From the NCBI GenBank assembly GCA_029239605.1, contig JARBUO010000004.1:1-64000 (forward strand): DNA of 64,000 nt, given 5' to 3'. Positions within the stretch are counted from its first letter, which is position 1. Every line of letters begins with the position of its first letter. The notes beneath the pieces are model-generated. The model searched no databases. It saw only the letters and a program-made list of their open reading frames with translations, and had not been told where the DNA came from. The position numbers and the translations under genes are program-made. The DNA is from Bacillota bacterium. Its GTDB lineage: Bacteria; Bacillota; Clostridia; Peptostreptococcales; Anaerovoracaceae. Below are positions 1 through 64,000 of this stretch, piece after piece.

Positions 1-338
1 GAACTTGTGTTAACCAAAGAAAGAGTTACCGGAGCAGCGACGACTTCAATGATTCCAAATCCTGTTACTTCGCCTGTCTTAATCGGTGAATTACCGATTA
101 AAGTATCGCCTTGGGATGAAGTAAGTGCGAATGAAGCTCCAGTAACAGACTGTGATGATTGAGTCGCAACCCACCAATTAATTTCATATCTTCCTGCTTC
201 ATTGAAGGTAATAACCCCAGTTACAGGGTTATAGCTTATATTACCGGCAGAAAAAATCGTATTATCAAAGATTACATTCGCCCCAACGGCTACACTGCCT
301 GCGGCAACACGTGCAATCTGTAAAGCAATATTGCTCAT
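1..338 (-). CDS. Collagen-like surface protein, N-terminal part (3' end outside window)
   Basis: Reading the minus strand from an ATG at 336-338 gives an open frame that runs off the left edge. It begins MSNIALQIARV and contains [20 protein letters not shown] and [17 protein letters not shown]. This is a close paralogue of the N-terminal domain of the next gene (705-2587), with the same order of motifs. The domain resembles the C1q/TNF-like jelly-roll modules found at the ends of Firmicute collagen-like (BclA-type) proteins; that family call is by pattern only. Both genes share the upstream string GAAAGTAGGAT, used as ribosome binding site just before the ATG. A collagen-like repeat is expected further downstream but is not in the window. 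Likely a spore-surface or cell-surface protein. Confidence 0.75.
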   Translation of the reverse strand, partial: MSNIALQIARVAAGSVAVGANVIFDNTIFSAGNISYNPVTGVITFNEAGRYEINWWVATQSSQSVTGASFALTSSQGDTLIGNSPIKTGEVTGFGIIEVVAAPVTLSLVNTS

Positions 339-704
339 TTCAATCCTACTTTCTCAAAATAAAGATAAACATGAAACAATACAGAGGGTGTTATATCCTC
401 ACTGAATTGTCCTCATGTGATTGGAGGAGAGTTATTATTTACGTACCTATCAAAACGAAGATACGATTAAAACTTCAAAGTTTATCTAATCAACTAATAG
501 CTACTCAATTATATAATATGAATCTGTCGGTCAAGTGGCTCCCAAATAGCTCAAATTATTGATATATGGGTCTCCGTTCCTTCTGTTGGGGCTTATGGGG
601 CTGCTTCCAGCACCTCATCTTCAACTATCAAAGGGGAACCGCCCCGAAGAACGGTTCCTTTGATAGCATGCATACTTTGAATTATGCACATCGTATACTT
701 TGTC
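339..704. other. Intergenic region between the two collagen-like genes
   Basis: This 366-bp stretch separates the stop of the complete collagen-like gene from the start of its paralogue. It holds a strong hairpin at 625-666, the paralogue's ribosome binding site and presumably its promoter. The short open frames here have no convincing ribosome binding site or recognisable domain, so no gene is called. Confidence 0.6.
625..666 (-). terminator. Hairpin after the collagen-like gene, probable terminator
   Basis: The arms CTATCAAAGG...GGAACCG and CGGTTCC...TTTGATAG pair over about 15 bp, with two extra C residues on one side. The hairpin lies 39 bp past the stop of the minus-strand collagen-like gene. 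There is no clear T-run after it on the minus strand, so termination is inferred from position only. Confidence 0.45.
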
Positions 705-2590
<1,886 letters not shown>

Positions 2591-2638
2591 CTATCCTACT
2601 TTCACAAATTTAATAAACCTAAAATTAGGTTCATCTCT

Positions 2639-2665
2639 ATAATATGAATAAAAAGGAGTTGTTGA
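2639..2665 (-). promoter_or_regulatory. Possible sigma-K-like promoter of the collagen-like gene
   Basis: On the minus strand CATATTATA (2639-2647) fits the sigma-K -10 pattern CATANNNTA, and AC dinucleotides lie 14 or more bases upstream. It is 52 bp before the start codon. Exosporium collagen-like genes are commonly under late mother-cell sigma factors, but the -35 spacing is imperfect and this is tentative. Confidence 0.3.
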
Positions 2666-2847
2666 ACCACTCTATAATGAAACGTTGATAAATATGGGGG
2701 GCGCTTATTATCAATCGCGTTTGATACCAGAAGTGCAATAGGTGCTATTTAAATAAAATAAATTAGGTTTTTTTTCCTCAAAATATGATATATTTATTAT
2801 TGTTTTATAAAAAATAATAATAAAGTTTGTATAGGAGATAACCTGCA

Positions 2848-3597
2848 ATGGCATTTACAGCCTTAATGTATCATGAGATAAGAAGCAAGCAGACTTATGA
2901 ATTCGGTCAGCCATCACCCATTGAAGTGAGACAAAATTATGATGATCGATTGCCGCCTCCGCTTTTTGTAAGCTTAGAAGATTTCGCCAGTCAGATGGAA
3001 TATTTGCACCTAAATCATTATCATACTTTGAAACTGGATGAAGTCAAGTCCTATTATTATAACAACCAATCGCTTCCGGAAAAATCAGTGCTCCTTACCT
3101 TTGACGATTGCTATCAGTCACTTGCATTCTTTGCATATCCGGTTCTGAAACAATACAAATTTCATGCGGTTTCGTTTGTGGTCAGCGGTTGGCTGAATGA
3201 AGACAGAAAACCATTTACACCTGAGAAATCCATCTGCCTGACAGAAGCTGATCTTCTTGATATGAGAGATGTATTTGAGTATGCAAATCATACTGATCAA
3301 TTCCATACGAGGACAGGCACTGCCGTCAGTAGAATAATGGAAGCAGCAGACGAGGAATTCTCACAAGACCTCAAGCACTGTAACGACCTCAGCATTCTTG
3401 AAAAAAAAGATGTCTTTGCATATCCTTTTGGTCTATATGAGGACAGAAACATCGATTTACTTAGGAAAAATGGGTTTCAGCTCGCATTCACAAGCCAAGG
3501 CGGCAGAAATGATAAAAGCACAGATCCGATGTTGCTGAAGCGAAATGTAGTCCCCTACTTTTTAAGTTTTGAGGGCTTTAAAGAAATCATTATGTAG
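2848..3597 (+). CDS. Polysaccharide deacetylase family protein (NodB homology)
   Basis: A 249-residue protein with a carbohydrate esterase 4/NodB fold. LLTFDD near residues 82-87 is the catalytic/metal aspartate motif, NHTDQFH near 147-153 is the position of the metal-binding histidine pair, and FAYPFGLYED is the third motif. The usual H-[ST]-x-x-H spacing is stretched by one residue here, so metal binding may be unusual. No signal peptide is seen, which argues for a cytoplasmic or non-classical role. Known relatives remove N-acetyl groups from peptidoglycan or polysaccharides. It stands alone on the plus strand, with ribosome binding site AGGAG before the ATG. Confidence 0.75.
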   Translation: MAFTALMYHEIRSKQTYEFGQPSPIEVRQNYDDRLPPPLFVSLEDFASQMEYLHLNHYHTLKLDEVKSYYYNNQSLPEKSVLLTFDDCYQSLAFFAYPVLKQYKFHAVSFVVSGWLNEDRKPFTPEKSICLTEADLLDMRDVFEYANHTDQFHTRTGTAVSRIMEAADEEFSQDLKHCNDLSILEKKDVFAYPFGLYEDRNIDLLRKNGFQLAFTSQGGRNDKSTDPMLLKRNVVPYFLSFEGFKEIIM

Positions 3598-3724
3598 ATA
3601 ACGGCATCTATAAATCGATCAATCATGAGCAGAACGAACGCAAATACATACGCGATCTTCATCGAACACGTTGCTCTGATGATACACCATTAAATTTCTA
3701 AATAACAAGGAGTACTTATAAGAC

Positions 3725-4696
3725 ATGAAAAAGCGATTTACCATCCTATTTATTATTTTGGGAATGATTCTTCTCACCTCCTGCGGTAAAGCTGGAGATG
3801 CGGAAAACAGTGCACCTGAATCGAATCAGCCATCACAGGACACACCATCCGGACAGGAATTTAATATTGGAATTCTTCCTGCCGAGTCAGCAATACCGAT
3901 TATCTTAGCAAAAGAAAAAGGATATTTCGACGAAACTGGAGTAAAAGTAAATATCAAAGCTTTTGCATCTCCCAATGATCGAAATGTAGCAGTACAAGCC
4001 AGGGAACTGGATGCTGCAATCGGCGATGTCATGACGGTCGCATCTTTCGTAGACAGAGGCATTCCAATGAAAATCACTTCTGATATCAGCGAAGATTTCA
4101 AAATTCTCTCTTCTCCTGCGTCAGGTATTACTACAATGGAAGGGCTCAGCGGAAAACGAATTTCTCTTGTTCCTAATTTTATATTAGAATACATCATGGA
4201 TCAGTTTGCAAAGGAAAATGGATTTACCTATGAAATCGTTGAAATTCCGTCCTTCTCAGGAAGAACTGAAGCTCTCATGTCCAATCAGATCGACGGAGTT
4301 GTTTACACCGAACCACAGGCCGGAATGCTGGTTAATCAAGGGGCTCACCTTCTTGGAAGCTCAAAGGAAGCGGGAATCAAAGGAGGCACACTTCTGTTTA
4401 CCGAGGATATGATCGCAAGTCGCCCCGGAGATATCAGAGCATTTTATCAGGCGTACAACAAGGCTGTGGATTACATGAACGAAACAGATGTAAAAGAGTA
4501 CAGCGATATCTTAACGCAATATCAATTCCCAGAGGCCATCAGCGATTACCTTTCTGGTATGAATGGAGATTTCCTGTATGCCGGAGTAATCAGTGAGGAT
4601 CAGTTCGATAACATCATACAGTGGACCAAAGAGAAAGGACAGATTAGTAAAGTTTACTCCTATCAGGATCTTACTGACTTTTCTTTTATCAAATAA
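3725..4696 (+). CDS. ABC transporter substrate-binding lipoprotein, SsuA/THI5 (NMT1) family
   Basis: The N-terminus MKKRFTILFIILGMILLTSC is a lipoprotein signal peptide with cysteine 20 as the lipidation site, followed by a low-complexity linker. The mature domain begins NIGILPAESAIPIILAKEKGYF, the typical opening of NMT1/THI5-like binding proteins for nitrate, sulfonates, riboflavin-like compounds or thiamine pyrimidine precursors. DAAIGDVMTVASF and TEPQAGML are family positions. The gene converges tail to tail with an ABC permease and ATPase of the matching family (4775-6285) and shares a terminator with them, so the three probably form one importer split over two transcripts. The substrate cannot be told from sequence. 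Confidence 0.85.
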   Translation: MKKRFTILFIILGMILLTSCGKAGDAENSAPESNQPSQDTPSGQEFNIGILPAESAIPIILAKEKGYFDETGVKVNIKAFASPNDRNVAVQARELDAAIGDVMTVASFVDRGIPMKITSDISEDFKILSSPASGITTMEGLSGKRISLVPNFILEYIMDQFAKENGFTYEIVEIPSFSGRTEALMSNQIDGVVYTEPQAGMLVNQGAHLLGSSKEAGIKGGTLLFTEDMIASRPGDIRAFYQAYNKAVDYMNETDVKEYSDILTQYQFPEAISDYLSGMNGDFLYAGVISEDQFDNIIQWTKEKGQISKVYSYQDLTDFSFIK

Positions 4697-4703
4697 GATC
4701 AGA

Positions 4704-4780
4704 ATACCTCCCAAGCAGACAGTAATTTCTTCAGACATAAATTCTGAATATAATGCTGCTGATATTGGGAGGTTTTATTT
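4704..4780. terminator. Bidirectional terminator between convergent ABC genes
   Basis: ATACCTCCCAA (4704-4714) and TTGGGAGGTTTT (4765-4776) form the base of a long hairpin, with GCAG/CTGC pairing inside. A T-rich stretch follows on the plus strand. The far arm overlaps the last codons of the minus-strand permease. Confidence 0.65.
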
Positions 4781-5527
4781 TTCTTTTTTCAGCCACGGAA
4801 CCATATGCATTTCAACCCGGTCAAGGATTTGGAACAAAAGGATGCCAACAAATCCCAAGGCTAGTATGCCGCTGAACATTTCAGTATAATTCATTTTTGT
4901 CCAAGCGCTTAAAATGTAGTAACCAATCCCGTAAGTTGTGGCATAATTCTCTGCGAAAAACAATGATGCAAGTGCAATTCCTATGCTGATCCTTAGTCCT
5001 GTAAAAAGCTGCGGGAGAATGGCTGGCAGAATTAAATACCGATACCTTTGCAATGCAGATACACAGAAACTATCCATAACCCTGAAATAAAGAGCAGAGA
5101 TCTGATCCACTCCATCTCTTACCGACAGCATAATTTGAAATATAATGATAAAGATTACGAGAATGATCTTGGAAGCATTGCCAAGCCCGAACAGCAGCAT
5201 AAAAACAGGGAGAAATGCAATCTTCGGAATGGGATACAAAAAGTATAACAGCGGTGAAAGAAGACGTCTGCATGTCTTATGAATCCCGAGAAGAATTCCT
5301 GCCGGGACACCTACGATCAGTGAAATTCCCACCGATGCAGCAACCCGAAGGATGCTTGCACAGCTATGTGTTGCCAGAGCTGCTGGAACCGTCAACATAT
5401 AAGCAATTGTCTCTACCGGAGAAGGAACCGTATGGGTTTTCAGCAACAAATGCAACAGTTCCCAGAGAAACAGAAAACTGATAAATCCCAATAATTTATT
5501 TTCTGTGATTTTTTTATCTTTCATCAT
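4775..5527 (-). CDS. ABC transporter permease, SsuC/TauC family
   Basis: A 250-residue inner-membrane protein with about six hydrophobic segments. The BPD_transp_1 loop is recognisable around FLYPIPKIAFLPVFMLLFGLG (PIPKIAFLP), typical of nitrate/sulfonate/taurine-type permeases. Its ATG overlaps the TGA of the upstream ATPase gene (ATGA), indicating translational coupling. With the ATPase at 5524-6285 and the lipoprotein at 3725-4696 it would make a complete importer. Confidence 0.88.
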   Translation of the reverse strand: MMKDKKITENKLLGFISFLFLWELLHLLLKTHTVPSPVETIAYMLTVPAALATHSCASILRVAASVGISLIVGVPAGILLGIHKTCRRLLSPLLYFLYPIPKIAFLPVFMLLFGLGNASKIILVIFIIIFQIMLSVRDGVDQISALYFRVMDSFCVSALQRYRYLILPAILPQLFTGLRISIGIALASLFFAENYATTYGIGYYILSAWTKMNYTEMFSGILALGFVGILLFQILDRVEMHMVPWLKKEK

Positions 5528-6285
5528 AGCGTTTCTTCTTTGCCTCTCTGGTCTCCCACATTCAGCTGTTTTCTAAGGTTGATACATGCTTCGTAAAAAT
5601 CAAGCTGCTCTTTTGCATTCTCGATGGAAGCATATGGATTCTCTATTTGAGTAATCGCTCCGTTCTCTCCCATAATCAGAATGGTTTCTCCCATGAGAAT
5701 CGCTTCTTCAATATCATGGGTAACAAAGATCAACGTCGTCCTTCTTTTTTTCAATTCTCTTATGATCAGACCCTGCAGTTCTTCCTTCGTCATCGCATCA
5801 AGGGCAGAGGTCGGCTCGTCCATCAAAAGAAGCTCCGGCTCTGCGATCAGTGTTCTTGCCAATGCAGTCCTTTGCCGCTCTCCTCCGCTAAGTTCATGAG
5901 GATATTTGTCCATATGGTTTTCCAGCTTCATTTCTTTGAGGATGCCCGTTACGTAAAGCTTCGCTTGTTCCCCTCTGCCCAAAAGTTTCAATGGCATGGA
6001 AACCGCTTCAAAAACCGTCTGCCACGGAAAAAGACCCAAATCCTGAAACAGAAAACCGATATCTTTACGCGGCGCACTAATTTCTTCACCGTTAACCGTA
6101 ATGTTACCGCCTTCCGGTTTTATAAAACCGGCAAGAAGATTCAACAGGGTACTCTTGCCTGTACCGGATTTTCCAATCAGGGCATAGGTGCGTCCTTTTC
6201 CCAAATTCAGGCTTATTTTTTTCAGGACTGTCTGGGTTCCATATGAGAATGTAACATGATCAAATGTAATATAATTATTTTGCAT
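5524..6285 (-). CDS. ABC transporter ATP-binding protein, SsuB/TauB family
   Basis: A 253-residue ATPase. Walker A is GKSGTGKST, the Q-loop lies in GFLFQDLGLFPWQTV, the signature is LSGGERQRTALAR, Walker B is LLLMDEPTSALD, and the switch histidine is in FVTHD. Family resemblance is to nitrate/sulfonate/taurine importers. Its ATG overlaps the TAA of a 33-codon ORF upstream (TAATG), and its TGA overlaps the permease ATG, so translation of the series is tightly coupled. Confidence 0.92.
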   Translation of the reverse strand: MQNNYITFDHVTFSYGTQTVLKKISLNLGKGRTYALIGKSGTGKSTLLNLLAGFIKPEGGNITVNGEEISAPRKDIGFLFQDLGLFPWQTVFEAVSMPLKLLGRGEQAKLYVTGILKEMKLENHMDKYPHELSGGERQRTALARTLIAEPELLLMDEPTSALDAMTKEELQGLIIRELKKRRTTLIFVTHDIEEAILMGETILIMGENGAITQIENPYASIENAKEQLDFYEACINLRKQLNVGDQRGKEETL

Positions 6286-6386
6286 TATTTCAATTCACCC
6301 CTTTCTATCATATATTTTAAATCCACTTCATAAAGCTGCTCTTCAGGATTTCTGCCAGTCAATCCATTGGGGCGGCACGTGATCAT
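6285..6386 (-). CDS. Putative 33-aa protein coupled between DMT and ABC genes
   Basis: The gap between the DMT gene and the ATPase gene is completely filled by a 33-codon frame beginning MITCRPNGLTGRNPEEQLYE and ending MIERGELK. Its ATG overlaps the TGA of the DMT gene (ATGA) and its TAA overlaps the ATG of the ATPase (TAATG). Such double overlap is unlikely for a non-coding spacer. The sequence is charged and lacks a membrane segment. I do not recognise a family; it could be a small accessory protein or the tail of a decayed larger gene. Confidence 0.5.
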   Translation of the reverse strand: MITCRPNGLTGRNPEEQLYEVDLKYMIERGELK

Positions 6387-7339
6387 TCTTCAACATTTTT
6401 TTCTCTATGATGCTCTTTATCAGTGCGTCCTGACACACGACGGAGTAAGAATTCTCCAAAATTAGTAATGACCAATCCTGCCAGTATCACCATGCAGCCG
6501 AGCCATTGCATTTTTGTGAGCTCCTCTCCCAGAACAAGCTGTGCCGTGATCAACCCTGTAATCGGTACCAGCAGCGACAGCGGAGCTACTTTCCCGGCGG
6601 GGTATTTCCCAAGGAGAGTGCTCCAGGTGTAATATCCAAACAGCGTTGCACAAAATGCCAGATATAGAATGGCAAACACGGATATTCCATTCAGATGAAG
6701 GACAACTTGAAGTAAGGCGCCCGGAGGGTCCAGCAGTATTGCAAAAACAAGGAGCGGAATTGGAGGAACGAGACTTGACCATACCACCAGACTCAGCATA
6801 TCCAGTTTTTCTCCCCGTGCTGTACTCTGTATGTCAGCATATCTGACGATGATGTTCGAAAGTCCCCAAAAAGCGGCTCCAAGAACGGTCAGAAAAAACG
6901 GCATCACAGGAATTGCTGCCAGTGTATCCCCGTTTCCTCCATTTGCGCCAATGAGAAAGAGTCCAAAACCTGCCGCTGCGAGGCCAATTAGCTGACTGAC
7001 CTTGATGGATTCCTTAAGAAATACTGCAGCAAAAAAAAATGTAAAAAATGCCTGCGACTGAAGAACAACAGAAGCTACGCCTGCCGGCATTCCCTGATTG
7101 ATTGCGAGGAACAAACATGTAAACTGTCCGACTCCCACTGTTATTCCATAGGCCGTTATGGTTTGCCACCGTAACGACGGACGTTTTACAAAAAATATAG
7201 CAGGTACTGCGGCCAGGATATACCGTAACGCTACCAGCAGCATTGGAGGTACACCGGAGAGGCCAAGTTTTATAACTGTAAAATTTGCTCCCCAAACGAT
7301 TACAACCATTAAAGCGAGGAGTCGATCACGTTGATTCAT
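6383..7339 (-). CDS. DMT superfamily (EamA) transporter
   Basis: A 318-residue membrane protein with about ten hydrophobic helices in two EamA repeats. VVIVWGANFTVIKLGL at the N-terminus is the classic EamA opening, with the second repeat near LGAAFWGLSNIIVRYA. Relatives export amino acids or metabolites, or import unknown solutes. The tail HHREKNVEE is cytosolic. Its stop overlaps the ATG of the 33-codon ORF, so it heads a three- or four-gene transcript ending with the ABC permease. Confidence 0.88.
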   Translation of the reverse strand: MNQRDRLLALMVVIVWGANFTVIKLGLSGVPPMLLVALRYILAAVPAIFFVKRPSLRWQTITAYGITVGVGQFTCLFLAINQGMPAGVASVVLQSQAFFTFFFAAVFLKESIKVSQLIGLAAAGFGLFLIGANGGNGDTLAAIPVMPFFLTVLGAAFWGLSNIIVRYADIQSTARGEKLDMLSLVVWSSLVPPIPLLVFAILLDPPGALLQVVLHLNGISVFAILYLAFCATLFGYYTWSTLLGKYPAGKVAPLSLLVPITGLITAQLVLGEELTKMQWLGCMVILAGLVITNFGEFLLRRVSGRTDKEHHREKNVEE

Positions 7340-7460
7340 ATAATTTTCATTTCCAGTCTTTTTTATTTTGTACCATTGAATTGGTTCAATTCCATTTTGT
7401 GTTACCGCTTATTTTAGCATACTTCCTGAAAATTCTCCAGTATCGGTCCGCTCGCAGAGC

Positions 7461-7492
7461 AAAAAGACGTGAGAGCCACTCGCTCTCACGTC
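7461..7492 (-). terminator. Rho-independent terminator of the lactate operon
   Basis: GACGTGAGAGC and GCTCTCACGTC form a perfect 11-bp stem with a 5-base loop. On the minus strand it is followed by TTTTT. It lies about 90 bp past the stop of the lactate dehydrogenase gene. Confidence 0.9.
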
Positions 7493-7581
7493 CCGTTTCA
7501 GTTCTTAGTTTCATGTTCTGATTACCGATAACCAGTTCAAGCCCGCACTTCCCGTTAAGGAATTAATCGAACCTCCCAAGG

Positions 7582-8985
7582 TTATATCTGGCATACTTTA
7601 TGAGGATTTAAAATATTTTTCGGGTCAAAAGCCCTCTTGATTCCCCGCATGATTTCCACAGTTGCCGGGTCCATAGACTCCATGAGATATGATTTTTTTG
7701 CATAACCGATCCCGTGTTCTCCAGAGACCTGACCGCTTAATTCTCTTGCTTTTCCATAAATCTTATCCATGGCGGCTTTCATTTTCTCTTCCCATTCTGC
7801 TTCACTTAAATCATCTTTCAGAATGTAAGCGTGCAGATTTCCGTCTCCTGCATGGCCAAAGCTCTTGATGCGAATATCAACTTCCTGATGCAGATTATGA
7901 ATATACTCCACCATCTCATTGACTGAGCTTCGCGGAACAACGACATCCACCTCATCCATGTACGTTGTGGAACCTTTAATTGCCTCGAGAAAAGCCCCTC
8001 TCGCCTTCCAGATCGATTCTTCTCTTTCGTTTGTATCGGAAATCAGGATATCAATCGCTCCCTGTTTCAAACAGATTTGCGCGACAGTATCATAATCCTT
8101 TTCAATGTCCTCGGTGGAATTGCCGTCAAATTTCAGAAGAAGATATGCATCCGCACTGTTATCCGGGAACTTTTTCCCGAGATATTTTTCCGCATCCAAT
8201 ATAACTTCTCTCTGCATAAATTCTATGGCGGTCGGTATGGCTTTTGACTTGATAATTGACGGCACCGTACGAATCGCCTGCTCTAAGGTAGGAAAAGGAA
8301 TTAAAAGACTGATTGCTTTTTTGGGCAGGGGCAGCAGCTTTAAGGTTGCTTTTGTAATAATCCCAAGAGTTCCTTCGGAACCAACCATCAAATCTTTTAA
8401 GGCATATCCCGTACTGTTTTTCACGACCTTTCCACCCAGTTCAACTACGGTTCCGTCAGGAAGGACGACTTCAAGACCTCGTACATAATCTCTGGTTACG
8501 CCGTATTTTACCGCTCTCATTCCGCCTGCATTGGTGCTGATGTTTCCGCCGATGGTAGCGGACTTCTCTCCTGGATCCGGCGGATAGAAGAAATCTCTGT
8601 CCTGCACATATGTTGCGAGCTCCATGAGCAGTACCCCAGGCTCAACTGTTATCGTGAGGTTGTCTTCATCCAGTTCCAAAACGTTATTCATTAAGGTGGT
8701 ATCGAGCATAATGCCGTGTTCTATGGCTACAGAAGCGCCCACAAGCCCGGTACCGGAACCTCTGGGTGTGACGGGGATGGTATTGTCATATGCATATTTC
8801 ATAATAGCAGAGATTTCTTCTGTGTTTTTTACCTTTATCACGATATCCGGAAAGCTCACAGTATCACTTAATTCATCATGGCTGTATTCTTCATTGATTT
8901 CCTCACCGAATAGAATCTGCTCATCCTCCTTTATGATTGCCCGTATTGCGTTCAAATCGTCCTGATCTATTTTCTTATAGCTCAT
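7582..8985 (-). CDS. lctD: FAD-linked lactate dehydrogenase (GlcD/LctD type)
   Basis: A 467-residue flavoprotein. The N-terminal FAD_binding_4 domain carries [13 protein letters not shown] and [20 protein letters not shown]. The C-terminal FAD-oxidase domain carries [14 protein letters not shown] and [11 protein letters not shown]. The start is the ATG preceded by GGAGG with 5-bp spacing. It follows EtfB and EtfA genes and a lactate permease, as in the lct operon of Acetobacterium woodii, where LctBCD oxidises lactate with NAD+ by electron confurcation with reduced ferredoxin. The same reaction is inferred here. A stand-alone glycolate oxidase subunit is less likely given the context. Confidence 0.9.
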
Positions 8986-9002
8986 AATTTCCTCCATTTC
9001 TG

Positions 9003-10226
9003 CTATCTTGCAGCTGCAGCTGCTAAGCTGGAAATACCTGCTGATCTACTTTCTTTCATCCGGCCGATCAAGTCAGGTATGATTTCATAAAGATCACCTA
9101 CCAGGCAATAATGTGCGGTCTTAAAGATCGGTGCATTTTCGTCTTTATTTATTGCTATGATCTGTTCGGAATTGTTCATTCCTGCAGCAAACTGAACGGA
9201 TCCGGACACGCCGCAGGTGATGATCAGCTTTGGACGTACCGTCCGCCCGCTTAGTCCTACCTGTCGTTTGGAATCCAGCCAGCCCGCTTCCATCACCGGT
9301 CTGGTGCAGGCCACCTGGCCTCCTAATAGATCAGCAAGCTCTTCCAGCATTGCGAGATCTTCTTCCTTTTTGATTCCCCGTCCTGCAACAATAAGAACCT
9401 CAGAAGCTTCGATATACTGTTCTTTTTCTTTTGGAATGATATCCAAAACAGTAACTCTGCTGGAAAGCACCTCAGCAGCTGTATGACATTGTACAATTTC
9501 CCCTCTTGCCGCTTCCTTTCGTTCCGGTGCATTCATGACCTTATATCGTACCGTAGCCATTTGAGGCCTGTGATTCGGCGTTAGAATCTGAGCCATGATA
9601 TTGCCGCCGAAAGCAGGTCTGATCTGCACCAAGTCGGTGTTCTCATTAATATCCAATATGGTACAATCTGCCGTCAGACCGGTTCTTAATTTTGCAGCAA
9701 CTCTGGGCGCCAGCTGCCTGCCTACTGGAGTAGCCCCCACCAGGATAACCGCAGGCTTGATCATTTGTACAAAATGTTCAAAGACTTTTGCATAGGGTTC
9801 CATACGAAAGCGGTCCAGTTCTTCTTGATCATAGACAAATACTTTGTCTGCTTCATAATGAAGCAGTTCTTCACATTGAGATCCAATGTGGTGCCCCATC
9901 ATAACCGCGTATACCGGTTGATTGACTTTATCTGCAAGCTCTCTTGCCTTGCCCAAAAGTTCATAAGTAACTGGATGGATCACCCCATCGATGTGGTCTG
10001 CATAGACGGCGATTCCCTTCCACTGATCTTTATCTATGGATTCTACGGAATCTTCCACAAATACAACAGCTCCCTTTGGACCCTTTTTTACGCATAAATT
10101 ACACATCTTACAGGCAGCATTGATCTGAAGTTTGTGATCCTTTTCTTCTAAAGCGCCGAACGGACAGATGCTGATCAAGTCCTGAATATTACCAACTTTC
10201 TCTTGATTTATGATTAACTTTCCCAT
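9003..10226 (-). CDS. lctC: Electron transfer flavoprotein alpha subunit with N-terminal ferredoxin domain (LctC type)
   Basis: About 407 residues. An N-terminal Fe-S segment (ICPFGAL, then [15 protein letters not shown]) precedes the EtfA domain. The C-terminal FAD-binding half has [25 protein letters not shown] and [14 protein letters not shown], the conserved EtfA FAD motif. The ATG of MGKLIINQ was chosen because AAGGAGGTT precedes it; a longer frame to 10292 lacks such a site. LctC-type EtfA with an added ferredoxin domain belongs to bifurcating lactate and caffeyl-CoA systems. It ends 17 bp before the lctD start. Confidence 0.92.
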
Positions 10227-10383
10227 GTTTCTAACCTCCTTGTACCGTTTCCAAACTTTCGTACAGCGTATTTCAATGAACCAGGTATTCAACTAGTCTG
10301 TGTTTTCTAACCACCTATTGAATGTACGATGTGCTAATTCGGATGAATACGGAAACGATTTTGCAATTTATTTGGAAATAGTA

Positions 10384-11172
10384 TTAAGCAAATTTCAATT
10401 CTTTTAGTTTTGCAAGCAGCTTGGCGGTCAGTTCGTCGCCATCTCCGTTCCAAACTTCCCGATGGGTATTCACTTCCGGAGGAAAGATTCTTTGAACCTG
10501 AGTCGGGGAACCGTTTAAACCGTAATGCATCTCGTCTTGATCTTCCAAATCAGCAATTGTCAGAATGCGAATCTCCCGGTCTTTCGTTTCCTGCTTTTTC
10601 ACGTAAGACGGCAGCCTTGGAATGTAGATATCCTTTTCTACAGCCAGCAGACAGGGATATTGAATCTCAGCGATTTCTACGTCATGGGTCATATCCATTT
10701 CCACGATCATGGACCCTGATTTCAGTTCCAAAATTTTCGAAACGTTTGATAGACTGGGGATTTCGAGCCATTCTGCCACTTCAGGTCCTACCTGAGCCGT
10801 ATCTCCATCGGTAGTTTGTTTCCCACATAGGATCAGATCAAAGCTCCCCGTTTTTTGAATCCCTTGTGAAATGGTGTAGCTGGTGGCCAAAACATCCGCT
10901 CCTCCAAATTTTCTGTCTGATATCAGCATACCGTGATCCACACCCATAGCAAAGGCTTCTTTCAGAACTCCTGAAGCCTGGTTTGGCCCCATGGTCATCA
11001 CGGTAATTTCACCGCCTAATTGTTCCTTGATTCGCAGTGCGGTTTCAATGGCATATAAATCATATGGATTCATTTTGGATTCCACTCCGTTTCTTTTCAG
11101 AACACCGGTAACGGGATCCACCTCAACCTTATTGCTGTCCGGCACCTGTTTGATGCATACTAAAATGTTCAT
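10384..11172 (-). CDS. lctB: Electron transfer flavoprotein beta subunit (LctB type)
   Basis: A 262-residue EtfB with the canonical opening [49 protein letters not shown] and [19 protein letters not shown]. In bifurcating ETF complexes this subunit binds the bifurcating FAD and NAD. It pairs with the EtfA encoded just downstream; the 157-bp spacer between them shows no hairpin or obvious gene. Confidence 0.93.
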
Positions 11173-11261
11173 ATTTTACTCCTCTCCTCCAATCAAAGGT
11201 AAGTTGATGATTGACTAATCATTGCCAGGCGTATGATTGACCTAATATTTGCCGGCGGGTT

Positions 11262-12800
11262 TTACATAAAATATCTCGATCCAATGAAGGTGAGAATCCC
11301 TACTGAAGCGACGAAAAGAATAAAATATTTGATCGTCCCTTTCAGCAATTCATTTTCTTTCCCCTCCAGTTTTACAGCTGCCACAGCAACGGCAATGCTT
11401 TGGGGTGAAATCATTTTGGCCATAACAGCACCGGCTGTATTTGATGCGGAGATCCATGCCTGGTTTAAGCCCAAGGCCATTGACGTTTCAGCCTGCAGAC
11501 CTCCAAATAATACGCTGGCAGAGGTCCCGCTCCCTGTCACAAAGGTTCCGATTGAGCCTAAGAACGGCGCAAATAATGGGTAGAAAACACCGGTATAAAC
11601 GAATACTGCTGAAATCGATGCAATCATCCCGCTGTAGCCCATTAGCTTTGCTGTTGCCATAATGGCAATGATGGTAATTACTGTTTTCATCATCTGCAGG
11701 ATTGTATTCTTCAAGACGATGAGCAATTTCAAGAAACTCATGCCCTGTATTTTTCCGCCGATGAAGGCAGCCAGGAAAATCCATAGTACAGGGGTTGCAA
11801 GCCAGGAAAATGTATAGGGAGCCGCGCCTGCACCCGTATAAATGTCAACGGTGGTTTTGATTGTGGATAGATACGCATGCAGGGGAGCAATTAATTTTGA
11901 TGTCCCAAGAAGGAAGATAAAGATCAGGATAAACGGACTCCATGCAACCAGAGCTTGTTTTCTGCCAACGGTTTCCGTTTTACGCCCTTCCAGAAGAAAT
12001 TCTGCCGGCACTTCGTCTTTGCTCAGCAGCTTTGCAGAAATCACGGTGGCTGCCATGGAGCAAACCGATCCGATGACCACAGCAAGCTCTGCACCAAGGT
12101 ATCTCGCAACCAGGTATTCAGGAATCAGAAAAGCGAGACCTGAAATGAGGGTAATTAGAAAGATTCCTCGAAATGAGTTCTTTGATTTACCGGTTAGAGC
12201 CACCAAAATAAATGGAGTAATGATAATAAATACGGAAAGAAGAATTACGGTATTGGTGGACAGTTCGATGACGCTGAGGCCGGTAATTTTGGCCAGAGTA
12301 GTGGTGGGAATTCCGATGGATCCGAAAGCTGTAGGCGTAGCATTTGCGATAAGACATACGATAGCAGCAAATACGGGGTTAAATCCAAGCCCCCACAACA
12401 TGCTGGCGGGAATGGCCACTGCTGTGCCGAATCCGGCCATACCTTCCATAAAACCTCCAAATCCCCAGGCGATGATCAACACAAGGATTCGTTTGTCCAT
12501 GGTGACATTGCCCAGCATTTTTTTGATGGTCTCCATCTTGCCTGTTGCAACACAGACATTGTAAGTAAAAATTGCTGCAATAATAACGGTGACGATCGGC
12601 CAGAGCGCGAGGGCAGCCCCTTCAGCAACTGCACCAAGACTATCGGCAAAAGGCATTTTCCATAAAAATACGGCCAGTGCGTAGGCGATTGCCAGAGCAA
12701 TGGTACAGGCTTTAAATCCTGGGATTTTTAAAGCTGTCAAAGCAACGATGAGCCAAATAATCGGTAATAAAGCCAAAACAAATTCTAAAATCATTTTCAC
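11262..12800 (-). CDS. lctP: L-lactate permease (LctP family)
   Basis: A 512-residue membrane protein of the LctP family, with about 12 to 14 hydrophobic segments. GFGGFMEGMAGFGTAVAIPASML and GSIGTFVTGSGTSASVLFG are family signatures. It imports lactate or glycolate with protons or sodium. It is the first structural gene after a consensus promoter and two predicted operators, and is followed by etfB, etfA and the lactate dehydrogenase. Confidence 0.93.
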   Translation of the reverse strand: MKMILEFVLALLPIIWLIVALTALKIPGFKACTIALAIAYALAVFLWKMPFADSLGAVAEGAALALWPIVTVIIAAIFTYNVCVATGKMETIKKMLGNVTMDKRILVLIIAWGFGGFMEGMAGFGTAVAIPASMLWGLGFNPVFAAIVCLIANATPTAFGSIGIPTTTLAKITGLSVIELSTNTVILLSVFIIITPFILVALTGKSKNSFRGIFLITLISGLAFLIPEYLVARYLGAELAVVIGSVCSMAATVISAKLLSKDEVPAEFLLEGRKTETVGRKQALVAWSPFILIFIFLLGTSKLIAPLHAYLSTIKTTVDIYTGAGAAPYTFSWLATPVLWIFLAAFIGGKIQGMSFLKLLIVLKNTILQMMKTVITIIAIMATAKLMGYSGMIASISAVFVYTGVFYPLFAPFLGSIGTFVTGSGTSASVLFGGLQAETSMALGLNQAWISASNTAGAVMAKMISPQSIAVAVAAVKLEGKENELLKGTIKYFILFVASVGILTFIGSRYFM

Positions 12801-12914
12801 ACCTTCTCCATTCTGTCGGCACTTAGGACGTGTCTGAAAACCTCATTGCGCCCTAAAGAGAAAATAAAATCTTATCTGGGTTCTGTAAGATCTCCCAAAA
12901 TAAATTGGTTTTAG

Positions 12915-12929
12915 ATTGGTACTACCAAT
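12915..12929 (-). promoter_or_regulatory. lctP: Predicted FadR/LldR-type operator O1
   Basis: The 15-bp palindrome ATTGGTACTACCAAT lies between the promoter and lctP. It fits the TNGTNNNACNA consensus of FadR-subfamily regulators and closely resembles lactate regulator operators. The probable ligand-responsive regulator is encoded next door (13093-13818). Confidence 0.7.
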
Positions 12930-13003
12930 TTTTAACGGGAAAAAAATGGTGCTGTAAAACGGTTTGTTTTACTACACCGATTGATTGCCGAAACAACCCG
13001 AAC

Positions 13004-13014
13004 TGGTAGGACCA
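13004..13014 (-). promoter_or_regulatory. lctP: Predicted FadR/LldR-type operator O2
   Basis: On the minus strand TGGTCCTACCA is a second TGGT-N3-ACCA site. It begins about 13 bp past the -10 box, covering the first transcribed bases. The two sites are about 87 bp apart, near eight helical turns, which would allow looping by a dimeric regulator. Confidence 0.7.
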
Positions 13015-13026
13015 CTTTGTGACTTT

Positions 13027-13055
13027 ATTATATTTTCCTGGGAGCACGGTGTCAA
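13027..13055 (-). promoter_or_regulatory. lctP: Sigma-A promoter of the lactate operon
   Basis: On the minus strand TTGACA (13050-13055) and TATAAT (13027-13032) are separated by exactly 17 bp, a perfect consensus. It lies between the regulator gene and lctP, so the permease and enzyme genes can be transcribed independently of the regulator. Such a strong promoter needs repression, in keeping with the adjoining operator. Confidence 0.85.
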
Positions 13056-13092
13056 CAAAAGTCTTTTTTTTAACAAAATACTTTTTGCTGAA

Positions 13093-13818
13093 TTAATTTA
13101 ATGCATTCATTTTCTCTTGTTCTTCGCTCCCTTGACTCAGTTTTAAGTCGATTACTCCAAAATGTTTGTTAATTGATTCATAAGCCAGCGTTTTGTCTCT
13201 CAAGATTAAGCTCTCCACCATGCCCGTATGTGCTTCCATCAACACTTGGCGCGTGTCCTGCTGACTCAGAATTTCCCTTCGCAGATCAACAATAAACTTA
13301 TCAAGAACCTCTGAAAGTGCCTGCAGGATATTGATGATCAGTGTATTTTTCGATGCAAGGGCAATGTTATAATGCATCTGTTTATCCAGGACAACATTGT
13401 TGGCTTCTGTCTCTTTTTCCAGCTGCGAAATGATCTTCCGGAGCACCTGGATCTCCTCTTCGGTAATGTTGTCGATTGCAAGCATCAAAGCTTCCATTTC
13501 CAGTGCTCTGCGCAGCTGACTGATTTGTTTGTAATCAATTTGATTCAGCAGGAACATCATAGACAGAGATTCAATGAGATTATTTTCAAAGTTTCCGATC
13601 AGAAAATTTCCAGCTCCGTGCTGACTGGAGATAACGCCCATGATATCAAGAGTACGTATAGCTTCCCGTACCGAATTGCGGCTAACCCCCAGAATTTCGG
13701 ACAGCTCTCTTTCTGCCGGAAGCTTTCCGCCAATGAGGAGCTTTTCTTCGCGAATCAGTCCTTTTATATAATTAATTACTTTCGTATATGATTTTTCATG
13801 AGAATTCAAGTCCCCCAT
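13093..13818 (-). CDS. FadR-subfamily GntR transcriptional regulator, probable lactate regulator
   Basis: A 241-residue protein with an N-terminal winged helix (KLPAERELSEILGVSRNSVREAIRTL, then GVISSQHGAGNFL) and a C-terminal all-helical FCD ligand domain of about 150 residues. A GGAGG site precedes the ATG. It lies directly upstream of the lactate permease and enzyme genes, matching the place of LctA or LldR in other lactate operons. The TGGT-N3-ACCA sites in the following gap are its likely targets. Confidence 0.88.
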   Translation of the reverse strand: MGDLNSHEKSYTKVINYIKGLIREEKLLIGGKLPAERELSEILGVSRNSVREAIRTLDIMGVISSQHGAGNFLIGNFENNLIESLSMMFLLNQIDYKQISQLRRALEMEALMLAIDNITEEEIQVLRKIISQLEKETEANNVVLDKQMHYNIALASKNTLIINILQALSEVLDKFIVDLRREILSQQDTRQVLMEAHTGMVESLILRDKTLAYESINKHFGVIDLKLSQGSEEQEKMNALN

Positions 13819-13985
13819 AGGTCCTCCGTCGCAAACAAATATTATAAATCGTGGGAAGGTTACCAGGAGAATACCTGTCCTGAATTTTTACTTCCCTTCT
13901 TCTTATGGATTGCATTACCAATATTATCCCATTATTGAAGGATTAATTCAAGTTGTAATTGCAATGGTTCAGCCAGGACAAAACA

Positions 13986-14018
13986 AAAACGCCGCAATCA
14001 CTGATGATACGGCGTTCC
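13986..14018 (-). terminator. Terminator of the PTS operon
   Basis: AACGCCG and CGGCGTT pair with a roughly 15-base loop. TTTGTTTTG follows on the minus strand. It lies about 75 bp past the ptsH stop. Confidence 0.8.
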
Positions 14019-14090
14019 GAAAAACTTTATTACAGATCTTTTATTCTTTTATTTTTCATCAAATGACTACAGACACCCTAAGATTTGTTC

Positions 14091-14354
14091 TTATTCATTA
14101 AAGTTTGCTTCTACAAGCGCCAGAATTGCAGCGATTGCATCTTCCTCATCCGGTCCTTCAGCAGTAAGAGTGATCTCAGTATCTTTTGTGATTCCCAAAG
14201 CCAAAACAGCCAGAATCGATTTCGCATTCACCTTCTTTTGATCTTTTTTAATGAAAAGGTCTGATTGAAACTTTGACGCGGTAGATACAAATACGGCAGC
14301 GGGTCTGGCATGAAGCCCCGTACTATTGGTTATTGTGATCTCTTTTGATATCAT
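14091..14354 (-). CDS. ptsH: Phosphocarrier protein HPr
   Basis: An 87-residue HPr. TGLHARPAAVFV holds the histidine phosphorylated by EI, and VNAKSILAVLALGI holds the regulatory serine (Ser-46 position) used by HPr kinase in Firmicutes. The ATG was chosen because GGGAGGATGAGAAT precedes it; a longer frame would add 13 residues overlapping ptsI. It starts 4 bp after the ptsI stop. The order ptsI-ptsH is the reverse of the usual ptsHI, and the pair closes a sugar-specific operon. Confidence 0.95.
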   Translation of the reverse strand: MISKEITITNSTGLHARPAAVFVSTASKFQSDLFIKKDQKKVNAKSILAVLALGITKDTEITLTAEGPDEEDAIAAILALVEANFNE

Positions 14355-14358
14355 ATTC

Positions 14359-16104
14359 TCATCCTCCCGAAACAAGATCTCTGCGGATCTCATTCAATTT
14401 ACTCCTTGAATATTCCAGCACTTCCTCCGGTGTCTCCAGCTCCAGTGCATGGGTTGCAATTTCCTGAGCCTGCTTAAATGTCACACTTCTTATAATATCT
14501 TTTATGACTGGAATTGACGTGGCGCTCATACTGAATTCATCTAAACCCAGACCAAGAAGAATGACACAGGCTTCTTCTGTTCCCGCCAATTCACCGCACA
14601 TTCCTGTGATTTTTCCATTCTTATGAGAGGCGTCAATTACATTTTTTATTAACCTCAGAATACCCGGATGAAGCGGCTGATATAAGCCTGACACTTTGGG
14701 ATTCATTCTGTCAACTGCCAAAGCATACTGACATAGGTCATTGGTACCGATGCTGAAGAAATCAACCTCTTTTGCAATGGCATCCGCAGTTATTGCAGCA
14801 GAGGGTATTTCAACCATAATTCCAACCGGAATGGTCTCATTGAAAGCTGCATGCTCCTGCCTCAGTTCTTCTTTCACTTCTTCAATAACTTTTTTGGCTT
14901 CCCGCACTTCACCTATGCCTGAAATCATAGGAAACATGATTTGAATATTTCCATGAATACCGGCGCGCAGGATCGCTCTGAGCTGTGACCGGAAGATGTC
15001 GCGTCGTTCCAGACAAATCCTGATTGCTCTCCAGCCCAAAAATGGATTCATCTCTTCCGGAATGGGGAGATAAGGAAGTTTCTTGTCTCCGCCGATGTCC
15101 AGCGTTCTTATGATCAGAGGCTTTCCCTGAAGGAGTTCCGCCGATTTTCGGTATTGTTCGTATTGCTCCTCCTCACTGGGAAGCGCATGATTGTTCATGT
15201 ATAAGAATTCTGTTCTGAAAAGTCCGACGCCCTCTGCGCCATTGGCAGCGCCGGATTGAATATCATTCGGCATTCCGATGTTACAGAAAATCTCCACCCG
15301 CTTTCCGTCCAGTGTCTCTGCAGGAAACAAGGCGGTTTCTGCCAGCTTTTTTCGGTGCGTTTTGAACTGTTCAATCTTTTTATCATAATGTTCCTTCTGT
15401 CTTTCATCAGGATTTACGATAAGCTTTCCTTCGATGCCATCAATGATTAAGTCATCTCCATCTTTGATTTTTTCACTGAGATTGCCAAGGCCGAGGACTG
15501 CCGGAATTCCGAGGCTCCTGGCCATAATTGCAGTGTGTGAGGTTCTGCCCCCAACATCAGTGGTAAATCCCAGAACAAACTCCTTGTTCATCATTGCTGT
15601 ATCTGACGGAGTCAAATCATGGGCCACAATGATCACCGGGCTGCTGATGGAGAATAAATCCCATGCAGATATCCCAAGGATGTTCCGTGTTAACCTGCTG
15701 CTTACGTCCTTGATATCTGCAGCCCTTTCCCGCATATAATCGTCTTCCATCTGTTCGAAAATTGCCAGATAGTCCTCTGTGACCTTTTTAACGGCAGATG
15801 CTGCACTGATTGAGTTCGAAGATATTTCGTTTTTAACCGCATCAATGAACTCAGGGTCCTCAAGCATCATCCGATGCGCCTCAAAGATCTGCGCCTTACT
15901 CTCATCCAGTTCTTTTTCTACTTTTTCTTTTAGTCTGACCAGCTGTGTTCTGCTCAGCGCAATTCCTTCGCTAAGCTTATCCAGTTCTGTATGTATGGCT
16001 GCTGAAGCCACCGAAACCGCATCGATTTCTGTCTGATGCTTCCTAAATACATATGCCTTCCCGGCAGTAATTCCTTCCGATCCGGCAATACCGCTGTAGA
16101 TCAC
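14359..16104 (-). CDS. ptsI: PTS enzyme I (phosphoenolpyruvate-protein phosphotransferase)
   Basis: With a GTG start (VIYSGIAGSEGITAGKAYV), preceded by GGAGGG, the product is 581 residues, the usual EI length. GGRTSHTAIMARSLGIPAV carries the phosphorylated histidine. The PEP-binding barrel shows LFRTEFLYM, RTLDIGGDKKLPYL and GMCGELAG. EI passes phosphate from PEP to HPr, encoded next. It begins 45 bp past the dehydrogenase gene, so it belongs to the sugar PTS operon. Confidence 0.95.
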   Translation of the reverse strand: MIYSGIAGSEGITAGKAYVFRKHQTEIDAVSVASAAIHTELDKLSEGIALSRTQLVRLKEKVEKELDESKAQIFEAHRMMLEDPEFIDAVKNEISSNSISAASAVKKVTEDYLAIFEQMEDDYMRERAADIKDVSSRLTRNILGISAWDLFSISSPVIIVAHDLTPSDTAMMNKEFVLGFTTDVGGRTSHTAIMARSLGIPAVLGLGNLSEKIKDGDDLIIDGIEGKLIVNPDERQKEHYDKKIEQFKTHRKKLAETALFPAETLDGKRVEIFCNIGMPNDIQSGAANGAEGVGLFRTEFLYMNNHALPSEEEQYEQYRKSAELLQGKPLIIRTLDIGGDKKLPYLPIPEEMNPFLGWRAIRICLERRDIFRSQLRAILRAGIHGNIQIMFPMISGIGEVREAKKVIEEVKEELRQEHAAFNETIPVGIMVEIPSAAITADAIAKEVDFFSIGTNDLCQYALAVDRMNPKVSGLYQPLHPGILRLIKNVIDASHKNGKITGMCGELAGTEEACVILLGLGLDEFSMSATSIPVIKDIIRSVTFKQAQEIATHALELETPEEVLEYSRSKLNEIRRDLVSGG

Positions 16105-16148
16105 GGTTATCCCTCCAACTCTAGTCCTATTTAACAAACAAAATATTT

Positions 16149-17405
16149 TTATTTCCAGTTCTCCAGCAAATATTTCTCGGCTTCTGCGCACCATAATCCT
16201 TTATTCCTGCCGGTTATTTCCGCCAGTTTTGCATAGTGGGGATTGGTTTTTCCTTTTTCCTCAAAATCACTGATGGCCGTAAGTTCCATATCGATATGGG
16301 TGTAAACCAGCTTCTTTCCTCCTGGGATATCAGGAAGATTCAGTACGGTTTCCGCAACTGAATCCAGTCCTCCGATATGAGTGACCATTACAGCTGGATT
16401 GATCAGTTTCTTTTCTGTCATTTGCAGTGATTCAATCAGATCATCCGTGTTTCCCCCTGTTGTTCCCATAACGTGGGTGGAAGCGTAATGAATGTTATAG
16501 AGGTTCAGCGCTGCTGAAAAGCCGGTATCAGTGGGTCCTGCAAAGAAATTCAGACAGCCGTCTCTTGCCAAAATGCTGTCGCCCTGCTCAAAGACGGGTT
16601 TTACGGGAGCAAACACGAAGACGTCATCAAAGCCTTCCCCACCGGTCAGTGCTTTCAGATGTTCCACAGGATCATCTACTTTTGCCGTATTGACAAAAAC
16701 CAGCTTTACACCGCAACGGTCCGCTTCCTCTTCCGGAAAGATTGATTTTGCTCTTTCAATTCTATCATCATCGATGTCTGTTACCACAAGCAGACCGGGT
16801 CTTCTGTCACAATGAAGCGCATAATCAATGGCACCAAGGCCCATTGGACCGGCAGCAGCAAGAAGTGCCATCCGGCCTCCTTCGACGATGCCCATTTTGT
16901 GAACATAATTGCCCATCTCCGTATGGTAATTTGCATGAAATGCGCCGATGATACAAGACATCGGTTCTGCCAGCGATGCTTCATAGTACGTCTCACCGTC
17001 ATAGTTCAAAAGACACCCCAGTTCCATGACTTCCTGAGGGATGATATTGTAAGTGGCATCTCCTCCGAAGTACATATAAGAATATCCCGGTGACCACATC
17101 GATCCTTTGTAATTCAACGCAGGCTGCTGTGCAAATTTAGCCCCCTCTTTGAACTGATCTTTCCACTTTGAACCTACCTTGACAATATTTCCGGCGAATT
17201 CGTGGCCAACAATGATAGGGTTCACATCCACGTCCTGAGGTACTCTTTTATGTTTTTTTCCCAAGATCGCCGCTTTGTATGTAGACATACAAACACTGTC
17301 AGAGATGACCTCTACTAAAATCTCATCATCTTTTATCTCCGGCAGTTCAAAGGTCTCCAAGCGTAAATCACTGGCTCCATATAATCTCACTGCTCTTGTT
17401 TTCAT
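16149..17405 (-). CDS. Zinc-dependent medium-chain dehydrogenase, SorE-like sugar-phosphate/polyol-phosphate dehydrogenase
   Basis: A 418-residue MDR-family enzyme. Zinc-site motifs are SDSVCMST and GHEFAGNIV, and AEPMSCIIGAFH follows. The nucleotide-binding turn is LAAAGPMGLGAI with acidic VVTDIDDDR, suggesting NAD(H). The overall pattern recalls L-sorbose-1-phosphate reductase and galactitol-1-phosphate dehydrogenase rather than MtlD of the long-chain family. The start follows AAGGAGGAC. In this operon it probably oxidises the polyol phosphate delivered by the PTS to a ketose phosphate for the PfkB kinase encoded just upstream. The exact substrate is not determined by sequence. Confidence 0.75.
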   Translation of the reverse strand: MKTRAVRLYGASDLRLETFELPEIKDDEILVEVISDSVCMSTYKAAILGKKHKRVPQDVDVNPIIVGHEFAGNIVKVGSKWKDQFKEGAKFAQQPALNYKGSMWSPGYSYMYFGGDATYNIIPQEVMELGCLLNYDGETYYEASLAEPMSCIIGAFHANYHTEMGNYVHKMGIVEGGRMALLAAAGPMGLGAIDYALHCDRRPGLLVVTDIDDDRIERAKSIFPEEEADRCGVKLVFVNTAKVDDPVEHLKALTGGEGFDDVFVFAPVKPVFEQGDSILARDGCLNFFAGPTDTGFSAALNLYNIHYASTHVMGTTGGNTDDLIESLQMTEKKLINPAVMVTHIGGLDSVAETVLNLPDIPGGKKLVYTHIDMELTAISDFEEKGKTNPHYAKLAEITGRNKGLWCAEAEKYLLENWK

Positions 17406-17510
17406 AATACTGTCCTCCTTATCATTCAATCAGCCTCCATTACCAAATGTTGAAACCATGACTGGTTTGCTGGAGTCTCCTTGTCATCAAATCATAGACG
17501 TTTGCCGATG

Positions 17511-18443
17511 TTATAGATAGTTTAACGCTACTTGCGTTTCATACTGTGCCACAGCATTTCTGTCAGGCGGCTGTGTGCCCTCGCTGGCCACATTTGCAGT
17601 TCCTGCAGCCGCAGACAGGATTGCAGCATTTTCAAAAGAAGTTCCGCTTGCGATTGCAAAAGCAAGTGCTGCGACCATTGCGTCGCCTGCACCAACGGTA
17701 CTTTTGACATCAACTTTAAGCCCCTTGGTGTAGATTGCTTGTTTCCCCTGAAAGAAAACTGCACCGTCTGCCCCAAGAGAAATAACCACTGTCGCGATTC
17801 CCAAATCAAGCATGCTGCGGCCTGCTTCTACAATCTCATCGATATTGATGAGATTTTTGTTCAGCAGCTGCTCCAGTTCTTCGAGGTTAGGCTTAACCAA
17901 ATACGGTTTCGCTTTGATTCCTTCTGCAAAATTCACTCCATCCGCATCCAGCAATACTTTAATTCCCAGCTTTCCTGCCTTTTCCGTCCATTCACGATAG
18001 ATACCGGAAGGTACTCCTGAAGGCATGCTCCCTGACAAAACGAGAAGATCTCCTTCTGTTAAATCAGAAAACAGCATGCCCTCCAGCTTTACTAAGTCAG
18101 CTTCAGTAACCTCAACAAGACCAGGTTCGTTGATATCAGTATTGGTGCCGTTTAAACGGTCAACCACCTTCAGGTTTGTTCTTGTCTCTCCTTCTACAAA
18201 GAGAAAATCATTTGCAACTTCCATTAAATCAAGATTTTCCTTGATATATTGACCGTTTCTCCCGGCAAGGAACCCGGTTGCAATGCTGTATCCGCCCAGG
18301 GCTTTGATGGTCTTTGCCACATTGATTCCTTTTCCGCCAGGGTCAAGTCTTACAGAAGAGATCCGATTGACTTCTCCTACTCTGAAATCCTTAATTTCCA
18401 CCGTTTTATCGACAGCTGGATTTAATGTCACAGTTTTAATCAT
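17511..18443 (-). CDS. PfkB-family hexose-phosphate kinase (1-phosphofructokinase / tagatose-6-phosphate kinase type)
   Basis: A 310-residue kinase of the FruK/LacC branch. It has MIKTVTLNPAVDKTVEI, RLDPGGKGINVAKTI and the ATP/anion-hole motif STVGAGDAMVAALAFA near residue 245. FruK makes fructose 1,6-bisphosphate from fructose 1-phosphate; LacC uses tagatose 6-phosphate. The stop of the EIIA gene abuts this ATG (TAGATG), so the genes are coupled. Its presence implies that the imported sugar or polyol enters glycolysis as a ketose bisphosphate. Confidence 0.85.
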   Translation of the reverse strand: MIKTVTLNPAVDKTVEIKDFRVGEVNRISSVRLDPGGKGINVAKTIKALGGYSIATGFLAGRNGQYIKENLDLMEVANDFLFVEGETRTNLKVVDRLNGTNTDINEPGLVEVTEADLVKLEGMLFSDLTEGDLLVLSGSMPSGVPSGIYREWTEKAGKLGIKVLLDADGVNFAEGIKAKPYLVKPNLEELEQLLNKNLINIDEIVEAGRSMLDLGIATVVISLGADGAVFFQGKQAIYTKGLKVDVKSTVGAGDAMVAALAFAIASGTSFENAAILSAAAGTANVASEGTQPPDRNAVAQYETQVALNYL

Positions 18444-18884
18444 CTAGGCATCTCCCTCAGTGAGAATTGAAATAATTTCCCCCTTGGTAGCTGCGTGCCT
18501 TAACTTACTGACATTCTGTTCATCCTGACACACCAGCGCTATCGCAGACAGAATTTCCAGATGCTCATCGTTTTTCCCGGCAATACCAATCAGAATATAT
18601 GCGATATTTCCACCGCCGAAATCGACTCCCTCCGGATACTGGAGTACAACGATTCCTGACGTTTTGATAAATGAAATATATTGAGAAGTCCCGTGGGGTA
18701 TGGAAATTCCATTCCCAATGTAAGTTGTGACTTCATCTTCTCTCTTTTTCATGCCTTCGATATAATCGGACGTAACGTAACCATTTTCTGAAAGAAGCTG
18801 TCCGGTTCTTTCAATAGCCTCGTACTTGCCCTCAGATGCAACATTCAATAAAATATTTCCTTCATTCAATATTAACTTGTTCAT
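18444..18884 (-). CDS. mtlF: PTS fructose/mannitol-type EIIA
   Basis: About 146 residues of the PTS_EIIA_2 family. GNGISIPHGTSQYISF contains the phosphorylated histidine (PHG), and GGGNIAYILIGIAGKNDEHLE is a typical EIIA-Mtl segment. The second ATG is preferred because GGGAGGA lies at proper distance before it. The gene overlaps the 3' end of the regulator gene. It supplies the EIIA missing from the EIICB at 21048-22490. Confidence 0.92.
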   Translation of the reverse strand: MNKLILNEGNILLNVASEGKYEAIERTGQLLSENGYVTSDYIEGMKKREDEVTTYIGNGISIPHGTSQYISFIKTSGIVVLQYPEGVDFGGGNIAYILIGIAGKNDEHLEILSAIALVCQDEQNVSKLRHAATKGEIISILTEGDA

Positions 18885-20941
18885 AAGCATTCCTCCCTGT
18901 TGATGATTTCTATTAATTCATTTCTGATATCAGCGATATCTCCCAGTCTCAAAACATTGATCACATCCACGCTCTCAACCAATGATGCACTGATTTTGCC
19001 AAGCAGCTCCAGAATAAAATCTCTTTCGTTTTTTCTGGCAAGCATGACCAGAATGGTATCAACATTTTCTACAGAGAAGCCTGCGCTTTTCATTTGTATA
19101 AAACGTTCCAGTCTGAAAACCCCTACAAACGGCGCATCAATCTCCTCTGTTCTGATATGGACTAGGGCTACATGGCTTCCTGGGATTACCACGCTGCCCT
19201 TTGCTTCTCTCTTTAAAATCTGGCTTTCCACTCTTTCTGGTTCAGCTATGACACCAGAATCGTTCAGTTCCAGTATAATTTCCCCGATGGTACCGCGAAT
19301 GTCATCAGAGGAAATGGTTTTTAGCTTAAGTTTTTGAAACATGTTGTCCGCCGCATCATAATCCGCTTCTGTCTCATCCTTTTCATTGTTAAAGCCTGCA
19401 TTCCTCGTTTTTTTCAGACCACCGCTTTCTCCCATTTTGTTATTAATCAGCTCGCCGACCCGTTCTACGTCCTTGCTTGGAAGAAACGGAGAAATGAAAA
19501 GGATATCACTCACTGATTTTTTATTAACATCCACCGTAGATAATACGAGATCATAGTTTTCTTTTAATTTCTCATCCATTTCTCTCAGAGAACAGGCATC
19601 GATCTCATCAATTTCGGGAAATTTCGTTTTCAGCTTACCGCACAGGATTTTTACAGTACTGATTCCATTGGGGCAGATTACCAGAACCCGCAGTTTGCTT
19701 TGTATTCCTTGCTGGCGTTCAATGGCCGCCCCAATATGCATTGTTACATAACCGATCTCATTTGCCGGAAGGATTAGATTGTATTTTGAAAAAACCACCT
19801 TGCAGGCATAGTCAACGGCTTCATACAATTCTTTGTAATATTCTTTGATATCGTTTATAATCGGATTCCTTACTTCGAGCCCCATGGTCAGTCTGTATAA
19901 TGCGGGATTGATATGCTGTCCCAGACCACTGATCAGTTGGTTGTCCCGTGCAATTGGAATATTGATCCGTTTACTTGTGATGGACACGATTTCCCAAACT
20001 GCATCTTCCAGGTCGAAGCCCAGCTCTTTTGGTATCTTGTCTTCTTCGCTGTATATATTTCTATCCTCCATCAGATGAATTGCCAGATAGGCAAGTTCAC
20101 TTTCGGGAAGTTCAATTTCATTTTCATGCAGTAAATTTTTAAGATCTCTGATAATTGAGAATTCATTCATGAACAAGGTATCTTTGATGATATCCTCCGG
20201 CAGTTCAATTGCCATATTGCTGCGGGTTCTTTCAATGGCCAGCAGCAGATGAATGAAGGTACTGAAATTATCTACATCGTTATCCTTCAGCATTCTGCTT
20301 TCGGAGTACAGTTGTTTCATCATGCTTTTCACACTTGCTACAAGTTTTTTGCCAAAAGTGACTTCAAAAAAAGCATGGAGAGAATAATCGTTGTTATCCT
20401 CATACAAAAAAGCCAATAGCTCGCTTATGGACTTGTAATTATACAGAAGTTCTGCAAAAGCGTTTCTTTTACTCCAGTCGGAGCCAATGATCTCAAGACC
20501 ATATCCCCTTCTTCTGACAAGTTTTAAATTCTTCGTCTTAAGCCAGCCTTCAATTTTATCAAGGTAAAATATAATGGTGCCTTCAACCACGTTGAATTGA
20601 GAACCAAAGTATGCTGATTTGATGGGCTCTTTCGCAAGGAGCAGCTGTGCTGTAATCAGGACTTGTCGTTGTTCCTGGGTCAGCAGCCATAGAGGAGGAA
20701 TTCCGTCAAATACTTTCCGTATGGTTTCAATATCACTCTGATTCCCTCTGATTACTAAATTATCACCGTTTTTGAAGATATGCAGCTTGTATTTCTTAAG
20801 CCAGTCATTGATGGAAGCCAACTCTCGCATAATGGTGCGTTCGCTGACATCAATTTGATGAGAAAGATCCTTGATGGACAAAGGACCTTTTTCAATCAGA
20901 TTACTTAATATGAACTTCTGTCTGACAGTAAAAGCATCCAT
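18881..20941 (-). CDS. mtlR: PRD-containing BglG/MtlR-type transcriptional activator
   Basis: About 686 residues. An N-terminal HTH_11 (KDLSHQIDVSERTIMRELASI) and a Mga-like helix-turn-helix are followed by two PTS regulation domains (histidines in HLLLAIERTR, YLAIHLMEDR, QHINPALYRL, YVTMHIGAAIERQ). An EIIB-like segment (RVLVICPNGISTVKIL) and a C-terminal EIIA-like domain (IPGSHVALVHIRT) follow. Proteins of this build activate mannitol-type operons and are controlled by phosphorylation from HPr and EIIB. ATG 20941 is preferred over GTG 20950 by its spacing from GGGGTG. The gene lies between mtlA and the EIIA gene, a common arrangement. Confidence 0.92.
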   Translation of the reverse strand: MDAFTVRQKFILSNLIEKGPLSIKDLSHQIDVSERTIMRELASINDWLKKYKLHIFKNGDNLVIRGNQSDIETIRKVFDGIPPLWLLTQEQRQVLITAQLLLAKEPIKSAYFGSQFNVVEGTIIFYLDKIEGWLKTKNLKLVRRRGYGLEIIGSDWSKRNAFAELLYNYKSISELLAFLYEDNNDYSLHAFFEVTFGKKLVASVKSMMKQLYSESRMLKDNDVDNFSTFIHLLLAIERTRSNMAIELPEDIIKDTLFMNEFSIIRDLKNLLHENEIELPESELAYLAIHLMEDRNIYSEEDKIPKELGFDLEDAVWEIVSITSKRINIPIARDNQLISGLGQHINPALYRLTMGLEVRNPIINDIKEYYKELYEAVDYACKVVFSKYNLILPANEIGYVTMHIGAAIERQQGIQSKLRVLVICPNGISTVKILCGKLKTKFPEIDEIDACSLREMDEKLKENYDLVLSTVDVNKKSVSDILFISPFLPSKDVERVGELINNKMGESGGLKKTRNAGFNNEKDETEADYDAADNMFQKLKLKTISSDDIRGTIGEIILELNDSGVIAEPERVESQILKREAKGSVVIPGSHVALVHIRTEEIDAPFVGVFRLERFIQMKSAGFSVENVDTILVMLARKNERDFILELLGKISASLVESVDVINVLRLGDIADIRNELIEIINREECL

Positions 20942-20971
20942 ACCGTTCACACCCCATTCTTCATTTTGTCA

Positions 20972-21010
20972 GCGGCTCCAAATCCTGCTTAATGCAGAAT
21001 CCGGAGCCGC
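20972..21010 (-). repeat. Long hairpin between mtlA and mtlR
   Basis: GCGGCTCC and GGAGCCGC pair, with ATTCTGC/GCAGGAT pairing inside. No T-run follows on the minus strand. It may stabilise the mtlA mRNA end or attenuate downstream genes rather than terminate fully. Confidence 0.55.
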
Positions 21011-21047
21011 CAAACTCAAAGGTTCTCACTTTATTTTACGGTGACGG

Positions 21048-22490
21048 CTATTTCTTAAACCTGCTCAAATATTCGTCGTAAGCCGTCTGCTCGAGGAAAT
21101 TCTTTACCGTGACGATTTCTGCATTTGGTGCAACCTGTGCTGCTCTGGCAGCCAGGCTTTCCTGCGTAAAGATAACCTCTGTATTAGCAGGCACTGCATT
21201 TACCGCTGAATGTTTTACTTCAATTGCAAGTCCGGCTTCCTTAATCTTTTTCTTCAGAATGGATTCTCCCATAGCAGAGGAACCCATACCTGCTTCACAT
21301 GCGAATACAATAATTTTGGGTACATTCGTGCTTAATGCTGGGGCACTTACATTTGAAGTCTGCTGTCCCTTGCTTTCTGCTTTCATCATGGCAGTTAAAT
21401 TCTTCGCCATATTCAGAGAATCCTGATCCATTTCTCCCATGGACTTATCTCTCTTAAGGATTACAGAAGCGATGAGGAAGGATACGATTCCGCCTACTAC
21501 GATTCCTGCAAGTACCGGCAGGTGGCCGCCTTTTGGAGACATAGCCATCTGTGCGAAGATGCTTCCGGGAGATGGAGTGGCAACCAGTCCGGCATTCAGC
21601 AATACGAAGGTGAAGTTCGCACTGATTCCGCCGCCGATTGCAGCGAGGATGAGAATTGGCTTCATGAGTATGTATGGGAAATATACTTCATGAATACCGC
21701 CGAGGAAATGAATGATTGCAGCACCTGGTGCAGACTGTCTTGCAGCTCCCTTTCCGAAGATACAGTATGCCAGAAGGATACCCATACCAGGACCCGGATT
21801 GCTTTCCAGCAGGAAGAATACCGATTTGCCCATTTCTGTCACTTGCTGGATTCCTAGAGGTCCTAAAACGCCGAAGTTAATCGCGTTGTTCAGGAACAGA
21901 ATTTTACCAGGCTCAATAACAATGGCGATGAGAGGAAGAAGTCCTGCTTCGGTTACTGCTGCTGCAATATTGCCCAATGTTGTTGAAATTCCAGTTACAA
22001 TTGGTTCAGCCACCAGGAACGCAAAGATGGATATAAGCGCGCCCAGAATACCGGCGGAAAAAGTATCTACAAGCATTTCAAACCCTGTACGGATTTTACC
22101 TTCAACGAGCTGGTCGAACTTTTTGATGATCCAGCCGCCCAAAGGCCCCATGATCATACCGCCAAGGATCATTGGAATATCAGAACCAACAATAATACCA
22201 CATGTCGCAATTGCACCGACGACACCGCCTCTGATCCCATGTACCAGTCTTCCGCCTGTGAAACCAACCAAAATCGGTATCAACCATTTAATCATAGGAC
22301 CAACCATTACGGCAAGTTTTTCACTTGGGGTCCATCCTGTAGGGATAACAAACATTGTGATAAGACCCCAGGCGAGGATTGCTCCGATATTCGGTATGAT
22401 CATACCGGCCATGAAGCCCCCGAATTTTTGTGTAGAAGCCTTAAAATTAGACTTCTTGTTCACAACCGTTTCGGCTTTAACATTACTCAT
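21048..22490 (-). CDS. mtlA: PTS mannitol-type transporter EIICB
   Basis: A 480-residue membrane protein. The EIIC domain (to about residue 345) has [49 protein letters not shown] and [18 protein letters not shown], all mannitol EIIC signatures. A linker leads to an EIIB domain with the phosphorylated cysteine in [15 protein letters not shown]. No EIIA domain is fused; it is encoded separately at 18444. First gene of the operon, preceded by a ribosome binding site AAGGAGG. Confidence 0.93.
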
Positions 22491-22518
22491 AGCTTTACCT
22501 CCTTTTTATTTTACCCTA

Positions 22519-22547
22519 ATAGTAAACGCAAGAGTAACGAGATGCAA
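22519..22547 (-). promoter_or_regulatory. mtlA: Probable promoter of the mannitol-type PTS operon
   Basis: On the minus strand TTGCAT (22542-22547) and TACTAT (22519-22524) are 17 bp apart, about 30 bp upstream of the mtlA start. The weak -35 is in keeping with dependence on an activator such as the MtlR-type protein. Confidence 0.5.
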
Positions 22548-22639
22548 TTTAAAGAAAACCAATCTTGTCATAGGTTGCTTTTGACAATTTTGATAATTCA
22601 GTTATTATAATGGTTTCAACTGGATTTAATTATAACAAA

Positions 22640-22677
22640 AAAATTCGAAGCACTGCACAATCATTTGCAATGCTTCG
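22640..22677 (-). terminator. Terminator after the FkbM methyltransferase gene
   Basis: CGAAGCATTGC and GCAGTGCTTCG pair across a ten-base loop. On the minus strand AATTTTTTTG follows. It lies 69 bp past the FkbM-type gene and separates it from the PTS operon. Confidence 0.85.
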
Positions 22678-22745
22678 GAAATTTGTTCTTATTGATGAAG
22701 AGGATCAGATGAAATTCTATAAGTTCAGTTTCATTCTTGTCGGCA

Positions 22746-23768
22746 TTATATTGCATAAAGTACGTATTCCGTCGGCAACAACGGATAACCATAATAGCGA
22801 ATGTAGAATCGATAAGTTGGATCCGTTTCATCTATAATCCGCGCCAGCTTCCAAAGGTCCTTGTGATTATGATAAGCGCTGAGCGCAAGCTTAGGATGAT
22901 ACTCTTTGATCTTTTTTTGACATCCCATAAGCGCCTGTTCTTCCGCGCCTTCGATATCCATTTTGATAAAGGTAACAGGCCCTTCAATGTCCTCATCGAT
23001 GGCCACCGTCGGGATTTCGATGGAGCCTGCTTGAGAAAGCTGATTGACAGAGGAAACTCCATCCTGGGCCAGGTAGAGAATACCATTTTTATCGCCCACG
23101 CCCATGCTTTTCACCTCTACATTTTTTAGGTTAAAAGACTCTACATTCTTATGAATTTTCTCAACATTAGCAGGTACGATTTCATAACAGTAGATCTTCT
23201 TGTAGCAATCCCTGCCGTACATATTGGTATACTCAATCAGTGAATCGCCGATGTATGCGCCCACGTCCACAAAAACTTCGTTATCATCACAATGTATTAA
23301 ATCGAAATCATAATACTGTGAGAAGCACTTGTCGCAAATACTGCTAATGAGAGCTTTGTCCGTTTTCAGCCAGTAGGTTAAAATATTGAGCAGAATCTTT
23401 TTGGAACGATAGTCTCCAAGACGTTGGTACAGCCATTCGAAATCCTGTTTATGGTTTACCAGCGCATCCGCCCTGTTTTCTATCAAATCATAGATCCCTT
23501 TCTCGGGATCATATCCTCCCCAAAAACTACTATATTTGTTATAATAATTAACGATTGCCTGATAGCTACCCGGATCTGTTATTTTCTGATGAAGTAAATT
23601 CTGTTTGATTGCATCCTTGATCTCACCCAGACTTCGTTGACCGATATAGTCCATCAGCCGTCCGAAGTATTTATCTGCCTGGATGGATACCCCTTCATTT
23701 CGTACTGGGTATCCGCAGGCCGGCCTTGTTTGATCCTCCGTTTCCGAAGGAATTTTATTCGATGACAT
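22746..23768 (-). CDS. FkbM family methyltransferase
   Basis: About 340 residues. The SAM-binding motif is VFVDVGAYIGDSLIEYT, and the FkbM hallmark FIKMDIEGAEEQALMG follows about 100 residues later. The N-terminal 120 residues are an uncharacterised helical extension. The second ATG (MSSNKIPSE) is preferred because GAGGGAGATC precedes it. FkbM proteins O-methylate sugars, glycans or secondary metabolites. It is the last gene of the ANTAR-leader transcript group; its target is unknown. Confidence 0.8.
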   Translation of the reverse strand: MSSNKIPSETEDQTRPACGYPVRNEGVSIQADKYFGRLMDYIGQRSLGEIKDAIKQNLLHQKITDPGSYQAIVNYYNKYSSFWGGYDPEKGIYDLIENRADALVNHKQDFEWLYQRLGDYRSKKILLNILTYWLKTDKALISSICDKCFSQYYDFDLIHCDDNEVFVDVGAYIGDSLIEYTNMYGRDCYKKIYCYEIVPANVEKIHKNVESFNLKNVEVKSMGVGDKNGILYLAQDGVSSVNQLSQAGSIEIPTVAIDEDIEGPVTFIKMDIEGAEEQALMGCQKKIKEYHPKLALSAYHNHKDLWKLARIIDETDPTYRFYIRYYGYPLLPTEYVLYAI

Positions 23769-23890
23769 ATGATCTCCCTCTTTTATTTTCATAGTGGTAC
23801 CGGAACCTTAATTATCATATTATTCCGTTCAATGAAAAAAAGAGACACGTTCCTGTAAAATATAGAAGCGGTAACATCAAGGAACCATCA

Positions 23891-24502
23891 TTAATTGTTA
23901 ATCTTTTGTGCATCCAGTATAAATAAAGACGCATCCTTACCCATGAAAATCTTTTCTCCGCTGTAGAAGGTTTTAGACTGAATTTTTCTGTATCCAATTT
24001 CAGATAATCGTTCACTTAACTCAGTTTGATTAAAACCGTTATGAACCAAATCGGACTCAATCGCTTCATTTTTATCAAAATCAACAATCAGCAAATGGCC
24101 TTCAGGATTTAATACCTCATAGAGCCTTGACAGAACTGGCTGAATTTCCTTAATATGAAGCAGCACCTGAGCCATGAAAATGTAATCTGCGTGGAGGTCT
24201 GACCGAATGCCAGTCTCAAAATCGAAACATAAAATGTCCGCATTTTTAATCTCACTCACGGCAATTTTCTGGGTAATCTGGTCAAGCATACTCTGTGCAG
24301 TGTCCAGAAACAACACGCTCTTGAATTCGTTGATTAGTTCAATTCCCACCAGACCCGTCCCGCATCCGAAATCAATGGCGCTTTTGTTTTTCCCATCTGT
24401 GATATATTCACGGATGGCATTTGATATCATCTTTGCAATCTCGATTCTTTCCGTTGTATCATATTTTTCTGCTATTTGTTCGAAAGCTTCTGTGTTTCCC
24501 AT
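23891..24502 (-). CDS. Class I SAM-dependent methyltransferase
   Basis: A 203-residue Rossmann methyltransferase. Motif I is AIDFGCGTGLVGIEL; ILCFDFETG and IFMAQVLLHIKEIQ follow in Methyltransf_11/25 order. LLIVDFDKNEA is the post-motif region. The substrate is not evident; ubiquinone/tocopherol-type and heavy-metal-resistance-type enzymes share this pattern. It sits between the NapH-like gene and the FkbM gene on the same strand. Confidence 0.82.
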   Translation of the reverse strand: MGNTEAFEQIAEKYDTTERIEIAKMISNAIREYITDGKNKSAIDFGCGTGLVGIELINEFKSVLFLDTAQSMLDQITQKIAVSEIKNADILCFDFETGIRSDLHADYIFMAQVLLHIKEIQPVLSRLYEVLNPEGHLLIVDFDKNEAIESDLVHNGFNQTELSERLSEIGYRKIQSKTFYSGEKIFMGKDASLFILDAQKINN

Positions 24503-24555
24503 TATTTTTTCTCCATCCTTCTTCTATTATTATTTCCTGATTGAACCAGACTATT

Positions 24556-25512
24556 TTACCGATAATTCAGTCGCTCTGCGATGCCTGCATCCAAACCAAG
24601 CGTTACTGAAATAGCAGCTTTCGGACATTCATAGGTACAGGTACTGCACCAGATGCATTCAGTGGATAAGATTCTTTGGTCATGAATCTTATACTCCAGC
24701 AGCTTCACATCCATTGGGCACACCTTTTCGCATTTACCGCAATCGATACATTTTGCAGGGTCAATCTTTATCTTGAGCAATGCAAATCTGGACGTAATCT
24801 TTTGAAATACCGGGATTGGACATAAATATTTACAAAAAGCCCTGTTGTCTTTTAAGTGGTATGCCAAAACAATACCTGCACTGTAGAACAAAATATTGCC
24901 GCCAACGAGCCAATAAAGCTCAGTCGTTGATTGTGGCTCAACCGGAACTTTCAGCACATACCAGATCAGAAGAACCAAACTCAAAGAAAGAAAGAAGTAG
25001 AGGTACCGAATGATGCCAAGATACCGGATTCGTTTCTGCTGCGGCTGTTTATATGGAAGCAAATCGAGAATCATGGCCGTCCAGCAGGTATAGCTGCACC
25101 ATGCCCTCCCGAAAATAAGAGGCCCTGCAATCTTTGCAATCAGATAGTGCATGGTAGCTGCGGCAAACACACCGGACAGAAACAGCATAAAGAATCCTTC
25201 GATCTGCATGTTTTCTCTGCCTACAAAGCCAAGAAAAAACAGCATATAACATCCAACTAAAATCTGAGATGTTCTCCTGCCCCACGCCTTATGCTTTTTC
25301 GGCAGCGTCTGAATGAAAAAGATACCAATTGCTACCGAAGTTCCTATATAACCGAAATTGAACAAATAGAAGCCTACTCCTGTCTGTAACGAAAGAAAAA
25401 TTGCCAGTCCCCAAAATATAACAAGAAAAACAGCAGGTAATATCATGTTTTTCAACGAAAGGTCCCACTTATCCTCTCGCTTATTATTCCACTTTTTCTC
25501 ATAATGCTCCAT
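24556..25512 (-). CDS. NapH/NosR-like membrane ferredoxin protein
   Basis: A 318-residue membrane protein with about six hydrophobic helices. RAWCSYTCW (Cys pair), AFCKYLCPIPVFQKI and two 4Fe-4S clusters (CIDCGKCEKVCPMD and CIWCSTCTYECPKA) give the NapH/YccM/NosR layout. Such proteins move electrons from quinol or ferredoxin to periplasmic redox partners. No nitrate or nitrous oxide reductase genes are nearby, so the partner is unknown. It lies two genes after the ANTAR leader. Confidence 0.88.
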   Translation of the reverse strand: MEHYEKKWNNKREDKWDLSLKNMILPAVFLVIFWGLAIFLSLQTGVGFYLFNFGYIGTSVAIGIFFIQTLPKKHKAWGRRTSQILVGCYMLFFLGFVGRENMQIEGFFMLFLSGVFAAATMHYLIAKIAGPLIFGRAWCSYTCWTAMILDLLPYKQPQQKRIRYLGIIRYLYFFLSLSLVLLIWYVLKVPVEPQSTTELYWLVGGNILFYSAGIVLAYHLKDNRAFCKYLCPIPVFQKITSRFALLKIKIDPAKCIDCGKCEKVCPMDVKLLEYKIHDQRILSTECIWCSTCTYECPKAAISVTLGLDAGIAERLNYR

Positions 25513-25635
25513 CTGTAATCCTCCCGAACATATTGTTTACAAGAAATCACAACGGATATTTTATCGATTTCCTGCACTGAATACAAGTATATTCGGTAAA
25601 AATTAACAGGTAAATATAATTGGATTAGAATTGAA

Positions 25636-25887
25636 TTAAAAAAGATCATTCACCGTAAGATTTACTTTCTCTCCCTGATTGTGAGCAATGAGAACACCAA
25701 TGGGAATTGACTCCCGGGAAGGGGATACGAATCCAAATAACGAATCACGAAAAGACGGGCTTCCTTTTCGCTTCATAGCAAACAGGACAAATGAATCGAA
25801 GTCCTCCTGATCAATAAATTCATTGTGCGGTTCGTAATCACGCTCTTGCTCCATCAATTCTTTCGCTGATAGTACAATCCTTTCCAT
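25636..25887 (-). CDS. Small conserved-looking hypothetical protein (83 aa)
   Basis: An 83-residue acidic protein (MERIVLSAKELMEQERDYEP, later GVLIAHNQGEKVNL). The AGGTGGG site seven bases before ATG supports translation. There is no membrane segment, cysteine motif or known domain that I recognise. It is the first gene after the ANTAR-type antitermination leader, hence probably the direct target of that control. Confidence 0.6.
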   Translation of the reverse strand: MERIVLSAKELMEQERDYEPHNEFIDQEDFDSFVLFAMKRKGSPSFRDSLFGFVSPSRESIPIGVLIAHNQGEKVNLTVNDLF

Positions 25888-25977
25888 GTCTAACCCACCT
25901 TACCCTTTCTTTACCTGAAAACTGACCTCATACTCTTTAACTTGCTTTACGGGAGAATGCTTTTCATCATTCACAAC

Positions 25978-26053
25978 AAAAAAAGCCCTCATGGCATAAC
26001 AAAATAATGCCACAAAAGCTTCGATGCTTTCATAGGTACGCCGTTGCACCTAT
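25978..26053 (-). ncRNA. ANTAR-responsive antitermination leader (twin hexaloop hairpins overlapping a terminator)
   Basis: Read on the minus strand. Hairpin P1 (26032-26053) is ATAGGTGC-AACGGC-GTACCTAT. Hairpin P2 (26015-26030) is AAAGC-ATCGAA-GCTTT. Both loops are six bases with A at position 1 and G at position 4, the known recognition pattern of ANTAR proteins such as EutV. A terminator follows: AAGCTTTTGTGGCAT pairs over 15 positions (with wobbles) with ATGCCATGAGGGCTT, then a T-run (25978-25984). Its 5' arm reuses the 3' arm of P2, so P2 and the terminator exclude each other. Binding of the ANTAR regulator encoded upstream would favour read-through. Confidence 0.85.
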
Positions 26054-26074
26054 ACGATATTCATTTCTAAGAAT

Positions 26075-26103
26075 ATTCTATAAAACAGACTGATTTTTGT
26101 CAA
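26075..26103 (-). promoter_or_regulatory. Sigma-A promoter driving the ANTAR leader
   Basis: TTGACA (26098-26103) and TAGAAT (26075-26080) are separated by 17 bp on the minus strand, just past the kinase stop. Transcription would start near 26068, about 15 bases before hairpin P1. Confidence 0.85.
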
Positions 26104-26114
26104 GTAATCTCAAC

Positions 26115-27620
26115 TTAAACTTTAAAGGCAAATGAAGTGCGCGTTCCCTCTTCTCCTGATTGAACAATCAGTTTCCCGGCAAGTTTTTCTTTTACATAAG
26201 TTTTTACAATCATTAGTCCAAGGCTGTCCCTGCTGATCTGATCAGGATCATAACCAACTCCATTGTCCTTAACTTCAATGACCTTGATATCACCATTGCT
26301 GATGGTCTTGATTCGGATTTGCCCACTCGGTTTCCCTGGGAAAGCGTACTTAACAGAATTTTGAAGCAGCTCATTTACCACCAGAGCGACGACTGTGGAT
26401 TTGTCACTGTCCAAATAAAAGTCATCACCGGACACATGAATCTCCAAGGGAGTTGCAGCTGAAATGATCATCCCTTGTTTCAGAGAATTCAACACCTCCA
26501 AAATCGAAGCCTGATTCCCGTTTTTTCTGGATAGAAGATCGTGGGTTACAGCAATGCTGAGAATGCGATTGATACTCTCAGAAAGAATCATCCGGGCTTC
26601 CGGATCTTTACAGATGCGTCCCTGTAGCCTGAGCAATGAGGCAACTGTTTGCAGGTTGTTTTTGATACGATGATGGATTTCCCGATACGTAACCAGATAG
26701 TTGTTGATCTCATTCTCATATTTGATGATTTCTGAGATATCATCAATAAAAACCACAATTTCTATCGGGTGACGTTTTGTGATCGCAATTCGAATATTAT
26801 ATGATTTGTTTCCGATGGAGATCTTTTCTTCCTTGCAGAGCATATTATCGGTTGGTTCACACAAACTTCTGTCTTCCCGCAGACCACTGTCTTGTAGCAT
26901 TGCCAGATCTTCAAAATGGACCGAGGAAAAATTTAAGCTGTCATAATGCAGCGATTCTATTGATCGATATCCAAATTCTTTATAAATTGCGTCCGCAAAT
27001 CGATTGTAATAAATAAGATATCCAGTTTCGTCAAATACGAGAACACCTTCCCTGATCTGCAGTCTTTCGTCTCCACTGCCAAAGCCAAAAATGGAAAGCA
27101 TGGTTTCTGTCAAATCGGTGTGATTGTACGGTGGCTTCTTATCAACAGACGAGTCTCTCGGATTTGTACTGAGCGGTTTCTCCAGCAACAGAACGGCTAC
27201 AACCATTTTTTCATGAAGAATAGGGATCACTGTTTGTTTCGCCAGGACCTCACTTCCGTCTTTCCCATAGCTGATTCCTATCACCTCATGGGTTTCCTCT
27301 CCCAAATCAAAGGTTCTGAAAACAGCCGGTTCATTTTCTCTCAGAACGATATAATCCAGAAAGGTTGTTTCATCAGTGTAGATTGACTTTTTGCTGAAGG
27401 ATTCCGCTACCACCACAGCCTTTTCTTCATTATGTATTTTGATATCAATATAAGCATCACAATCTGTTACCAGATTAAAGTAATGGAGTGTTTTGGCAAC
27501 ATCCAGTATTGACTCAATTTCGTCATTTCCAAGCAGCGTATGTTCTTTGCACTTCTTTATAATAAACTCTTGATTGAAATCATTTCTCATTTGTTCTCTC
27601 GTTGCTTTCCCTTTTCTCAC
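26115..27620 (-). CDS. Sensor histidine kinase, EutW-like (HisKA_2)
   Basis: A 501-residue soluble kinase. The N-terminal about 180 residues resemble the GAF/PAS-like H_kinase_N sensor domain, followed by a PAS domain (FDETGYLIYYNRFADAIYKEFGY). The HisKA_2 box is REIHHRIKNNLQTVASLLRLQ, with the phospho-accepting histidine, and the ATPase has VVNELLQNSVKYAF and VKDNGVGYD. No membrane segment is seen, so the signal is cytosolic. The GTG start overlaps the regulator's TGA (ATGTGA) and has GGAGGG upstream. The set-up matches EutW with EutV, though no ethanolamine genes lie in the window. Confidence 0.9.
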   Translation of the reverse strand: MRKGKATREQMRNDFNQEFIIKKCKEHTLLGNDEIESILDVAKTLHYFNLVTDCDAYIDIKIHNEEKAVVVAESFSKKSIYTDETTFLDYIVLRENEPAVFRTFDLGEETHEVIGISYGKDGSEVLAKQTVIPILHEKMVVAVLLLEKPLSTNPRDSSVDKKPPYNHTDLTETMLSIFGFGSGDERLQIREGVLVFDETGYLIYYNRFADAIYKEFGYRSIESLHYDSLNFSSVHFEDLAMLQDSGLREDRSLCEPTDNMLCKEEKISIGNKSYNIRIAITKRHPIEIVVFIDDISEIIKYENEINNYLVTYREIHHRIKNNLQTVASLLRLQGRICKDPEARMILSESINRILSIAVTHDLLSRKNGNQASILEVLNSLKQGMIISAATPLEIHVSGDDFYLDSDKSTVVALVVNELLQNSVKYAFPGKPSGQIRIKTISNGDIKVIEVKDNGVGYDPDQISRDSLGLMIVKTYVKEKLAGKLIVQSGEEGTRTSFAFKV

Positions 27621-28192
27621 ATCGCTTTCCCTCCGGCCATGAGTAAGGTCTCACAAATCATTCGTATGGAACAGCCCTTCTCCATACTGAGGGTACGAAG
27701 GTACTTATATGCCGCTTCTTCACTGATTCCGCGGGTTGCCATTAACATGCCTTTGCACTTTTCAATATACTTGCGGTCGTCCAGTTTTTGCATCAGCTCT
27801 TCTGCTTTCCGTTCTAATTCCTCCGCTTCCAACGCTCGTCCATAAGCGATTTCCAAAGAAGGAATGAGGCTTTTCTCATCCAGAGGTTTTGAAAGGTAGC
27901 CAAATGCACCTATTTTTTTCGCTTCATCCACAAACTCTTTGTCCGAGTAAGCAGTCAAAAAAACAATCGATCTGCACAGCTTCTCTTTGCTGATTGCTTT
28001 CGCCGCAGAGATTCCATCCAAGTTCGGCATATTAATATCCATAAGTACCAGATCAGGATGTTTGACCTTGCATAAAGTAATGGCATCAAAACCGTCACAT
28101 CCTTCTCCAACAACATCATATCCTGCATCCTCTAGCATACATTTCAAATCCATTCGTGTAATAGGTTCATCTTCAACGATAACAATTCTCAT
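27617..28192 (-). CDS. Response regulator with ANTAR RNA-binding domain (EutV-like)
   Basis: A 191-residue protein. The receiver domain has IVIVEDEPITRMDL, the phospho-acceptor in DLVLMDINMPNLDG, TAYSD and the lysine in GYLSKPL. A coiled-coil linker leads to an ANTAR domain (IEKCKGMLMATRGISEEAAYKYLRTLSMEKGCSI). ANTAR regulators act on nascent RNA to prevent termination when phosphorylated. The MRIVIVEDE start follows GAGGG. It is coupled to its kinase gene, and a matching RNA target lies right after the kinase. Confidence 0.93.
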   Translation of the reverse strand: MRIVIVEDEPITRMDLKCMLEDAGYDVVGEGCDGFDAITLCKVKHPDLVLMDINMPNLDGISAAKAISKEKLCRSIVFLTAYSDKEFVDEAKKIGAFGYLSKPLDEKSLIPSLEIAYGRALEAEELERKAEELMQKLDDRKYIEKCKGMLMATRGISEEAAYKYLRTLSMEKGCSIRMICETLLMAGGKAM

Positions 28193-28275
28193 AAAAAGCC
28201 CTCTTCTGTCTGATTGAACATGAACGGAAATCAACATCAACCAGCTTATTTTCTTTCTCTTTTTCCACAAATAAC

Positions 28276-28320
28276 GTAAGAATTTAACTCAATGATAAAT
28301 TCTTACCGTAAAGTTGTCAA
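28276..28320 (-). promoter_or_regulatory. Promoter of the ANTAR two-component genes with overlapping inverted repeat
   Basis: TTGACA (28315-28320) and TATCAT (28292-28297), spaced 17 bp, form a sigma-A promoter on the minus strand. A perfect 11-bp inverted repeat GTAAGAATTTA (28276-28286) / TAAATTCTTAC (28296-28306) overlaps the -10 box, suggesting an operator for an unknown DNA-binding regulator. Confidence 0.7.
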
Positions 28321-28385
28321 TGTTATCCCGCAGAATAAGTTGTTTTAGCGTCCGCTATGAGGAGGTACCGATCCAATCAATTTTG

Positions 28386-29246
28386 CTAGAATAGCAACAG
28401 CAGCGTCCCGGCTATAACCAAGAGCAAACCGCAAAAGGCTTTTGGTGGTAACTTTTCTTTGAGAAAAATGCAGGAAAAAGTAATTGTAATAACAACACTC
28501 AATTTATCGATGGGTACAACCACGCTGGCTCTCCCCTCCTGTAAGGCACGATAATAGCAGAGCCATGAAAGGCCGGTGGAAAGGCCTGAAAGTACAATAA
28601 ATATCCAGCTTTTTCTGTCGATATCCTTAACGCAGCAGAGTTTATTTTGGATCAGAACGATTCCCCAAGCCATAACCAGAACAACAATGGTGCGAATTGC
28701 AGTACCTAAATTAGATTCGATGCCCTGTATCCCTATTTTTCCAAGGATCGATGTAAGCGCTGCAAAGATCGCAGAAAGAACAGCATAAAAGAGCCAAGAC
28801 CTGCCGTTGGTGTCTGAGCAGTCCAGATCCTTTTGTTGTATCATAAGATAGGTACCGGCAATCAGCAAAACAACTCCCAGCGCCATCCACTTGGTTGGTA
28901 CCTCTCCTAAAATCAAAAAAGCAAGGAGGATGGTCAGTACGGTGCTGCTCTTGTCAATGGGCGTAACTTTATTTACGTCCCCAAGCTGCAGTGCTTTGAA
29001 GTAGCATAACCAGGACCCGCCGGTGGCCCCGCCTGAAAGAATTAGAAAAACAAGGCTATGCACTGAAATAGCGCCAATGGTGTGCTGAGATCCCACGATA
29101 AAAACCATCAGCCAGGAAAACAGAAGCACAACGATTGTGCGAAGTGCTGTCGCTATGCTGGAATCCGTATTTCTAATCCCAACTTTTGCTAGAATAGAAG
29201 TCATTCCTGCAAAAACAGCCGAGCCAAAAGCATATAGAAGCCACAT
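28386..29246 (-). CDS. DMT superfamily (EamA) transporter
   Basis: About 286 residues with ten hydrophobic helices in two clear EamA repeats: MWLLYAFGSAVFAGMTSILAK and, internally, WLFYAVLSAIFAALTSILGK. The repeats are unusually similar (both with LCYFKALQLG/LCYYRALQEG, then VVPIDK or VTPIDK). GGAGGG precedes the chosen ATG. It lies between the adenine deaminase operon and the ANTAR two-component genes, with no clear functional tie to either. Confidence 0.88.
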   Translation of the reverse strand: MWLLYAFGSAVFAGMTSILAKVGIRNTDSSIATALRTIVVLLFSWLMVFIVGSQHTIGAISVHSLVFLILSGGATGGSWLCYFKALQLGDVNKVTPIDKSSTVLTILLAFLILGEVPTKWMALGVVLLIAGTYLMIQQKDLDCSDTNGRSWLFYAVLSAIFAALTSILGKIGIQGIESNLGTAIRTIVVLVMAWGIVLIQNKLCCVKDIDRKSWIFIVLSGLSTGLSWLCYYRALQEGRASVVVPIDKLSVVITITFSCIFLKEKLPPKAFCGLLLVIAGTLLLLF

Positions 29247-29321
29247 GCATCTTCCCTCCAAAATCATCTTATGACCATATGAATATTATAGGACGGTGGA
29301 ACGGGAAGATCAAAAGAAATA

Positions 29322-29361
29322 TTGCCAGGGTCCTGCTGGTATTGTACAAGACCTCTGGCAA
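29322..29361 (-). terminator. Probable terminator of the purine operon
   Basis: TTGCCAG and CTGGCAA pair, with GGTC/GACC inside. The minus strand continues as ATTTCTTTTG, a weak T-rich tract. It lies just past the adenine deaminase stop. Confidence 0.6.
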
Positions 29362-29383
29362 CAGAAAGAATCAATGATAATAA

Positions 29384-31126
29384 TTAGATGGTTTCATGTA
29401 CTTCAATGGGAATAAACTCAAATTTGGTCACATCAAACAAGCCCATGTCTGTCAGCTTAAGCTCTGGAATTACCGCAAGAGACATAAAGCAGAGGGTCAT
29501 GACAGGCTCAACATCCTCATTGACCTTGAGGACTTCGTGGGCCGCTTTATGAATTTTCGTGAGCTTTTCATCAATCCATTCACCGCTTTGATCGCTCATG
29601 AGGCCGGCAATGGGCATTGGCATGCTTTCCAGAATTTCCTGATTCTCTACGAGAATAATTCCTCCGTCCTGTTTGATCAGCTGTTCTACTGCAAAGACCA
29701 TATCCTCATCATTCACGCCCACCACAATGATATTATGGGAGTCATGGGCAATGGAAAGTGCAACCGCACCAGTTTTGATGCCGTATCCCTTCAGCAGCGC
29801 AACTGCCACATTTCCGGTATTCTGATGGCGCTCCACCACTGCAACCTTTACGATGTCTGAAGAGGGATCATAACAGAATTCGCTGTTCTCATCCCGTTTA
29901 ATCTCTGCAATTTCCTTGCCTGTCACAACACCACCGGGCAAAATATTGATCACATGTGCCCTTTGGGACTGAATGCGCAGTCTCAGTTTTTCTTTGGAAA
30001 AATCTTTGACATGAAAACTGCCCTTTGTTGCGGATATATCATAACGTTGAATGGGCAGCAGGTAGTTTCCTTCCGAAGCTGCTTCCTTTCCTTCTATGAA
30101 CACCTTCTGAACACGAAAGTCCTTCAAATTATCAAACAGCACGATGTCCGCCCGAAGTCCCGGAGCAATGGCACCTCTGTCAGCCAATCCAAAGCATTCA
30201 GCCGCATTGAGACTTGCCATTTGAATCGCCATAATGGGATCGATTCCTTCTTCTGAACAAATCCGCAAGTGATGATCCAAATGTCCTGTACTCAAGATCG
30301 TCTTTGGCTGACAATCGTCTGCACAGAAAACACAGCGCCTGCTATTCATCGGCGTTACACCTTTTAATAAATCTTTCAGGTTGTGGCAGGCCGATCCCTG
30401 ACGAAGCAATACATACATACCTCTTGCGATTCTCTCGTGCATTTCTGCCACAGAGGAACATTCATGATCCGTACGAATTCTGGCAGCCGCATAAGCGTTC
30501 AATGCATTGCCGGAGACTCCGGGGCTGTGTCCGTCGATTGGCTTCCCCTGATTCATTGCTACAAGAAGTTTGTCCAGGCTGTCGTCAGAGGCATTGATCA
30601 CCCCCGGGAAGTTCATGAATTCTCCAAGCCCAAGAATTCTTTCATTCTGAATTGGTTCTTTCATTGCTTCTGCATCGATGACCGCGCCTGCATGTTCAAA
30701 AGGCGTTGCCGGAACACAGGACGGCAGCATCCATTTTATATCAAGAACGGTTTCTCTGGAAGCTTCCATCATGTAATTCAGACCCTTTAGTCCGCAGACA
30801 TTGGTGATTTCATGAGGGTCCGCAATAATCGTCGTGGTGCCGTGAGGCACCACCATCCTGCCCAGTTCCTCAGGGCAAACATAGGAGGATTCCACATGGA
30901 TATGGCTGTCAATGAACCCGGGAGCCGCATATTGACCGTTCCCGTCGATTTCACGAAGGCCTTCATAAGTCCCAACGCCTGCAATCAAATCTTCACAGAT
31001 TGCAATGTCTCCTTCTATGACAGTACCGTTATAGACGTCCACAACTTTACAGTTTTTTATCACAACATCTGCGGGAATTCTTCCGGCCGCAGCGTCGATG
31101 AGTTTTTTTAAGCGTCTTTTTTCCAT
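29384..31126 (-). CDS. ade: Adenine deaminase
   Basis: About 580 residues, the normal length for the Ade amidohydrolase family. The metal-binding motif is GFIDSHIHVESS. VVPHGTTTIIADPHEITNV is the canonical second motif; VFCADDCQPKTILSTGHLDHH and the C-terminal half with AHDSHNIIVVG and GLMSDQSGEWI are also family-typical. It turns adenine into hypoxanthine and ammonia. ATG 31126 is preferred by spacing to AAGGGG; ATG 31132 is possible. It is the last gene of the purine operon, a few bases after a diverged paralogue. Confidence 0.93.
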   Translation of the reverse strand: MEKRRLKKLIDAAAGRIPADVVIKNCKVVDVYNGTVIEGDIAICEDLIAGVGTYEGLREIDGNGQYAAPGFIDSHIHVESSYVCPEELGRMVVPHGTTTIIADPHEITNVCGLKGLNYMMEASRETVLDIKWMLPSCVPATPFEHAGAVIDAEAMKEPIQNERILGLGEFMNFPGVINASDDSLDKLLVAMNQGKPIDGHSPGVSGNALNAYAAARIRTDHECSSVAEMHERIARGMYVLLRQGSACHNLKDLLKGVTPMNSRRCVFCADDCQPKTILSTGHLDHHLRICSEEGIDPIMAIQMASLNAAECFGLADRGAIAPGLRADIVLFDNLKDFRVQKVFIEGKEAASEGNYLLPIQRYDISATKGSFHVKDFSKEKLRLRIQSQRAHVINILPGGVVTGKEIAEIKRDENSEFCYDPSSDIVKVAVVERHQNTGNVAVALLKGYGIKTGAVALSIAHDSHNIIVVGVNDEDMVFAVEQLIKQDGGIILVENQEILESMPMPIAGLMSDQSGEWIDEKLTKIHKAAHEVLKVNEDVEPVMTLCFMSLAVIPELKLTDMGLFDVTKFEFIPIEVHETI

Positions 31127-31143
31127 ACTCATTAACCCCTTCT

Positions 31144-32928
31144 CTAATTGTCCTTTACCAGTTCTAGAATCGGATCAAATGTTGATAGTGCAATGCAATC
31201 AACAGGACCTACATCTGTAATGGCATAGTCTGGAATTGCTGTTATGGGCAGGAAGAACATATACATCAGAGGTTCCGGCAAATCACAGCCAAGCTGATTT
31301 GCCGCTTTTGTAAGCAAGGTCTCACGATAAGCGATTTCTTCCGGTTCCAGATCGCTGGCGATTCCGCCCACTGGTAGTGGCAGGAATTCAATAATCTTAC
31401 CGTCTGCAACCACAACCTGTCCTCCGCCGTTTTCAATCAAATGGTTCACTGCCAGTGACATATCGGCAGCATCAGCTCCCATTACGATAATATTATTGTC
31501 GTCAGGGGCTGCAGAAGATGCCATTGCACCTTTTTTTAATTTCCATCCCGAGCAAAATGCCAGTGATTTATTTCCGTTCCGCCCGAAACGCTCCAGTACA
31601 GATACCATCAGAACATCCTGCTCAATGTCAGGCTGTACGATAGAATCCTTGACCTTTAGTATAACATCTCTTCGCTTTCTCACGAAAGGCCCAATCACAT
31701 TCATCGCAAGAACTTTTGCCTCGCCGTTTTCAAGTTCCACCCGATATTCAAAATCCTCTTTCGTCGTTCTGACGCATTTCAACTGACTGCTGAGAACACT
31801 GCTTCTTGCTGGTGCTTTCAGATCATAGTTGAGCTTTCTGTTTTCTGCCACCAGGCGTCCGCTTGAGATCACCGCGTTTACCTGGAAGGTTTCGAGGCTG
31901 TCAACCAGCAGAATGTCTGCGATTCTCCCCGGGGAAATGGAGCCTACCAGATGATCGATCCTGTACGCCTCAGCGCTGTTGATGGTAGCCATCTGAATTG
32001 CAGCCATGGGCTCTACGCCTTCGGCAATTGCCAGACGAACAAGGTTGTCCACATGTCCCTTTTCGATCACATCGGTGGCGGTGACGTCATCGGTACAAAA
32101 GCTGACCCGCCTTGCCAAAGCAGGATTCACTTCCGTTACAGCTCTGATATTTTCTTTTAGAAAGTGAGTTACAGAAGACTCTCTGATGACCATGTGCATT
32201 CCGTTTCTCATCTTCTCTACGACCTCTTCGTGATCGTAGCTTTCATGGTCCAGACGAACCCCTGCACAGAGGTACCCATTTAAATCTTTTCCCCGGGCCA
32301 TGGGAGCACAGCCGAAGACCGGAAGTCTGTTCCTGAATGCCTGCTCAATGGCGCCAAGGGTTTCTTCATCTTCTTCCTGTACGTATTCCCGAACCGTTTC
32401 CCAGACACCAAAGCATTCCGGCCATTGCTGCACTTCAGCATGGACTTCTTTGTTAAAGTTAAATGCCACCGTCGACTGAGGAAAGGTGTAAGGCGTTCTA
32501 TAAGGTGCGCCCCAGAATACCTTCAGGGGACTTGCCTTGATTTCTTCAAATACTTCTTTTAATCCGTCCAGCCCCGAAACAGAGATATATTCATCCAGGC
32601 CGGAGACTATGCTGGTGGTTCCGCAGGGAACTACTGCTTTTGCAAAGCTAGTAATACTCAGTTTACTGCATTCACTATGAATATGACCGTCAATGAGACC
32701 CGGAACCAGATACTTGCCCGAAGCATCGATGGTCTTTGTGTCAGGCCCCATATAGTCACGAACATCTCCGATGGCTACGATGGTATCTTCATAGATGGCA
32801 ACATTTGCCTGATAGATCTCGCTGGACATGACGTTTACAAGTGTTCCGTTGAGGATTACCGTATGTGCCGGAATCAATCCTCTCCCGGCACGAATCAGTT
32901 GTTTTAAATTGTTTATATTCTTTTGCAT
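31144..32928 (-). CDS. Adenine deaminase-family amidohydrolase, diverged paralogue
   Basis: A 594-residue protein alignable along its whole length with the next gene's adenine deaminase. The first metal motif is kept (GLIDGHIHSECS), but the second reads VVPCGTTSIVSGLDEYISV where canonical enzymes have PHGTT and ADPHEI, so conserved His and Glu/His positions are changed. FCTDDVTATDVIEKGHVDN and the C-terminal PDDNNIIVMG are retained. ATG 32928 has GGAGG upstream. It may deaminate a different purine or pterin, or act with its neighbour. The repeated RNA element at 32952-33016 lies directly before it. Confidence 0.85.
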   Translation of the reverse strand: MQKNINNLKQLIRAGRGLIPAHTVILNGTLVNVMSSEIYQANVAIYEDTIVAIGDVRDYMGPDTKTIDASGKYLVPGLIDGHIHSECSKLSITSFAKAVVPCGTTSIVSGLDEYISVSGLDGLKEVFEEIKASPLKVFWGAPYRTPYTFPQSTVAFNFNKEVHAEVQQWPECFGVWETVREYVQEEDEETLGAIEQAFRNRLPVFGCAPMARGKDLNGYLCAGVRLDHESYDHEEVVEKMRNGMHMVIRESSVTHFLKENIRAVTEVNPALARRVSFCTDDVTATDVIEKGHVDNLVRLAIAEGVEPMAAIQMATINSAEAYRIDHLVGSISPGRIADILLVDSLETFQVNAVISSGRLVAENRKLNYDLKAPARSSVLSSQLKCVRTTKEDFEYRVELENGEAKVLAMNVIGPFVRKRRDVILKVKDSIVQPDIEQDVLMVSVLERFGRNGNKSLAFCSGWKLKKGAMASSAAPDDNNIIVMGADAADMSLAVNHLIENGGGQVVVADGKIIEFLPLPVGGIASDLEPEEIAYRETLLTKAANQLGCDLPEPLMYMFFLPITAIPDYAITDVGPVDCIALSTFDPILELVKDN

Positions 32929-32951
32929 AATAGCCTCCAATAAATATTTTT

Positions 32952-33016
32952 TAGATCCTCCGGCCATTGCTGGCGAACCAGGTTTCCCGTCCTGCGGCAA
33001 GGATCCTGACGAATTT
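32952..33016 (-). ncRNA. Repeated structured leader element, copy B, before the adenine deaminases
   Basis: On the minus strand box 1 AAATTCGTCA (33007-33016) and box 2 GCAGGACGGGAAACCTG (32979-32995) match copy A at 37897-37958, with a longer spacer of 11 bases. Box 2 folds as CAGG-ACGGGAAA-CCTG, and its loop GACGGG can pair with TTCGTC of box 1, a possible pseudoknot. Around it GATCCT pairs with AGGATC and GCC with GGC, and CTGG-TTCG-CCAG is a competing stem. No T-run follows; the adenine deaminase ribosome binding site is about 15 bases further on. Confidence 0.55.
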
Positions 33017-33074
33017 TCATTGGATCATTTCAGATCGGTTACTGAATCAATGGAGGTGAATGGTCAATTCACCT

Positions 33075-34190
33075 TTATTTCCAGGAACCGATGACATTCT
33101 CAACAAGAAATTTCTGAACCTTGATGTCTTCATCGCTCATGACTTCACCGTCAGCTACCAGAATATTGCCTTCATTATCCTTGAGCTCACCGCCAAAGAC
33201 TTGGATTTCTCCTCTGTCAAGAGCTGCCTTGACGGAAAGCACCTTTTCCTGGATATCCGCGGGCACAATCGCATCGTTAAAAGGAGAAAGCTGCGCACAG
33301 TCTCCGCCTTCGTAATAATATTTGCTGCTGTCCGCTGTTCCGTCTACTGTTGCTGTTAGAATATCCTTGAAGATTGGCGCAAAGTTCCACATATAGGAGA
33401 ACAGTACCGCGTTCGGCGCCAAATCATGCATGTCTACATTATAACCGATGCAGTAAGCATTGTTTGCCTGACAGGTTTGCGGAATTGCAGGTGAAGAAGC
33501 TTCCATACCCATAAACTTGATTCCCTGATTGATCAGAGTCTTTGCACTCTGTGTTTCCAGATCCACATCATACCAGCTGTTGGCCCATACAAGCTGAACC
33601 TTTGCCTCTGGGTTTGCAAATTTTGCCCCCAGCGCATAACCGTTGATAGCCGCTCTGACGGAAGCTTCTGACATGCTGCCCGCAAAGCCCAGCTTATCAC
33701 TTTCTGCCATGAGTGCGGATGCATAGCCTGCGAGGAACATTCCTTCGTAGTTGCGGATCTGGTATCCAATCAGATTAGGCACCTGGTCTCCCTGCTGTGC
33801 TACAACGATATCAGGATTGGAAGCTGCAAGATCAGAAAGGAACGTTGCATAGCCTGCGCTGGCACCGATAATGAGATTGACACCTTCACTTGCCAAAGCG
33901 TTGTAAGCATTGGCAACAGAGGTCTGATCTTCCGCAACATTTTCAATGACAACCAAATTGCTTTCCGGTATGCCCAGTTCCTTCATTGCAGCCAGCAGAC
34001 TTTGATGGGTTGCCTGACACCATCCGCCGTCATTCACAACCAGAGAAGTGATCTCACCGATTTTAATGGTGGAATAATCCAGTGCTCCCTTTTCTGAATC
34101 GCCCTTGGGCTCCGAGCTGCCGGAACATCCTGTGAAGAAGGCTGTCGCCATTACAACAACGAGTAGAATACTAATCCATTTTTTCTTCAT
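33075..34190 (-). CDS. BMP-family nucleoside-binding lipoprotein
   Basis: A 371-residue protein with lipoprotein signal MKKKWISILLVVVMATAFFT and lipidated cysteine in TGCSG. The BMP domain (PF02608 type) is seen in IKIGEITSLVVNDGGWCQATHQSL, NLIIGASAGYATFLSDLA and GFAGSMSEASVRAAINGYALGAKF. Relatives bind purine nucleosides for an ABC importer. The ATG was chosen for its signal peptide and AGGAG site; the longer frame is spurious. Its ATPase and permeases are encoded just upstream. Confidence 0.9.
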   Translation of the reverse strand: MKKKWISILLVVVMATAFFTGCSGSSEPKGDSEKGALDYSTIKIGEITSLVVNDGGWCQATHQSLLAAMKELGIPESNLVVIENVAEDQTSVANAYNALASEGVNLIIGASAGYATFLSDLAASNPDIVVAQQGDQVPNLIGYQIRNYEGMFLAGYASALMAESDKLGFAGSMSEASVRAAINGYALGAKFANPEAKVQLVWANSWYDVDLETQSAKTLINQGIKFMGMEASSPAIPQTCQANNAYCIGYNVDMHDLAPNAVLFSYMWNFAPIFKDILTATVDGTADSSKYYYEGGDCAQLSPFNDAIVPADIQEKVLSVKAALDRGEIQVFGGELKDNEGNILVADGEVMSDEDIKVQKFLVENVIGSWK

Positions 34191-34257
34191 GATTTTTAAT
34201 CTCCTATTTATTAATTTATTGTGATAGACACAGCTCCAGCCGCATCGATTTATGACG

Positions 34258-35187
34258 TTACCGGTCTTCCCGGTCGTATTTCTGGCATAAGGCTGCCGGT
34301 TCTTCGCTGTGCTTCTTTCGAAAGCTGCCGGTCGTAATAACCAATGCAACCACTGTAGCCGCATAGGGCAGCATGCCGTAAAATTGTGACGGAACACCGG
34401 GCAAATAAACCTGCATGTTGATTCCAAGGATACTGATCCCGCCAAAGAGCAATGCACCGAGAACGGCGTAAGCAGGATTCCACCTTGAGAACGCCACCAG
34501 AGAAAATGCGATCCACCCTTTGCCTCCTGTCATACCTTCATTCCAGAAGTTCGTATAGGACAACGAAATGCATGCTCCGCTGATGGTGGTCATTGCGCAG
34601 GCAAACATTACATAGCCATATCTCATAGCAAATACATTGATCCCTGCCTGATCTAAAGAAGCAGGATTTTCTCCCAATGCCCGGAGCATGAGCCCGGCCT
34701 TTGTTTTGTAGATGTAAAAAATGCTCAATGGGATCACCAGATACATCAGGTAGACGAAAATATCCTGCTGAAAGAAGATCTCACCGATGACCGGTATGGA
34801 AGAAAGTCCCGGAATGGGAATTGGCTCAAACTTAACAGCAGAAGCGATACCGGTGACACTTTTCCCAAGAAAACCGCTGAGACCGCTGCAGAAAATCAGA
34901 AATGCCATTCCGCATACCGTCTGATCAGCCTGCAGGGTTACGGTTAGAAATGCAAATGCAAGTCCAAGCAGCAAGCCTACCAAAATCGTTACGAGAAACG
35001 CCAGAAGAAGGTTTTCGGTATGATATACCGTCATAAAGCCCGACATCGCTCCCATAAGCATGATCCCCTCGATCCCAAGGTTCATAATACCTGCTCGCTG
35101 TGAAAAAATCTCTCCGATGGCAGCATACAAAATGGAGACCGCATAGACAATGGCTGCGGCACATATCGATGTTATAAATGAAATCAT
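34258..35187 (-). CDS. Nucleoside ABC transporter permease (NupQ type)
   Basis: A 309-residue BPD_transp_2 permease with eight or more hydrophobic helices. FSQRAGIMNLGIEGIMLMGAMSG and the EAA-like LGENPASLDQAGINVFAMRYGYVMF are typical of the BMP-linked nucleoside systems. Its ATG overlaps the stop of the preceding permease (ATGA). With 35184-36305 it forms the membrane channel. Confidence 0.9.
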   Translation of the reverse strand: MISFITSICAAAIVYAVSILYAAIGEIFSQRAGIMNLGIEGIMLMGAMSGFMTVYHTENLLLAFLVTILVGLLLGLAFAFLTVTLQADQTVCGMAFLIFCSGLSGFLGKSVTGIASAVKFEPIPIPGLSSIPVIGEIFFQQDIFVYLMYLVIPLSIFYIYKTKAGLMLRALGENPASLDQAGINVFAMRYGYVMFACAMTTISGACISLSYTNFWNEGMTGGKGWIAFSLVAFSRWNPAYAVLGALLFGGISILGINMQVYLPGVPSQFYGMLPYAATVVALVITTGSFRKKHSEEPAALCQKYDREDR

Positions 35188-36305
35188 TGTACCGCTCCTC
35201 CTTTTTGCTCTGAATGGTTGTTTTTTTGCTCTGCTCGTTTGCTTTCTGGATCCGCCTTGTAATATACAATCCTGTAGCGATTAAAGAATTCTCCGGCAAT
35301 TACCGAAATCATCAGAGTGCCCTGAATCATCGTAACGATCTGTGAAGGCACCCCCATGATCTGTACCACTGCGCTGCTGTTTTGCAGTGCTCCCAATAAA
35401 ACAGAAACCAGGAGGATAACAAGTGGGTTACACTGACTGAGATATGCGATGACGATACCCGTATACCCGCTACCTCCCGGAAGCTGAGCCTGTACACGAT
35501 GGACGATGCCTGTCACTTGAACAAAACCTGCAACTCCTGCCAAAGCTCCGCTGAGTGCCAGTACGATAAGGATATATTTCTTAACCGGAATCCCTGCGTA
35601 TTCTGCGGTACGAAGGCTGTTCTTAATCACGGAAATCTGGTAGCCCCCTGTTGTGTACTTTAAAAATAAGTATAGTAGAACTGCTATGATAATCGCCAGA
35701 AAAATACCGGAGCTGGTACCGCCGATCAATGGAAGATACATATCTTGCGGTATGGTAACCGTCATTGCAGTGGTCTGTTTTGGTGCCATCCAAGGCCCAT
35801 AACATAAGTAATCTAAAAATAATAAAGCAATATAATTCAGCATCAGTGTTACAATGGTTTCATTGACGTTCCAATATGCTTTCAGTGCAGCCGCAATGAG
35901 TGCCCATAAGCCGCCTCCGATAGCACAGAGAAAAAACATCACAATTCCAGAAAGTGGTGCAGGCAAAGCAGGTCCGTACAGCGCAAAAGCACCGCCGAAA
36001 ATCGCACCCATAGCAAACTGACCTTCCGCGCCGATATTATTGAGATTCATTTTAAAAGCGATGGCAACGCTGAGGCCGCAGAACATCAGAGGGAGCGCGG
36101 CATTGATACTCCCAATCAGTCCCCTGGTATTCAGAAGCGAATAGGTTATCATTTTTCCAAACACAGGAATGGGCTGAAATCCATTTGCCATGATAAAGAC
36201 AGAACTCAGTACAAAGCCAAGGAGGATAAAAATCACAGGGTTCAGTACTTTTCTGCTCAGGGAAACAGTTTGCTTCTTTTCAAATCTTATGGCTCCAATT
36301 TTCAT
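35184..36305 (-). CDS. Nucleoside ABC transporter permease (NupP type)
   Basis: A 373-residue BPD_transp_2 permease. INAALPLMFCGLSVAIAFKMNLNNIGAEGQFAMGAI is the family signature, and SLRTAEYAGIPVKKYILIVLALSGALAG is the cytoplasmic ATPase contact. A hydrophilic C-terminal tail rich in Lys/Glu follows. It is 9 bp from the ATPase gene and overlaps the next permease. Confidence 0.9.
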   Translation of the reverse strand: MKIGAIRFEKKQTVSLSRKVLNPVIFILLGFVLSSVFIMANGFQPIPVFGKMITYSLLNTRGLIGSINAALPLMFCGLSVAIAFKMNLNNIGAEGQFAMGAIFGGAFALYGPALPAPLSGIVMFFLCAIGGGLWALIAAALKAYWNVNETIVTLMLNYIALLFLDYLCYGPWMAPKQTTAMTVTIPQDMYLPLIGGTSSGIFLAIIIAVLLYLFLKYTTGGYQISVIKNSLRTAEYAGIPVKKYILIVLALSGALAGVAGFVQVTGIVHRVQAQLPGGSGYTGIVIAYLSQCNPLVILLVSVLLGALQNSSAVVQIMGVPSQIVTMIQGTLMISVIAGEFFNRYRIVYYKADPESKRAEQKNNHSEQKGGAVQ

Positions 36306-36314
36306 AGCTTCCTC

Positions 36315-37829
36315 CTATGCTGACTCACCAGACATCAGCCGTCCGATTTCTTCGTAGTCCGTCTCCGATGTATTCCGAATTCCCATAAGCTTTCCCCCAC
36401 ATAAGACAGCCACCCGATCAGATAGTTCGAAAATTTCGTCCAATTCTTCAGAGATCAACAGAACACAAGCACCTCTGTTGCGCTGTTCCAGCAGCGTTCT
36501 GTGGATTGCAGCTGTTGCTCCGATATCCAATCCCCGGACGGGATAAGCTGCAATGATCAACTCTGGATTTCCATTGATTTCTCTTGCAATCAGAAGTTTT
36601 TGCTGATTCCCGCCAGACATCAGACTGACAGGCAAATCTAACCCGCCGTGTTTGATGTCATGATCCGATACGTGCTTTTCGGTCAGCGCCCGAATGGCTT
36701 TGCTTAGCAGAATACCTCCCCTGCTGTAAGCCTTTCCTCTGAATTCCTTTAAAACCGTATTTTCTTTCATATTCATCCCTGGAATCAATCCCATTTTCAG
36801 ACGATCTTCCGGGATAAAGGAAATCCCCTTCGAAACTCTTCCTCTGATGTTTGTCTTCGTAATTTCATTTCCTTTCATTAAGATCCTGCCTGAGGTGATT
36901 TTTCTCAGCCCGGCAAGCGCTTCCGCCAGCTCACGCTGACCGCTTCCGGCAACACCGGCAATGGCAAAGATTTCTCCAGCTTTGAGTTGAAAGGAGATAT
37001 CATGCAGGGCAACCAGTCCTTTATCGTTTAAAACCCGAAGATCTTTTGCATCGATAAGGAGCTCGCCGGTTTTCCCTTTGGATCTTATGGTGATTTTTTC
37101 GATATCCCGTTCTCCTACCACCGCTTTTGCCATCCGGTCAATATCAGCGTCTGACGCCAGCATCCGGTCTGTTACTCTACCGTTTTTCAGCACTGTAATT
37201 CGATCGGCATGTTCCATAACTTCATTCATTTTATGTGATATAAAGATAATGGACTTTCCATGCTCTGCCATTTTGCGAAGTGTTTTAAACATTTCACCGG
37301 CTTCTTGTGGCGTCAAAACAGCAGTAGGCTCGTCCAGAACAAGAATCTCACAATTTCTGCAAAGCAGCTTCATGATTTCAACTCTCTGCTGCTCTCCTAC
37401 AGAAAGCTGCCACACCTTAGCTCCGGGATCAACTTCCAGGGAAAATTGTTCAGAGTATTCCCGAATCTTATTCTCCATTTTCTGCTGATCTAAAATAAAA
37501 CTGCAATGGTCAAGACTCAAAAAGATATTCTCTGCTACTGTCAGCGTTGGAATCAGAGCAAAGTGCTGGTGCACCATGCCGATTCCCAGCGCTGCAGCAT
37601 GTTTCGGCGTCTTGATCTGCCCTTTTTCTCCCTTATAAAGCATCTCACCAGAATTGGGCTTATAGATACCCAAAAGAATGTTCATTAATGTACTTTTTCC
37701 CGAACCGTTTTCTCCCAGCAAAGCATGAATCTCACCGGGGTATAACTGTAGATCGATATGGTCGTTTGCCAGAACAGTACCAAATTTTTTCGTTATTCCT
37801 TTCATTTCCAGTAAAGCTGTTTTTTCCAT
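36315..37829 (-). CDS. Nucleoside ABC transporter double ATPase (NupO/RbsA-like)
   Basis: A 504-residue protein with two fused ABC domains. Domain 1 has GENGSGKST, LSVGEQQRVEIMKLL and LVLDEPTAVLTP. Domain 2 has GVAGSGQRELAEAL and MSGGNQQKLLIAREI, with the degenerate Walker A and AAYPVRGLDIGA typical of this class. ATG 37829 follows GGAGAG at 6 bp; the TTG six bases upstream is less likely. First gene of the purine operon, under the riboswitch leader at 37897-38144. Confidence 0.92.
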   Translation of the reverse strand: MEKTALLEMKGITKKFGTVLANDHIDLQLYPGEIHALLGENGSGKSTLMNILLGIYKPNSGEMLYKGEKGQIKTPKHAAALGIGMVHQHFALIPTLTVAENIFLSLDHCSFILDQQKMENKIREYSEQFSLEVDPGAKVWQLSVGEQQRVEIMKLLCRNCEILVLDEPTAVLTPQEAGEMFKTLRKMAEHGKSIIFISHKMNEVMEHADRITVLKNGRVTDRMLASDADIDRMAKAVVGERDIEKITIRSKGKTGELLIDAKDLRVLNDKGLVALHDISFQLKAGEIFAIAGVAGSGQRELAEALAGLRKITSGRILMKGNEITKTNIRGRVSKGISFIPEDRLKMGLIPGMNMKENTVLKEFRGKAYSRGGILLSKAIRALTEKHVSDHDIKHGGLDLPVSLMSGGNQQKLLIAREINGNPELIIAAYPVRGLDIGATAAIHRTLLEQRNRGACVLLISEELDEIFELSDRVAVLCGGKLMGIRNTSETDYEEIGRLMSGESA

Positions 37830-37896
37830 AAGCAACTCTCCGTTTCTGTATTTTAAGCCGTGCTATAACTGATACACGGACCCTCGTACTGGTAAT

Positions 37897-37958
37897 AAAA
37901 AAGTCAAACTGCAGTTAGGAAAACGATCAGGCTTCCCGTCCTGCAATTTGACGAATTT
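37897..37958 (-). ncRNA. Repeated structured leader element, copy A, with its own terminator
   Basis: On the minus strand box 1 AAATTCGTCA (37949-37958) is followed after 4 bases by box 2 GCAGGACGGGAAGCCTG (37928-37944). Box 2 can fold as a CAGG/CCTG hairpin whose loop ACGGG could pair with box 1. Alternatively GTCAAATTGCAG (37941-37952) pairs with CTGCAGTTTGAC (37903-37914) over 12 positions, followed by TTTTTT (37897-37902): an intrinsic terminator. Its 5' arm uses bases of both conserved boxes, so the two folds exclude each other, as in a switch that turns genes on. It lies between the purine riboswitch and the ATPase gene. Confidence 0.6.
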
Positions 37959-37980
37959 CTGTGACGATATGAAATTAAAC

Positions 37981-38014
37981 AAAAAAAATAGATTAAGAAC
38001 AGTGTTCTTAATCT
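37981..38014 (-). terminator. Terminator of the purine riboswitch
   Basis: AGATTAAGAAC and GTTCTTAATCT form a perfect stem with a 3-base loop, followed on the minus strand by ATTTTTTTT. The GAACAC inside it can instead pair with GTGTTC just after the aptamer's P1, giving an antiterminator. Ligand binding should therefore favour termination. Confidence 0.85.
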
Positions 38015-38078
38015 TCAAAATTTATGCAACACAAAAACAAAGCAAGTGCAATGCTTTCACTGCAAGAAGAAACGAACA

Positions 38079-38144
38079 CCATAGCGTAGGTAATTTATGG
38101 TTACCACGTAGAAACTCCCGCACCGTATTTGCGGACTAATATGG
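38079..38144 (-). ncRNA. Purine riboswitch aptamer, guanine class
   Basis: The minus strand matches the purine aptamer consensus. P1 is CCATA/TATGG; P2 is CCGCA/TGCGG with loop AATACGG; J2/3 is GAGTTTCTAC; P3 carries the L3 segment GGTAACCATAAATTACC. The GG in L2 and CC in L3 needed for loop-loop pairing are present. The base before TATGG in J3/1 is C, the position that reads guanine or hypoxanthine rather than adenine. It heads the leader of the nucleoside ABC transporter and adenine deaminase operon. Confidence 0.93.
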
Positions 38145-38174
38145 CTCTTTGCTTTTCACGTATAATTTACTTTA

Positions 38175-38203
38175 AATCTAGCATAACGTTCGACAAATGT
38201 CAA
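38175..38203 (-). promoter_or_regulatory. Sigma-A promoter of the purine operon
   Basis: TTGACA (38198-38203) and TAGATT (38175-38180), 17 bp apart on the minus strand, place the start near 38168, about 24 bases before the riboswitch aptamer. Confidence 0.85.
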
Positions 38204-38263
38204 TAGAATTTATCATTTAAGATGTCCCAATGTCTACAGTTTTCGGAGATATTGGCGAAATAA

Positions 38264-38287
38264 CAAGAAGAAAGGCTCATTTGAGCC
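38264..38287 (-). terminator. Terminator of the sugar operon
   Basis: AGGCTCA and TGAGCCT pair around a two-base loop, then TTCTTCTTG on the minus strand. It overlaps the end of the GNAT relic and closes the operon ending with the isomerase. Confidence 0.65.
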
Positions 38288-38483
38288 TCATCTTTAAGAT
38301 AGGAAACGGATTCCCCTGTTCGTCAAATTCCGTACGATCAATCACTTCGAAGCCAAAACGTTTGTAAAATATTTCAACTTTTCCCTGCACAATTCCCAGA
38401 AAACCTGCCGGTGTTTGATCTTCATATGCAACAATTAGCTGCTCAATATTTCGCACCCCTGTTTCAACGAATGGATGCAGAGC
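38277..38483 (-). pseudogene. GNAT acetyltransferase relic
   Basis: A 68-codon minus-strand frame after a TAG reads ALHPFVETGVRNIEQLIVAY, then GFLGIVQGKVEIFYKRFGFEV and ends FPILKMRLK. This is the start and end of a GNAT protein joined directly: the acetyl-CoA binding core (RxxGxG/A helix) expected between GKVE and FYKRFGFEV is missing. There is no start codon. It is a relic with an internal deletion of perhaps 50 or more codons, lying immediately past the isomerase gene. Confidence 0.75.
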
Positions 38484-38499
38484 CTAGCAAAAACCGCAA

Positions 38500-39204
38500 C
38501 TATTGTTGCGATAGCTGCGGCCTTGGGTATTCATTGCAGAGTAAGCGGTATGGAGGTTCATCCTCCTCAATGGCGGGAAAACGGCCAATGGGTTCCAGAA
38601 AACGGTTGTCGGTATTATCATCATTGCATTGACTTACCTCACCTAACAGTACCGGCCCCGTACCCTCCTCCACAGAAAAGTCATGGTATAGATATGGCTG
38701 TATCGCGATGCTCTCACCCGGCGTCAGGCGTACCTGAGTGCCAGCGGGAACAGTCAGCTGACGGCCATCCGTATAGACATGTACCTCCCCGGTCTCATCC
38801 AGAGTCTCATCGGGGGCAGCGTTATAAACACGGATCAGAATGTTTCCTCCGCCTCTGTTGATGATATCTTCCATCTTGCTCCAGTGAAAGTGCATTGGTG
38901 CGTATTGCCCTTCCCTCAGATAGAGCAGCTTTTCGGCGTAGGTCTTTGCGTATTTGTCCTTCATGGCTAAGTTGCCGTTACGGATTGTAATCAGCGAAAA
39001 TCCTACCTTTGAAAAGTCGCCCAGACCATAGTCGGTGATATCCCATCCCAACATATTGTCGCGTATTTCATCATATTCAAATCCCTTGGAGTTCCACTCC
39101 TCCGGTGTAAAATGGCAAAACGGAGGAAGCGCAAATCGGTATTCCTTTAGAAACAGCTCCATTTCTGCCAGTGCCTTGTTTATCTCACTTCGTTTCATTG
39201 TCAT
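38500..39204 (-). CDS. D-lyxose ketol-isomerase family protein
   Basis: A 234-residue cupin-fold protein of the D-lyxose isomerase family. Metal ligands are visible in YAPMHFHWSKMEDIINRGGG (His, His, Glu); PYLYHDFSVEEGTGPVLLGEVSQCNDDNTDNRFLEP is a second family block. Known members interconvert D-lyxose/D-xylulose and D-mannose/D-fructose. It overlaps the stop of the PfkB kinase gene, so isomerisation followed by phosphorylation of the ketose is a natural pair. Last intact gene of the sugar operon. Confidence 0.87.
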   Translation of the reverse strand: MTMKRSEINKALAEMELFLKEYRFALPPFCHFTPEEWNSKGFEYDEIRDNMLGWDITDYGLGDFSKVGFSLITIRNGNLAMKDKYAKTYAEKLLYLREGQYAPMHFHWSKMEDIINRGGGNILIRVYNAAPDETLDETGEVHVYTDGRQLTVPAGTQVRLTPGESIAIQPYLYHDFSVEEGTGPVLLGEVSQCNDDNTDNRFLEPIGRFPAIEEDEPPYRLLCNEYPRPQLSQQ

Positions 39205-40169
39205 TCCCCTTTATCGGCCAAGAATTCCTTGACCATGCTTATTGTGGGCATAGCAGGTATCCCTCCGCGTTTTTGAACACACAGAGATGCAACCGCATTT
39301 GCAAATACAGTAAAATCCAGAAGCTGCGTTTGGTCAAGTTCATCGGGACGAAGCCCGCTCACTGCCAGTTTATAGAGAAAGCCTCCCCAGAAAGCGTCAC
39401 CGGCACCGGTGGTGTCAGCTACTGAAACATTTGGATCCAGGATGGGTACCATCACGGATGTGCCTTCCACGGCAGTATAGGCACCATTGCTTCCAAGGGT
39501 AACCACTGCACAGGAAATTCCCTTTTGGAAAAGATAATTCGCTGCAGCCTCAGGAGAAGATTCTCCCGTTATCAGCTCGACTTCCTCGTCGCTAATTTTT
39601 ACAATGTCTGCAAAATGAAGAACGCTTTGCATTATTTCTGTAGCTTCATTCTCGCTTCTCCAAAGCGGCGCACGGTAGTTCGGATCATAAGATATGATGG
39701 CTCCCGCCTTTTTCGCTGCGATCACCGCTTCTATGGTAGCAGAACGCGAAGGCTCATCAGTCAATGAGAGAGAGCCAAAGTGAAAAATTCTGCATTCCTC
39801 TGTGAGCTCGCCCTTAACCTCACTTGTCAGAAGACAGGTGTCGGCTCCAGGTTTTCGTGCAAAGGAGAATTTTCGCTCTCCCGAGTCTGACAGTTCAACA
39901 AAGGCAAGGGTTGTAAACACATCCCCGGCACTGATTAGTCCGCGGGTATCAACGCCCTTTTCTTCAAGCACTCTGCGCAAATAATCTCCGTGCATATCTT
40001 TGCCTACCTTACCGATAAATGCAGTGCTTAATCCTAAGTTCGAAGCGGCGCAAAGTACGTTTGCAGGCGCACCGCCAGGGTTTTGTTCAAACAGGCGCGT
40101 GCCATTCTCGCTTCTACCGTGGTATGTAAAATCAATCAATAGCTCACCCAATGCGACGATATCGAACAT
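39201..40169 (-). CDS. PfkB-family sugar kinase (fructokinase-like)
   Basis: A 322-residue kinase starting MFDIVALGELLIDFT. It has NPGGAPANVLCAASNLGL and the catalytic motif VADTTGAGDAFWGGFLYKL near residue 250. The pattern matches ScrK-type fructokinases. It lies in the operon with a ChvE-type ABC importer and a lyxose/mannose isomerase, so a free ketose such as fructose or xylulose is a likely substrate. Confidence 0.88.
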   Translation of the reverse strand: MFDIVALGELLIDFTYHGRSENGTRLFEQNPGGAPANVLCAASNLGLSTAFIGKVGKDMHGDYLRRVLEEKGVDTRGLISAGDVFTTLAFVELSDSGERKFSFARKPGADTCLLTSEVKGELTEECRIFHFGSLSLTDEPSRSATIEAVIAAKKAGAIISYDPNYRAPLWRSENEATEIMQSVLHFADIVKISDEEVELITGESSPEAAANYLFQKGISCAVVTLGSNGAYTAVEGTSVMVPILDPNVSVADTTGAGDAFWGGFLYKLAVSGLRPDELDQTQLLDFTVFANAVASLCVQKRGGIPAMPTISMVKEFLADKGE

Positions 40170-40239
40170 TCAATCACTCCCAAAAAAAATTAATAACCGA
40201 GCAACGTTAAATGACAACGGTCATTCTATCCTTATTCCA

Positions 40240-40299
40240 ATACTAAAAATAGTATCGTATTGTTTCCTTGTAAATTTTTGCAGTATTTTGGAAACAGTA
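40240..40299 (-). promoter_or_regulatory. Two inverted repeats in the gap before the kinase gene
   Basis: The 234-bp gap between the sugar-binding protein and the kinase holds the palindrome ATACTAAAAATAGTAT (40240-40255) and TATTGTTTCC / GGAAACAGTA (40258-40267, 40290-40299). They may be operator or attenuation structures; no promoter could be fixed with confidence. Confidence 0.4.
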
Positions 40300-40350
40300 T
40301 AACACAAAAGGAGTGCCGATTTCAGCAAATATTTTCGCGTCTGCAAATCG

Positions 40351-40376
40351 GACAGCAGAGAGATATCCCTGCTGTC
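40351..40376 (-). repeat. Hairpin after the sugar-binding protein gene
   Basis: GACAGCAG and CTGCTGTC pair around a ten-base loop, 27 bp past the stop. No T-run follows on the minus strand. It may protect the binding-protein mRNA end, which would raise its level over downstream genes. Confidence 0.55.
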
Positions 40377-40402
40377 CCCTTTGCAAAGACCAAAAATATT
40401 TC

Positions 40403-41494
40403 CTAATTCAAAAGCTCCAAACGACCGGGGTCATTAGCAAATGCTTCTTTTGCATTTTCCTTGGTAACCACCAGCGGCGGCAGTTCGTAGACGCCTACGT
40501 CCTTCTTGCCATTGTTTACTGTTGTATCAGGAGCGGGCATACCGTTTCCTGCTTGCAGAGATTTAATGATTTCAATGGTTTTGCCTACCAGAACGTCGGT
40601 TGGCTTTGCAACAGTTGAATACTGTTTGCCGGACCAGATCCACTGAACAGACTCATTCTCTGCATCAAGACCCGATACTACGGGAATCTTCTGACCAGCC
40701 TGCTCTGATGCGGTTATGATCGCACGAGCGATGCCGTCATTTGGAGAGAGAACGCCGTCGATTTCTTTATCCGCATAGAATCCGGAGAGAAGGGAATCCA
40801 TACGAGCTTGTGCTTTTGAATTGTCCCAATCCATGGTAGCACACTGTGTGAAATCAGTTTGACCGGATACGACGACCAGAGTACCGTCATCAATCTTAGG
40901 CTGCAGTACGGACATAGCACCCTTAAAGAAGTTGGGGGCGTTAGGATCTGCGGGTCCGCCTCCGAACAGCTCAATGTTGTAAGGGCCTTCACCCTTTTGG
41001 GCTGCCAATCCATCCAGCAAAGCCTGACCTTGCAGTTCTCCGGTTTTGACACTGCCAAACTGAACTACGCCGTCAACGCCTGTTGTGTTTTCGATGAGAC
41101 GGTCATAACCGATGATTTTAATTCCGGCAGCTTCCGCTTCTTCCAGAACTGCACCAAGCTGTGAACCGTCAACAGGTCCTACTACGATTACCTTTGCACC
41201 GTTCTGAATCATGGACTCGATCTGCTGCTGCTGCTGCGGAACCTTATTGTCTGCGTGCTGGACGATTGCCTCGAATCCGGCAGCTTCCAATTGCGTTCTG
41301 AACATTTCGTCTGCTTCTGCCCAGTTCTGGGTTCCAAGCCAAGGAAGTGCAACACCGATGACTGCGTCTGCGGCAAAGCCGTCACCCTCTGCAGCCGGCG
41401 GCTCTACGGGTTCATTTTTCGCTCCTCCGCAGCCTGTCAATGCCATTGCCATGATGAGTAATGCAACAAGGAACAGGGATACACGTTTTTTCAT
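40403..41494 (-). CDS. Sugar ABC transporter substrate-binding lipoprotein (ChvE type)
   Basis: A 363-residue periplasmic-binding-fold lipoprotein: signal MKKRVSLFLVALLIMAMALT and lipidated cysteine in TGCGG. ADAVIGVALPWLGTQNWAEADEMF opens the mature domain; QQQQIESMIQNGAKVIVVGPVDG and LSPNDGIARAIITA are type-1 sugar-binding positions. It pairs with the GguA/GguB-like ATPase and permease upstream, a multiple-monosaccharide importer class. GGAGGAG precedes the ATG. Confidence 0.9.
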   Translation of the reverse strand: MKKRVSLFLVALLIMAMALTGCGGAKNEPVEPPAAEGDGFAADAVIGVALPWLGTQNWAEADEMFRTQLEAAGFEAIVQHADNKVPQQQQQIESMIQNGAKVIVVGPVDGSQLGAVLEEAEAAGIKIIGYDRLIENTTGVDGVVQFGSVKTGELQGQALLDGLAAQKGEGPYNIELFGGGPADPNAPNFFKGAMSVLQPKIDDGTLVVVSGQTDFTQCATMDWDNSKAQARMDSLLSGFYADKEIDGVLSPNDGIARAIITASEQAGQKIPVVSGLDAENESVQWIWSGKQYSTVAKPTDVLVGKTIEIIKSLQAGNGMPAPDTTVNNGKKDVGVYELPPLVVTKENAKEAFANDPGRLELLN

Positions 41495-41629
41495 TTCTCT
41501 TTCTCCTCCCGTTTTAAGTCCATCGACTAATATGTAATCCCGACCACAGTCTAACAGGAACCGCTGTCGGCAGGGTTACCTTCCTTATCGTTTCATTCCT
41601 TATGTATTATCTTCTTTTAATTGCCTTCC

Positions 41630-42892
41630 TTATTCGTTAACTTCTTCTTTATTGCCTTCCTTAGGACTGCCTCCACTGAAGCTGCTTTCCTTGCCGGGAA
41701 ACAGCCTTCCTATGATGGAGGGACGTCCCTGCTGCTTATTGAAAACATCAAAGGCAACCGCGGCAAGCAATACAAATCCCTTAATAACCTGAGTACGGTC
41801 AGCACCGACACCCATCAGCATCAGCCCTGAGTTGAGAACGGCCATCACCAGTCCTCCTACCATGGTTGCAAGAACAGTGCCGACGCCGCCGGAGACTGCT
41901 GCACCTCCAATAAAAACAGACGCAATGGCATCTAATTCCCAGCCGGTGCCATCTGACGGTCCCGCTGCTGTTGAACGGCCAACGAACATAATCCCGGCCA
42001 GAGCCGCAAGCAGAGACATATTGAGCATCGTGAGGAAATAGGTTCTCTGAACATTAACGCCGGACAGAGCTGCCGCGCTCTTATTCCCTCCCACAGCATA
42101 GATGTGGCGACCAAATCTGGTACGTTGCGTTATGATGTGGTAAATGATAACCAAAACGACCAGAATCAGTCCCGGTACAGGGAAGGAAGTGCCGGGACGG
42201 CCTGTTCCGAAAATCCATGTTAAATAACCTATGGCGATACCGATGAGACCGATCCGAACCAGTACCGGCCAAAGCTCCTCTGTCGTTTCTGACAGCCTTG
42301 CCGAGCGATTGTACTTCCGCAGCTGCGAAAATGCAACAGCAGCAATTCCAACGACGCCCAGCAGCAGTGTCGAGTTGTTCATTCCAGTAAAGGCCGGACC
42401 CCAATCCGGCAGGTATCCTGCACCGAACACTTTCAGTTCCGATGGAGCCGGTACCGAGATTGACTTTGAAATCCAGATTACGCCGCCGCGGAAAATCATC
42501 ATACCGCCCAGTGTGGTAATAAAGCCAGGAATACCGAGACGGGACAGCCAAAATCCTTGCCACGCTCCGATTGCAGCACCGATTGCCAGGCTGAGCAGTA
42601 CTGCCACCCACCAAGGCAACCCGAGATCCCGTGCAGTAAGCGCCATCACCATTCCGGAAAAACCGGCTACCGATCCAACGGATAAATCAATCTGACCAAT
42701 TACAATGACCATCAGCATACCAATAGCCAATACCAGCACATAAGCATTGCCGGATATCAGGTTCTGAAAATTCGAGGAGGTGATCATCCGACCCTCCGAA
42801 GTAATATTAAAGATGATGGTCAGCGCCACCAGAGCAATCACCATGCTGTACTGCCGCAGTCCACCGCCAAATACTTTCTGAATATATCTCAT
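41630..42892 (-). CDS. Sugar ABC transporter permease (GguB/MmsB/XylH type)
   Basis: A 420-residue permease with about ten or more helices. VIVIGQIDLSVGSVAGFSGMV is the sugar permease signature, and GGNKSAAALSGVNVQRTYFLTM is the ATPase contact loop. The extra loop between helices (KYNRSARLSETTEEL) is typical of the longer XylH/GguB group. A polar C-terminal tail follows. Its start overlaps the ATPase stop. Confidence 0.9.
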   Translation of the reverse strand: MRYIQKVFGGGLRQYSMVIALVALTIIFNITSEGRMITSSNFQNLISGNAYVLVLAIGMLMVIVIGQIDLSVGSVAGFSGMVMALTARDLGLPWWVAVLLSLAIGAAIGAWQGFWLSRLGIPGFITTLGGMMIFRGGVIWISKSISVPAPSELKVFGAGYLPDWGPAFTGMNNSTLLLGVVGIAAVAFSQLRKYNRSARLSETTEELWPVLVRIGLIGIAIGYLTWIFGTGRPGTSFPVPGLILVVLVIIYHIITQRTRFGRHIYAVGGNKSAAALSGVNVQRTYFLTMLNMSLLAALAGIMFVGRSTAAGPSDGTGWELDAIASVFIGGAAVSGGVGTVLATMVGGLVMAVLNSGLMLMGVGADRTQVIKGFVLLAAVAFDVFNKQQGRPSIIGRLFPGKESSFSGGSPKEGNKEEVNE

Positions 42893-44457
42893 AACGCCTT
42901 CCTATCCTTTCCTGCTTTCGTGTCCGCCCCAGAGGTGTTGGTCATCATTTTCATGAGTATTTCCTGATTGGCCTCCTCGCGGTCGATCACGCCCGTTACG
43001 TTCCCTTCAAAGATGGTGTAAATTCTGTCTGATATCCCAAGCAGTTCCGGCAGTTCTGAGGAAATGAGTATGACTGCTTTCCCCTGATCTGCCAGTTCAT
43101 GAATCAGTCGATATATTTCATACTTGGCGCCGACATCAATTCCCCGGGTGGGTTCATCAAGAATCAAAACATCCGGCTCTGTAAACATCCATTTGCCTAA
43201 AACAACCTTTTGCTGATTGCCGCCGGACAAGGTGTTCACACCGCGGTTAACGCTGTTTGTCTTGACATTTAAGGATTGGCGGTATTCTTCGGCAACCCGA
43301 AACTCCCGATCCAAATCAAGGAGTCTGCCGCGCATAATTCCCTTCAAATTAGCCGAAACCGTGGTCATACGAATGCTGTCTAAGAGGTTCAGACCCAAGC
43401 TCTTTCGATCCTCCGGAACGTAAGCAATTCCCTGGCGGATTGCAGAAGCTACCGAGGTCACACGGATCTGCTTTCCCCTGATTTTAATTGAGCCTCCAAG
43501 GTAGATCCCGTAATTTTGCCCAAAGATTGATCTCATTAACTCGGTTCTTCCCGCACCCATCAGCCCTGCAAATCCGACGATCTCTCCGGCTCTCACAAAG
43601 AAGCAGGAATTCTTACATACCCGACGTCCCGGATTATTGGGGTCTTCCACACACCAGTCAGACACCTCGAAGATGACCTCTCCAGGATTGGATGTGTGGG
43701 AGGGATACCGATTTTCTATGGAACGGCCTACCATGGCACGGATGATGCGATCCTCATCCACATGGCCCGCTTCCACAGAGTAGGTTTCCACAGTACGTCC
43801 GTCGCGTATTACTGTGACTGCATCTGAGATGGCTGCAATCTCGTTAAGCTTATGGGAAATCATGATGCAAGTGATGTCTCGGCTTTTTAAGCCGCGCATA
43901 AGTTCCAGCAAGTTTGCGGAATCAGCTTCGTTCAATGCGGAGGTAGGTTCATCAAGAATCAGCAGCTTGACGTTTTTGGAAAAAGCCTTGGCAATTTCAA
44001 CCAATTGCTGCTGCCCTACTCCCAAGTGTTTGATCAAGGTGCTTGGATCAATTTTCAGCCCGACCATCTCAAGCAGTTCTACTGTGCGCCGACCTGCGGC
44101 ATCCCAGTCAATCAACCCATTCTTTACAATCTCATTACCTAAAAATATGTTTTCGGTAATGGACAGCTCCGGTATCATAGTCAACTCCTGATGGATAATT
44201 GCAATGCCCGCACTCTCCGATTCTTTGATGTCTTTAAACGTCATCTCACTGCCCATGTAGATAATTTTTCCTTCATAGGAGCCGTGAGGGTAAACACCGG
44301 AAAGAACCTTCATCAAGGTTGACTTCCCGGCTCCATTTTCACCGCATATTGCGTGAATGGTTCCTCTATGTACTTCCAGCGTCACATCGTCCAGCGCGCG
44401 CACTCCCGGAAAGAGTTTGGTGATGCCTTGCATCTGTAGAATTAAAGGATGTTCCAT
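42889..44457 (-). CDS. Sugar ABC transporter double ATPase (GguA/XylG type)
   Basis: A 522-residue protein with two ABC cassettes. Domain 1: GENGAGKSTLMKVLSGVYP, LGVGQQQLVEIAKAF and LILDEPTSALN. Domain 2: GLMGAGRTELMRSIFG, LSGGNQQKVVLGKWM and LILDEPTRGIDVG. ATG 44457 follows GAGGAG; the longer frame has no site. It overlaps the permease gene (ATGA). The glycine-rich GSYEGKIIY segment is typical of xylose/multiple-sugar ATPases. Confidence 0.92.
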   Translation of the reverse strand: MEHPLILQMQGITKLFPGVRALDDVTLEVHRGTIHAICGENGAGKSTLMKVLSGVYPHGSYEGKIIYMGSEMTFKDIKESESAGIAIIHQELTMIPELSITENIFLGNEIVKNGLIDWDAAGRRTVELLEMVGLKIDPSTLIKHLGVGQQQLVEIAKAFSKNVKLLILDEPTSALNEADSANLLELMRGLKSRDITCIMISHKLNEIAAISDAVTVIRDGRTVETYSVEAGHVDEDRIIRAMVGRSIENRYPSHTSNPGEVIFEVSDWCVEDPNNPGRRVCKNSCFFVRAGEIVGFAGLMGAGRTELMRSIFGQNYGIYLGGSIKIRGKQIRVTSVASAIRQGIAYVPEDRKSLGLNLLDSIRMTTVSANLKGIMRGRLLDLDREFRVAEEYRQSLNVKTNSVNRGVNTLSGGNQQKVVLGKWMFTEPDVLILDEPTRGIDVGAKYEIYRLIHELADQGKAVILISSELPELLGISDRIYTIFEGNVTGVIDREEANQEILMKMMTNTSGADTKAGKDRKAL

Positions 44458-44497
44458 AACCACACTCCTCATACGCCTGCACCTTTGCAAGCCAATA

Positions 44498-45331
44498 TCA
44501 TATTCGATTTTTAATAAAATTCAATTGTTTCAATCCCAGGGCCACACCTTCATGATCATTGTCTGACGTGACATTTTTAGCCAGCCTTTTTACCGCTTCC
44601 GGTGCATTGCCCATAGCAAAACTGGTACCGGTTGCCAGCAGCATATCCACATCGTTATCATTGTCACCGAAGGATACTGTAGCTTCAATGGGAATCCCAT
44701 AAATCTTACAAAGATGTTTCACAGCGCTTGACTTCGAGACAGCTCCGTCCATAATTTCTAGATACGTATCTTTGGATCGATAGACAGAGAGCCCCGAAAA
44801 CTCTTCTTTCAGCGCGCTGTTCAGACCTGCAATCATCTCAGCATCACCCATACACAGCAATTTATGGATATGACCGTTTTGTGGAATCAGGTCAGGGATT
44901 CGACGTTCTATGGGTTTCGATGCTGTAATATATTGTTCCTGTAAAATCCATTTATTACGAATATTGTCTGTTATCCAGTCATTGCAGCTATAAAAGCTGC
45001 TGCAAACATGGCTCCACCCTTTTTGAATAAACGAATGAATGCGCATCACGGTTTCTCGGTCAATTCCAACCGTTTTCATCGGAGTCCCCTCCTCATCCAG
45101 AATCAAAGCGCCGCTATAGCAGACGATGGGAGCTTTGATTGCCAATTCCTGCTGCAAGGGGAAAATCCCCGAAGGCATACGAGCTGACACAAGGATAAAA
45201 GGGATGCCATCATGATAAAGTTCCTGTATCTGTTGTCTGGTCCTCTGTGAGATATGATGTGTTGAATCAACGAGCGTTCCATCAATATCACAAAAGACCA
45301 TTCTATATTGCACTGTTTCGTGGGAAGTCAT
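44498..45331 (-). CDS. HAD-superfamily Cof-type sugar phosphatase
   Basis: A 277-residue HAD hydrolase of the Cof/YbiV class (C2B cap). Motif I is VFCDIDGTLVDSTH, motif II is FILVSARMPSG, the lysine lies in KSSAVKHLCKIYGI, and motif IV is VSFGDNDNDVDML. Such enzymes dephosphorylate sugar phosphates or FMN. It is coupled to the ROK gene by a 4-bp overlap, so it probably acts on phosphosugars of this operon or relieves their toxicity. Confidence 0.88.
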   Translation of the reverse strand: MTSHETVQYRMVFCDIDGTLVDSTHHISQRTRQQIQELYHDGIPFILVSARMPSGIFPLQQELAIKAPIVCYSGALILDEEGTPMKTVGIDRETVMRIHSFIQKGWSHVCSSFYSCNDWITDNIRNKWILQEQYITASKPIERRIPDLIPQNGHIHKLLCMGDAEMIAGLNSALKEEFSGLSVYRSKDTYLEIMDGAVSKSSAVKHLCKIYGIPIEATVSFGDNDNDVDMLLATGTSFAMGNAPEAVKRLAKNVTSDNDHEGVALGLKQLNFIKNRI

Positions 45332-46599
45332 TTGCCGGAGCCTCGTCTGCCGGCTGATGAAAACATACTGGGCAGCTGCAGCACTTTATTCGTTGCCGTA
45401 GCGGCTGCACCGTATAGGGTTGGGTCTATCATGAGATTGGATATTTTGATCTGTACTTTGGTATGTAGTTCAGGAATAACACGCTGTTTTACTACCTCTT
45501 GAATAGCAGGCATCAACAAATCTCCTCCCTGAGATACTACATCGCCCAGGATAATAATGTCAGGGTTATAGGCGTTAATAATCGTAACACAGCCATAACC
45601 GATATATTCTGCGGTCTCTCTCACAACCTCAAGCGCTTTTTGGTTGCCTGCACGAGCTGCATTAAAAATAGCGTCGCAGGCTTCGCTGCTTTGAAGATTT
45701 TCTCCGTTTTCTAATGATCCGCTTGGAAGACATTCCGGCACATGCTTTTGTGCTTTCTTCCATAGTGCTGAAGCAGAGCAATACATTTCAAGACAGCCAT
45801 AGTTCCCGCACTCACAGCGCGGTCCGAGAACATCTACGCTGACATGCCCAAGTTCACAGGCAGAACCCTGGACGCCCAGAAAAAGCCTGCCGCGCTCAAT
45901 CATACCGCAGCCAACGCCTTCACCCACCAGAAAATATGCCAGCGTATGCAACGATTGACCATGACCCCCAAATAACCATTCTGCAAGAGCACCGGCGTTT
46001 GCATCATGCTCTATAAAAACCGGCTTCTGAAACTCTTCTTTAAATTCTTCGATAAAATTAATCGTGTGCCAGGCTGACATGCGGGTTACCACGGCAATGC
46101 GCCCTTCATCCCGCAGGTACGGACCTGGTACAGCAAGTCCGATTGATACTACATTTTCATACTGCTTCAGCATGTCGTGTATCTGCTTTTTCATAGAAGA
46201 CAATACGGTTTGCGGATTTTCCTCAAGGGAAAATTTTGTTTCAGTTTGGGTGTATATTTTACCCGAGATATCGAACACACCAACGGCGAACATCTCTCTT
46301 GCAAACTTTACCCCTATGATCTGATGCCTGTCGGCATTCAGTTTCAGTCCTATGGAGCGGCGGTTATCGCTGCTGCCCGTTATAATACCCACCTCAGATA
46401 CAATGCCCATTTCCATCATGGACGCAACTATTTTTGTAATAGCTGCTTGGGTAAGCCCTGTTTGCCTGGCAATATCTGCACGAGAACAAACCTCCTGCTG
46501 TTGTAATATTTTCATAACAGCGGAGCGATTCATTTCTGTCAGATCACTATTGTTTTTTCCTGTCGCACCTCTCATCTTTGCTTGTGTCCTCTTTCTCAT
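45328..46599 (-). CDS. ROK-family transcriptional repressor
   Basis: A 423-residue regulator. The N-terminal winged helix (SRADIARQTGLTQAAITKIVASMMEMGIV) is joined to a ROK kinase-like domain with GLAVPGPYLRDEG, IEHDANAGALAEWL and zinc motif CECGNYGCLEMYCS. XylR/NagC-type proteins of this build repress sugar operons until a sugar binds. It heads its own target operon, with a palindromic site over the transcription start region. Confidence 0.92.
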   Translation of the reverse strand: MRKRTQAKMRGATGKNNSDLTEMNRSAVMKILQQQEVCSRADIARQTGLTQAAITKIVASMMEMGIVSEVGIITGSSDNRRSIGLKLNADRHQIIGVKFAREMFAVGVFDISGKIYTQTETKFSLEENPQTVLSSMKKQIHDMLKQYENVVSIGLAVPGPYLRDEGRIAVVTRMSAWHTINFIEEFKEEFQKPVFIEHDANAGALAEWLFGGHGQSLHTLAYFLVGEGVGCGMIERGRLFLGVQGSACELGHVSVDVLGPRCECGNYGCLEMYCSASALWKKAQKHVPECLPSGSLENGENLQSSEACDAIFNAARAGNQKALEVVRETAEYIGYGCVTIINAYNPDIIILGDVVSQGGDLLMPAIQEVVKQRVIPELHTKVQIKISNLMIDPTLYGAAATATNKVLQLPSMFSSAGRRGSGK

Positions 46600-46618
46600 C
46601 CAGATTGACTTAACTGTG

Positions 46619-46640
46619 TTAATACATTTACTATGTTAAT
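46619..46640 (-). promoter_or_regulatory. Candidate ROK operator
   Basis: TTAATACATTTACTATGTTAAT is an imperfect AT-rich palindrome just after the -10 box of the promoter at 46641-46669, as expected for autorepression. Confidence 0.5.
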
Positions 46641-46669
46641 AGATTAATCTAATTGCATATGTATGTCAA
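46641..46669 (-). promoter_or_regulatory. Promoter of the ROK/sugar operon
   Basis: TTGACA (46664-46669) and TAATCT (46641-46646), 17 bp apart on the minus strand, about 40 bp upstream of the ROK start. Confidence 0.6.
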
Positions 46670-46791
46670 CTGTTTTTTCGTAAGTTAATCATTTTGTACG
46701 GGAATGAGACATGCCAACGGTTTGAGACTGATGCGATGCAGAAAATAAAATGATATTCCGCAGATGGTTTTTCAACAACTCCATACGTTAA

Positions 46792-46823
46792 ACAAAAAAC
46801 AAGTATCCCCAAAAGGATACTTG
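46792..46823 (-). terminator. Terminator of the propeller protein gene
   Basis: CAAGTATCC and GGATACTTG form a perfect 9-bp stem around a six-base loop, followed on the minus strand by TTTTTTGTTT. Confidence 0.9.
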
Positions 46824-46871
46824 CATGATTGGAAAATATTTTATTCGGTATTGAATCAATACGCCCCGGGA

Positions 46872-46931
46872 TGAGAATTGAGACCCTGGAAAGAGAATTG
46901 ATACCCTGGATTGAGGCTCTGAGAATTGAGA
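46872..46931. repeat. Short 20-bp tandem repeat past the propeller gene
   Basis: GAGAATTGAGACCCTGGA and GAGAATTGATACCCTGGA lie 20 bp apart, and GAGAATTGAGAT starts a partial third copy at 46920. It lies between a gene end and its terminator. No coding role is seen. Confidence 0.7.
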
Positions 46932-46963
46932 TAATTTCATATCTCTGGTGATTGATTCACGAT

Positions 46964-48625
46964 CTAACGAATGACCGCTTTGCAAAGGGTTTCTGTTGTT
47001 ATGTTATAGAAATACAAGGTTTTGCCTTCTACAACAATATTGCTGCCGCAATCAGAAGTCTTAAATACGGCCTCTCCAGATTGATCAAAAACCATTATCC
47101 TGTATTTGGATTGTTGCGTCTCCTTGAACGTGCAGGCCAAATATTCCTGATGATCGCCGGTAACACTCATCGTGATTGCTTCAGCCAACGGGTTTAAGCT
47201 TTCATTGCTCCCCATTCGATACAAAGCTCCGTTGCTAAGATAATAAATATTTTCTCCGATTACCGCGAAACTCTGATCCCATGTCAGTTCACTTTTGAAG
47301 CTTCCGACAAAGGATTCCGCACCATCGATCAGAGAATGCTTATAGATACTGTACGTACAGTCACTGCCTTCACCGCTGGCAGACATGTAGTAAAGATTGT
47401 CTCCGACGATCTGCGCTGCAATCACTTTGTCTTTCGATTGACTAACCCTGCTCACCGCATTGGTTGATACATCGACTTTATATACCGCCGGGTCATCTGT
47501 TATGTAACCACCTCCGCCTTCCTGGGAGCCGGTAACATTTGAGGCTCTCACATATAGTTCATTTCCGATCATTTGGAGATTCGGCAGGCCTTTCGTAGTG
47601 CAGAACGAATAAAACCAATAATCTGCCGATCCCAGGCTACTGCGAGTACCTGAAGCGTTGAGTTCTTCAACGCTGAGGTTTCCCGGTCCCGGCATAGGCC
47701 CATTATAGTACATATATAGTTTGTTATTGATCAATGTGGTTTCATGGTAGCTCTCCTGTATTTTTTGCACAGTTCCATTTTCTTTTAAGATGTACCGGTG
47801 ATCAGAGCCCATTGTCGCACCACCGGAGTGAAAGAACAGCATAGCATTTCCGCCTTCTTCATAGAACTCGTGGCTGTCGAATTGTTTCCCATCTCCATAA
47901 GACCAGATTCCCAATTGAAAAATCGCTTTTGCTTTGGAGATGTCTGATAATGGAGCCTGCATGACAGCCCCCTTGTTCGTCACATAATATACGAAACCGT
48001 TTTTCGCCATAACCGTCGTGCTTTTCTTACCTTCGTACTCTCCATAGGCTTCAACCAACCTGGTTTTCGGAATTTGAAATTGATCAACTTTTACATTCTT
48101 GGATTGGATCACCAATCCAGTTTTCCCGTCAAACTTATAATCCCATCCAAACGCATCGACGCTATACTTCCAGGTCATCGGAAAATAGGTTATGTCCCGG
48201 AAAGAAAGCAGCGGATATTCTTCCTTGCTGTTATCAACGACCTTACCGTTGACCTTGACGGGAAAGCTTACAATCTTTGCAGAATAGTTTTTCTTATTCT
48301 GGGATGAGGACAAATAGGGATTGTAAGCTGCTGTAACCCCTGTGGAATCCACTAGAAGCCCTGTTTTCTCACCTGTCCATGTAGATTCGATCCCCAGAAA
48401 TCTGCAGTCACTAAAGGTCATAGGAAAATAGGTTATATCCTTATATACAATCAGCGGATATTTGCTGTAATTGTTATTGACGACCTGACCATTGATTGTT
48501 ACTTTGGAATTGGGCAATGTAATGGTGACACTTTTATCCGCACCAAAAGATGGTATTGCCATGCTGACCATAGCACCAAGAAACAATACCGCTAACACCA
48601 ATACACGAGTTGTTCTTCGATTCAT
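46964..48625 (-). CDS. Secreted protein with two stalk domains and a beta-propeller
   Basis: A 553-residue exported protein with a signal peptide of about 29 residues ending PSFGA. Two copies of a copper-amine-oxidase-N-like stalk unit follow (KVTINGQVVNNNYSKYPLIV, YKDITYFPMTFSD; then KVNGKVVDNSKEEYPLLSF, RDITYFPMTWKYS). The remaining 350 residues hold repeated strands such as GNELYVRASN, GDNLYYMSASG and GENIYYLSNGAL, a DUF5050-like propeller. The role is probably cell-wall or surface display. No sortase motif is present. Confidence 0.8.
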   Translation of the reverse strand: MNRRTTRVLVLAVLFLGAMVSMAIPSFGADKSVTITLPNSKVTINGQVVNNNYSKYPLIVYKDITYFPMTFSDCRFLGIESTWTGEKTGLLVDSTGVTAAYNPYLSSSQNKKNYSAKIVSFPVKVNGKVVDNSKEEYPLLSFRDITYFPMTWKYSVDAFGWDYKFDGKTGLVIQSKNVKVDQFQIPKTRLVEAYGEYEGKKSTTVMAKNGFVYYVTNKGAVMQAPLSDISKAKAIFQLGIWSYGDGKQFDSHEFYEEGGNAMLFFHSGGATMGSDHRYILKENGTVQKIQESYHETTLINNKLYMYYNGPMPGPGNLSVEELNASGTRSSLGSADYWFYSFCTTKGLPNLQMIGNELYVRASNVTGSQEGGGGYITDDPAVYKVDVSTNAVSRVSQSKDKVIAAQIVGDNLYYMSASGEGSDCTYSIYKHSLIDGAESFVGSFKSELTWDQSFAVIGENIYYLSNGALYRMGSNESLNPLAEAITMSVTGDHQEYLACTFKETQQSKYRIMVFDQSGEAVFKTSDCGSNIVVEGKTLYFYNITTETLCKAVIR

Positions 48626-48638
48626 ATTGCTCCCCTTG

Positions 48639-49448
48639 TCAGTTGTGTTTTTCCAGCCACACTAAAATATCGGAAATGATTTCATCCTTGCTAGGCTCAT
48701 TTAAGATCTCATGAAACAATTTCGCATAGACCCGCAGGCTCTTATCTTCTGACTTAATCTCTCTGAAGAAATCCAGTGAGTCTTTCACAGACACCAGTCC
48801 GTCGTCAGCGCCATGTAGAATTAAGATGGGATCGACGAATTTCTCAGCAGAAACCTTTAGCCATTGTACTCCCGCATAAATCTGATTGATCAGTTCCGTA
48901 CTGATTTGTTTTTCCACCAAAGGATCGTTAGCGTATGCTTCGATCACCTCGCGATCGCTGCATACTCCATCGCCAAGCGCGTTGGGCACATACGTACCTG
49001 CTGGCGCCTCGATTGGGAACTGATTCCCCATGATGGGATTATTGTATCGGGTTAATGCGCCGGAAGTAATGATTCCATCCACTTTTCCCGGATTTTTCGT
49101 GCCAAACAGAACCACTGTTTCTCCGCCCATGCTGTGGCCGAGAAGAAAAACCTTCTTACCATTACTCTCCTTTTGGGCCAGATCAACAACCACACCAAGA
49201 TCATCCGGCATTTCGTCATAATGACTGAAATATACTTTCGTGCCTTCTGATTTACCATGCCCCCTCTGGTCATAACGGTAGACGCTGTAACCATTCTCGT
49301 TGAGCTTTTCAGTAGTGTAATCATAGCGGTTTAGATGTTCACAAAGACCGTGGGATATGACGATCAAAGCCTTGGGATCTTGAACAACATCCTTTCTGAG
49401 CCTGAGTTTCGTTCCATCATAGGATAGAAGCATTTTTTCCTCTTTCAT
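48639..49448 (-). CDS. Alpha/beta hydrolase, monoacylglycerol lipase-like
   Basis: A 269-residue serine hydrolase (Hydrolase_4). ALIVISHGLCEHLNRYDYTTEKL has the oxyanion HG, YDQRGHGKSEG precedes the nucleophile motif LLGHSMGGE, ILHGADDGLVS carries the acid, and LFHEILNEPSKDEI carries the histidine. Likely a lysophospholipase or monoacylglycerol lipase. It is 13 bp upstream of the propeller protein on the same strand. Confidence 0.88.
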   Translation of the reverse strand: MKEEKMLLSYDGTKLRLRKDVVQDPKALIVISHGLCEHLNRYDYTTEKLNENGYSVYRYDQRGHGKSEGTKVYFSHYDEMPDDLGVVVDLAQKESNGKKVFLLGHSMGGETVVLFGTKNPGKVDGIITSGALTRYNNPIMGNQFPIEAPAGTYVPNALGDGVCSDREVIEAYANDPLVEKQISTELINQIYAGVQWLKVSAEKFVDPILILHGADDGLVSVKDSLDFFREIKSEDKSLRVYAKLFHEILNEPSKDEIISDILVWLEKHN

Positions 49449-49538
49449 GATACCGTTCCCCTTTCAATCCTTATATATGAGTATCATACTACTTTCGAAG
49501 GGACAGGGCAATAAGGGTACTTACAATTATCAGCAAGG

Positions 49539-49602
49539 CCGAGAAAGTATGAAGGCCTATCGCTATTAAGAGAACCGAGAAAGTATGCAGGCCTATCGCT
49601 AT
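49539..49602. repeat. Direct repeat, 28 bp with 36-bp period
   Basis: The unit at 49539-49566 and the unit at 49575-49602 (CCGAGAAAGTATG, A or C, AGGCCTATCGCTAT) differ at one base. The second copy covers the stop codon of the helicase gene. It could encode a repeated peptide on the minus strand but has no start signals. Confidence 0.8.
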
Positions 49603-52600
49603 CGATAGGATCGATAAAGCACGTAATCCTGGAGCTCCCGATGAAAACCTGCACGTTGCAATGCATCGATAGCCTCTTTTGGATAATCCTTTATAACGAT
49701 TCTGGGTTTTGATGGTAAGATTCTGCTTTCTTCATAATCCTCAACGAAAACAAGCATGGCTTCCTCCAGAGCATCCGGTTCAAAGACCCGCAGGCTCCTT
49801 CCCTGACGTTCCATCACTGCAACGGGAACGCCTGATCGCAGCGCTACAATACTGCCGGGAAGATTTTGAAATGTTCTGTCCGGTTTATGCGGCAGGCTTT
49901 TGCCCCAGGACTGAGCCGGATCTATGGCATTCAGCCACAGGAGATGGTTTCGTGGTTGCTCCAAGGACAGTATGGTTGCTCCATAGTCCTTTTCCCGGAT
50001 AAATTGGATGCCCGATAAGCCTTCTACAAAATATCCGCGGCGGGCCCTTCCTGTAAACTCCCAGATCCGCAGTGATTCCAGTGCCTTACTCCAGGAAATC
50101 CCCTGAACCGTCTCTCTGCAAAGGATTACTGACCGATCAAAATTACGATCCAGTAGCGCATCTGCAGTCGGAGGTTTCAGAGGGCGAATTGCTTCCCAAC
50201 GTCCCGTGGACAGAATTTTCATACGGGCATTGACTCTCTGCCTGGCTGTACCCTTTTGCAATTTATCCCAATCCAGCCAGTGGCGCACGGGAATAAAGCT
50301 GTCCGCAGTCACAAGTCCTTTGGCAGCGAGCTGAATCAGTGTATCGTAAGGAGAACCTTCCACCAATCCGTTCAATCTTTGCATGAAGCTTGCCCCAAAG
50401 TTCAATAAAGCCTGATAGATGATCCTTTCATTTCCTTCCAGAGACTCCAGCGTTTCTGACAGATCTGCCTCCCAGTCAAGATCCTCTGTCCAATGAAAAT
50501 GAAGTCTGCCACCTGAACCGGGCTTGGGATTAGCACCATGTCTGCCATTAGAATCAGGTTCGGCCGCTGAATCCATTCCGACACCAAAACCAAACTGCCA
50601 GAAGACAGTTCCCCGGGATAAAAAGGTGTCCAGCAGCTCCGAACGATATTGCTTCACCCTTTCAGGCAGCAGGATATGCTCCCATGCTTCCGCCGGAAAT
50701 GATTGTTCGGAGAGGGTTTTCAGCGCCGTCTCCAATTGTTCATCGGCAGAGGCTGAACTCTGTATCCTGCCTGCCAGTAAAGCTGCATAGCGCTCTGCCG
50801 GCTGCGTTGTTACCTGCCTTCTGCGGCTTTTGATGGTTTCCGTTCTGGCCCGGTCATAGAGCCCTGCATGAAAATAAAGACCCTCCTGATCCACTGCCTT
50901 TTCTTCTGTACAAAGTGAGTTCAGAAGATCGAGGGCAATTTCTTCCGGCCATAGGTACCGCTCTGCCACCTGCTCAGGCGATTTCGCGCCTCGGTAGCGC
51001 AATAATCTCTGAACGAGACGTTTCCTGGCCTTTTTATCCCCATCTGCCAAAGCTTCTGCGTATTCACGCTCCTGCTCTGCGGCAATCCACAATCCCGGTT
51101 CAATATATTGTGCCCGCCCATTGGCAGCCAGAGACTCCAGCCATTCAATGGGAACATCCAGTTCTCCCGCTGTCAGATCCCCTTCCATCATCAGCAGGGA
51201 GTGGAGCTGCTGCGCATCCTCCGGAAGTCTTGAACGCTCAGCGATGCTGATCAAGTGCTCCGGTGCAGGAGTTATCCCTTCCGCCTTTTTGACTGCTGCT
51301 TCAGTGGCCTTATGAATGTTCTGCGGAGTCGGCGCATAATCGTACATCATGTCTGCCTCCGTCTGGCGTCTGAGCGCAAGAGACATGGGTGACGGGATAT
51401 CATTGTAAAACTCCCGAATTTGAATCTCACCAGTCTGTATCCCATTCAGCAGAGTTTCAACGCCCTGCAGGTCCCAATAATCCTCCAGACACTCCCGCCT
51501 CGTTTCTCTGATCAGCGGATGGCGCTCCTGTTCCACCAGGGAAGAAAGCAGTTCTGCACTTCTCATTCGCTGAATCCAAAGAGGTTGTCTCTGATTGTTT
51601 TTAACACCCATCAAAAGCGCATGGGCTGCATTATATCGGAAATTCATGTTGTAAAGCGGTGTGGCGGGAAGGAGTGCAGATACAATCTGTGAGGCGGTAT
51701 CCGGCACTACCTCTTGAAGCAGCCCCTGCGGCAGGGGACTTCCGTCATAGGGAAATAACAGGAAACCGTCATCGTCTGCTGCACAATTGATGGCTGTGTC
51801 CAGATGGCGGCTTGCCGCTTCTTTGACCAGCATGGCAAGAGGTTCGTTGACAGGGCGGCCAAATATAGAATGTACCATCATCTGATGGTTGCTGTTTTCA
51901 TCGATAAAATGTTCCACCAAAATGGTTCTGTCATCAGGCAAGATCACCGTGCTCTGCAATTGACGCTTTATAAAACCCGTTGCACTTTCAGCCGCGTCCT
52001 GATCAAGACCCAATTTTTCCAGTTCTTTTTGCACCGAACCAGCTTGATCCGCATGAGTCAGCTGACGAAAAATCCTGCCAAAAGCAATCCCGGTTCTCAT
52101 CTTCCTTCCTTTGAGATCACCGTGCCAAAACGGCATTCTTGCTCCTGTTGTATTCGCTTGCGATACGATGACGGTATCTTTCTGGATGCTGACAATCTGC
52201 CATGCAAACGTGCCAAGGAGAAAACGGTCCCCGATTCTCGTTTCAAAAACAAACTCCTCATCCAACTCACCCAGCTTAACGCCGCTTTCCGTCCGACATG
52301 CATATAAGCCCCGGTCTGGAATGGTTCCGCCGGCACTGACCGCCAGCATCCGGCTGTAGGCGTCTCCCATGACCCGATCGTGTATCCGGTCATAGAGAAT
52401 TCTGGGGCGGACAGGAATATCCCTGTCATGCTCGTAATCCCCCGCAAGCATACGCAGAACCTCTCGTACATCTTCAGCCGTAACCTCTCGGAAGGGATAG
52501 GCCCGTGGAAGAAGATCCATCACCTCTTCCACACTGTAACCGTCTCCACAAGCCATGGATACAAGGTGCTGGGCCAAAATATCAAAGCAGAGCCGGGGCG

Positions 52601-53807
52601 GCTTGGAGTACTCAATCCCTCCCTGCCTGGCAACCTCAGCAGTAAGCCCGCAGTAGAGACCTTCTACCGCCTCTCTGGGAAACATATACATCACGCTGAT
52701 TCGGTTGGGATTGTGACCCGCCCGACCCAGGCGCTGCATCGTACTGGATATCGTACGGGGGCATCCAACCTGAAATACCCTGTCGATCTCACCCACATCA
52801 ATGCCCAGTTCCATAGAGGACGTGGCGCACAGCAATCGTAACGCACCGCTCCGCAATGCATGTTCTACCTCGTAACGCTGTTCCTTGGATAGGCTTCCGT
52901 GATGGGTCCGTGCAAAGCCCTCCCCGCCAATCTGGTTGATAAAATACGCCAGCTTCTCCGCATATGCCCGTCCTTCCACAAAGGCTATGGCACTGCTTGT
53001 CCCGTTACAATGAGAATAGACCATTTTCGCCAGCTCCTGCCAAACCGGATCTTTCATTCTGATCTTATGGTCCGCAAATGGGCTTTTCACCTCAATGCGA
53101 ATCTGCTTCTCCATCTTTGGTGCGATCACCTTTACCGGATCAGGAGACAGATACTGCGCTGCCGTGGCTAACGGTTCAATGGTCGCCGATAAACCAATCC
53201 GCTGCAGAGGCTGTCCGCACAGGCTGTCCAGTCTGGCAGCAGACAGCATCAGATGCGCGCCCCGTTTGGAATCGATCAGCGCATGCAGTTCATCGAAAAT
53301 AATTGCCTTAGCGGTACGCAGAATTTTTTGACCGGATTTGCTGGTGAGCATAAGATATAAGGATTCAGGGGTAGTAATCAGAATGTGCGGCGGCTTCCTG
53401 ATCATCCGATTTCGCTCAGTTTGTGTGGTGTCGCCGGTCCGAACCCCCACAAGAAGCTCTGTACCAGCAGATGAAACACCCGCTTTCATCCGTTCCTCCA
53501 GTATCCCATCCAGCGGCCTGCGCAGATTTTCCCGAATATCTCCCGCAAGGGATTTCAGCGGAGAGATATAGATCAGCTGAAGCTCTTGTTTTAAATTGCC
53601 GTTTTCAGCCTCTTCCAACAGTCTGTCAATGAACACCAAAAACGCCGTCAGCGTCTTACCGGTACCGGTGGGTGCGGATACCAGCGTATGACTGCCTGCG
53701 GCGATCACCGGCCATGCCTGCTCCTGAACAGCAGTAGGTGCGCCAAGGTTTTTCGTAAACCACAGCGACGTGAACTTATGAAAGATTTTAAGTGAATTTT
53801 TTGACAT
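49599..53807 (-). CDS. lhr: Large Lhr-type ATP-dependent helicase
   Basis: A 1402-residue superfamily 2 helicase. RecA1: SAPTGTGKTLTAFL (Walker A), ISPLKSLAGDIRENL, TTPESLYLML, IIFDELHALID (DELH) and LSATI. RecA2: TSSMELGIDVGEIDRVFQVG and QRLGRAGHN. Winged-helix and Lhr-core domains follow (about to residue 850), then a long C-terminal region of about 500 residues as in full-length bacterial Lhr. Lhr proteins translocate 3'-5' on ssDNA and unwind RNA:DNA hybrids in DNA repair. ATG 53807 follows GGGGAGAAACTT; the upstream ATG lacks a site. Confidence 0.93.
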   Translation of the reverse strand: MSKNSLKIFHKFTSLWFTKNLGAPTAVQEQAWPVIAAGSHTLVSAPTGTGKTLTAFLVFIDRLLEEAENGNLKQELQLIYISPLKSLAGDIRENLRRPLDGILEERMKAGVSSAGTELLVGVRTGDTTQTERNRMIRKPPHILITTPESLYLMLTSKSGQKILRTAKAIIFDELHALIDSKRGAHLMLSAARLDSLCGQPLQRIGLSATIEPLATAAQYLSPDPVKVIAPKMEKQIRIEVKSPFADHKIRMKDPVWQELAKMVYSHCNGTSSAIAFVEGRAYAEKLAYFINQIGGEGFARTHHGSLSKEQRYEVEHALRSGALRLLCATSSMELGIDVGEIDRVFQVGCPRTISSTMQRLGRAGHNPNRISVMYMFPREAVEGLYCGLTAEVARQGGIEYSKPPRLCFDILAQHLVSMACGDGYSVEEVMDLLPRAYPFREVTAEDVREVLRMLAGDYEHDRDIPVRPRILYDRIHDRVMGDAYSRMLAVSAGGTIPDRGLYACRTESGVKLGELDEEFVFETRIGDRFLLGTFAWQIVSIQKDTVIVSQANTTGARMPFWHGDLKGRKMRTGIAFGRIFRQLTHADQAGSVQKELEKLGLDQDAAESATGFIKRQLQSTVILPDDRTILVEHFIDENSNHQMMVHSIFGRPVNEPLAMLVKEAASRHLDTAINCAADDDGFLLFPYDGSPLPQGLLQEVVPDTASQIVSALLPATPLYNMNFRYNAAHALLMGVKNNQRQPLWIQRMRSAELLSSLVEQERHPLIRETRRECLEDYWDLQGVETLLNGIQTGEIQIREFYNDIPSPMSLALRRQTEADMMYDYAPTPQNIHKATEAAVKKAEGITPAPEHLISIAERSRLPEDAQQLHSLLMMEGDLTAGELDVPIEWLESLAANGRAQYIEPGLWIAAEQEREYAEALADGDKKARKRLVQRLLRYRGAKSPEQVAERYLWPEEIALDLLNSLCTEEKAVDQEGLYFHAGLYDRARTETIKSRRRQVTTQPAERYAALLAGRIQSSASADEQLETALKTLSEQSFPAEAWEHILLPERVKQYRSELLDTFLSRGTVFWQFGFGVGMDSAAEPDSNGRHGANPKPGSGGRLHFHWTEDLDWEADLSETLESLEGNERIIYQALLNFGASFMQRLNGLVEGSPYDTLIQLAAKGLVTADSFIPVRHWLDWDKLQKGTARQRVNARMKILSTGRWEAIRPLKPPTADALLDRNFDRSVILCRETVQGISWSKALESLRIWEFTGRARRGYFVEGLSGIQFIREKDYGATILSLEQPRNHLLWLNAIDPAQSWGKSLPHKPDRTFQNLPGSIVALRSGVPVAVMERQGRSLRVFEPDALEEAMLVFVEDYEESRILPSKPRIVIKDYPKEAIDALQRAGFHRELQDYVLYRSYR

Positions 53808-53827
53808 AAGTTTCTCCCCATATCGCA

Positions 53828-53851
53828 CTCCATTTGGATCAGTAAATGGAG
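53828..53851. repeat. lhr: Small inverted repeat upstream of lhr
   Basis: CTCCATTT and AAATGGAG pair around eight bases, 21 bp before the lhr start codon, possibly an operator or 5' UTR hairpin. Confidence 0.4.
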
Positions 53852-53902
53852 CCTCGTTATTCGTAATGTAATCAATAGGATTATATCAAATCTCCGAACT
53901 AA

Positions 53903-54274
53903 GAACAAGCGTTCTCTGTTTTGTCACGAATAATTACCATCGAGATTACTTTAAATGGCTTGGTTGTATTCCGGTATTTTTCTGAGGGCTCTATCAAGGA
54001 TAGTGAATATTGGCTGCTTCGCAAAAGAAATACGGTAGACCTCATGGGGATGTCATCCCTGCGGTTCATGTATTGGCTGGAAATGCAAGGTGCGACGATA
54101 TCAGACCGTAAATTAAATTCAAATGATTACGCCGCTGGCGGAGGCGGGTTCCCCATAAAGCTCAAGGGCGCCGGTATGATCGGATCCATTTGTGTTTCCG
54201 GCCTGAGTGATCATATCAACGACTACCAACTCATTGCAGACACTTTGCGAGAATTTCTGAACACTGCTGTCTAG
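53903..54274 (+). pseudogene. N-terminally truncated UPF0303 (HbpS-like) protein
   Basis: The plus-strand frame reads ITIEITLNGLVVFRYFSEGS, DSEYWLLRKRNTVDLMGMSS, NDYAAGGGGFPIKLKGAGMIGSICVSGLSDHIND. This is the C-terminal three quarters of the UPF0303/heme-degrading family, normally about 160 residues. The first 40 or so residues are missing: a TAA at 53900-53902 closes the frame, and the only start is a TTG at 53921 with no ribosome binding site. Probably a relic left by deletion next to the divergent lhr; a short functional form cannot be excluded. Confidence 0.65.
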
Positions 54275-54341
54275 GGGAGTAAAAATTCAACTTTGTAAAG
54301 GCTAATTTAATTTCACAAACGATACTCTTACTTTTTGAATG

Positions 54342-54380
54342 AAAAATTGGGCAAGGTATGATCATACCTGCCCAATTTTT
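54342..54380. terminator. Bidirectional terminator
   Basis: AAAAATTGGGCA and TGCCCAATTTTT flank AGGTATG/CATACCT, a nearly perfect hairpin with A and T runs on both sides. It serves the minus-strand esterase gene and the plus-strand relic. Confidence 0.9.
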
Positions 54381-54401
54381 ATGAGGCGGATTGCTTTCGT
54401 A

Positions 54402-56198
54402 TCAAAGATAGCGAACTTCCCGGTCTACGCGGGAAAAATGTGAGAAAAATTCATCCCAAATGCGATACGACATCTCCGTCATCGTTGCATGCGGCATATA
54501 ATCCACCCATGTATATTTTACCATGGGAATTCCGCCCTTTTCATAGGTGAGATCATTCCAGCGTTCCCCATGCATGCTCCAGCCCTCTGCCCAACTTTCC
54601 GGAATCCATGGATCAAGATGGTTGTTCTTGCGCCATACAATCAGGGTATCGGCAGTATCGTTGCCGGTTTCCGGCAAGGTGGGCATCAGCCAGCCTTCCT
54701 GTTCCCCTCCAAACATCCAAATCGGCACCGGTAGATCGGGGCGATTCGCCGTTTCAGGAAGCTCCAGCACCTGCTTTCCCATGTCTGAAAACAGGACTCC
54801 GGAACAAGGCGCTACCGCTGCGAAGACCTCCGGCATGGCGAGTGCAAGGACCTGCGTCATAATAGAGCCATGAGAATGCCCTGTGGCAAAAACCCGGGTA
54901 CGATCAATCGGATGGTCTTTGCAAACCCGCTCCAACATAGCTTTAAAGAACAAAAGCTCATCGGGGCCATCCGGAGCATTTCTCAGGAAATTCCAGGCGG
55001 GTAAAGGAACATTGTTCTGATCACAAGCCTGGTTATTCATTTCGATCACACCGGGAGTCGCCGTGGGATGAACAACGATAAAGCCACGGTCTCTTGCCAC
55101 CTTGTACCACTCCGAATTGCCTGCGTAGATTTCTCCCGAGCAGGTATACCCATGCATAGCAAAAACAAGCGGAACCTTCTTTCCTGGCTCAGTTCTTACT
55201 GTGTCCGGTATGTATACATACCACTCACGCATCCAGTCTCCGATTTCCTCAAAGTGGTATTCCATCCCCAAGTCACGCACAGGATCCCGCGTCACACGCA
55301 GATCCCCTCCTGGGTCCGCCATCCAGCGGCGGTGAGTATATAGAAAATCTTTCCATATGCGGTGGGACAGCTGCCGCCCATGGTCTTTCGATGCACCGAT
55401 GATTACGCTGGTTCGTGTACGGTATGCTTCTTTTTCCTGATTCAGCGGATATTCCGGTTCTTCCTCCCTGCCATATTCCAGCGTGTCCGGCGCTACTTGA
55501 ACCGGGCTTTGCGCCGCTCCGCAAGCATGCTTCCAGTAAGCCGGCACAGCAGAATTCGCACTGTTTTCCACCTCTGGATCGTCGATAATCCATGAAGGCA
55601 TAGGGATATCCCCTTTTTTCCGTCCCTGACGAGCATCCTCATCAATATAACCGTCCAAATTTGTGCACAGAGCCTGAGCGCAAACATCCATATATTGATC
55701 AGAGACCTTCGATCCTCCGATGGATACGATTCCTGCATATACAGCAGGGTTAAACATTGCTGCCATATTGGCGACAGTGCCTCCTTCTCGGCAGCCTGCA
55801 AGATAAAACTTTGATTCATGTACACAGAATTTAAAACGTTCATTCCCTGCCTTCCAGACAGCATCCACATAGGCTACATCACCGTCCGTCACACCGTAGG
55901 CTTCATCGATATTCCAAACGCCGTTTTCCGGTTCGAGGAAAAAAACAATCAATTTTTCCTTGGTTTCCTCCGTGTCCGCGATATTACGCCATGCACTCTC
56001 ACACCACAGATCGTCGGCATTTTTACCGTTCTCCGGAAGAACGAACACGCCGGCGGTGGATGCTCTTGCACCCTCCGGTATATAAACTAAATAACGCCGC
56101 CGTTTGCCGCCCACATCCACAAACTGTTCAAATGTGCCCTCATATAATGGTAAATAAGGTTTCTTCTTGTCAATTCCACGCTGCAGATTTTGATACAT
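54402..56198 (-). CDS. Double-domain PHB-depolymerase/feruloyl-esterase-like hydrolase
   Basis: A 598-residue protein with two alpha/beta-hydrolase halves. The C-terminal half has LVFAMHGYTCSGEIYAGNS, the nucleophile in ATGHSHGSIMTQVLAL and a late histidine in YMPHATMTEMS, as in LpqC/PHB-depolymerase-type esterases. The N-terminal half repeats the pattern (RYLVYIPEGA, VFVLPENGKN), but its elbow reads LAGCREGGTVAN, with Arg where Ser is needed, so it looks inactive. No signal peptide. AGAGGTG precedes ATG. It is 12 bp past a GPH-type glycoside symporter gene, so an intracellular esterase acting on imported acylated glycosides is likely. Confidence 0.78.
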   Translation of the reverse strand: MYQNLQRGIDKKKPYLPLYEGTFEQFVDVGGKRRRYLVYIPEGARASTAGVFVLPENGKNADDLWCESAWRNIADTEETKEKLIVFFLEPENGVWNIDEAYGVTDGDVAYVDAVWKAGNERFKFCVHESKFYLAGCREGGTVANMAAMFNPAVYAGIVSIGGSKVSDQYMDVCAQALCTNLDGYIDEDARQGRKKGDIPMPSWIIDDPEVENSANSAVPAYWKHACGAAQSPVQVAPDTLEYGREEEPEYPLNQEKEAYRTRTSVIIGASKDHGRQLSHRIWKDFLYTHRRWMADPGGDLRVTRDPVRDLGMEYHFEEIGDWMREWYVYIPDTVRTEPGKKVPLVFAMHGYTCSGEIYAGNSEWYKVARDRGFIVVHPTATPGVIEMNNQACDQNNVPLPAWNFLRNAPDGPDELLFFKAMLERVCKDHPIDRTRVFATGHSHGSIMTQVLALAMPEVFAAVAPCSGVLFSDMGKQVLELPETANRPDLPVPIWMFGGEQEGWLMPTLPETGNDTADTLIVWRKNNHLDPWIPESWAEGWSMHGERWNDLTYEKGGIPMVKYTWVDYMPHATMTEMSYRIWDEFFSHFSRVDREVRYL

Positions 56199-56210
56199 AT
56201 CACACCTCTT

Positions 56211-57587
56211 CTAATTGTCTTCGCCTTTTTCCCTCTGATCCAGGTCATCAATAATTTTGTTGTATTTTTTATCAAGCTGATACATCGCCATCAAAAGGGC
56301 AATGGCAACCCAGGAAATAATTGTGCCGTAAATATAAAGATTTTTGATCATTGCTACTGCGCTGGCGATTTCTACCTCCGCACCTGTAAAACCGGACTTC
56401 TCCATAAGGCCTCCGACGATGGAAGAAGCGAGGCCGCCTCCGAACTTCTGGCCTACTGTAACAGCGGAGAAAAGCAAAGCCTGCACTCTCACATGGGTTT
56501 TCCAATGACCATACTCGATAATATCCGCAAGCATTGTAAATACACAGCCGAAAAGAGGTGCCTTCCCGATGCCGCGAATCACAGCAGAGGCAAGGACAAC
56601 ATTAAAATTATCCGGTGCGAAGATCAGCATACTCTGACCTAAAACTACAAGAATGGAGCCGCTTAATACCAGATTACGCTTGCCGAATTTCTTAATAAAA
56701 GGTGCTAAAATGATAATAACCACAACCTGTGGAATGTTTTCGGCAATCTGCATTACTCCCATCAGTTCATTATTGCCGAGTATATATTGAGCATAATAAG
56801 TAGAGCACACACCGTTTATCGTCTGATACAAGGCTAGAAAAGCCGTGCTTACAAGCAGGATCAAAAAATATTTGTTCCTCAAAATTGCCATAAGGCGTAC
56901 CGACAGCGGCATGGTTTCCGCTTCCTTTGCGGCTTTAGTATGAATGCGTTCCCTGCAGCCGAAGAAGCACCACAGCAGGAAACAAAATGCAACAACAGAA
57001 TAAATTGCGGTAACTGTGATCCACGCTTTCTGATCGCCTCCCAGACGGTTGATAAACGGCAGGGTACACGCCGTGACGATCATATTACCGATGGGAGACA
57101 TTGACATGCGGAAAAGGTTGATCACCGCCCGGTCCTGACCGTCCCGGGTCATCATGGGCACCATTGCACCGTAAGGGATATTCAGTGCAGTATAAACTAC
57201 TGTGGTGCAAAGATTATAGGTAATGAAAATATAGATTGCCTGAATGGTTTGCGTCGCATTTGCAGGCACGCAAAACAACAATACCGCGGAAACCCCATAT
57301 GGAATGGACATCCATAGAATCCAGGCCCGCGCCTTGCCATGCTTGGAATTGACCCGGTCCATAATCGCACCGATGGCCACATCAGAAATACCGTCAAAAA
57401 TACGCGAGATCAGCATAATTATTCCCACAAGTCCTGCGGAAATCCCCATTACATTGGTGTAAAAATAGACGACCAACCCGGATGTGAGCGCAAAGACCAC
57501 ATTACAGGCAACATCACCCATACCGTATGCGATTTTTTCCGTAATACGGGTTTTGACCATACCGGTATCATTTTGTAAATTTGCCAT
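56211..57587 (-). CDS. GPH-family glycoside/pentoside:cation symporter
   Basis: A 458-residue membrane protein with twelve predicted helices of the MelB/XynP/GPH family. KIAYGMGDVACNVVFALTSGLVVYFYTNVMG is the typical N-terminus (first 20: KIAYGMGDVACNVV), and ISRIFDGISDVAIGAIMDRVNSKHGKARAW is the conserved cytoplasmic loop. It imports glycosides or oligosaccharides with H+ or Na+. ATG 57587 fits the family start; the longer frame does not. Confidence 0.92.
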   Translation of the reverse strand: MANLQNDTGMVKTRITEKIAYGMGDVACNVVFALTSGLVVYFYTNVMGISAGLVGIIMLISRIFDGISDVAIGAIMDRVNSKHGKARAWILWMSIPYGVSAVLLFCVPANATQTIQAIYIFITYNLCTTVVYTALNIPYGAMVPMMTRDGQDRAVINLFRMSMSPIGNMIVTACTLPFINRLGGDQKAWITVTAIYSVVAFCFLLWCFFGCRERIHTKAAKEAETMPLSVRLMAILRNKYFLILLVSTAFLALYQTINGVCSTYYAQYILGNNELMGVMQIAENIPQVVVIIILAPFIKKFGKRNLVLSGSILVVLGQSMLIFAPDNFNVVLASAVIRGIGKAPLFGCVFTMLADIIEYGHWKTHVRVQALLFSAVTVGQKFGGGLASSIVGGLMEKSGFTGAEVEIASAVAMIKNLYIYGTIISWVAIALLMAMYQLDKKYNKIIDDLDQREKGEDN

Positions 57588-57833
57588 AGAAAAAACTCTC
57601 CTCTCCTCATTAAAAGATGAAAAATACTCCTCCAAAACAGCCTGCAGGACTTTTCTTGGCGACAAGCTCAGTATATCATTCTGAAGTAGCGTAATAATAC
57701 CGTGAGGAGTTCTTTCTATTATGGATAATGTTTTCTTTTTCAGATCAACACTTTTGTTAAATGAATGGTTCAGGATAGAAAGGAGAGATAGAAAAGATAG
57801 ATTATGATGATATTGAGAAAAATCAACTTCTCT

Positions 57834-60302
57834 TTAGTCAACGGGAGTCAATACGATCAACTGTATTTCATGAGGAGACAGCGTCGTATCCAACTCTATG
57901 GAACCGCTGGCGGTGAGCGTCTGAACGTAATATGAGGGCAGTGATATCTGAGCCAGATACTTCAATTCATCTACACGCATATAAGCGGGCTGCCCTGCCT
58001 TCATCCACTGGTCAAAGGAAGAACCGTTTTCCCGATTGATCGCATATTTTCGCATGATATAATCGCCTGCCTCCAGCTTTTCAAGGTTCATGGTAAAGCG
58101 CAGATCTTCCTTTTCAACAAAAACACGATAGGCATCCTCCGCCTTGTCGAGCACATGGTAACGGTAACGATACAGATTATCGTAATGACAATAGTGAGAA
58201 AGGAAAATTTGAATGCTGCGGCGGCTGCGCGTTACAAACCAGCCATCACCTTCTGCCAGCATCGTATCACCCATCTGGCGCAGCAGCGTCATGGCCTGCC
58301 ATCCGCTTTTGGAGATGCCGTTATAGGTAAAAAGCCCGTACCCTCCATGAAAAACGCTTCCCAGCGAGGCGCGCTCCTCGATAAAGTCTGTCAAAAGCCA
58401 ATATCCAAATGCTTCCGCACGATCATAATTTTCACCGATATTTTTAAACAGCCACGCTGCTTTATAACAGGTATCGCTGGACAAATCCCGCTGCCAAAGG
58501 GTTGAGTTCCACTCCTCCAGCCAAATTTCCGTATTTCCCAGTCCATACTCCGCAAGCAGCGCCCGGAAATCATGCAGCAGCGTTCTGGTGAAGCTCTCAT
58601 CCCGACTCAATACAGAAGGAGAGGATGCCTGGGAAACAGTAAAATCCATGAATTCTCCGTCATGCTCAATGGAACGATGGGGATAACACTGGGTACAGAA
58701 AAAGTCCGGAAGACAATTGTTTTCTGCAGCAAAGTCTAAGAAATGCCGCATGCATTCATTGTCCCATACAGCACTGGCAAAACCGCCGGGTCCTCCGAAC
58801 AGGAATCTGTCATCGATACTTTTAACTGCATCACGGGTAACGCTGTAATGAAGATAATATTCTGCATAACTGATATGAGACAGCATGGCAAAATGGATTC
58901 CCATGGTCGTAAACCGCCATTTCAGAACATTCTCCAGCCCATATCTACTGATAAAATGCCGCAGAGTCTCCCGGATAAGGGCTGTCCATTTACCCTGCTC
59001 TTCTGCAATGGAAATGTTGGTTGGCCGATCAAAAAAGCAAAGCTTTTCCTTTGCCAGTTTGTTCGGCATATAACTTAATTCCACATATGGCGTCAGCCCT
59101 ATCGATTGGATAAAATCAAACAGCAGATCAATGTATGTAAAGTTTATCTCAGGTATTCCGTTGTGAGTCTCCCGATAGACATGCATGTCTTCATCGAAAA
59201 TTCCGTGAAAACGAAGATACTCAAAGCCAATTTCCTCCTGGGCACGGCGGAGCTGTTCCTGAACAGATGCAACCAAACCATCCCGGGCATATCCAATGTT
59301 TACCAGGCGCCGCCAGGTGTGCCTCAGCGGCCGTCCACGTACGGCAGCATCAACCCGGATCTGCCGATTTTGCGCCCTGCGGGAGGGTGATACGGTGTCT
59401 GATTGTAAGCGGTCTGCATATTTCAATAATGCGGTCATATCCTCTGCCGGCCGGTCCGAAGTTGTTCCTCCAATCTGAATTTGAGATTGGGCGCGCATTT
59501 GTTTGCGGTATTGTCCCGGAGGCATCCCGTAGCAGAAACGAAACTGCTCAATAAAAGAATTCACGTTTTTAAATCCGTTTTCATAGGCGATATGAGTAAC
59601 CGACTCTTCATTTAACAGGAGATCATTCATTGCGTGCCGCAGGCGGATTCCATTCAGGTATTCCGTAAATGTAGCGCGCAGGTGTTTCTGAAAGAAACGA
59701 GACAGATAATTTGGCGTTAAATATTCCTGTTTTGCCAATGCGGCAAGGGAGATTTCCTCCCGCCAATGATCATGGATATAATTTAAAATGCGTTCAAGCC
59801 GTTGTGTAACATTTTCACGCTGATACTTTTCATGCACATCTCGATCGATTGAAAAAACATCCATAAGCAATGCAATCAAGGTCAAAGTCTCGCTTGATAT
59901 CCGAGGCGAGTTTCGCTTCCTGTCCTGAAAAAAATCACGAAAAATACGAGCGAACAGTACACGCACCTGATCAAACTCACCCTTCTTTCCCGGATCATCG
60001 TCCTTTATTCTGCATAAAATTTGTTTTTGCTGATCCATTTTACCGGCAAGAAGAACATATTCCCTGGGGATGTGCATGATGATCAGACGTCCCTCCCTGC
60101 CGCAATTTACCCGATAAAGCCCGAATGGATTCACCACAAAAAGACCACCCGGCTTGAGATCATACTGCTCAGTACCCGTTGTGATCTTATTTTCTCCTGC
60201 CAGTGCAAATAAAATTTCCAGACCCGCGCTCCATTTAAATTCATTGTCGCTGTCTTGAATAACCGTAAAAGAAATCGCAGCGTTTAAGGGTTCATTGTTC
60301 AT
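57834..60302 (-). CDS. AraC-family regulator fused to a GH39-like domain
   Basis: About 822 residues. A cupin-like N-terminus (GENKITTGTEQYDLKPGGLFVVNP) is followed by an AraC helix-turn-helix pair (ISLAALAKQEYLTPNYLSRFFQKHL and HIAYENGFKNVNSFIEQFRFCYGMPPGQYR) around residues 175-275. The last 500 residues follow glycoside hydrolase family 39. The nucleophile region IWLEEWNSTLWQRDLSSDTCYKAAW is kept, but the acid/base motif (usually NEP after a W.F..W run) reads KWRFTTMGIHFAM, so catalysis is unlikely. The domain is probably a sugar sensor controlling the neighbouring symporter and esterase genes. ATG 60302 has GAGGTG at good distance. Confidence 0.85.
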   Translation of the reverse strand: MNNEPLNAAISFTVIQDSDNEFKWSAGLEILFALAGENKITTGTEQYDLKPGGLFVVNPFGLYRVNCGREGRLIIMHIPREYVLLAGKMDQQKQILCRIKDDDPGKKGEFDQVRVLFARIFRDFFQDRKRNSPRISSETLTLIALLMDVFSIDRDVHEKYQRENVTQRLERILNYIHDHWREEISLAALAKQEYLTPNYLSRFFQKHLRATFTEYLNGIRLRHAMNDLLLNEESVTHIAYENGFKNVNSFIEQFRFCYGMPPGQYRKQMRAQSQIQIGGTTSDRPAEDMTALLKYADRLQSDTVSPSRRAQNRQIRVDAAVRGRPLRHTWRRLVNIGYARDGLVASVQEQLRRAQEEIGFEYLRFHGIFDEDMHVYRETHNGIPEINFTYIDLLFDFIQSIGLTPYVELSYMPNKLAKEKLCFFDRPTNISIAEEQGKWTALIRETLRHFISRYGLENVLKWRFTTMGIHFAMLSHISYAEYYLHYSVTRDAVKSIDDRFLFGGPGGFASAVWDNECMRHFLDFAAENNCLPDFFCTQCYPHRSIEHDGEFMDFTVSQASSPSVLSRDESFTRTLLHDFRALLAEYGLGNTEIWLEEWNSTLWQRDLSSDTCYKAAWLFKNIGENYDRAEAFGYWLLTDFIEERASLGSVFHGGYGLFTYNGISKSGWQAMTLLRQMGDTMLAEGDGWFVTRSRRSIQIFLSHYCHYDNLYRYRYHVLDKAEDAYRVFVEKEDLRFTMNLEKLEAGDYIMRKYAINRENGSSFDQWMKAGQPAYMRVDELKYLAQISLPSYYVQTLTASGSIELDTTLSPHEIQLIVLTPVD

Positions 60303-60395
60303 AAAATCGCTCACCTCAACAAAACTTTTATGATATAGTATCCTGTCTCATTATTTGTATTTTATCATTTGCATGAGGTGAAATCCACGGATTTT

Positions 60396-61193
60396 TCATT
60401 TTACCTCAACAGGAAACTCTGTCTTTAGTACTACCTCTTGCTTTTGCTCTTTATCCAGAGTAAAGTCTGTAATGGCAGAAAAAACATATTCACCAGGAGG
60501 CAGCCTTAGCTCCTTTTCAGAATAAAAGTCTCTCCAAAAACCTGCATCAGGTGCATCTTCGTCGAAGCCTCCGTTTTTTGAAAATGGAATGGTATCGATT
60601 TCTCCTTTTTTCAGTTCAGTCTTCTTCAGTATATCCTGCGTGAATCCACCACAGAAAATCTCTCCGTTTTTATAGATTATATGCTGAAAATAAGGTTCGC
60701 CGGACCATATGTCGATGCTATCCTTTGCTCCAATATATTCAATTGTTGAAAATAGACTGATTTCCTCAGCTTCTTGAAACTTCAGTTTTCCAATATACGT
60801 CTTTACCAGGAAGTTTTCGTCGCTGGCAGTAAAGATAAGCTCTTTCAGCAACTCGATCTTGTGGCTGCTGTTTATCTGGGCAGGATAACTTTCTGCGATT
60901 GCCCCACGATAGAATATCTCAACGCTGTCCCCCACTTCAATATCTTCTGCAGTGATTGCAGCCGTCGTTCCTTTGAGATTTAATTGTGTATTTTCACCTA
61001 TGGAAACTGCTATTTTGTCGGCAGAAGCCAGTTCCTCAGAGCCAGTGGCAGGTTCCACCAGAAGATAGTCCTGGTTGTTTTCAAGAACCACCCCTATAAA
61101 GGATGCTTCCTTTACAGGCCCTCTTTCGCAGCCTACGAAAAGGGATAATGCTATTAATACACCCAAAATACAAATTACAGTGCTCTTCATCAT
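60396..61193 (-). CDS. Putative lipoprotein of unknown function
   Basis: A 265-residue protein with signal MMKSTVICILGVLIALSLFV and lipidated cysteine in FVGCERG. The next 90 residues (FIGVVLENNQDYLLVEPA, EDIEVGDSVEIFYRGAIAES) resemble the DUF3221/YobA type beta-barrel. The C-terminal part (YSEKELRLPPGEYVFSAITDF) resembles an immunoglobulin-like domain. GGAGG precedes ATG. No function can be assigned. Confidence 0.78.
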   Translation of the reverse strand: MMKSTVICILGVLIALSLFVGCERGPVKEASFIGVVLENNQDYLLVEPATGSEELASADKIAVSIGENTQLNLKGTTAAITAEDIEVGDSVEIFYRGAIAESYPAQINSSHKIELLKELIFTASDENFLVKTYIGKLKFQEAEEISLFSTIEYIGAKDSIDIWSGEPYFQHIIYKNGEIFCGGFTQDILKKTELKKGEIDTIPFSKNGGFDEDAPDAGFWRDFYSEKELRLPPGEYVFSAITDFTLDKEQKQEVVLKTEFPVEVK

Positions 61194-61254
61194 ATTTTCC
61201 GCCTCCCAAAAATCTTATTTTTTATATAGACGGGTCAGGGGTGCTGTTTGTTCC

Positions 61255-61482
61255 TCACTGTCCAAATGTTGTATTTTCATATACTGATATACCAAGAAGC
61301 TTAATTTCAAGTCCTGTATCGTAGTCATCTACTCCTCTGAGTGCATGATAATCTGTTATGCTGTACAAAATTGCCTGATATTTAACCGTTCCGCCGTCTT
61401 TATAGCGTATTGGAATTGGTATAAGCAAAATCAAAGCGAGCGCTATCATAATGGTGATTCGGATTCTCTTTTTGTTCATCAT
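61255..61482 (-). CDS. Small single-span membrane protein (75 aa)
   Basis: MMNKKRIRITIMIALALILL starts a signal-anchor, followed by PIPIRYKDGGTVKYQAILYSITDYHALRG and a short tail. GAGGAGAACG precedes the double ATG, so the longer frame upstream is rejected. The sequence recalls small uncharacterised proteins of clostridia, often encoded near lipoproteins. It lies 61 bp upstream of the lipoprotein on the same strand. Confidence 0.75.
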   Translation of the reverse strand: MMNKKRIRITIMIALALILLIPIPIRYKDGGTVKYQAILYSITDYHALRGVDDYDTGLEIKLLGISVYENTTFGQ

Positions 61483-61517
61483 CGTTCTCCTCAGTGTGCC
61501 GCTTTTTCTTTTCCATT

Positions 61518-61944
61518 TTAATAGAGCGTTCCGCCTCTTTTTGAGAGCTGCTTTGCAACCATTTTTTCTTTCTTTAGTCTTTGAGCCCAAAAAGGGATCA
61601 GGGTGCAGGGAGATGAGCCTGTAACGGGATCTTCAGAAATGCCAGCATTAGGTGCAAAAAATCTTGAGACAAAATCTACTTGTTCCCCTTTTGCTGTTAC
61701 GATCATTGCAAAACAATCCGGTAGCTTTGAAATCAAACTTAGATCAGTCCGTAAATTCTTCACTTTCTCTTCAGAATCAACTAATAATAGCAGATCTCAT
61801 GATAAATGCGCCTCTTGCACTGCTACGCCTATTGGTGGAGATAACAAAAGCACTTGCTAATGTAGCATGACCACATAAATCGATTTCTGTTTTCGGAGAG
61901 AACCATCTCAGATCATAATAACCTTTGATCGCATCGGTATGAAC
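61518..61944 (-). pseudogene. PhzF-family isomerase/epimerase relic
   Basis: Two minus-strand fragments of one PhzF gene. The first (about 61790-61944) reads VHTDAIKGYYDLRWFSPKTE and then IDLCGHATLASAFVIS, the conserved N-terminal substrate region. The second (61518-61763) reads LPDCFAMIVTAKGEQVDFVS and FFAPNAGISEDPVTGSSPCT, the C-terminal active-site region. The frames differ, the middle and extreme N-terminus are missing, and the last strand is cut after KRGGTLY. A decayed gene. Confidence 0.8.
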
Positions 61945-61972
61945 TCTTTAGTTTAACTTTGAATATTCTTGT

Positions 61973-62008
61973 TAAAAAGGACGTAAAAGTTTTTACTCTT
62001 ACGTCCTT
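61973..62008 (-). terminator. Terminator of the rRNA methyltransferase gene
   Basis: AAGGACGTAA and TTACGTCCTT pair around a 12-base loop, followed by TTTTAAC on the minus strand. Confidence 0.85.
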
Positions 62009-62045
62009 GGTTTAGAATTTTAGCAATTATTATTATTCTCGGTTT

Positions 62046-63206
62046 TTAAGTGCTCTGTTTTTGCAGTAGACAGACACACTCAATGTGTTTCGTATTCGGA
62101 AAATTATCAAACGCCTTCACCGTCTTCACCTGATACCCGTAATACTGCATAAAGCTGAGATTTTCAACGAGTGTCTTTGGATTGCAGGAGATATACACAA
62201 TCTGATTAACCCCGTAGTTAACTATTTTCTCAAGGGCTTTTGGATGAACGCCAACTCTGGGTGGGTCCAGTACGATAACATCCGGTTTTTCCGCAAGATC
62301 ATCCAAAACCTTCAGGACATCGCCTGCGATGAATTCGCAGTTTTCAAGTCCGTTGAGCTTTGCGTTTTCTCTTGCTGCCTCTACTGCCTCTTCCACGATT
62401 TCAACGCCGATGGCTTTTCCGGCGCGAAGGGCCAGCGTCTGGGTGATGGTGCCTGTTCCACAGTAAAGGTCGAAGACCGTCTTTCCTTCCGGTTCTCGGA
62501 TCAGTGCCAGCGCTTCCGTGTAGAGTTTTTCAATCGCCAGGATATTGGTCTGGAAGAACGAAAATGCGCTGACTTTAAATTTCAGCCCCAGAAGCTCTTC
62601 CATATAATAGTCTCTGCCCCAGAGAGTTTCCATTCTGTCGCAGTATACGAAATCAGCAACGTTGTCATTATACGTATGGAGAATTCCAACAAGGGTATTT
62701 TCCAGCGCAAGGGATCGGATCGTCTCTGCAAACGCGGCATCGTCAAATTCCTGCTGGGTGGTAGTAACGATATTGACCAGCAGTTCCTTCGTGTTCTCCC
62801 CTTTTCTGATAATCAGATTTCGAAGGAGGCCTTGATGCGACTTTTTGTGATAAAATGGATAGCCTTTTTGCTTGCAGTGATCCAGAGTAGCTCTCAGGAT
62901 TTTATTGAAATCGGGGTCCACCAACTGACATTCATCCACGGTAATAATGGACATGAACCGGCCTTTTTTGTGCATGCCCAGTGTCATTTCCCCGTTCTTT
63001 TCTTCGTTGCCGAAGGTATATTCCATCTTGTTGCGGTATTCCGTACGCTTGGGACTTCCTTCAATCCCCATATTTTTCTCATAGGCTACTTTTTTCTCTT
63101 CCAGCAGCCGCATCACTTCCTTGCCCTTCAAAATGATCTGATCCTGATAAGGCATTCCCTGATAAATACAACCGCCGCAGTTTTCATTGTGCTTGCAGAT
63201 TTCCAT
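62046..63206 (-). CDS. rlmCD: 23S rRNA (uracil-C5) methyltransferase, RlmCD/RumA family
   Basis: A 386-residue enzyme. Cysteines in MEICKHNENCGGCIYQGM, with a later partner, form the [4Fe-4S] site. The SAM motif is VFDLYCGTGTITQTLAL. The catalytic region shows VIVLDPPRVGVHPKAL and YISCNPKTLVENL, with the nucleophilic cysteine in SCNP. No TRAM domain is present, so it is a short form. It methylates uracils in 23S rRNA by homology; the exact positions cannot be inferred. Confidence 0.9.
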   Translation of the reverse strand: MEICKHNENCGGCIYQGMPYQDQIILKGKEVMRLLEEKKVAYEKNMGIEGSPKRTEYRNKMEYTFGNEEKNGEMTLGMHKKGRFMSIITVDECQLVDPDFNKILRATLDHCKQKGYPFYHKKSHQGLLRNLIIRKGENTKELLVNIVTTTQQEFDDAAFAETIRSLALENTLVGILHTYNDNVADFVYCDRMETLWGRDYYMEELLGLKFKVSAFSFFQTNILAIEKLYTEALALIREPEGKTVFDLYCGTGTITQTLALRAGKAIGVEIVEEAVEAARENAKLNGLENCEFIAGDVLKVLDDLAEKPDVIVLDPPRVGVHPKALEKIVNYGVNQIVYISCNPKTLVENLSFMQYYGYQVKTVKAFDNFPNTKHIECVCLLQKQST

Positions 63207-63290
63207 GTTTCCCTCCGCTGTCTTTATGATTCATAAGGCAAAGGAAATCGGTAAATTCCGCTCCCTTTGCCTTCATCCGCTTACCATTCT

Positions 63291-64000
63291 TTATTTTTTA
63301 TGTTTCTTACCGATTTCATCCAGCTTACTGAGATCGTAAGGTGTTTCTTGATAGATGTAGTTGAGCCAGTTGGCAAAGAACAGATTGCCGTGACCGCTCC
63401 ATTTAACCACAATTCCCTTTTGGGGATCATCTTCTCTGAAGTAGTTTTGGGGTACAGCAATATCCAGTCCCTTTTTGATATCCCTGTCGTATTCCAGTTT
63501 CAAGGTTTCCCGATCGTATTCCATGTGACCCTGTACAAAGATCTGACGCTTATCCTTACTAGAAATTATATGCGGGCCGGTGGCTTCCGATTCTGCAAGG
63601 ATTTTTAAATCATGATTTTTCATAATTTCACTGCGGCTTACCTGGGTATGCCTGGAGTGGGGCGCAAAGAATTCTTCATCAAAGCCCCTGGTGAATTCTG
63701 ACTTCTTGTCTCTCACTTCGTGCTTAAATACGCCGAAAAGCTTCTCCGGCATAACAAACTTATCAATTCCATAGTGATAGTAAAGACCAGCCTGAGCTCC
63801 CCAGCAAATATGTAACGTGCTGAACACGTTGTTTTTCGTATATTCCATGATCTCGGTCAGTTCTTGCCAGTAGTCCACATCTTCAAAAGGAAGAAATTCC
63901 ACAGGTGCACCGGTAATGATCATTCCGTCAAAACGCTGATTTCTGATTTCATCGTAGGTCTTATAAAAGGTCTCCATATGGTACTTATCTGCATTTTTCG
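63291..64000 (-). CDS. metA: Homoserine O-acyltransferase MetA, 5' end outside window
   Basis: The frame continues past the window edge; the last bases encode KNADKYH just before [11 protein letters not shown], a conserved internal segment, so the apparent ATG at 63977 is not the true start. The nucleophile is in [17 protein letters not shown], the glutamate/histidine site in [13 protein letters not shown], and [14 protein letters not shown] and [11 protein letters not shown] are family blocks. It acylates homoserine in methionine synthesis. About 70-80 N-terminal residues are missing. Acetyl versus succinyl specificity was not resolved here. Confidence 0.93.

Follow-up and report, generated by a model that had tools for sequence, protein, structure and literature searches.

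The window analysed here is a stretch of 64,000 nucleotides from a contig of a Bacillota bacterium (JARBUO010000004.1), the minus strand of which carries an operon that joins an ABC transporter to two members of the adenine-deaminase family. The operon begins with the ATPase of a BMP-type transporter (36,315–37,829), followed by two BPD_transp_2 permeases (permease 1, 35,184–36,305; permease 2, 34,258–35,187), a BMP/PnrA-like substrate-binding lipoprotein (PF02608; 33,075–34,190), a divergent adenine-deaminase paralog, ade1 (31,144–32,928), and a second gene of that family, ade2 (29,384–31,126). Relatives of this kind of BMP protein bind purine bases. The initial annotation had taken the transporter to be of a nucleoside type, a point to be corrected: the PDB sequences nearest to its binding protein are 6pi5, an atrazine periplasmic binding protein, and 3s99, a basic membrane lipoprotein, so that the nearest solved substrate-binding relative binds atrazine and not a nucleoside. 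On the adenine-deaminase model TIGR01178, the Ade1 of the window scores 376.5 bits and Ade1 proteins together 370–377 bits, below the cut-off of 472.5. Ade2, assigned in the window by a Pfam scan only, has orthologs at three loci (L139, L145 and L198) that score 612–641 bits, over that cut-off. The two genomes in which ade1 was searched for on its own, the window's and that of a relative (G008), yielded no Ade-like genes besides ade1 and ade2 of this operon.

Upstream of the ATPase lies a layered leader. A promoter-like sequence of the sigma-70 type (38,175–38,203; TTGACA and TAGATT spaced by 17 nucleotides, with TG before the second hexamer), recognized by its match to the consensus only, precedes a purine riboswitch aptamer (RF00167; 38,062–38,164; 58 bits against a gathering threshold of 37) and a first intrinsic terminator (37,981–38,014), composed of a hairpin (38,014–37,990) and a T-run with its last T at 37,981, which is presumed to be the expression platform of the aptamer. 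Just as the initial annotation had it, a further element (element 2; 37,958–37,897) lies behind this aptamer and terminator, with a terminator of its own and before the ATPase start at 37,829.

Element 2 consists of an upstream box, AAATTC (37,953–37,958), and a second intrinsic terminator (37,897–37,952), identified by fold and covariation, in which a conserved core is embedded. The 12-bp arms of the terminator (GTCAAATTGCAG, 37,952–37,941; CTGCAGTTTGAC, 37,914–37,903) are followed by six T (37,902–37,897). Within them, the core can be drawn as a hairpin (37,928–37,943) made of CAGG (37,943–37,940), the loop ACGGGAAG (37,939–37,932) and CCTG (37,931–37,928), with GTTTTCC (37,924–37,918) downstream. 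The invariant part of CAGG-ACGGGAAG-CCTG is AGGACGGGAARCC, and the consensus core (AGG, the loop ACGGGAAR and CC) comprises 13 nearly invariant nucleotides; the tip of the predicted hairpin varies among members. Positions 37,965–37,890 fold at −26.4 kcal/mol (z = −4.84), a value equalled by none of 200 shuffles, and the minimum-energy fold is the 12-bp terminator with an inner stem.

None of the 4,227 families among the Rfam 15 covariance models matches element 2. The sole overlap at E ≤ 10 is with mir-929 (17.3 bits, E = 0.92, gathering threshold 56), a chance match, and neither RF00167 nor a ykkC subtype (guanidine-I, ppGpp, PRPP or NDP) was found in the element itself. A literature search, in which few subscription papers were covered, returned no published description of such an element, and the word deaminase does not occur in the accessible portions of four motif-discovery papers (PMC11109978, PMC8632094, PMC6429828 and PMC2864571) and a review (PMC7266159). 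Judged by these searches, element 2 appears to be undescribed and to belong to no Rfam family; the comparison with guanidine-IV was made by eye, and those with Gd4v and thiS by published descriptions of genes and architecture.

A search at the DNA level of 99 genomes, among them the window's own, uncovered close copies of the element in two genomes of the window's genus (G006, 95% identity; G008, 93%), the leaders of which align to that of the window over 322–340 columns, purine aptamer included. Across the eight genomes of the genus that were searched, the exact core lies outside coding sequence only in these two; a match in G001 sits inside coding sequence and was discarded. A third copy, in G008, matches the window at 89% of 65 columns and lies before a truncated ATPase fragment. 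In this decayed duplicate (L034, 3959–4440; G008:C1 near 3065187), element 2 scores 48.5 bits, and an Rfam purine match was not found in the leader. The duplicate's coding start is 74% identical to that of the intact copy in G008, so the element, at 89%, seems to have been held more tightly than the neighbouring gene.

More distant relatives came from a scan of the genome collection for permease 1, which yielded 15 loci at 84–49% identity. Exact AGGACGGGAARCC is present at eight of them (L138–L143, L145 and L149), each time in the leader that precedes either the ATPase gene or ade1, and in seven of the eight the permease is only 52–71% identical to that of the window. A model built from four sequences of the window's genus alone (R1) matched L138 (E = 3e-21; this contig appears to belong to G006 and was counted as such), L140 (1e-10), L145 (9e-7) and L141 (0.009) and, more weakly and in the same placement, L149 (0.16), L139 (0.64) and L143 (1.7). 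The conserved boxes that the initial annotation had pointed out are thus present in homologous leaders, which hold more than a plain terminator. Its tandem of purine aptamer and second element also recurs in two other lineages, L139 and L140, in which RF00167 scores 58 and 60.7 bits, respectively. In the leaders of L141, L142, L143, L145 and L149, no Rfam purine match was found and the element stands alone. Because it sometimes occurs without the purine aptamer, the element is an independent unit that is stacked behind a purine switch in some lineages.

The operon of the window also contains a second copy of the element, absent from the initial annotation, between the BMP gene and ade1 (32,953–33,017). 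This copy, recognized by its core and box, has no terminator. It comprises the box AAAATTC, an outer stem (GGATCC/GGATCT), the core CAGG-ACGGGAAA-CCTG and a possible GCCA-GCAA-TGGC hairpin, and in place of the T-run it is followed by A-rich sequence, a ribosome-binding site (GGAGG, 32,938–32,934) and the ATG of ade1 at 32,928. The same terminator-less form precedes ade1 in G008 and in two genomes of the family, G055 and G516, which were the only ones besides the window with real matches when 109 family genomes were scanned with the core pattern (matches in G013 and G525 were judged from the matched letters to be chance). The outer stems of this form differ yet pair (GGATCC/GGATCT, AGATAC/GTATCT). 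A model that expects a terminator (R2) scored 18.1 bits (E = 1.3) for the second window copy and E = 0.11 for the G055 copy, and its scores were unconvincing for the terminator-less copies and for L142 alike (E = 0.11–1.3); these members therefore rest on core and box, and the terminator-less ones on the outer stem as well. Altogether, 14 intact copies in ten lineages were counted, two in the window, one in G006, two in G008, one each in G055 and G516, and one at each of seven further loci (L139, L140, L141, L142, L143, L145 and L149), besides the single decayed copy in G008.

A covariation test, which the initial annotation had proposed, was run on alignments from which the decayed G008 copy had been dropped (A5–A7), together with L142 in A6 and A7, because of its different spacing; A7, which also omits G006 and both G008 copies, entered no count. 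The test revealed that the terminator arms have been rewritten by compensatory changes across lineages. Over 12 terminator pairs in 9 sequences, 94.4% of the cells are paired, and 7 of the 12 pairs have changed on both sides (mean of shuffles 3.6; reached by 5 of 500), with a covariation score of 0.606 against a shuffled mean of 0.352. When the partner column was slid by 1–3 columns, 28.7–41.7% remained paired and 0–1 pairs had changed on both sides. The exception among the five measures was the number of pair types, which did not exceed the shuffles (16 versus 14.7; 112 of 500). A nested version that includes the core hairpin has two-sided changes in 8 of 13 pairs, and in 0–1 when slid. Among the four pairs of the core hairpin, two never vary and one varies on both sides (C–G and U–A, with one exception); L141 and L139 each break one pair. 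In these alignments, comparative support for the core hairpin is thin.

The upstream box was counted separately, leaving out the G006 and G008 copies. Nine of 11 members have AAATTC no more than 50 nt upstream of the core, compared with 1.04 expected from dinucleotide shuffles, which would correspond to a tail probability of about 1e-8 if the members were independent, as related members are not; the exceptions are L139, with AAGTTC, and L141, with no TTC there. The loop sequence GGGAA can pair with the UUC of this box, and we infer a loop–box pseudoknot from this complementarity; covariation cannot support it, because the UUC and GAA partners are nearly invariant. The initial annotation had proposed that a hairpin with such loop-to-upstream pairing competes with the terminator. 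The alternative can be drawn and its letters are conserved in distant relatives, but it is not the minimum-energy fold. Of 13 members, only L142 and L143 have the core hairpin in their minimum-energy fold. In both, GGGAA is the open loop on a core hairpin formed together with the terminator; direct strand competition is thus not universal. In 7 of the 10 terminator-type copies, representing 5 of 8 lineages (window copy 1, G006, G008, L140, L145, L141 and L139), the minimum-energy fold pairs GGGAA with the downstream pyrimidine stretch, and in L149 it is partly paired to its own 3′ strand.

In the homolog set, the presence of the element follows that of ade1. Seven loci (L139, L140, L141, L142, L143, L145 and L149) carry ade1 at 73–77% identity, and all seven carry the element; at L138 the element is present and the contig ends before ade1. 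The other 7 of the 15 permease-found loci (L144, L146, L147, L148, L150, L151 and L152) have the homologous transporter with neither ade1 nor the core, although at L147, L150 and L152 the contig begins within or beyond the ATPase gene, leaving the leader unseen, and the L148 contig is cut downstream. As the element is found at all seven ade1 loci of this set and was seen at no transporter locus lacking ade1, the ligand seems to track the deaminases. The constant partner in the loci seen is therefore the adenine-deaminase pair, rather than the BMP-type transporter named in the initial annotation. The gene is also present, at 86–94% identity, in G008, G055 and G516; since the element or its DNA was what led to these genomes, they do not test the link with ade1 independently. 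The operon of G055 and G516 runs from the element through ade1 and ade2 to the gene for a 521-aa protein, which we assume to be a permease because its sequence is hydrophobic (no Pfam match was found for the G055 copy); homologous BMP-type transporter genes were not found within 15 kb.

Given the identical core in distant bacteria and the neighbouring ade pair, the element probably responds to a compound related to purines by activating those genes. We estimate a probability of roughly 60% that it represents a rare, undescribed riboswitch class with its aptamer inside its own terminator, probably acting as an ON switch in response to a purine nucleobase; the small share of members with the core hairpin in their minimum-energy fold and the partly non-independent ade1 association slightly lowered this estimate. 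The initial proposal of a new, switch-like second element was refuted neither by an Rfam match nor by homologous leaders with a plain terminator. With ligand present, the core hairpin would form and its loop GGGAA would pair with the UUC of the upstream box, a fold incompatible with the zipped terminator, so that transcription would continue. Without ligand, the arms would zip into the terminator, with GGGAA drawn into the pyrimidine stretch in the seven of ten terminator-type members described above. Because the element goes with the ade1–ade2 pair, the ligand would most likely be a purine nucleobase, such as adenine or a relative, that the deaminases consume or produce. In the window, where the element stands behind a purine switch presumed to be OFF, the operon would be expressed only when guanine-type purine is low and the second ligand is present. 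A mechanism other than termination is needed for the four terminator-less copies; the one before ade1 in the window would affect translation or the fate of the mRNA, a translational effect being a guess. A broader version of this reading, in which the class is dedicated to the ade1–ade2 pathway and senses a purine nucleobase or an unusual purine on which Ade1 acts, has in our view an even chance of being correct. It would comprise two architectures in one operon, terminator-embedded before the transporter and terminator-less before the deaminases, and a two-input gate where the element is stacked behind a purine OFF switch.

Some properties of the core would suit a protein as well as a small molecule: it is compact, and the same 13 nearly invariant nucleotides occur in leaders with and without a terminator, as is possible for protein sites. 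That the core is the binding site of an RNA-binding antiterminator or repressor is nevertheless unlikely, as no antiterminator-like gene was noticed by eye among the neighbouring open reading frame starts, and the purine tandem and gene content resemble validated riboswitch operons as described in the accessible part of PMC6478431. Slightly less likely again is a riboswitch of the opposite sign, in which the ligand would stabilize the core inside the terminator hairpin and turn the operon off. The folds of L142 and L143, with the core hairpin predicted inside the terminator, are what it would predict; yet it leaves the box found in 9 of 11 members without an evident role, GGGAA is paired away in the predicted terminator in 7 of 10 terminator-type members, and we infer that induction by the substrate is the likelier mode of control for an operon of uptake and deamination. 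An ordinary terminator whose sequence was conserved by close descent would account for the 93–95% identity over the element within the window's genus, but not for arms that were rewritten across lineages while the loop side stayed invariant, nor for a core that persists without a terminator in four copies, and we regard it as highly improbable.

Guanidine-IV riboswitches and their Gd4v relatives share the regulatory logic of the proposed ON switch. In guanidine-IV, according to the text available for PMC11611296, a kissing loop with the pairs A29–U72 and C30–G71 and a conserved G77 hinders completion of the terminator, and the Lactococcus lactis mutants G66, U67 and G72 give a GU-N4-G pattern (PMC7736828, seen in part). 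As in these families, loop-mediated pairing in element 2 would block terminator completion, and the terminator is part of the aptamer (PMC7736828 and PMC9788692, in the portions available). By eye, however, the element sequences have no GU-N4-G in the second loop, and no 5′ hairpin with an AC loop kissing a GU in the terminator loop. The window has a possible but weak 5′ hairpin of six mostly A/U pairs; it is broken up in G006 and G008, and by eye none is evident in the other members. SugE, MATE or transaminase genes were not seen directly downstream by eye; Gd4v is associated with a transaminase gene in over half of cases, as stated in the accessible text of PMC9788692, whereas the genes of our element encode an ABC transporter and adenine deaminases, a comparison made in part only and by description. 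Membership of guanidine-IV is thus not supported, and it is improbable that the element belongs to, or is a direct variant of, either group. Guanidine-IV had been the first lead, and was followed through 14 SMR/SugE leaders (PF00893) from 147 class genomes, none of which resembles element 2; by eye, seven of the 14 are like guanidine-I (ykkC) and one (L055) is like guanidine-IV. The latter, an SMR leader of G231 (L137/L055), has the hairpin loop TACCGA and, later, GGTCTTAG.

Two other known systems offer architectural parallels, for which the sources were likewise available in part. The HMP-PP (thiS) riboswitch has a small aptamer contained almost entirely in an intrinsic terminator, with a possible pseudoknot, and acts as an ON switch; about 30% of its members follow immediately after a complete TPP riboswitch that has a separate terminator (PMC6478431). 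The ten terminator-type copies of our element likewise have a putative terminator-embedded aptamer, a likeness of architecture alone and not of sequence, but the associated genes are those of purine transport and adenine deaminase, with no thiazole or thiamin genes. In the guanine–PRPP tandem, two aptamers spaced by 5–7 nt share one common terminator and form an IMPLY gate (PMC5912903). There as here, a guanine-class aptamer comes first, a second aptamer (here a putative one) lies behind it and purine genes are downstream (PMC5912903); by contrast, the two here each come with a separate terminator, and the resulting gate would be NOT-purine AND ligand. The purine riboswitch RF00167 itself shares the leader, upstream of element 2, which has no RF00167 match of its own.

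Wider searches added few candidates. In 391 genomes of the class, R1 gave five weak matches outside the window's own genome, none with the core, and R2, run on the same number with stricter filters that lose weak matches, again gave five weak non-own matches and none with the core. Two R2 matches (L163 and L165, 36 and 30 bits, in G006 and G008) are flanked by a regulator gene and an alanine-dehydrogenase-like gene and were left out of the membership because the core is altered in one of them; in these terminators (L163 656–709 and L165 1501–1554), GACGGGAAACC is present in one of the two genomes, probably by chance. The core pattern had six non-own matches in 260 class genomes, compared with nine for a reversed control pattern. 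The 30 purine riboswitch loci covered, out of a longer list of matches, include none with the core and one R1 match (E = 1.3); 3 of the 30 adjoin a BMP gene, at 30–32% identity. Likewise, the exact core is in none of 29 non-own ATPase-homolog loci of the class (44–49% identical), and two such loci with R1 scores of E = 0.05–0.06 (L131 and L132) are plain terminators that lack the core. In viral contigs, two pattern scans picked up 2 and 12 loci (best R2 E = 1.4), which were treated as chance as none was convincing by R2. With no clear further member in the 260 class genomes searched by pattern and the 391 searched by model, the class appears to be rare.

Rare riboswitch classes easily escape genome-wide screens, and this element is small with a sharp consensus. 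Its narrow gene association makes for a short ligand hunt, among purines and Ade1 substrates; it sits in a natural two-input tandem, and it gives a handle on the role of the divergent Ade1 paralog.

Further observations concern the neighbouring elements and loci. The purine aptamers of the three tandem leaders (38,164–38,062 on the minus strand of the window, L139 5150–5252 and L140 1666–1768) have common departures from the usual junctions: by our own reading, J1/2 is AUAUUAG or AUAUGAG and J3/1 is ACGCUAU, with U51 and C74 kept. These aptamers may be a variant with shifted specificity. At L141, the stretch from a TTGACA-like promoter to element 2 contains a terminator-like hairpin followed by nine T (around 5290–5320); an Rfam aptamer was not found upstream of it, and it is possibly another small switch. 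Three loci without the element (L144 6117–9329, L150 3552–5828 and L151 3057–5270) adjoin genes that by eye are molybdenum-hydroxylase-like, of the xanthine dehydrogenase type, which suggests a different purine route there.
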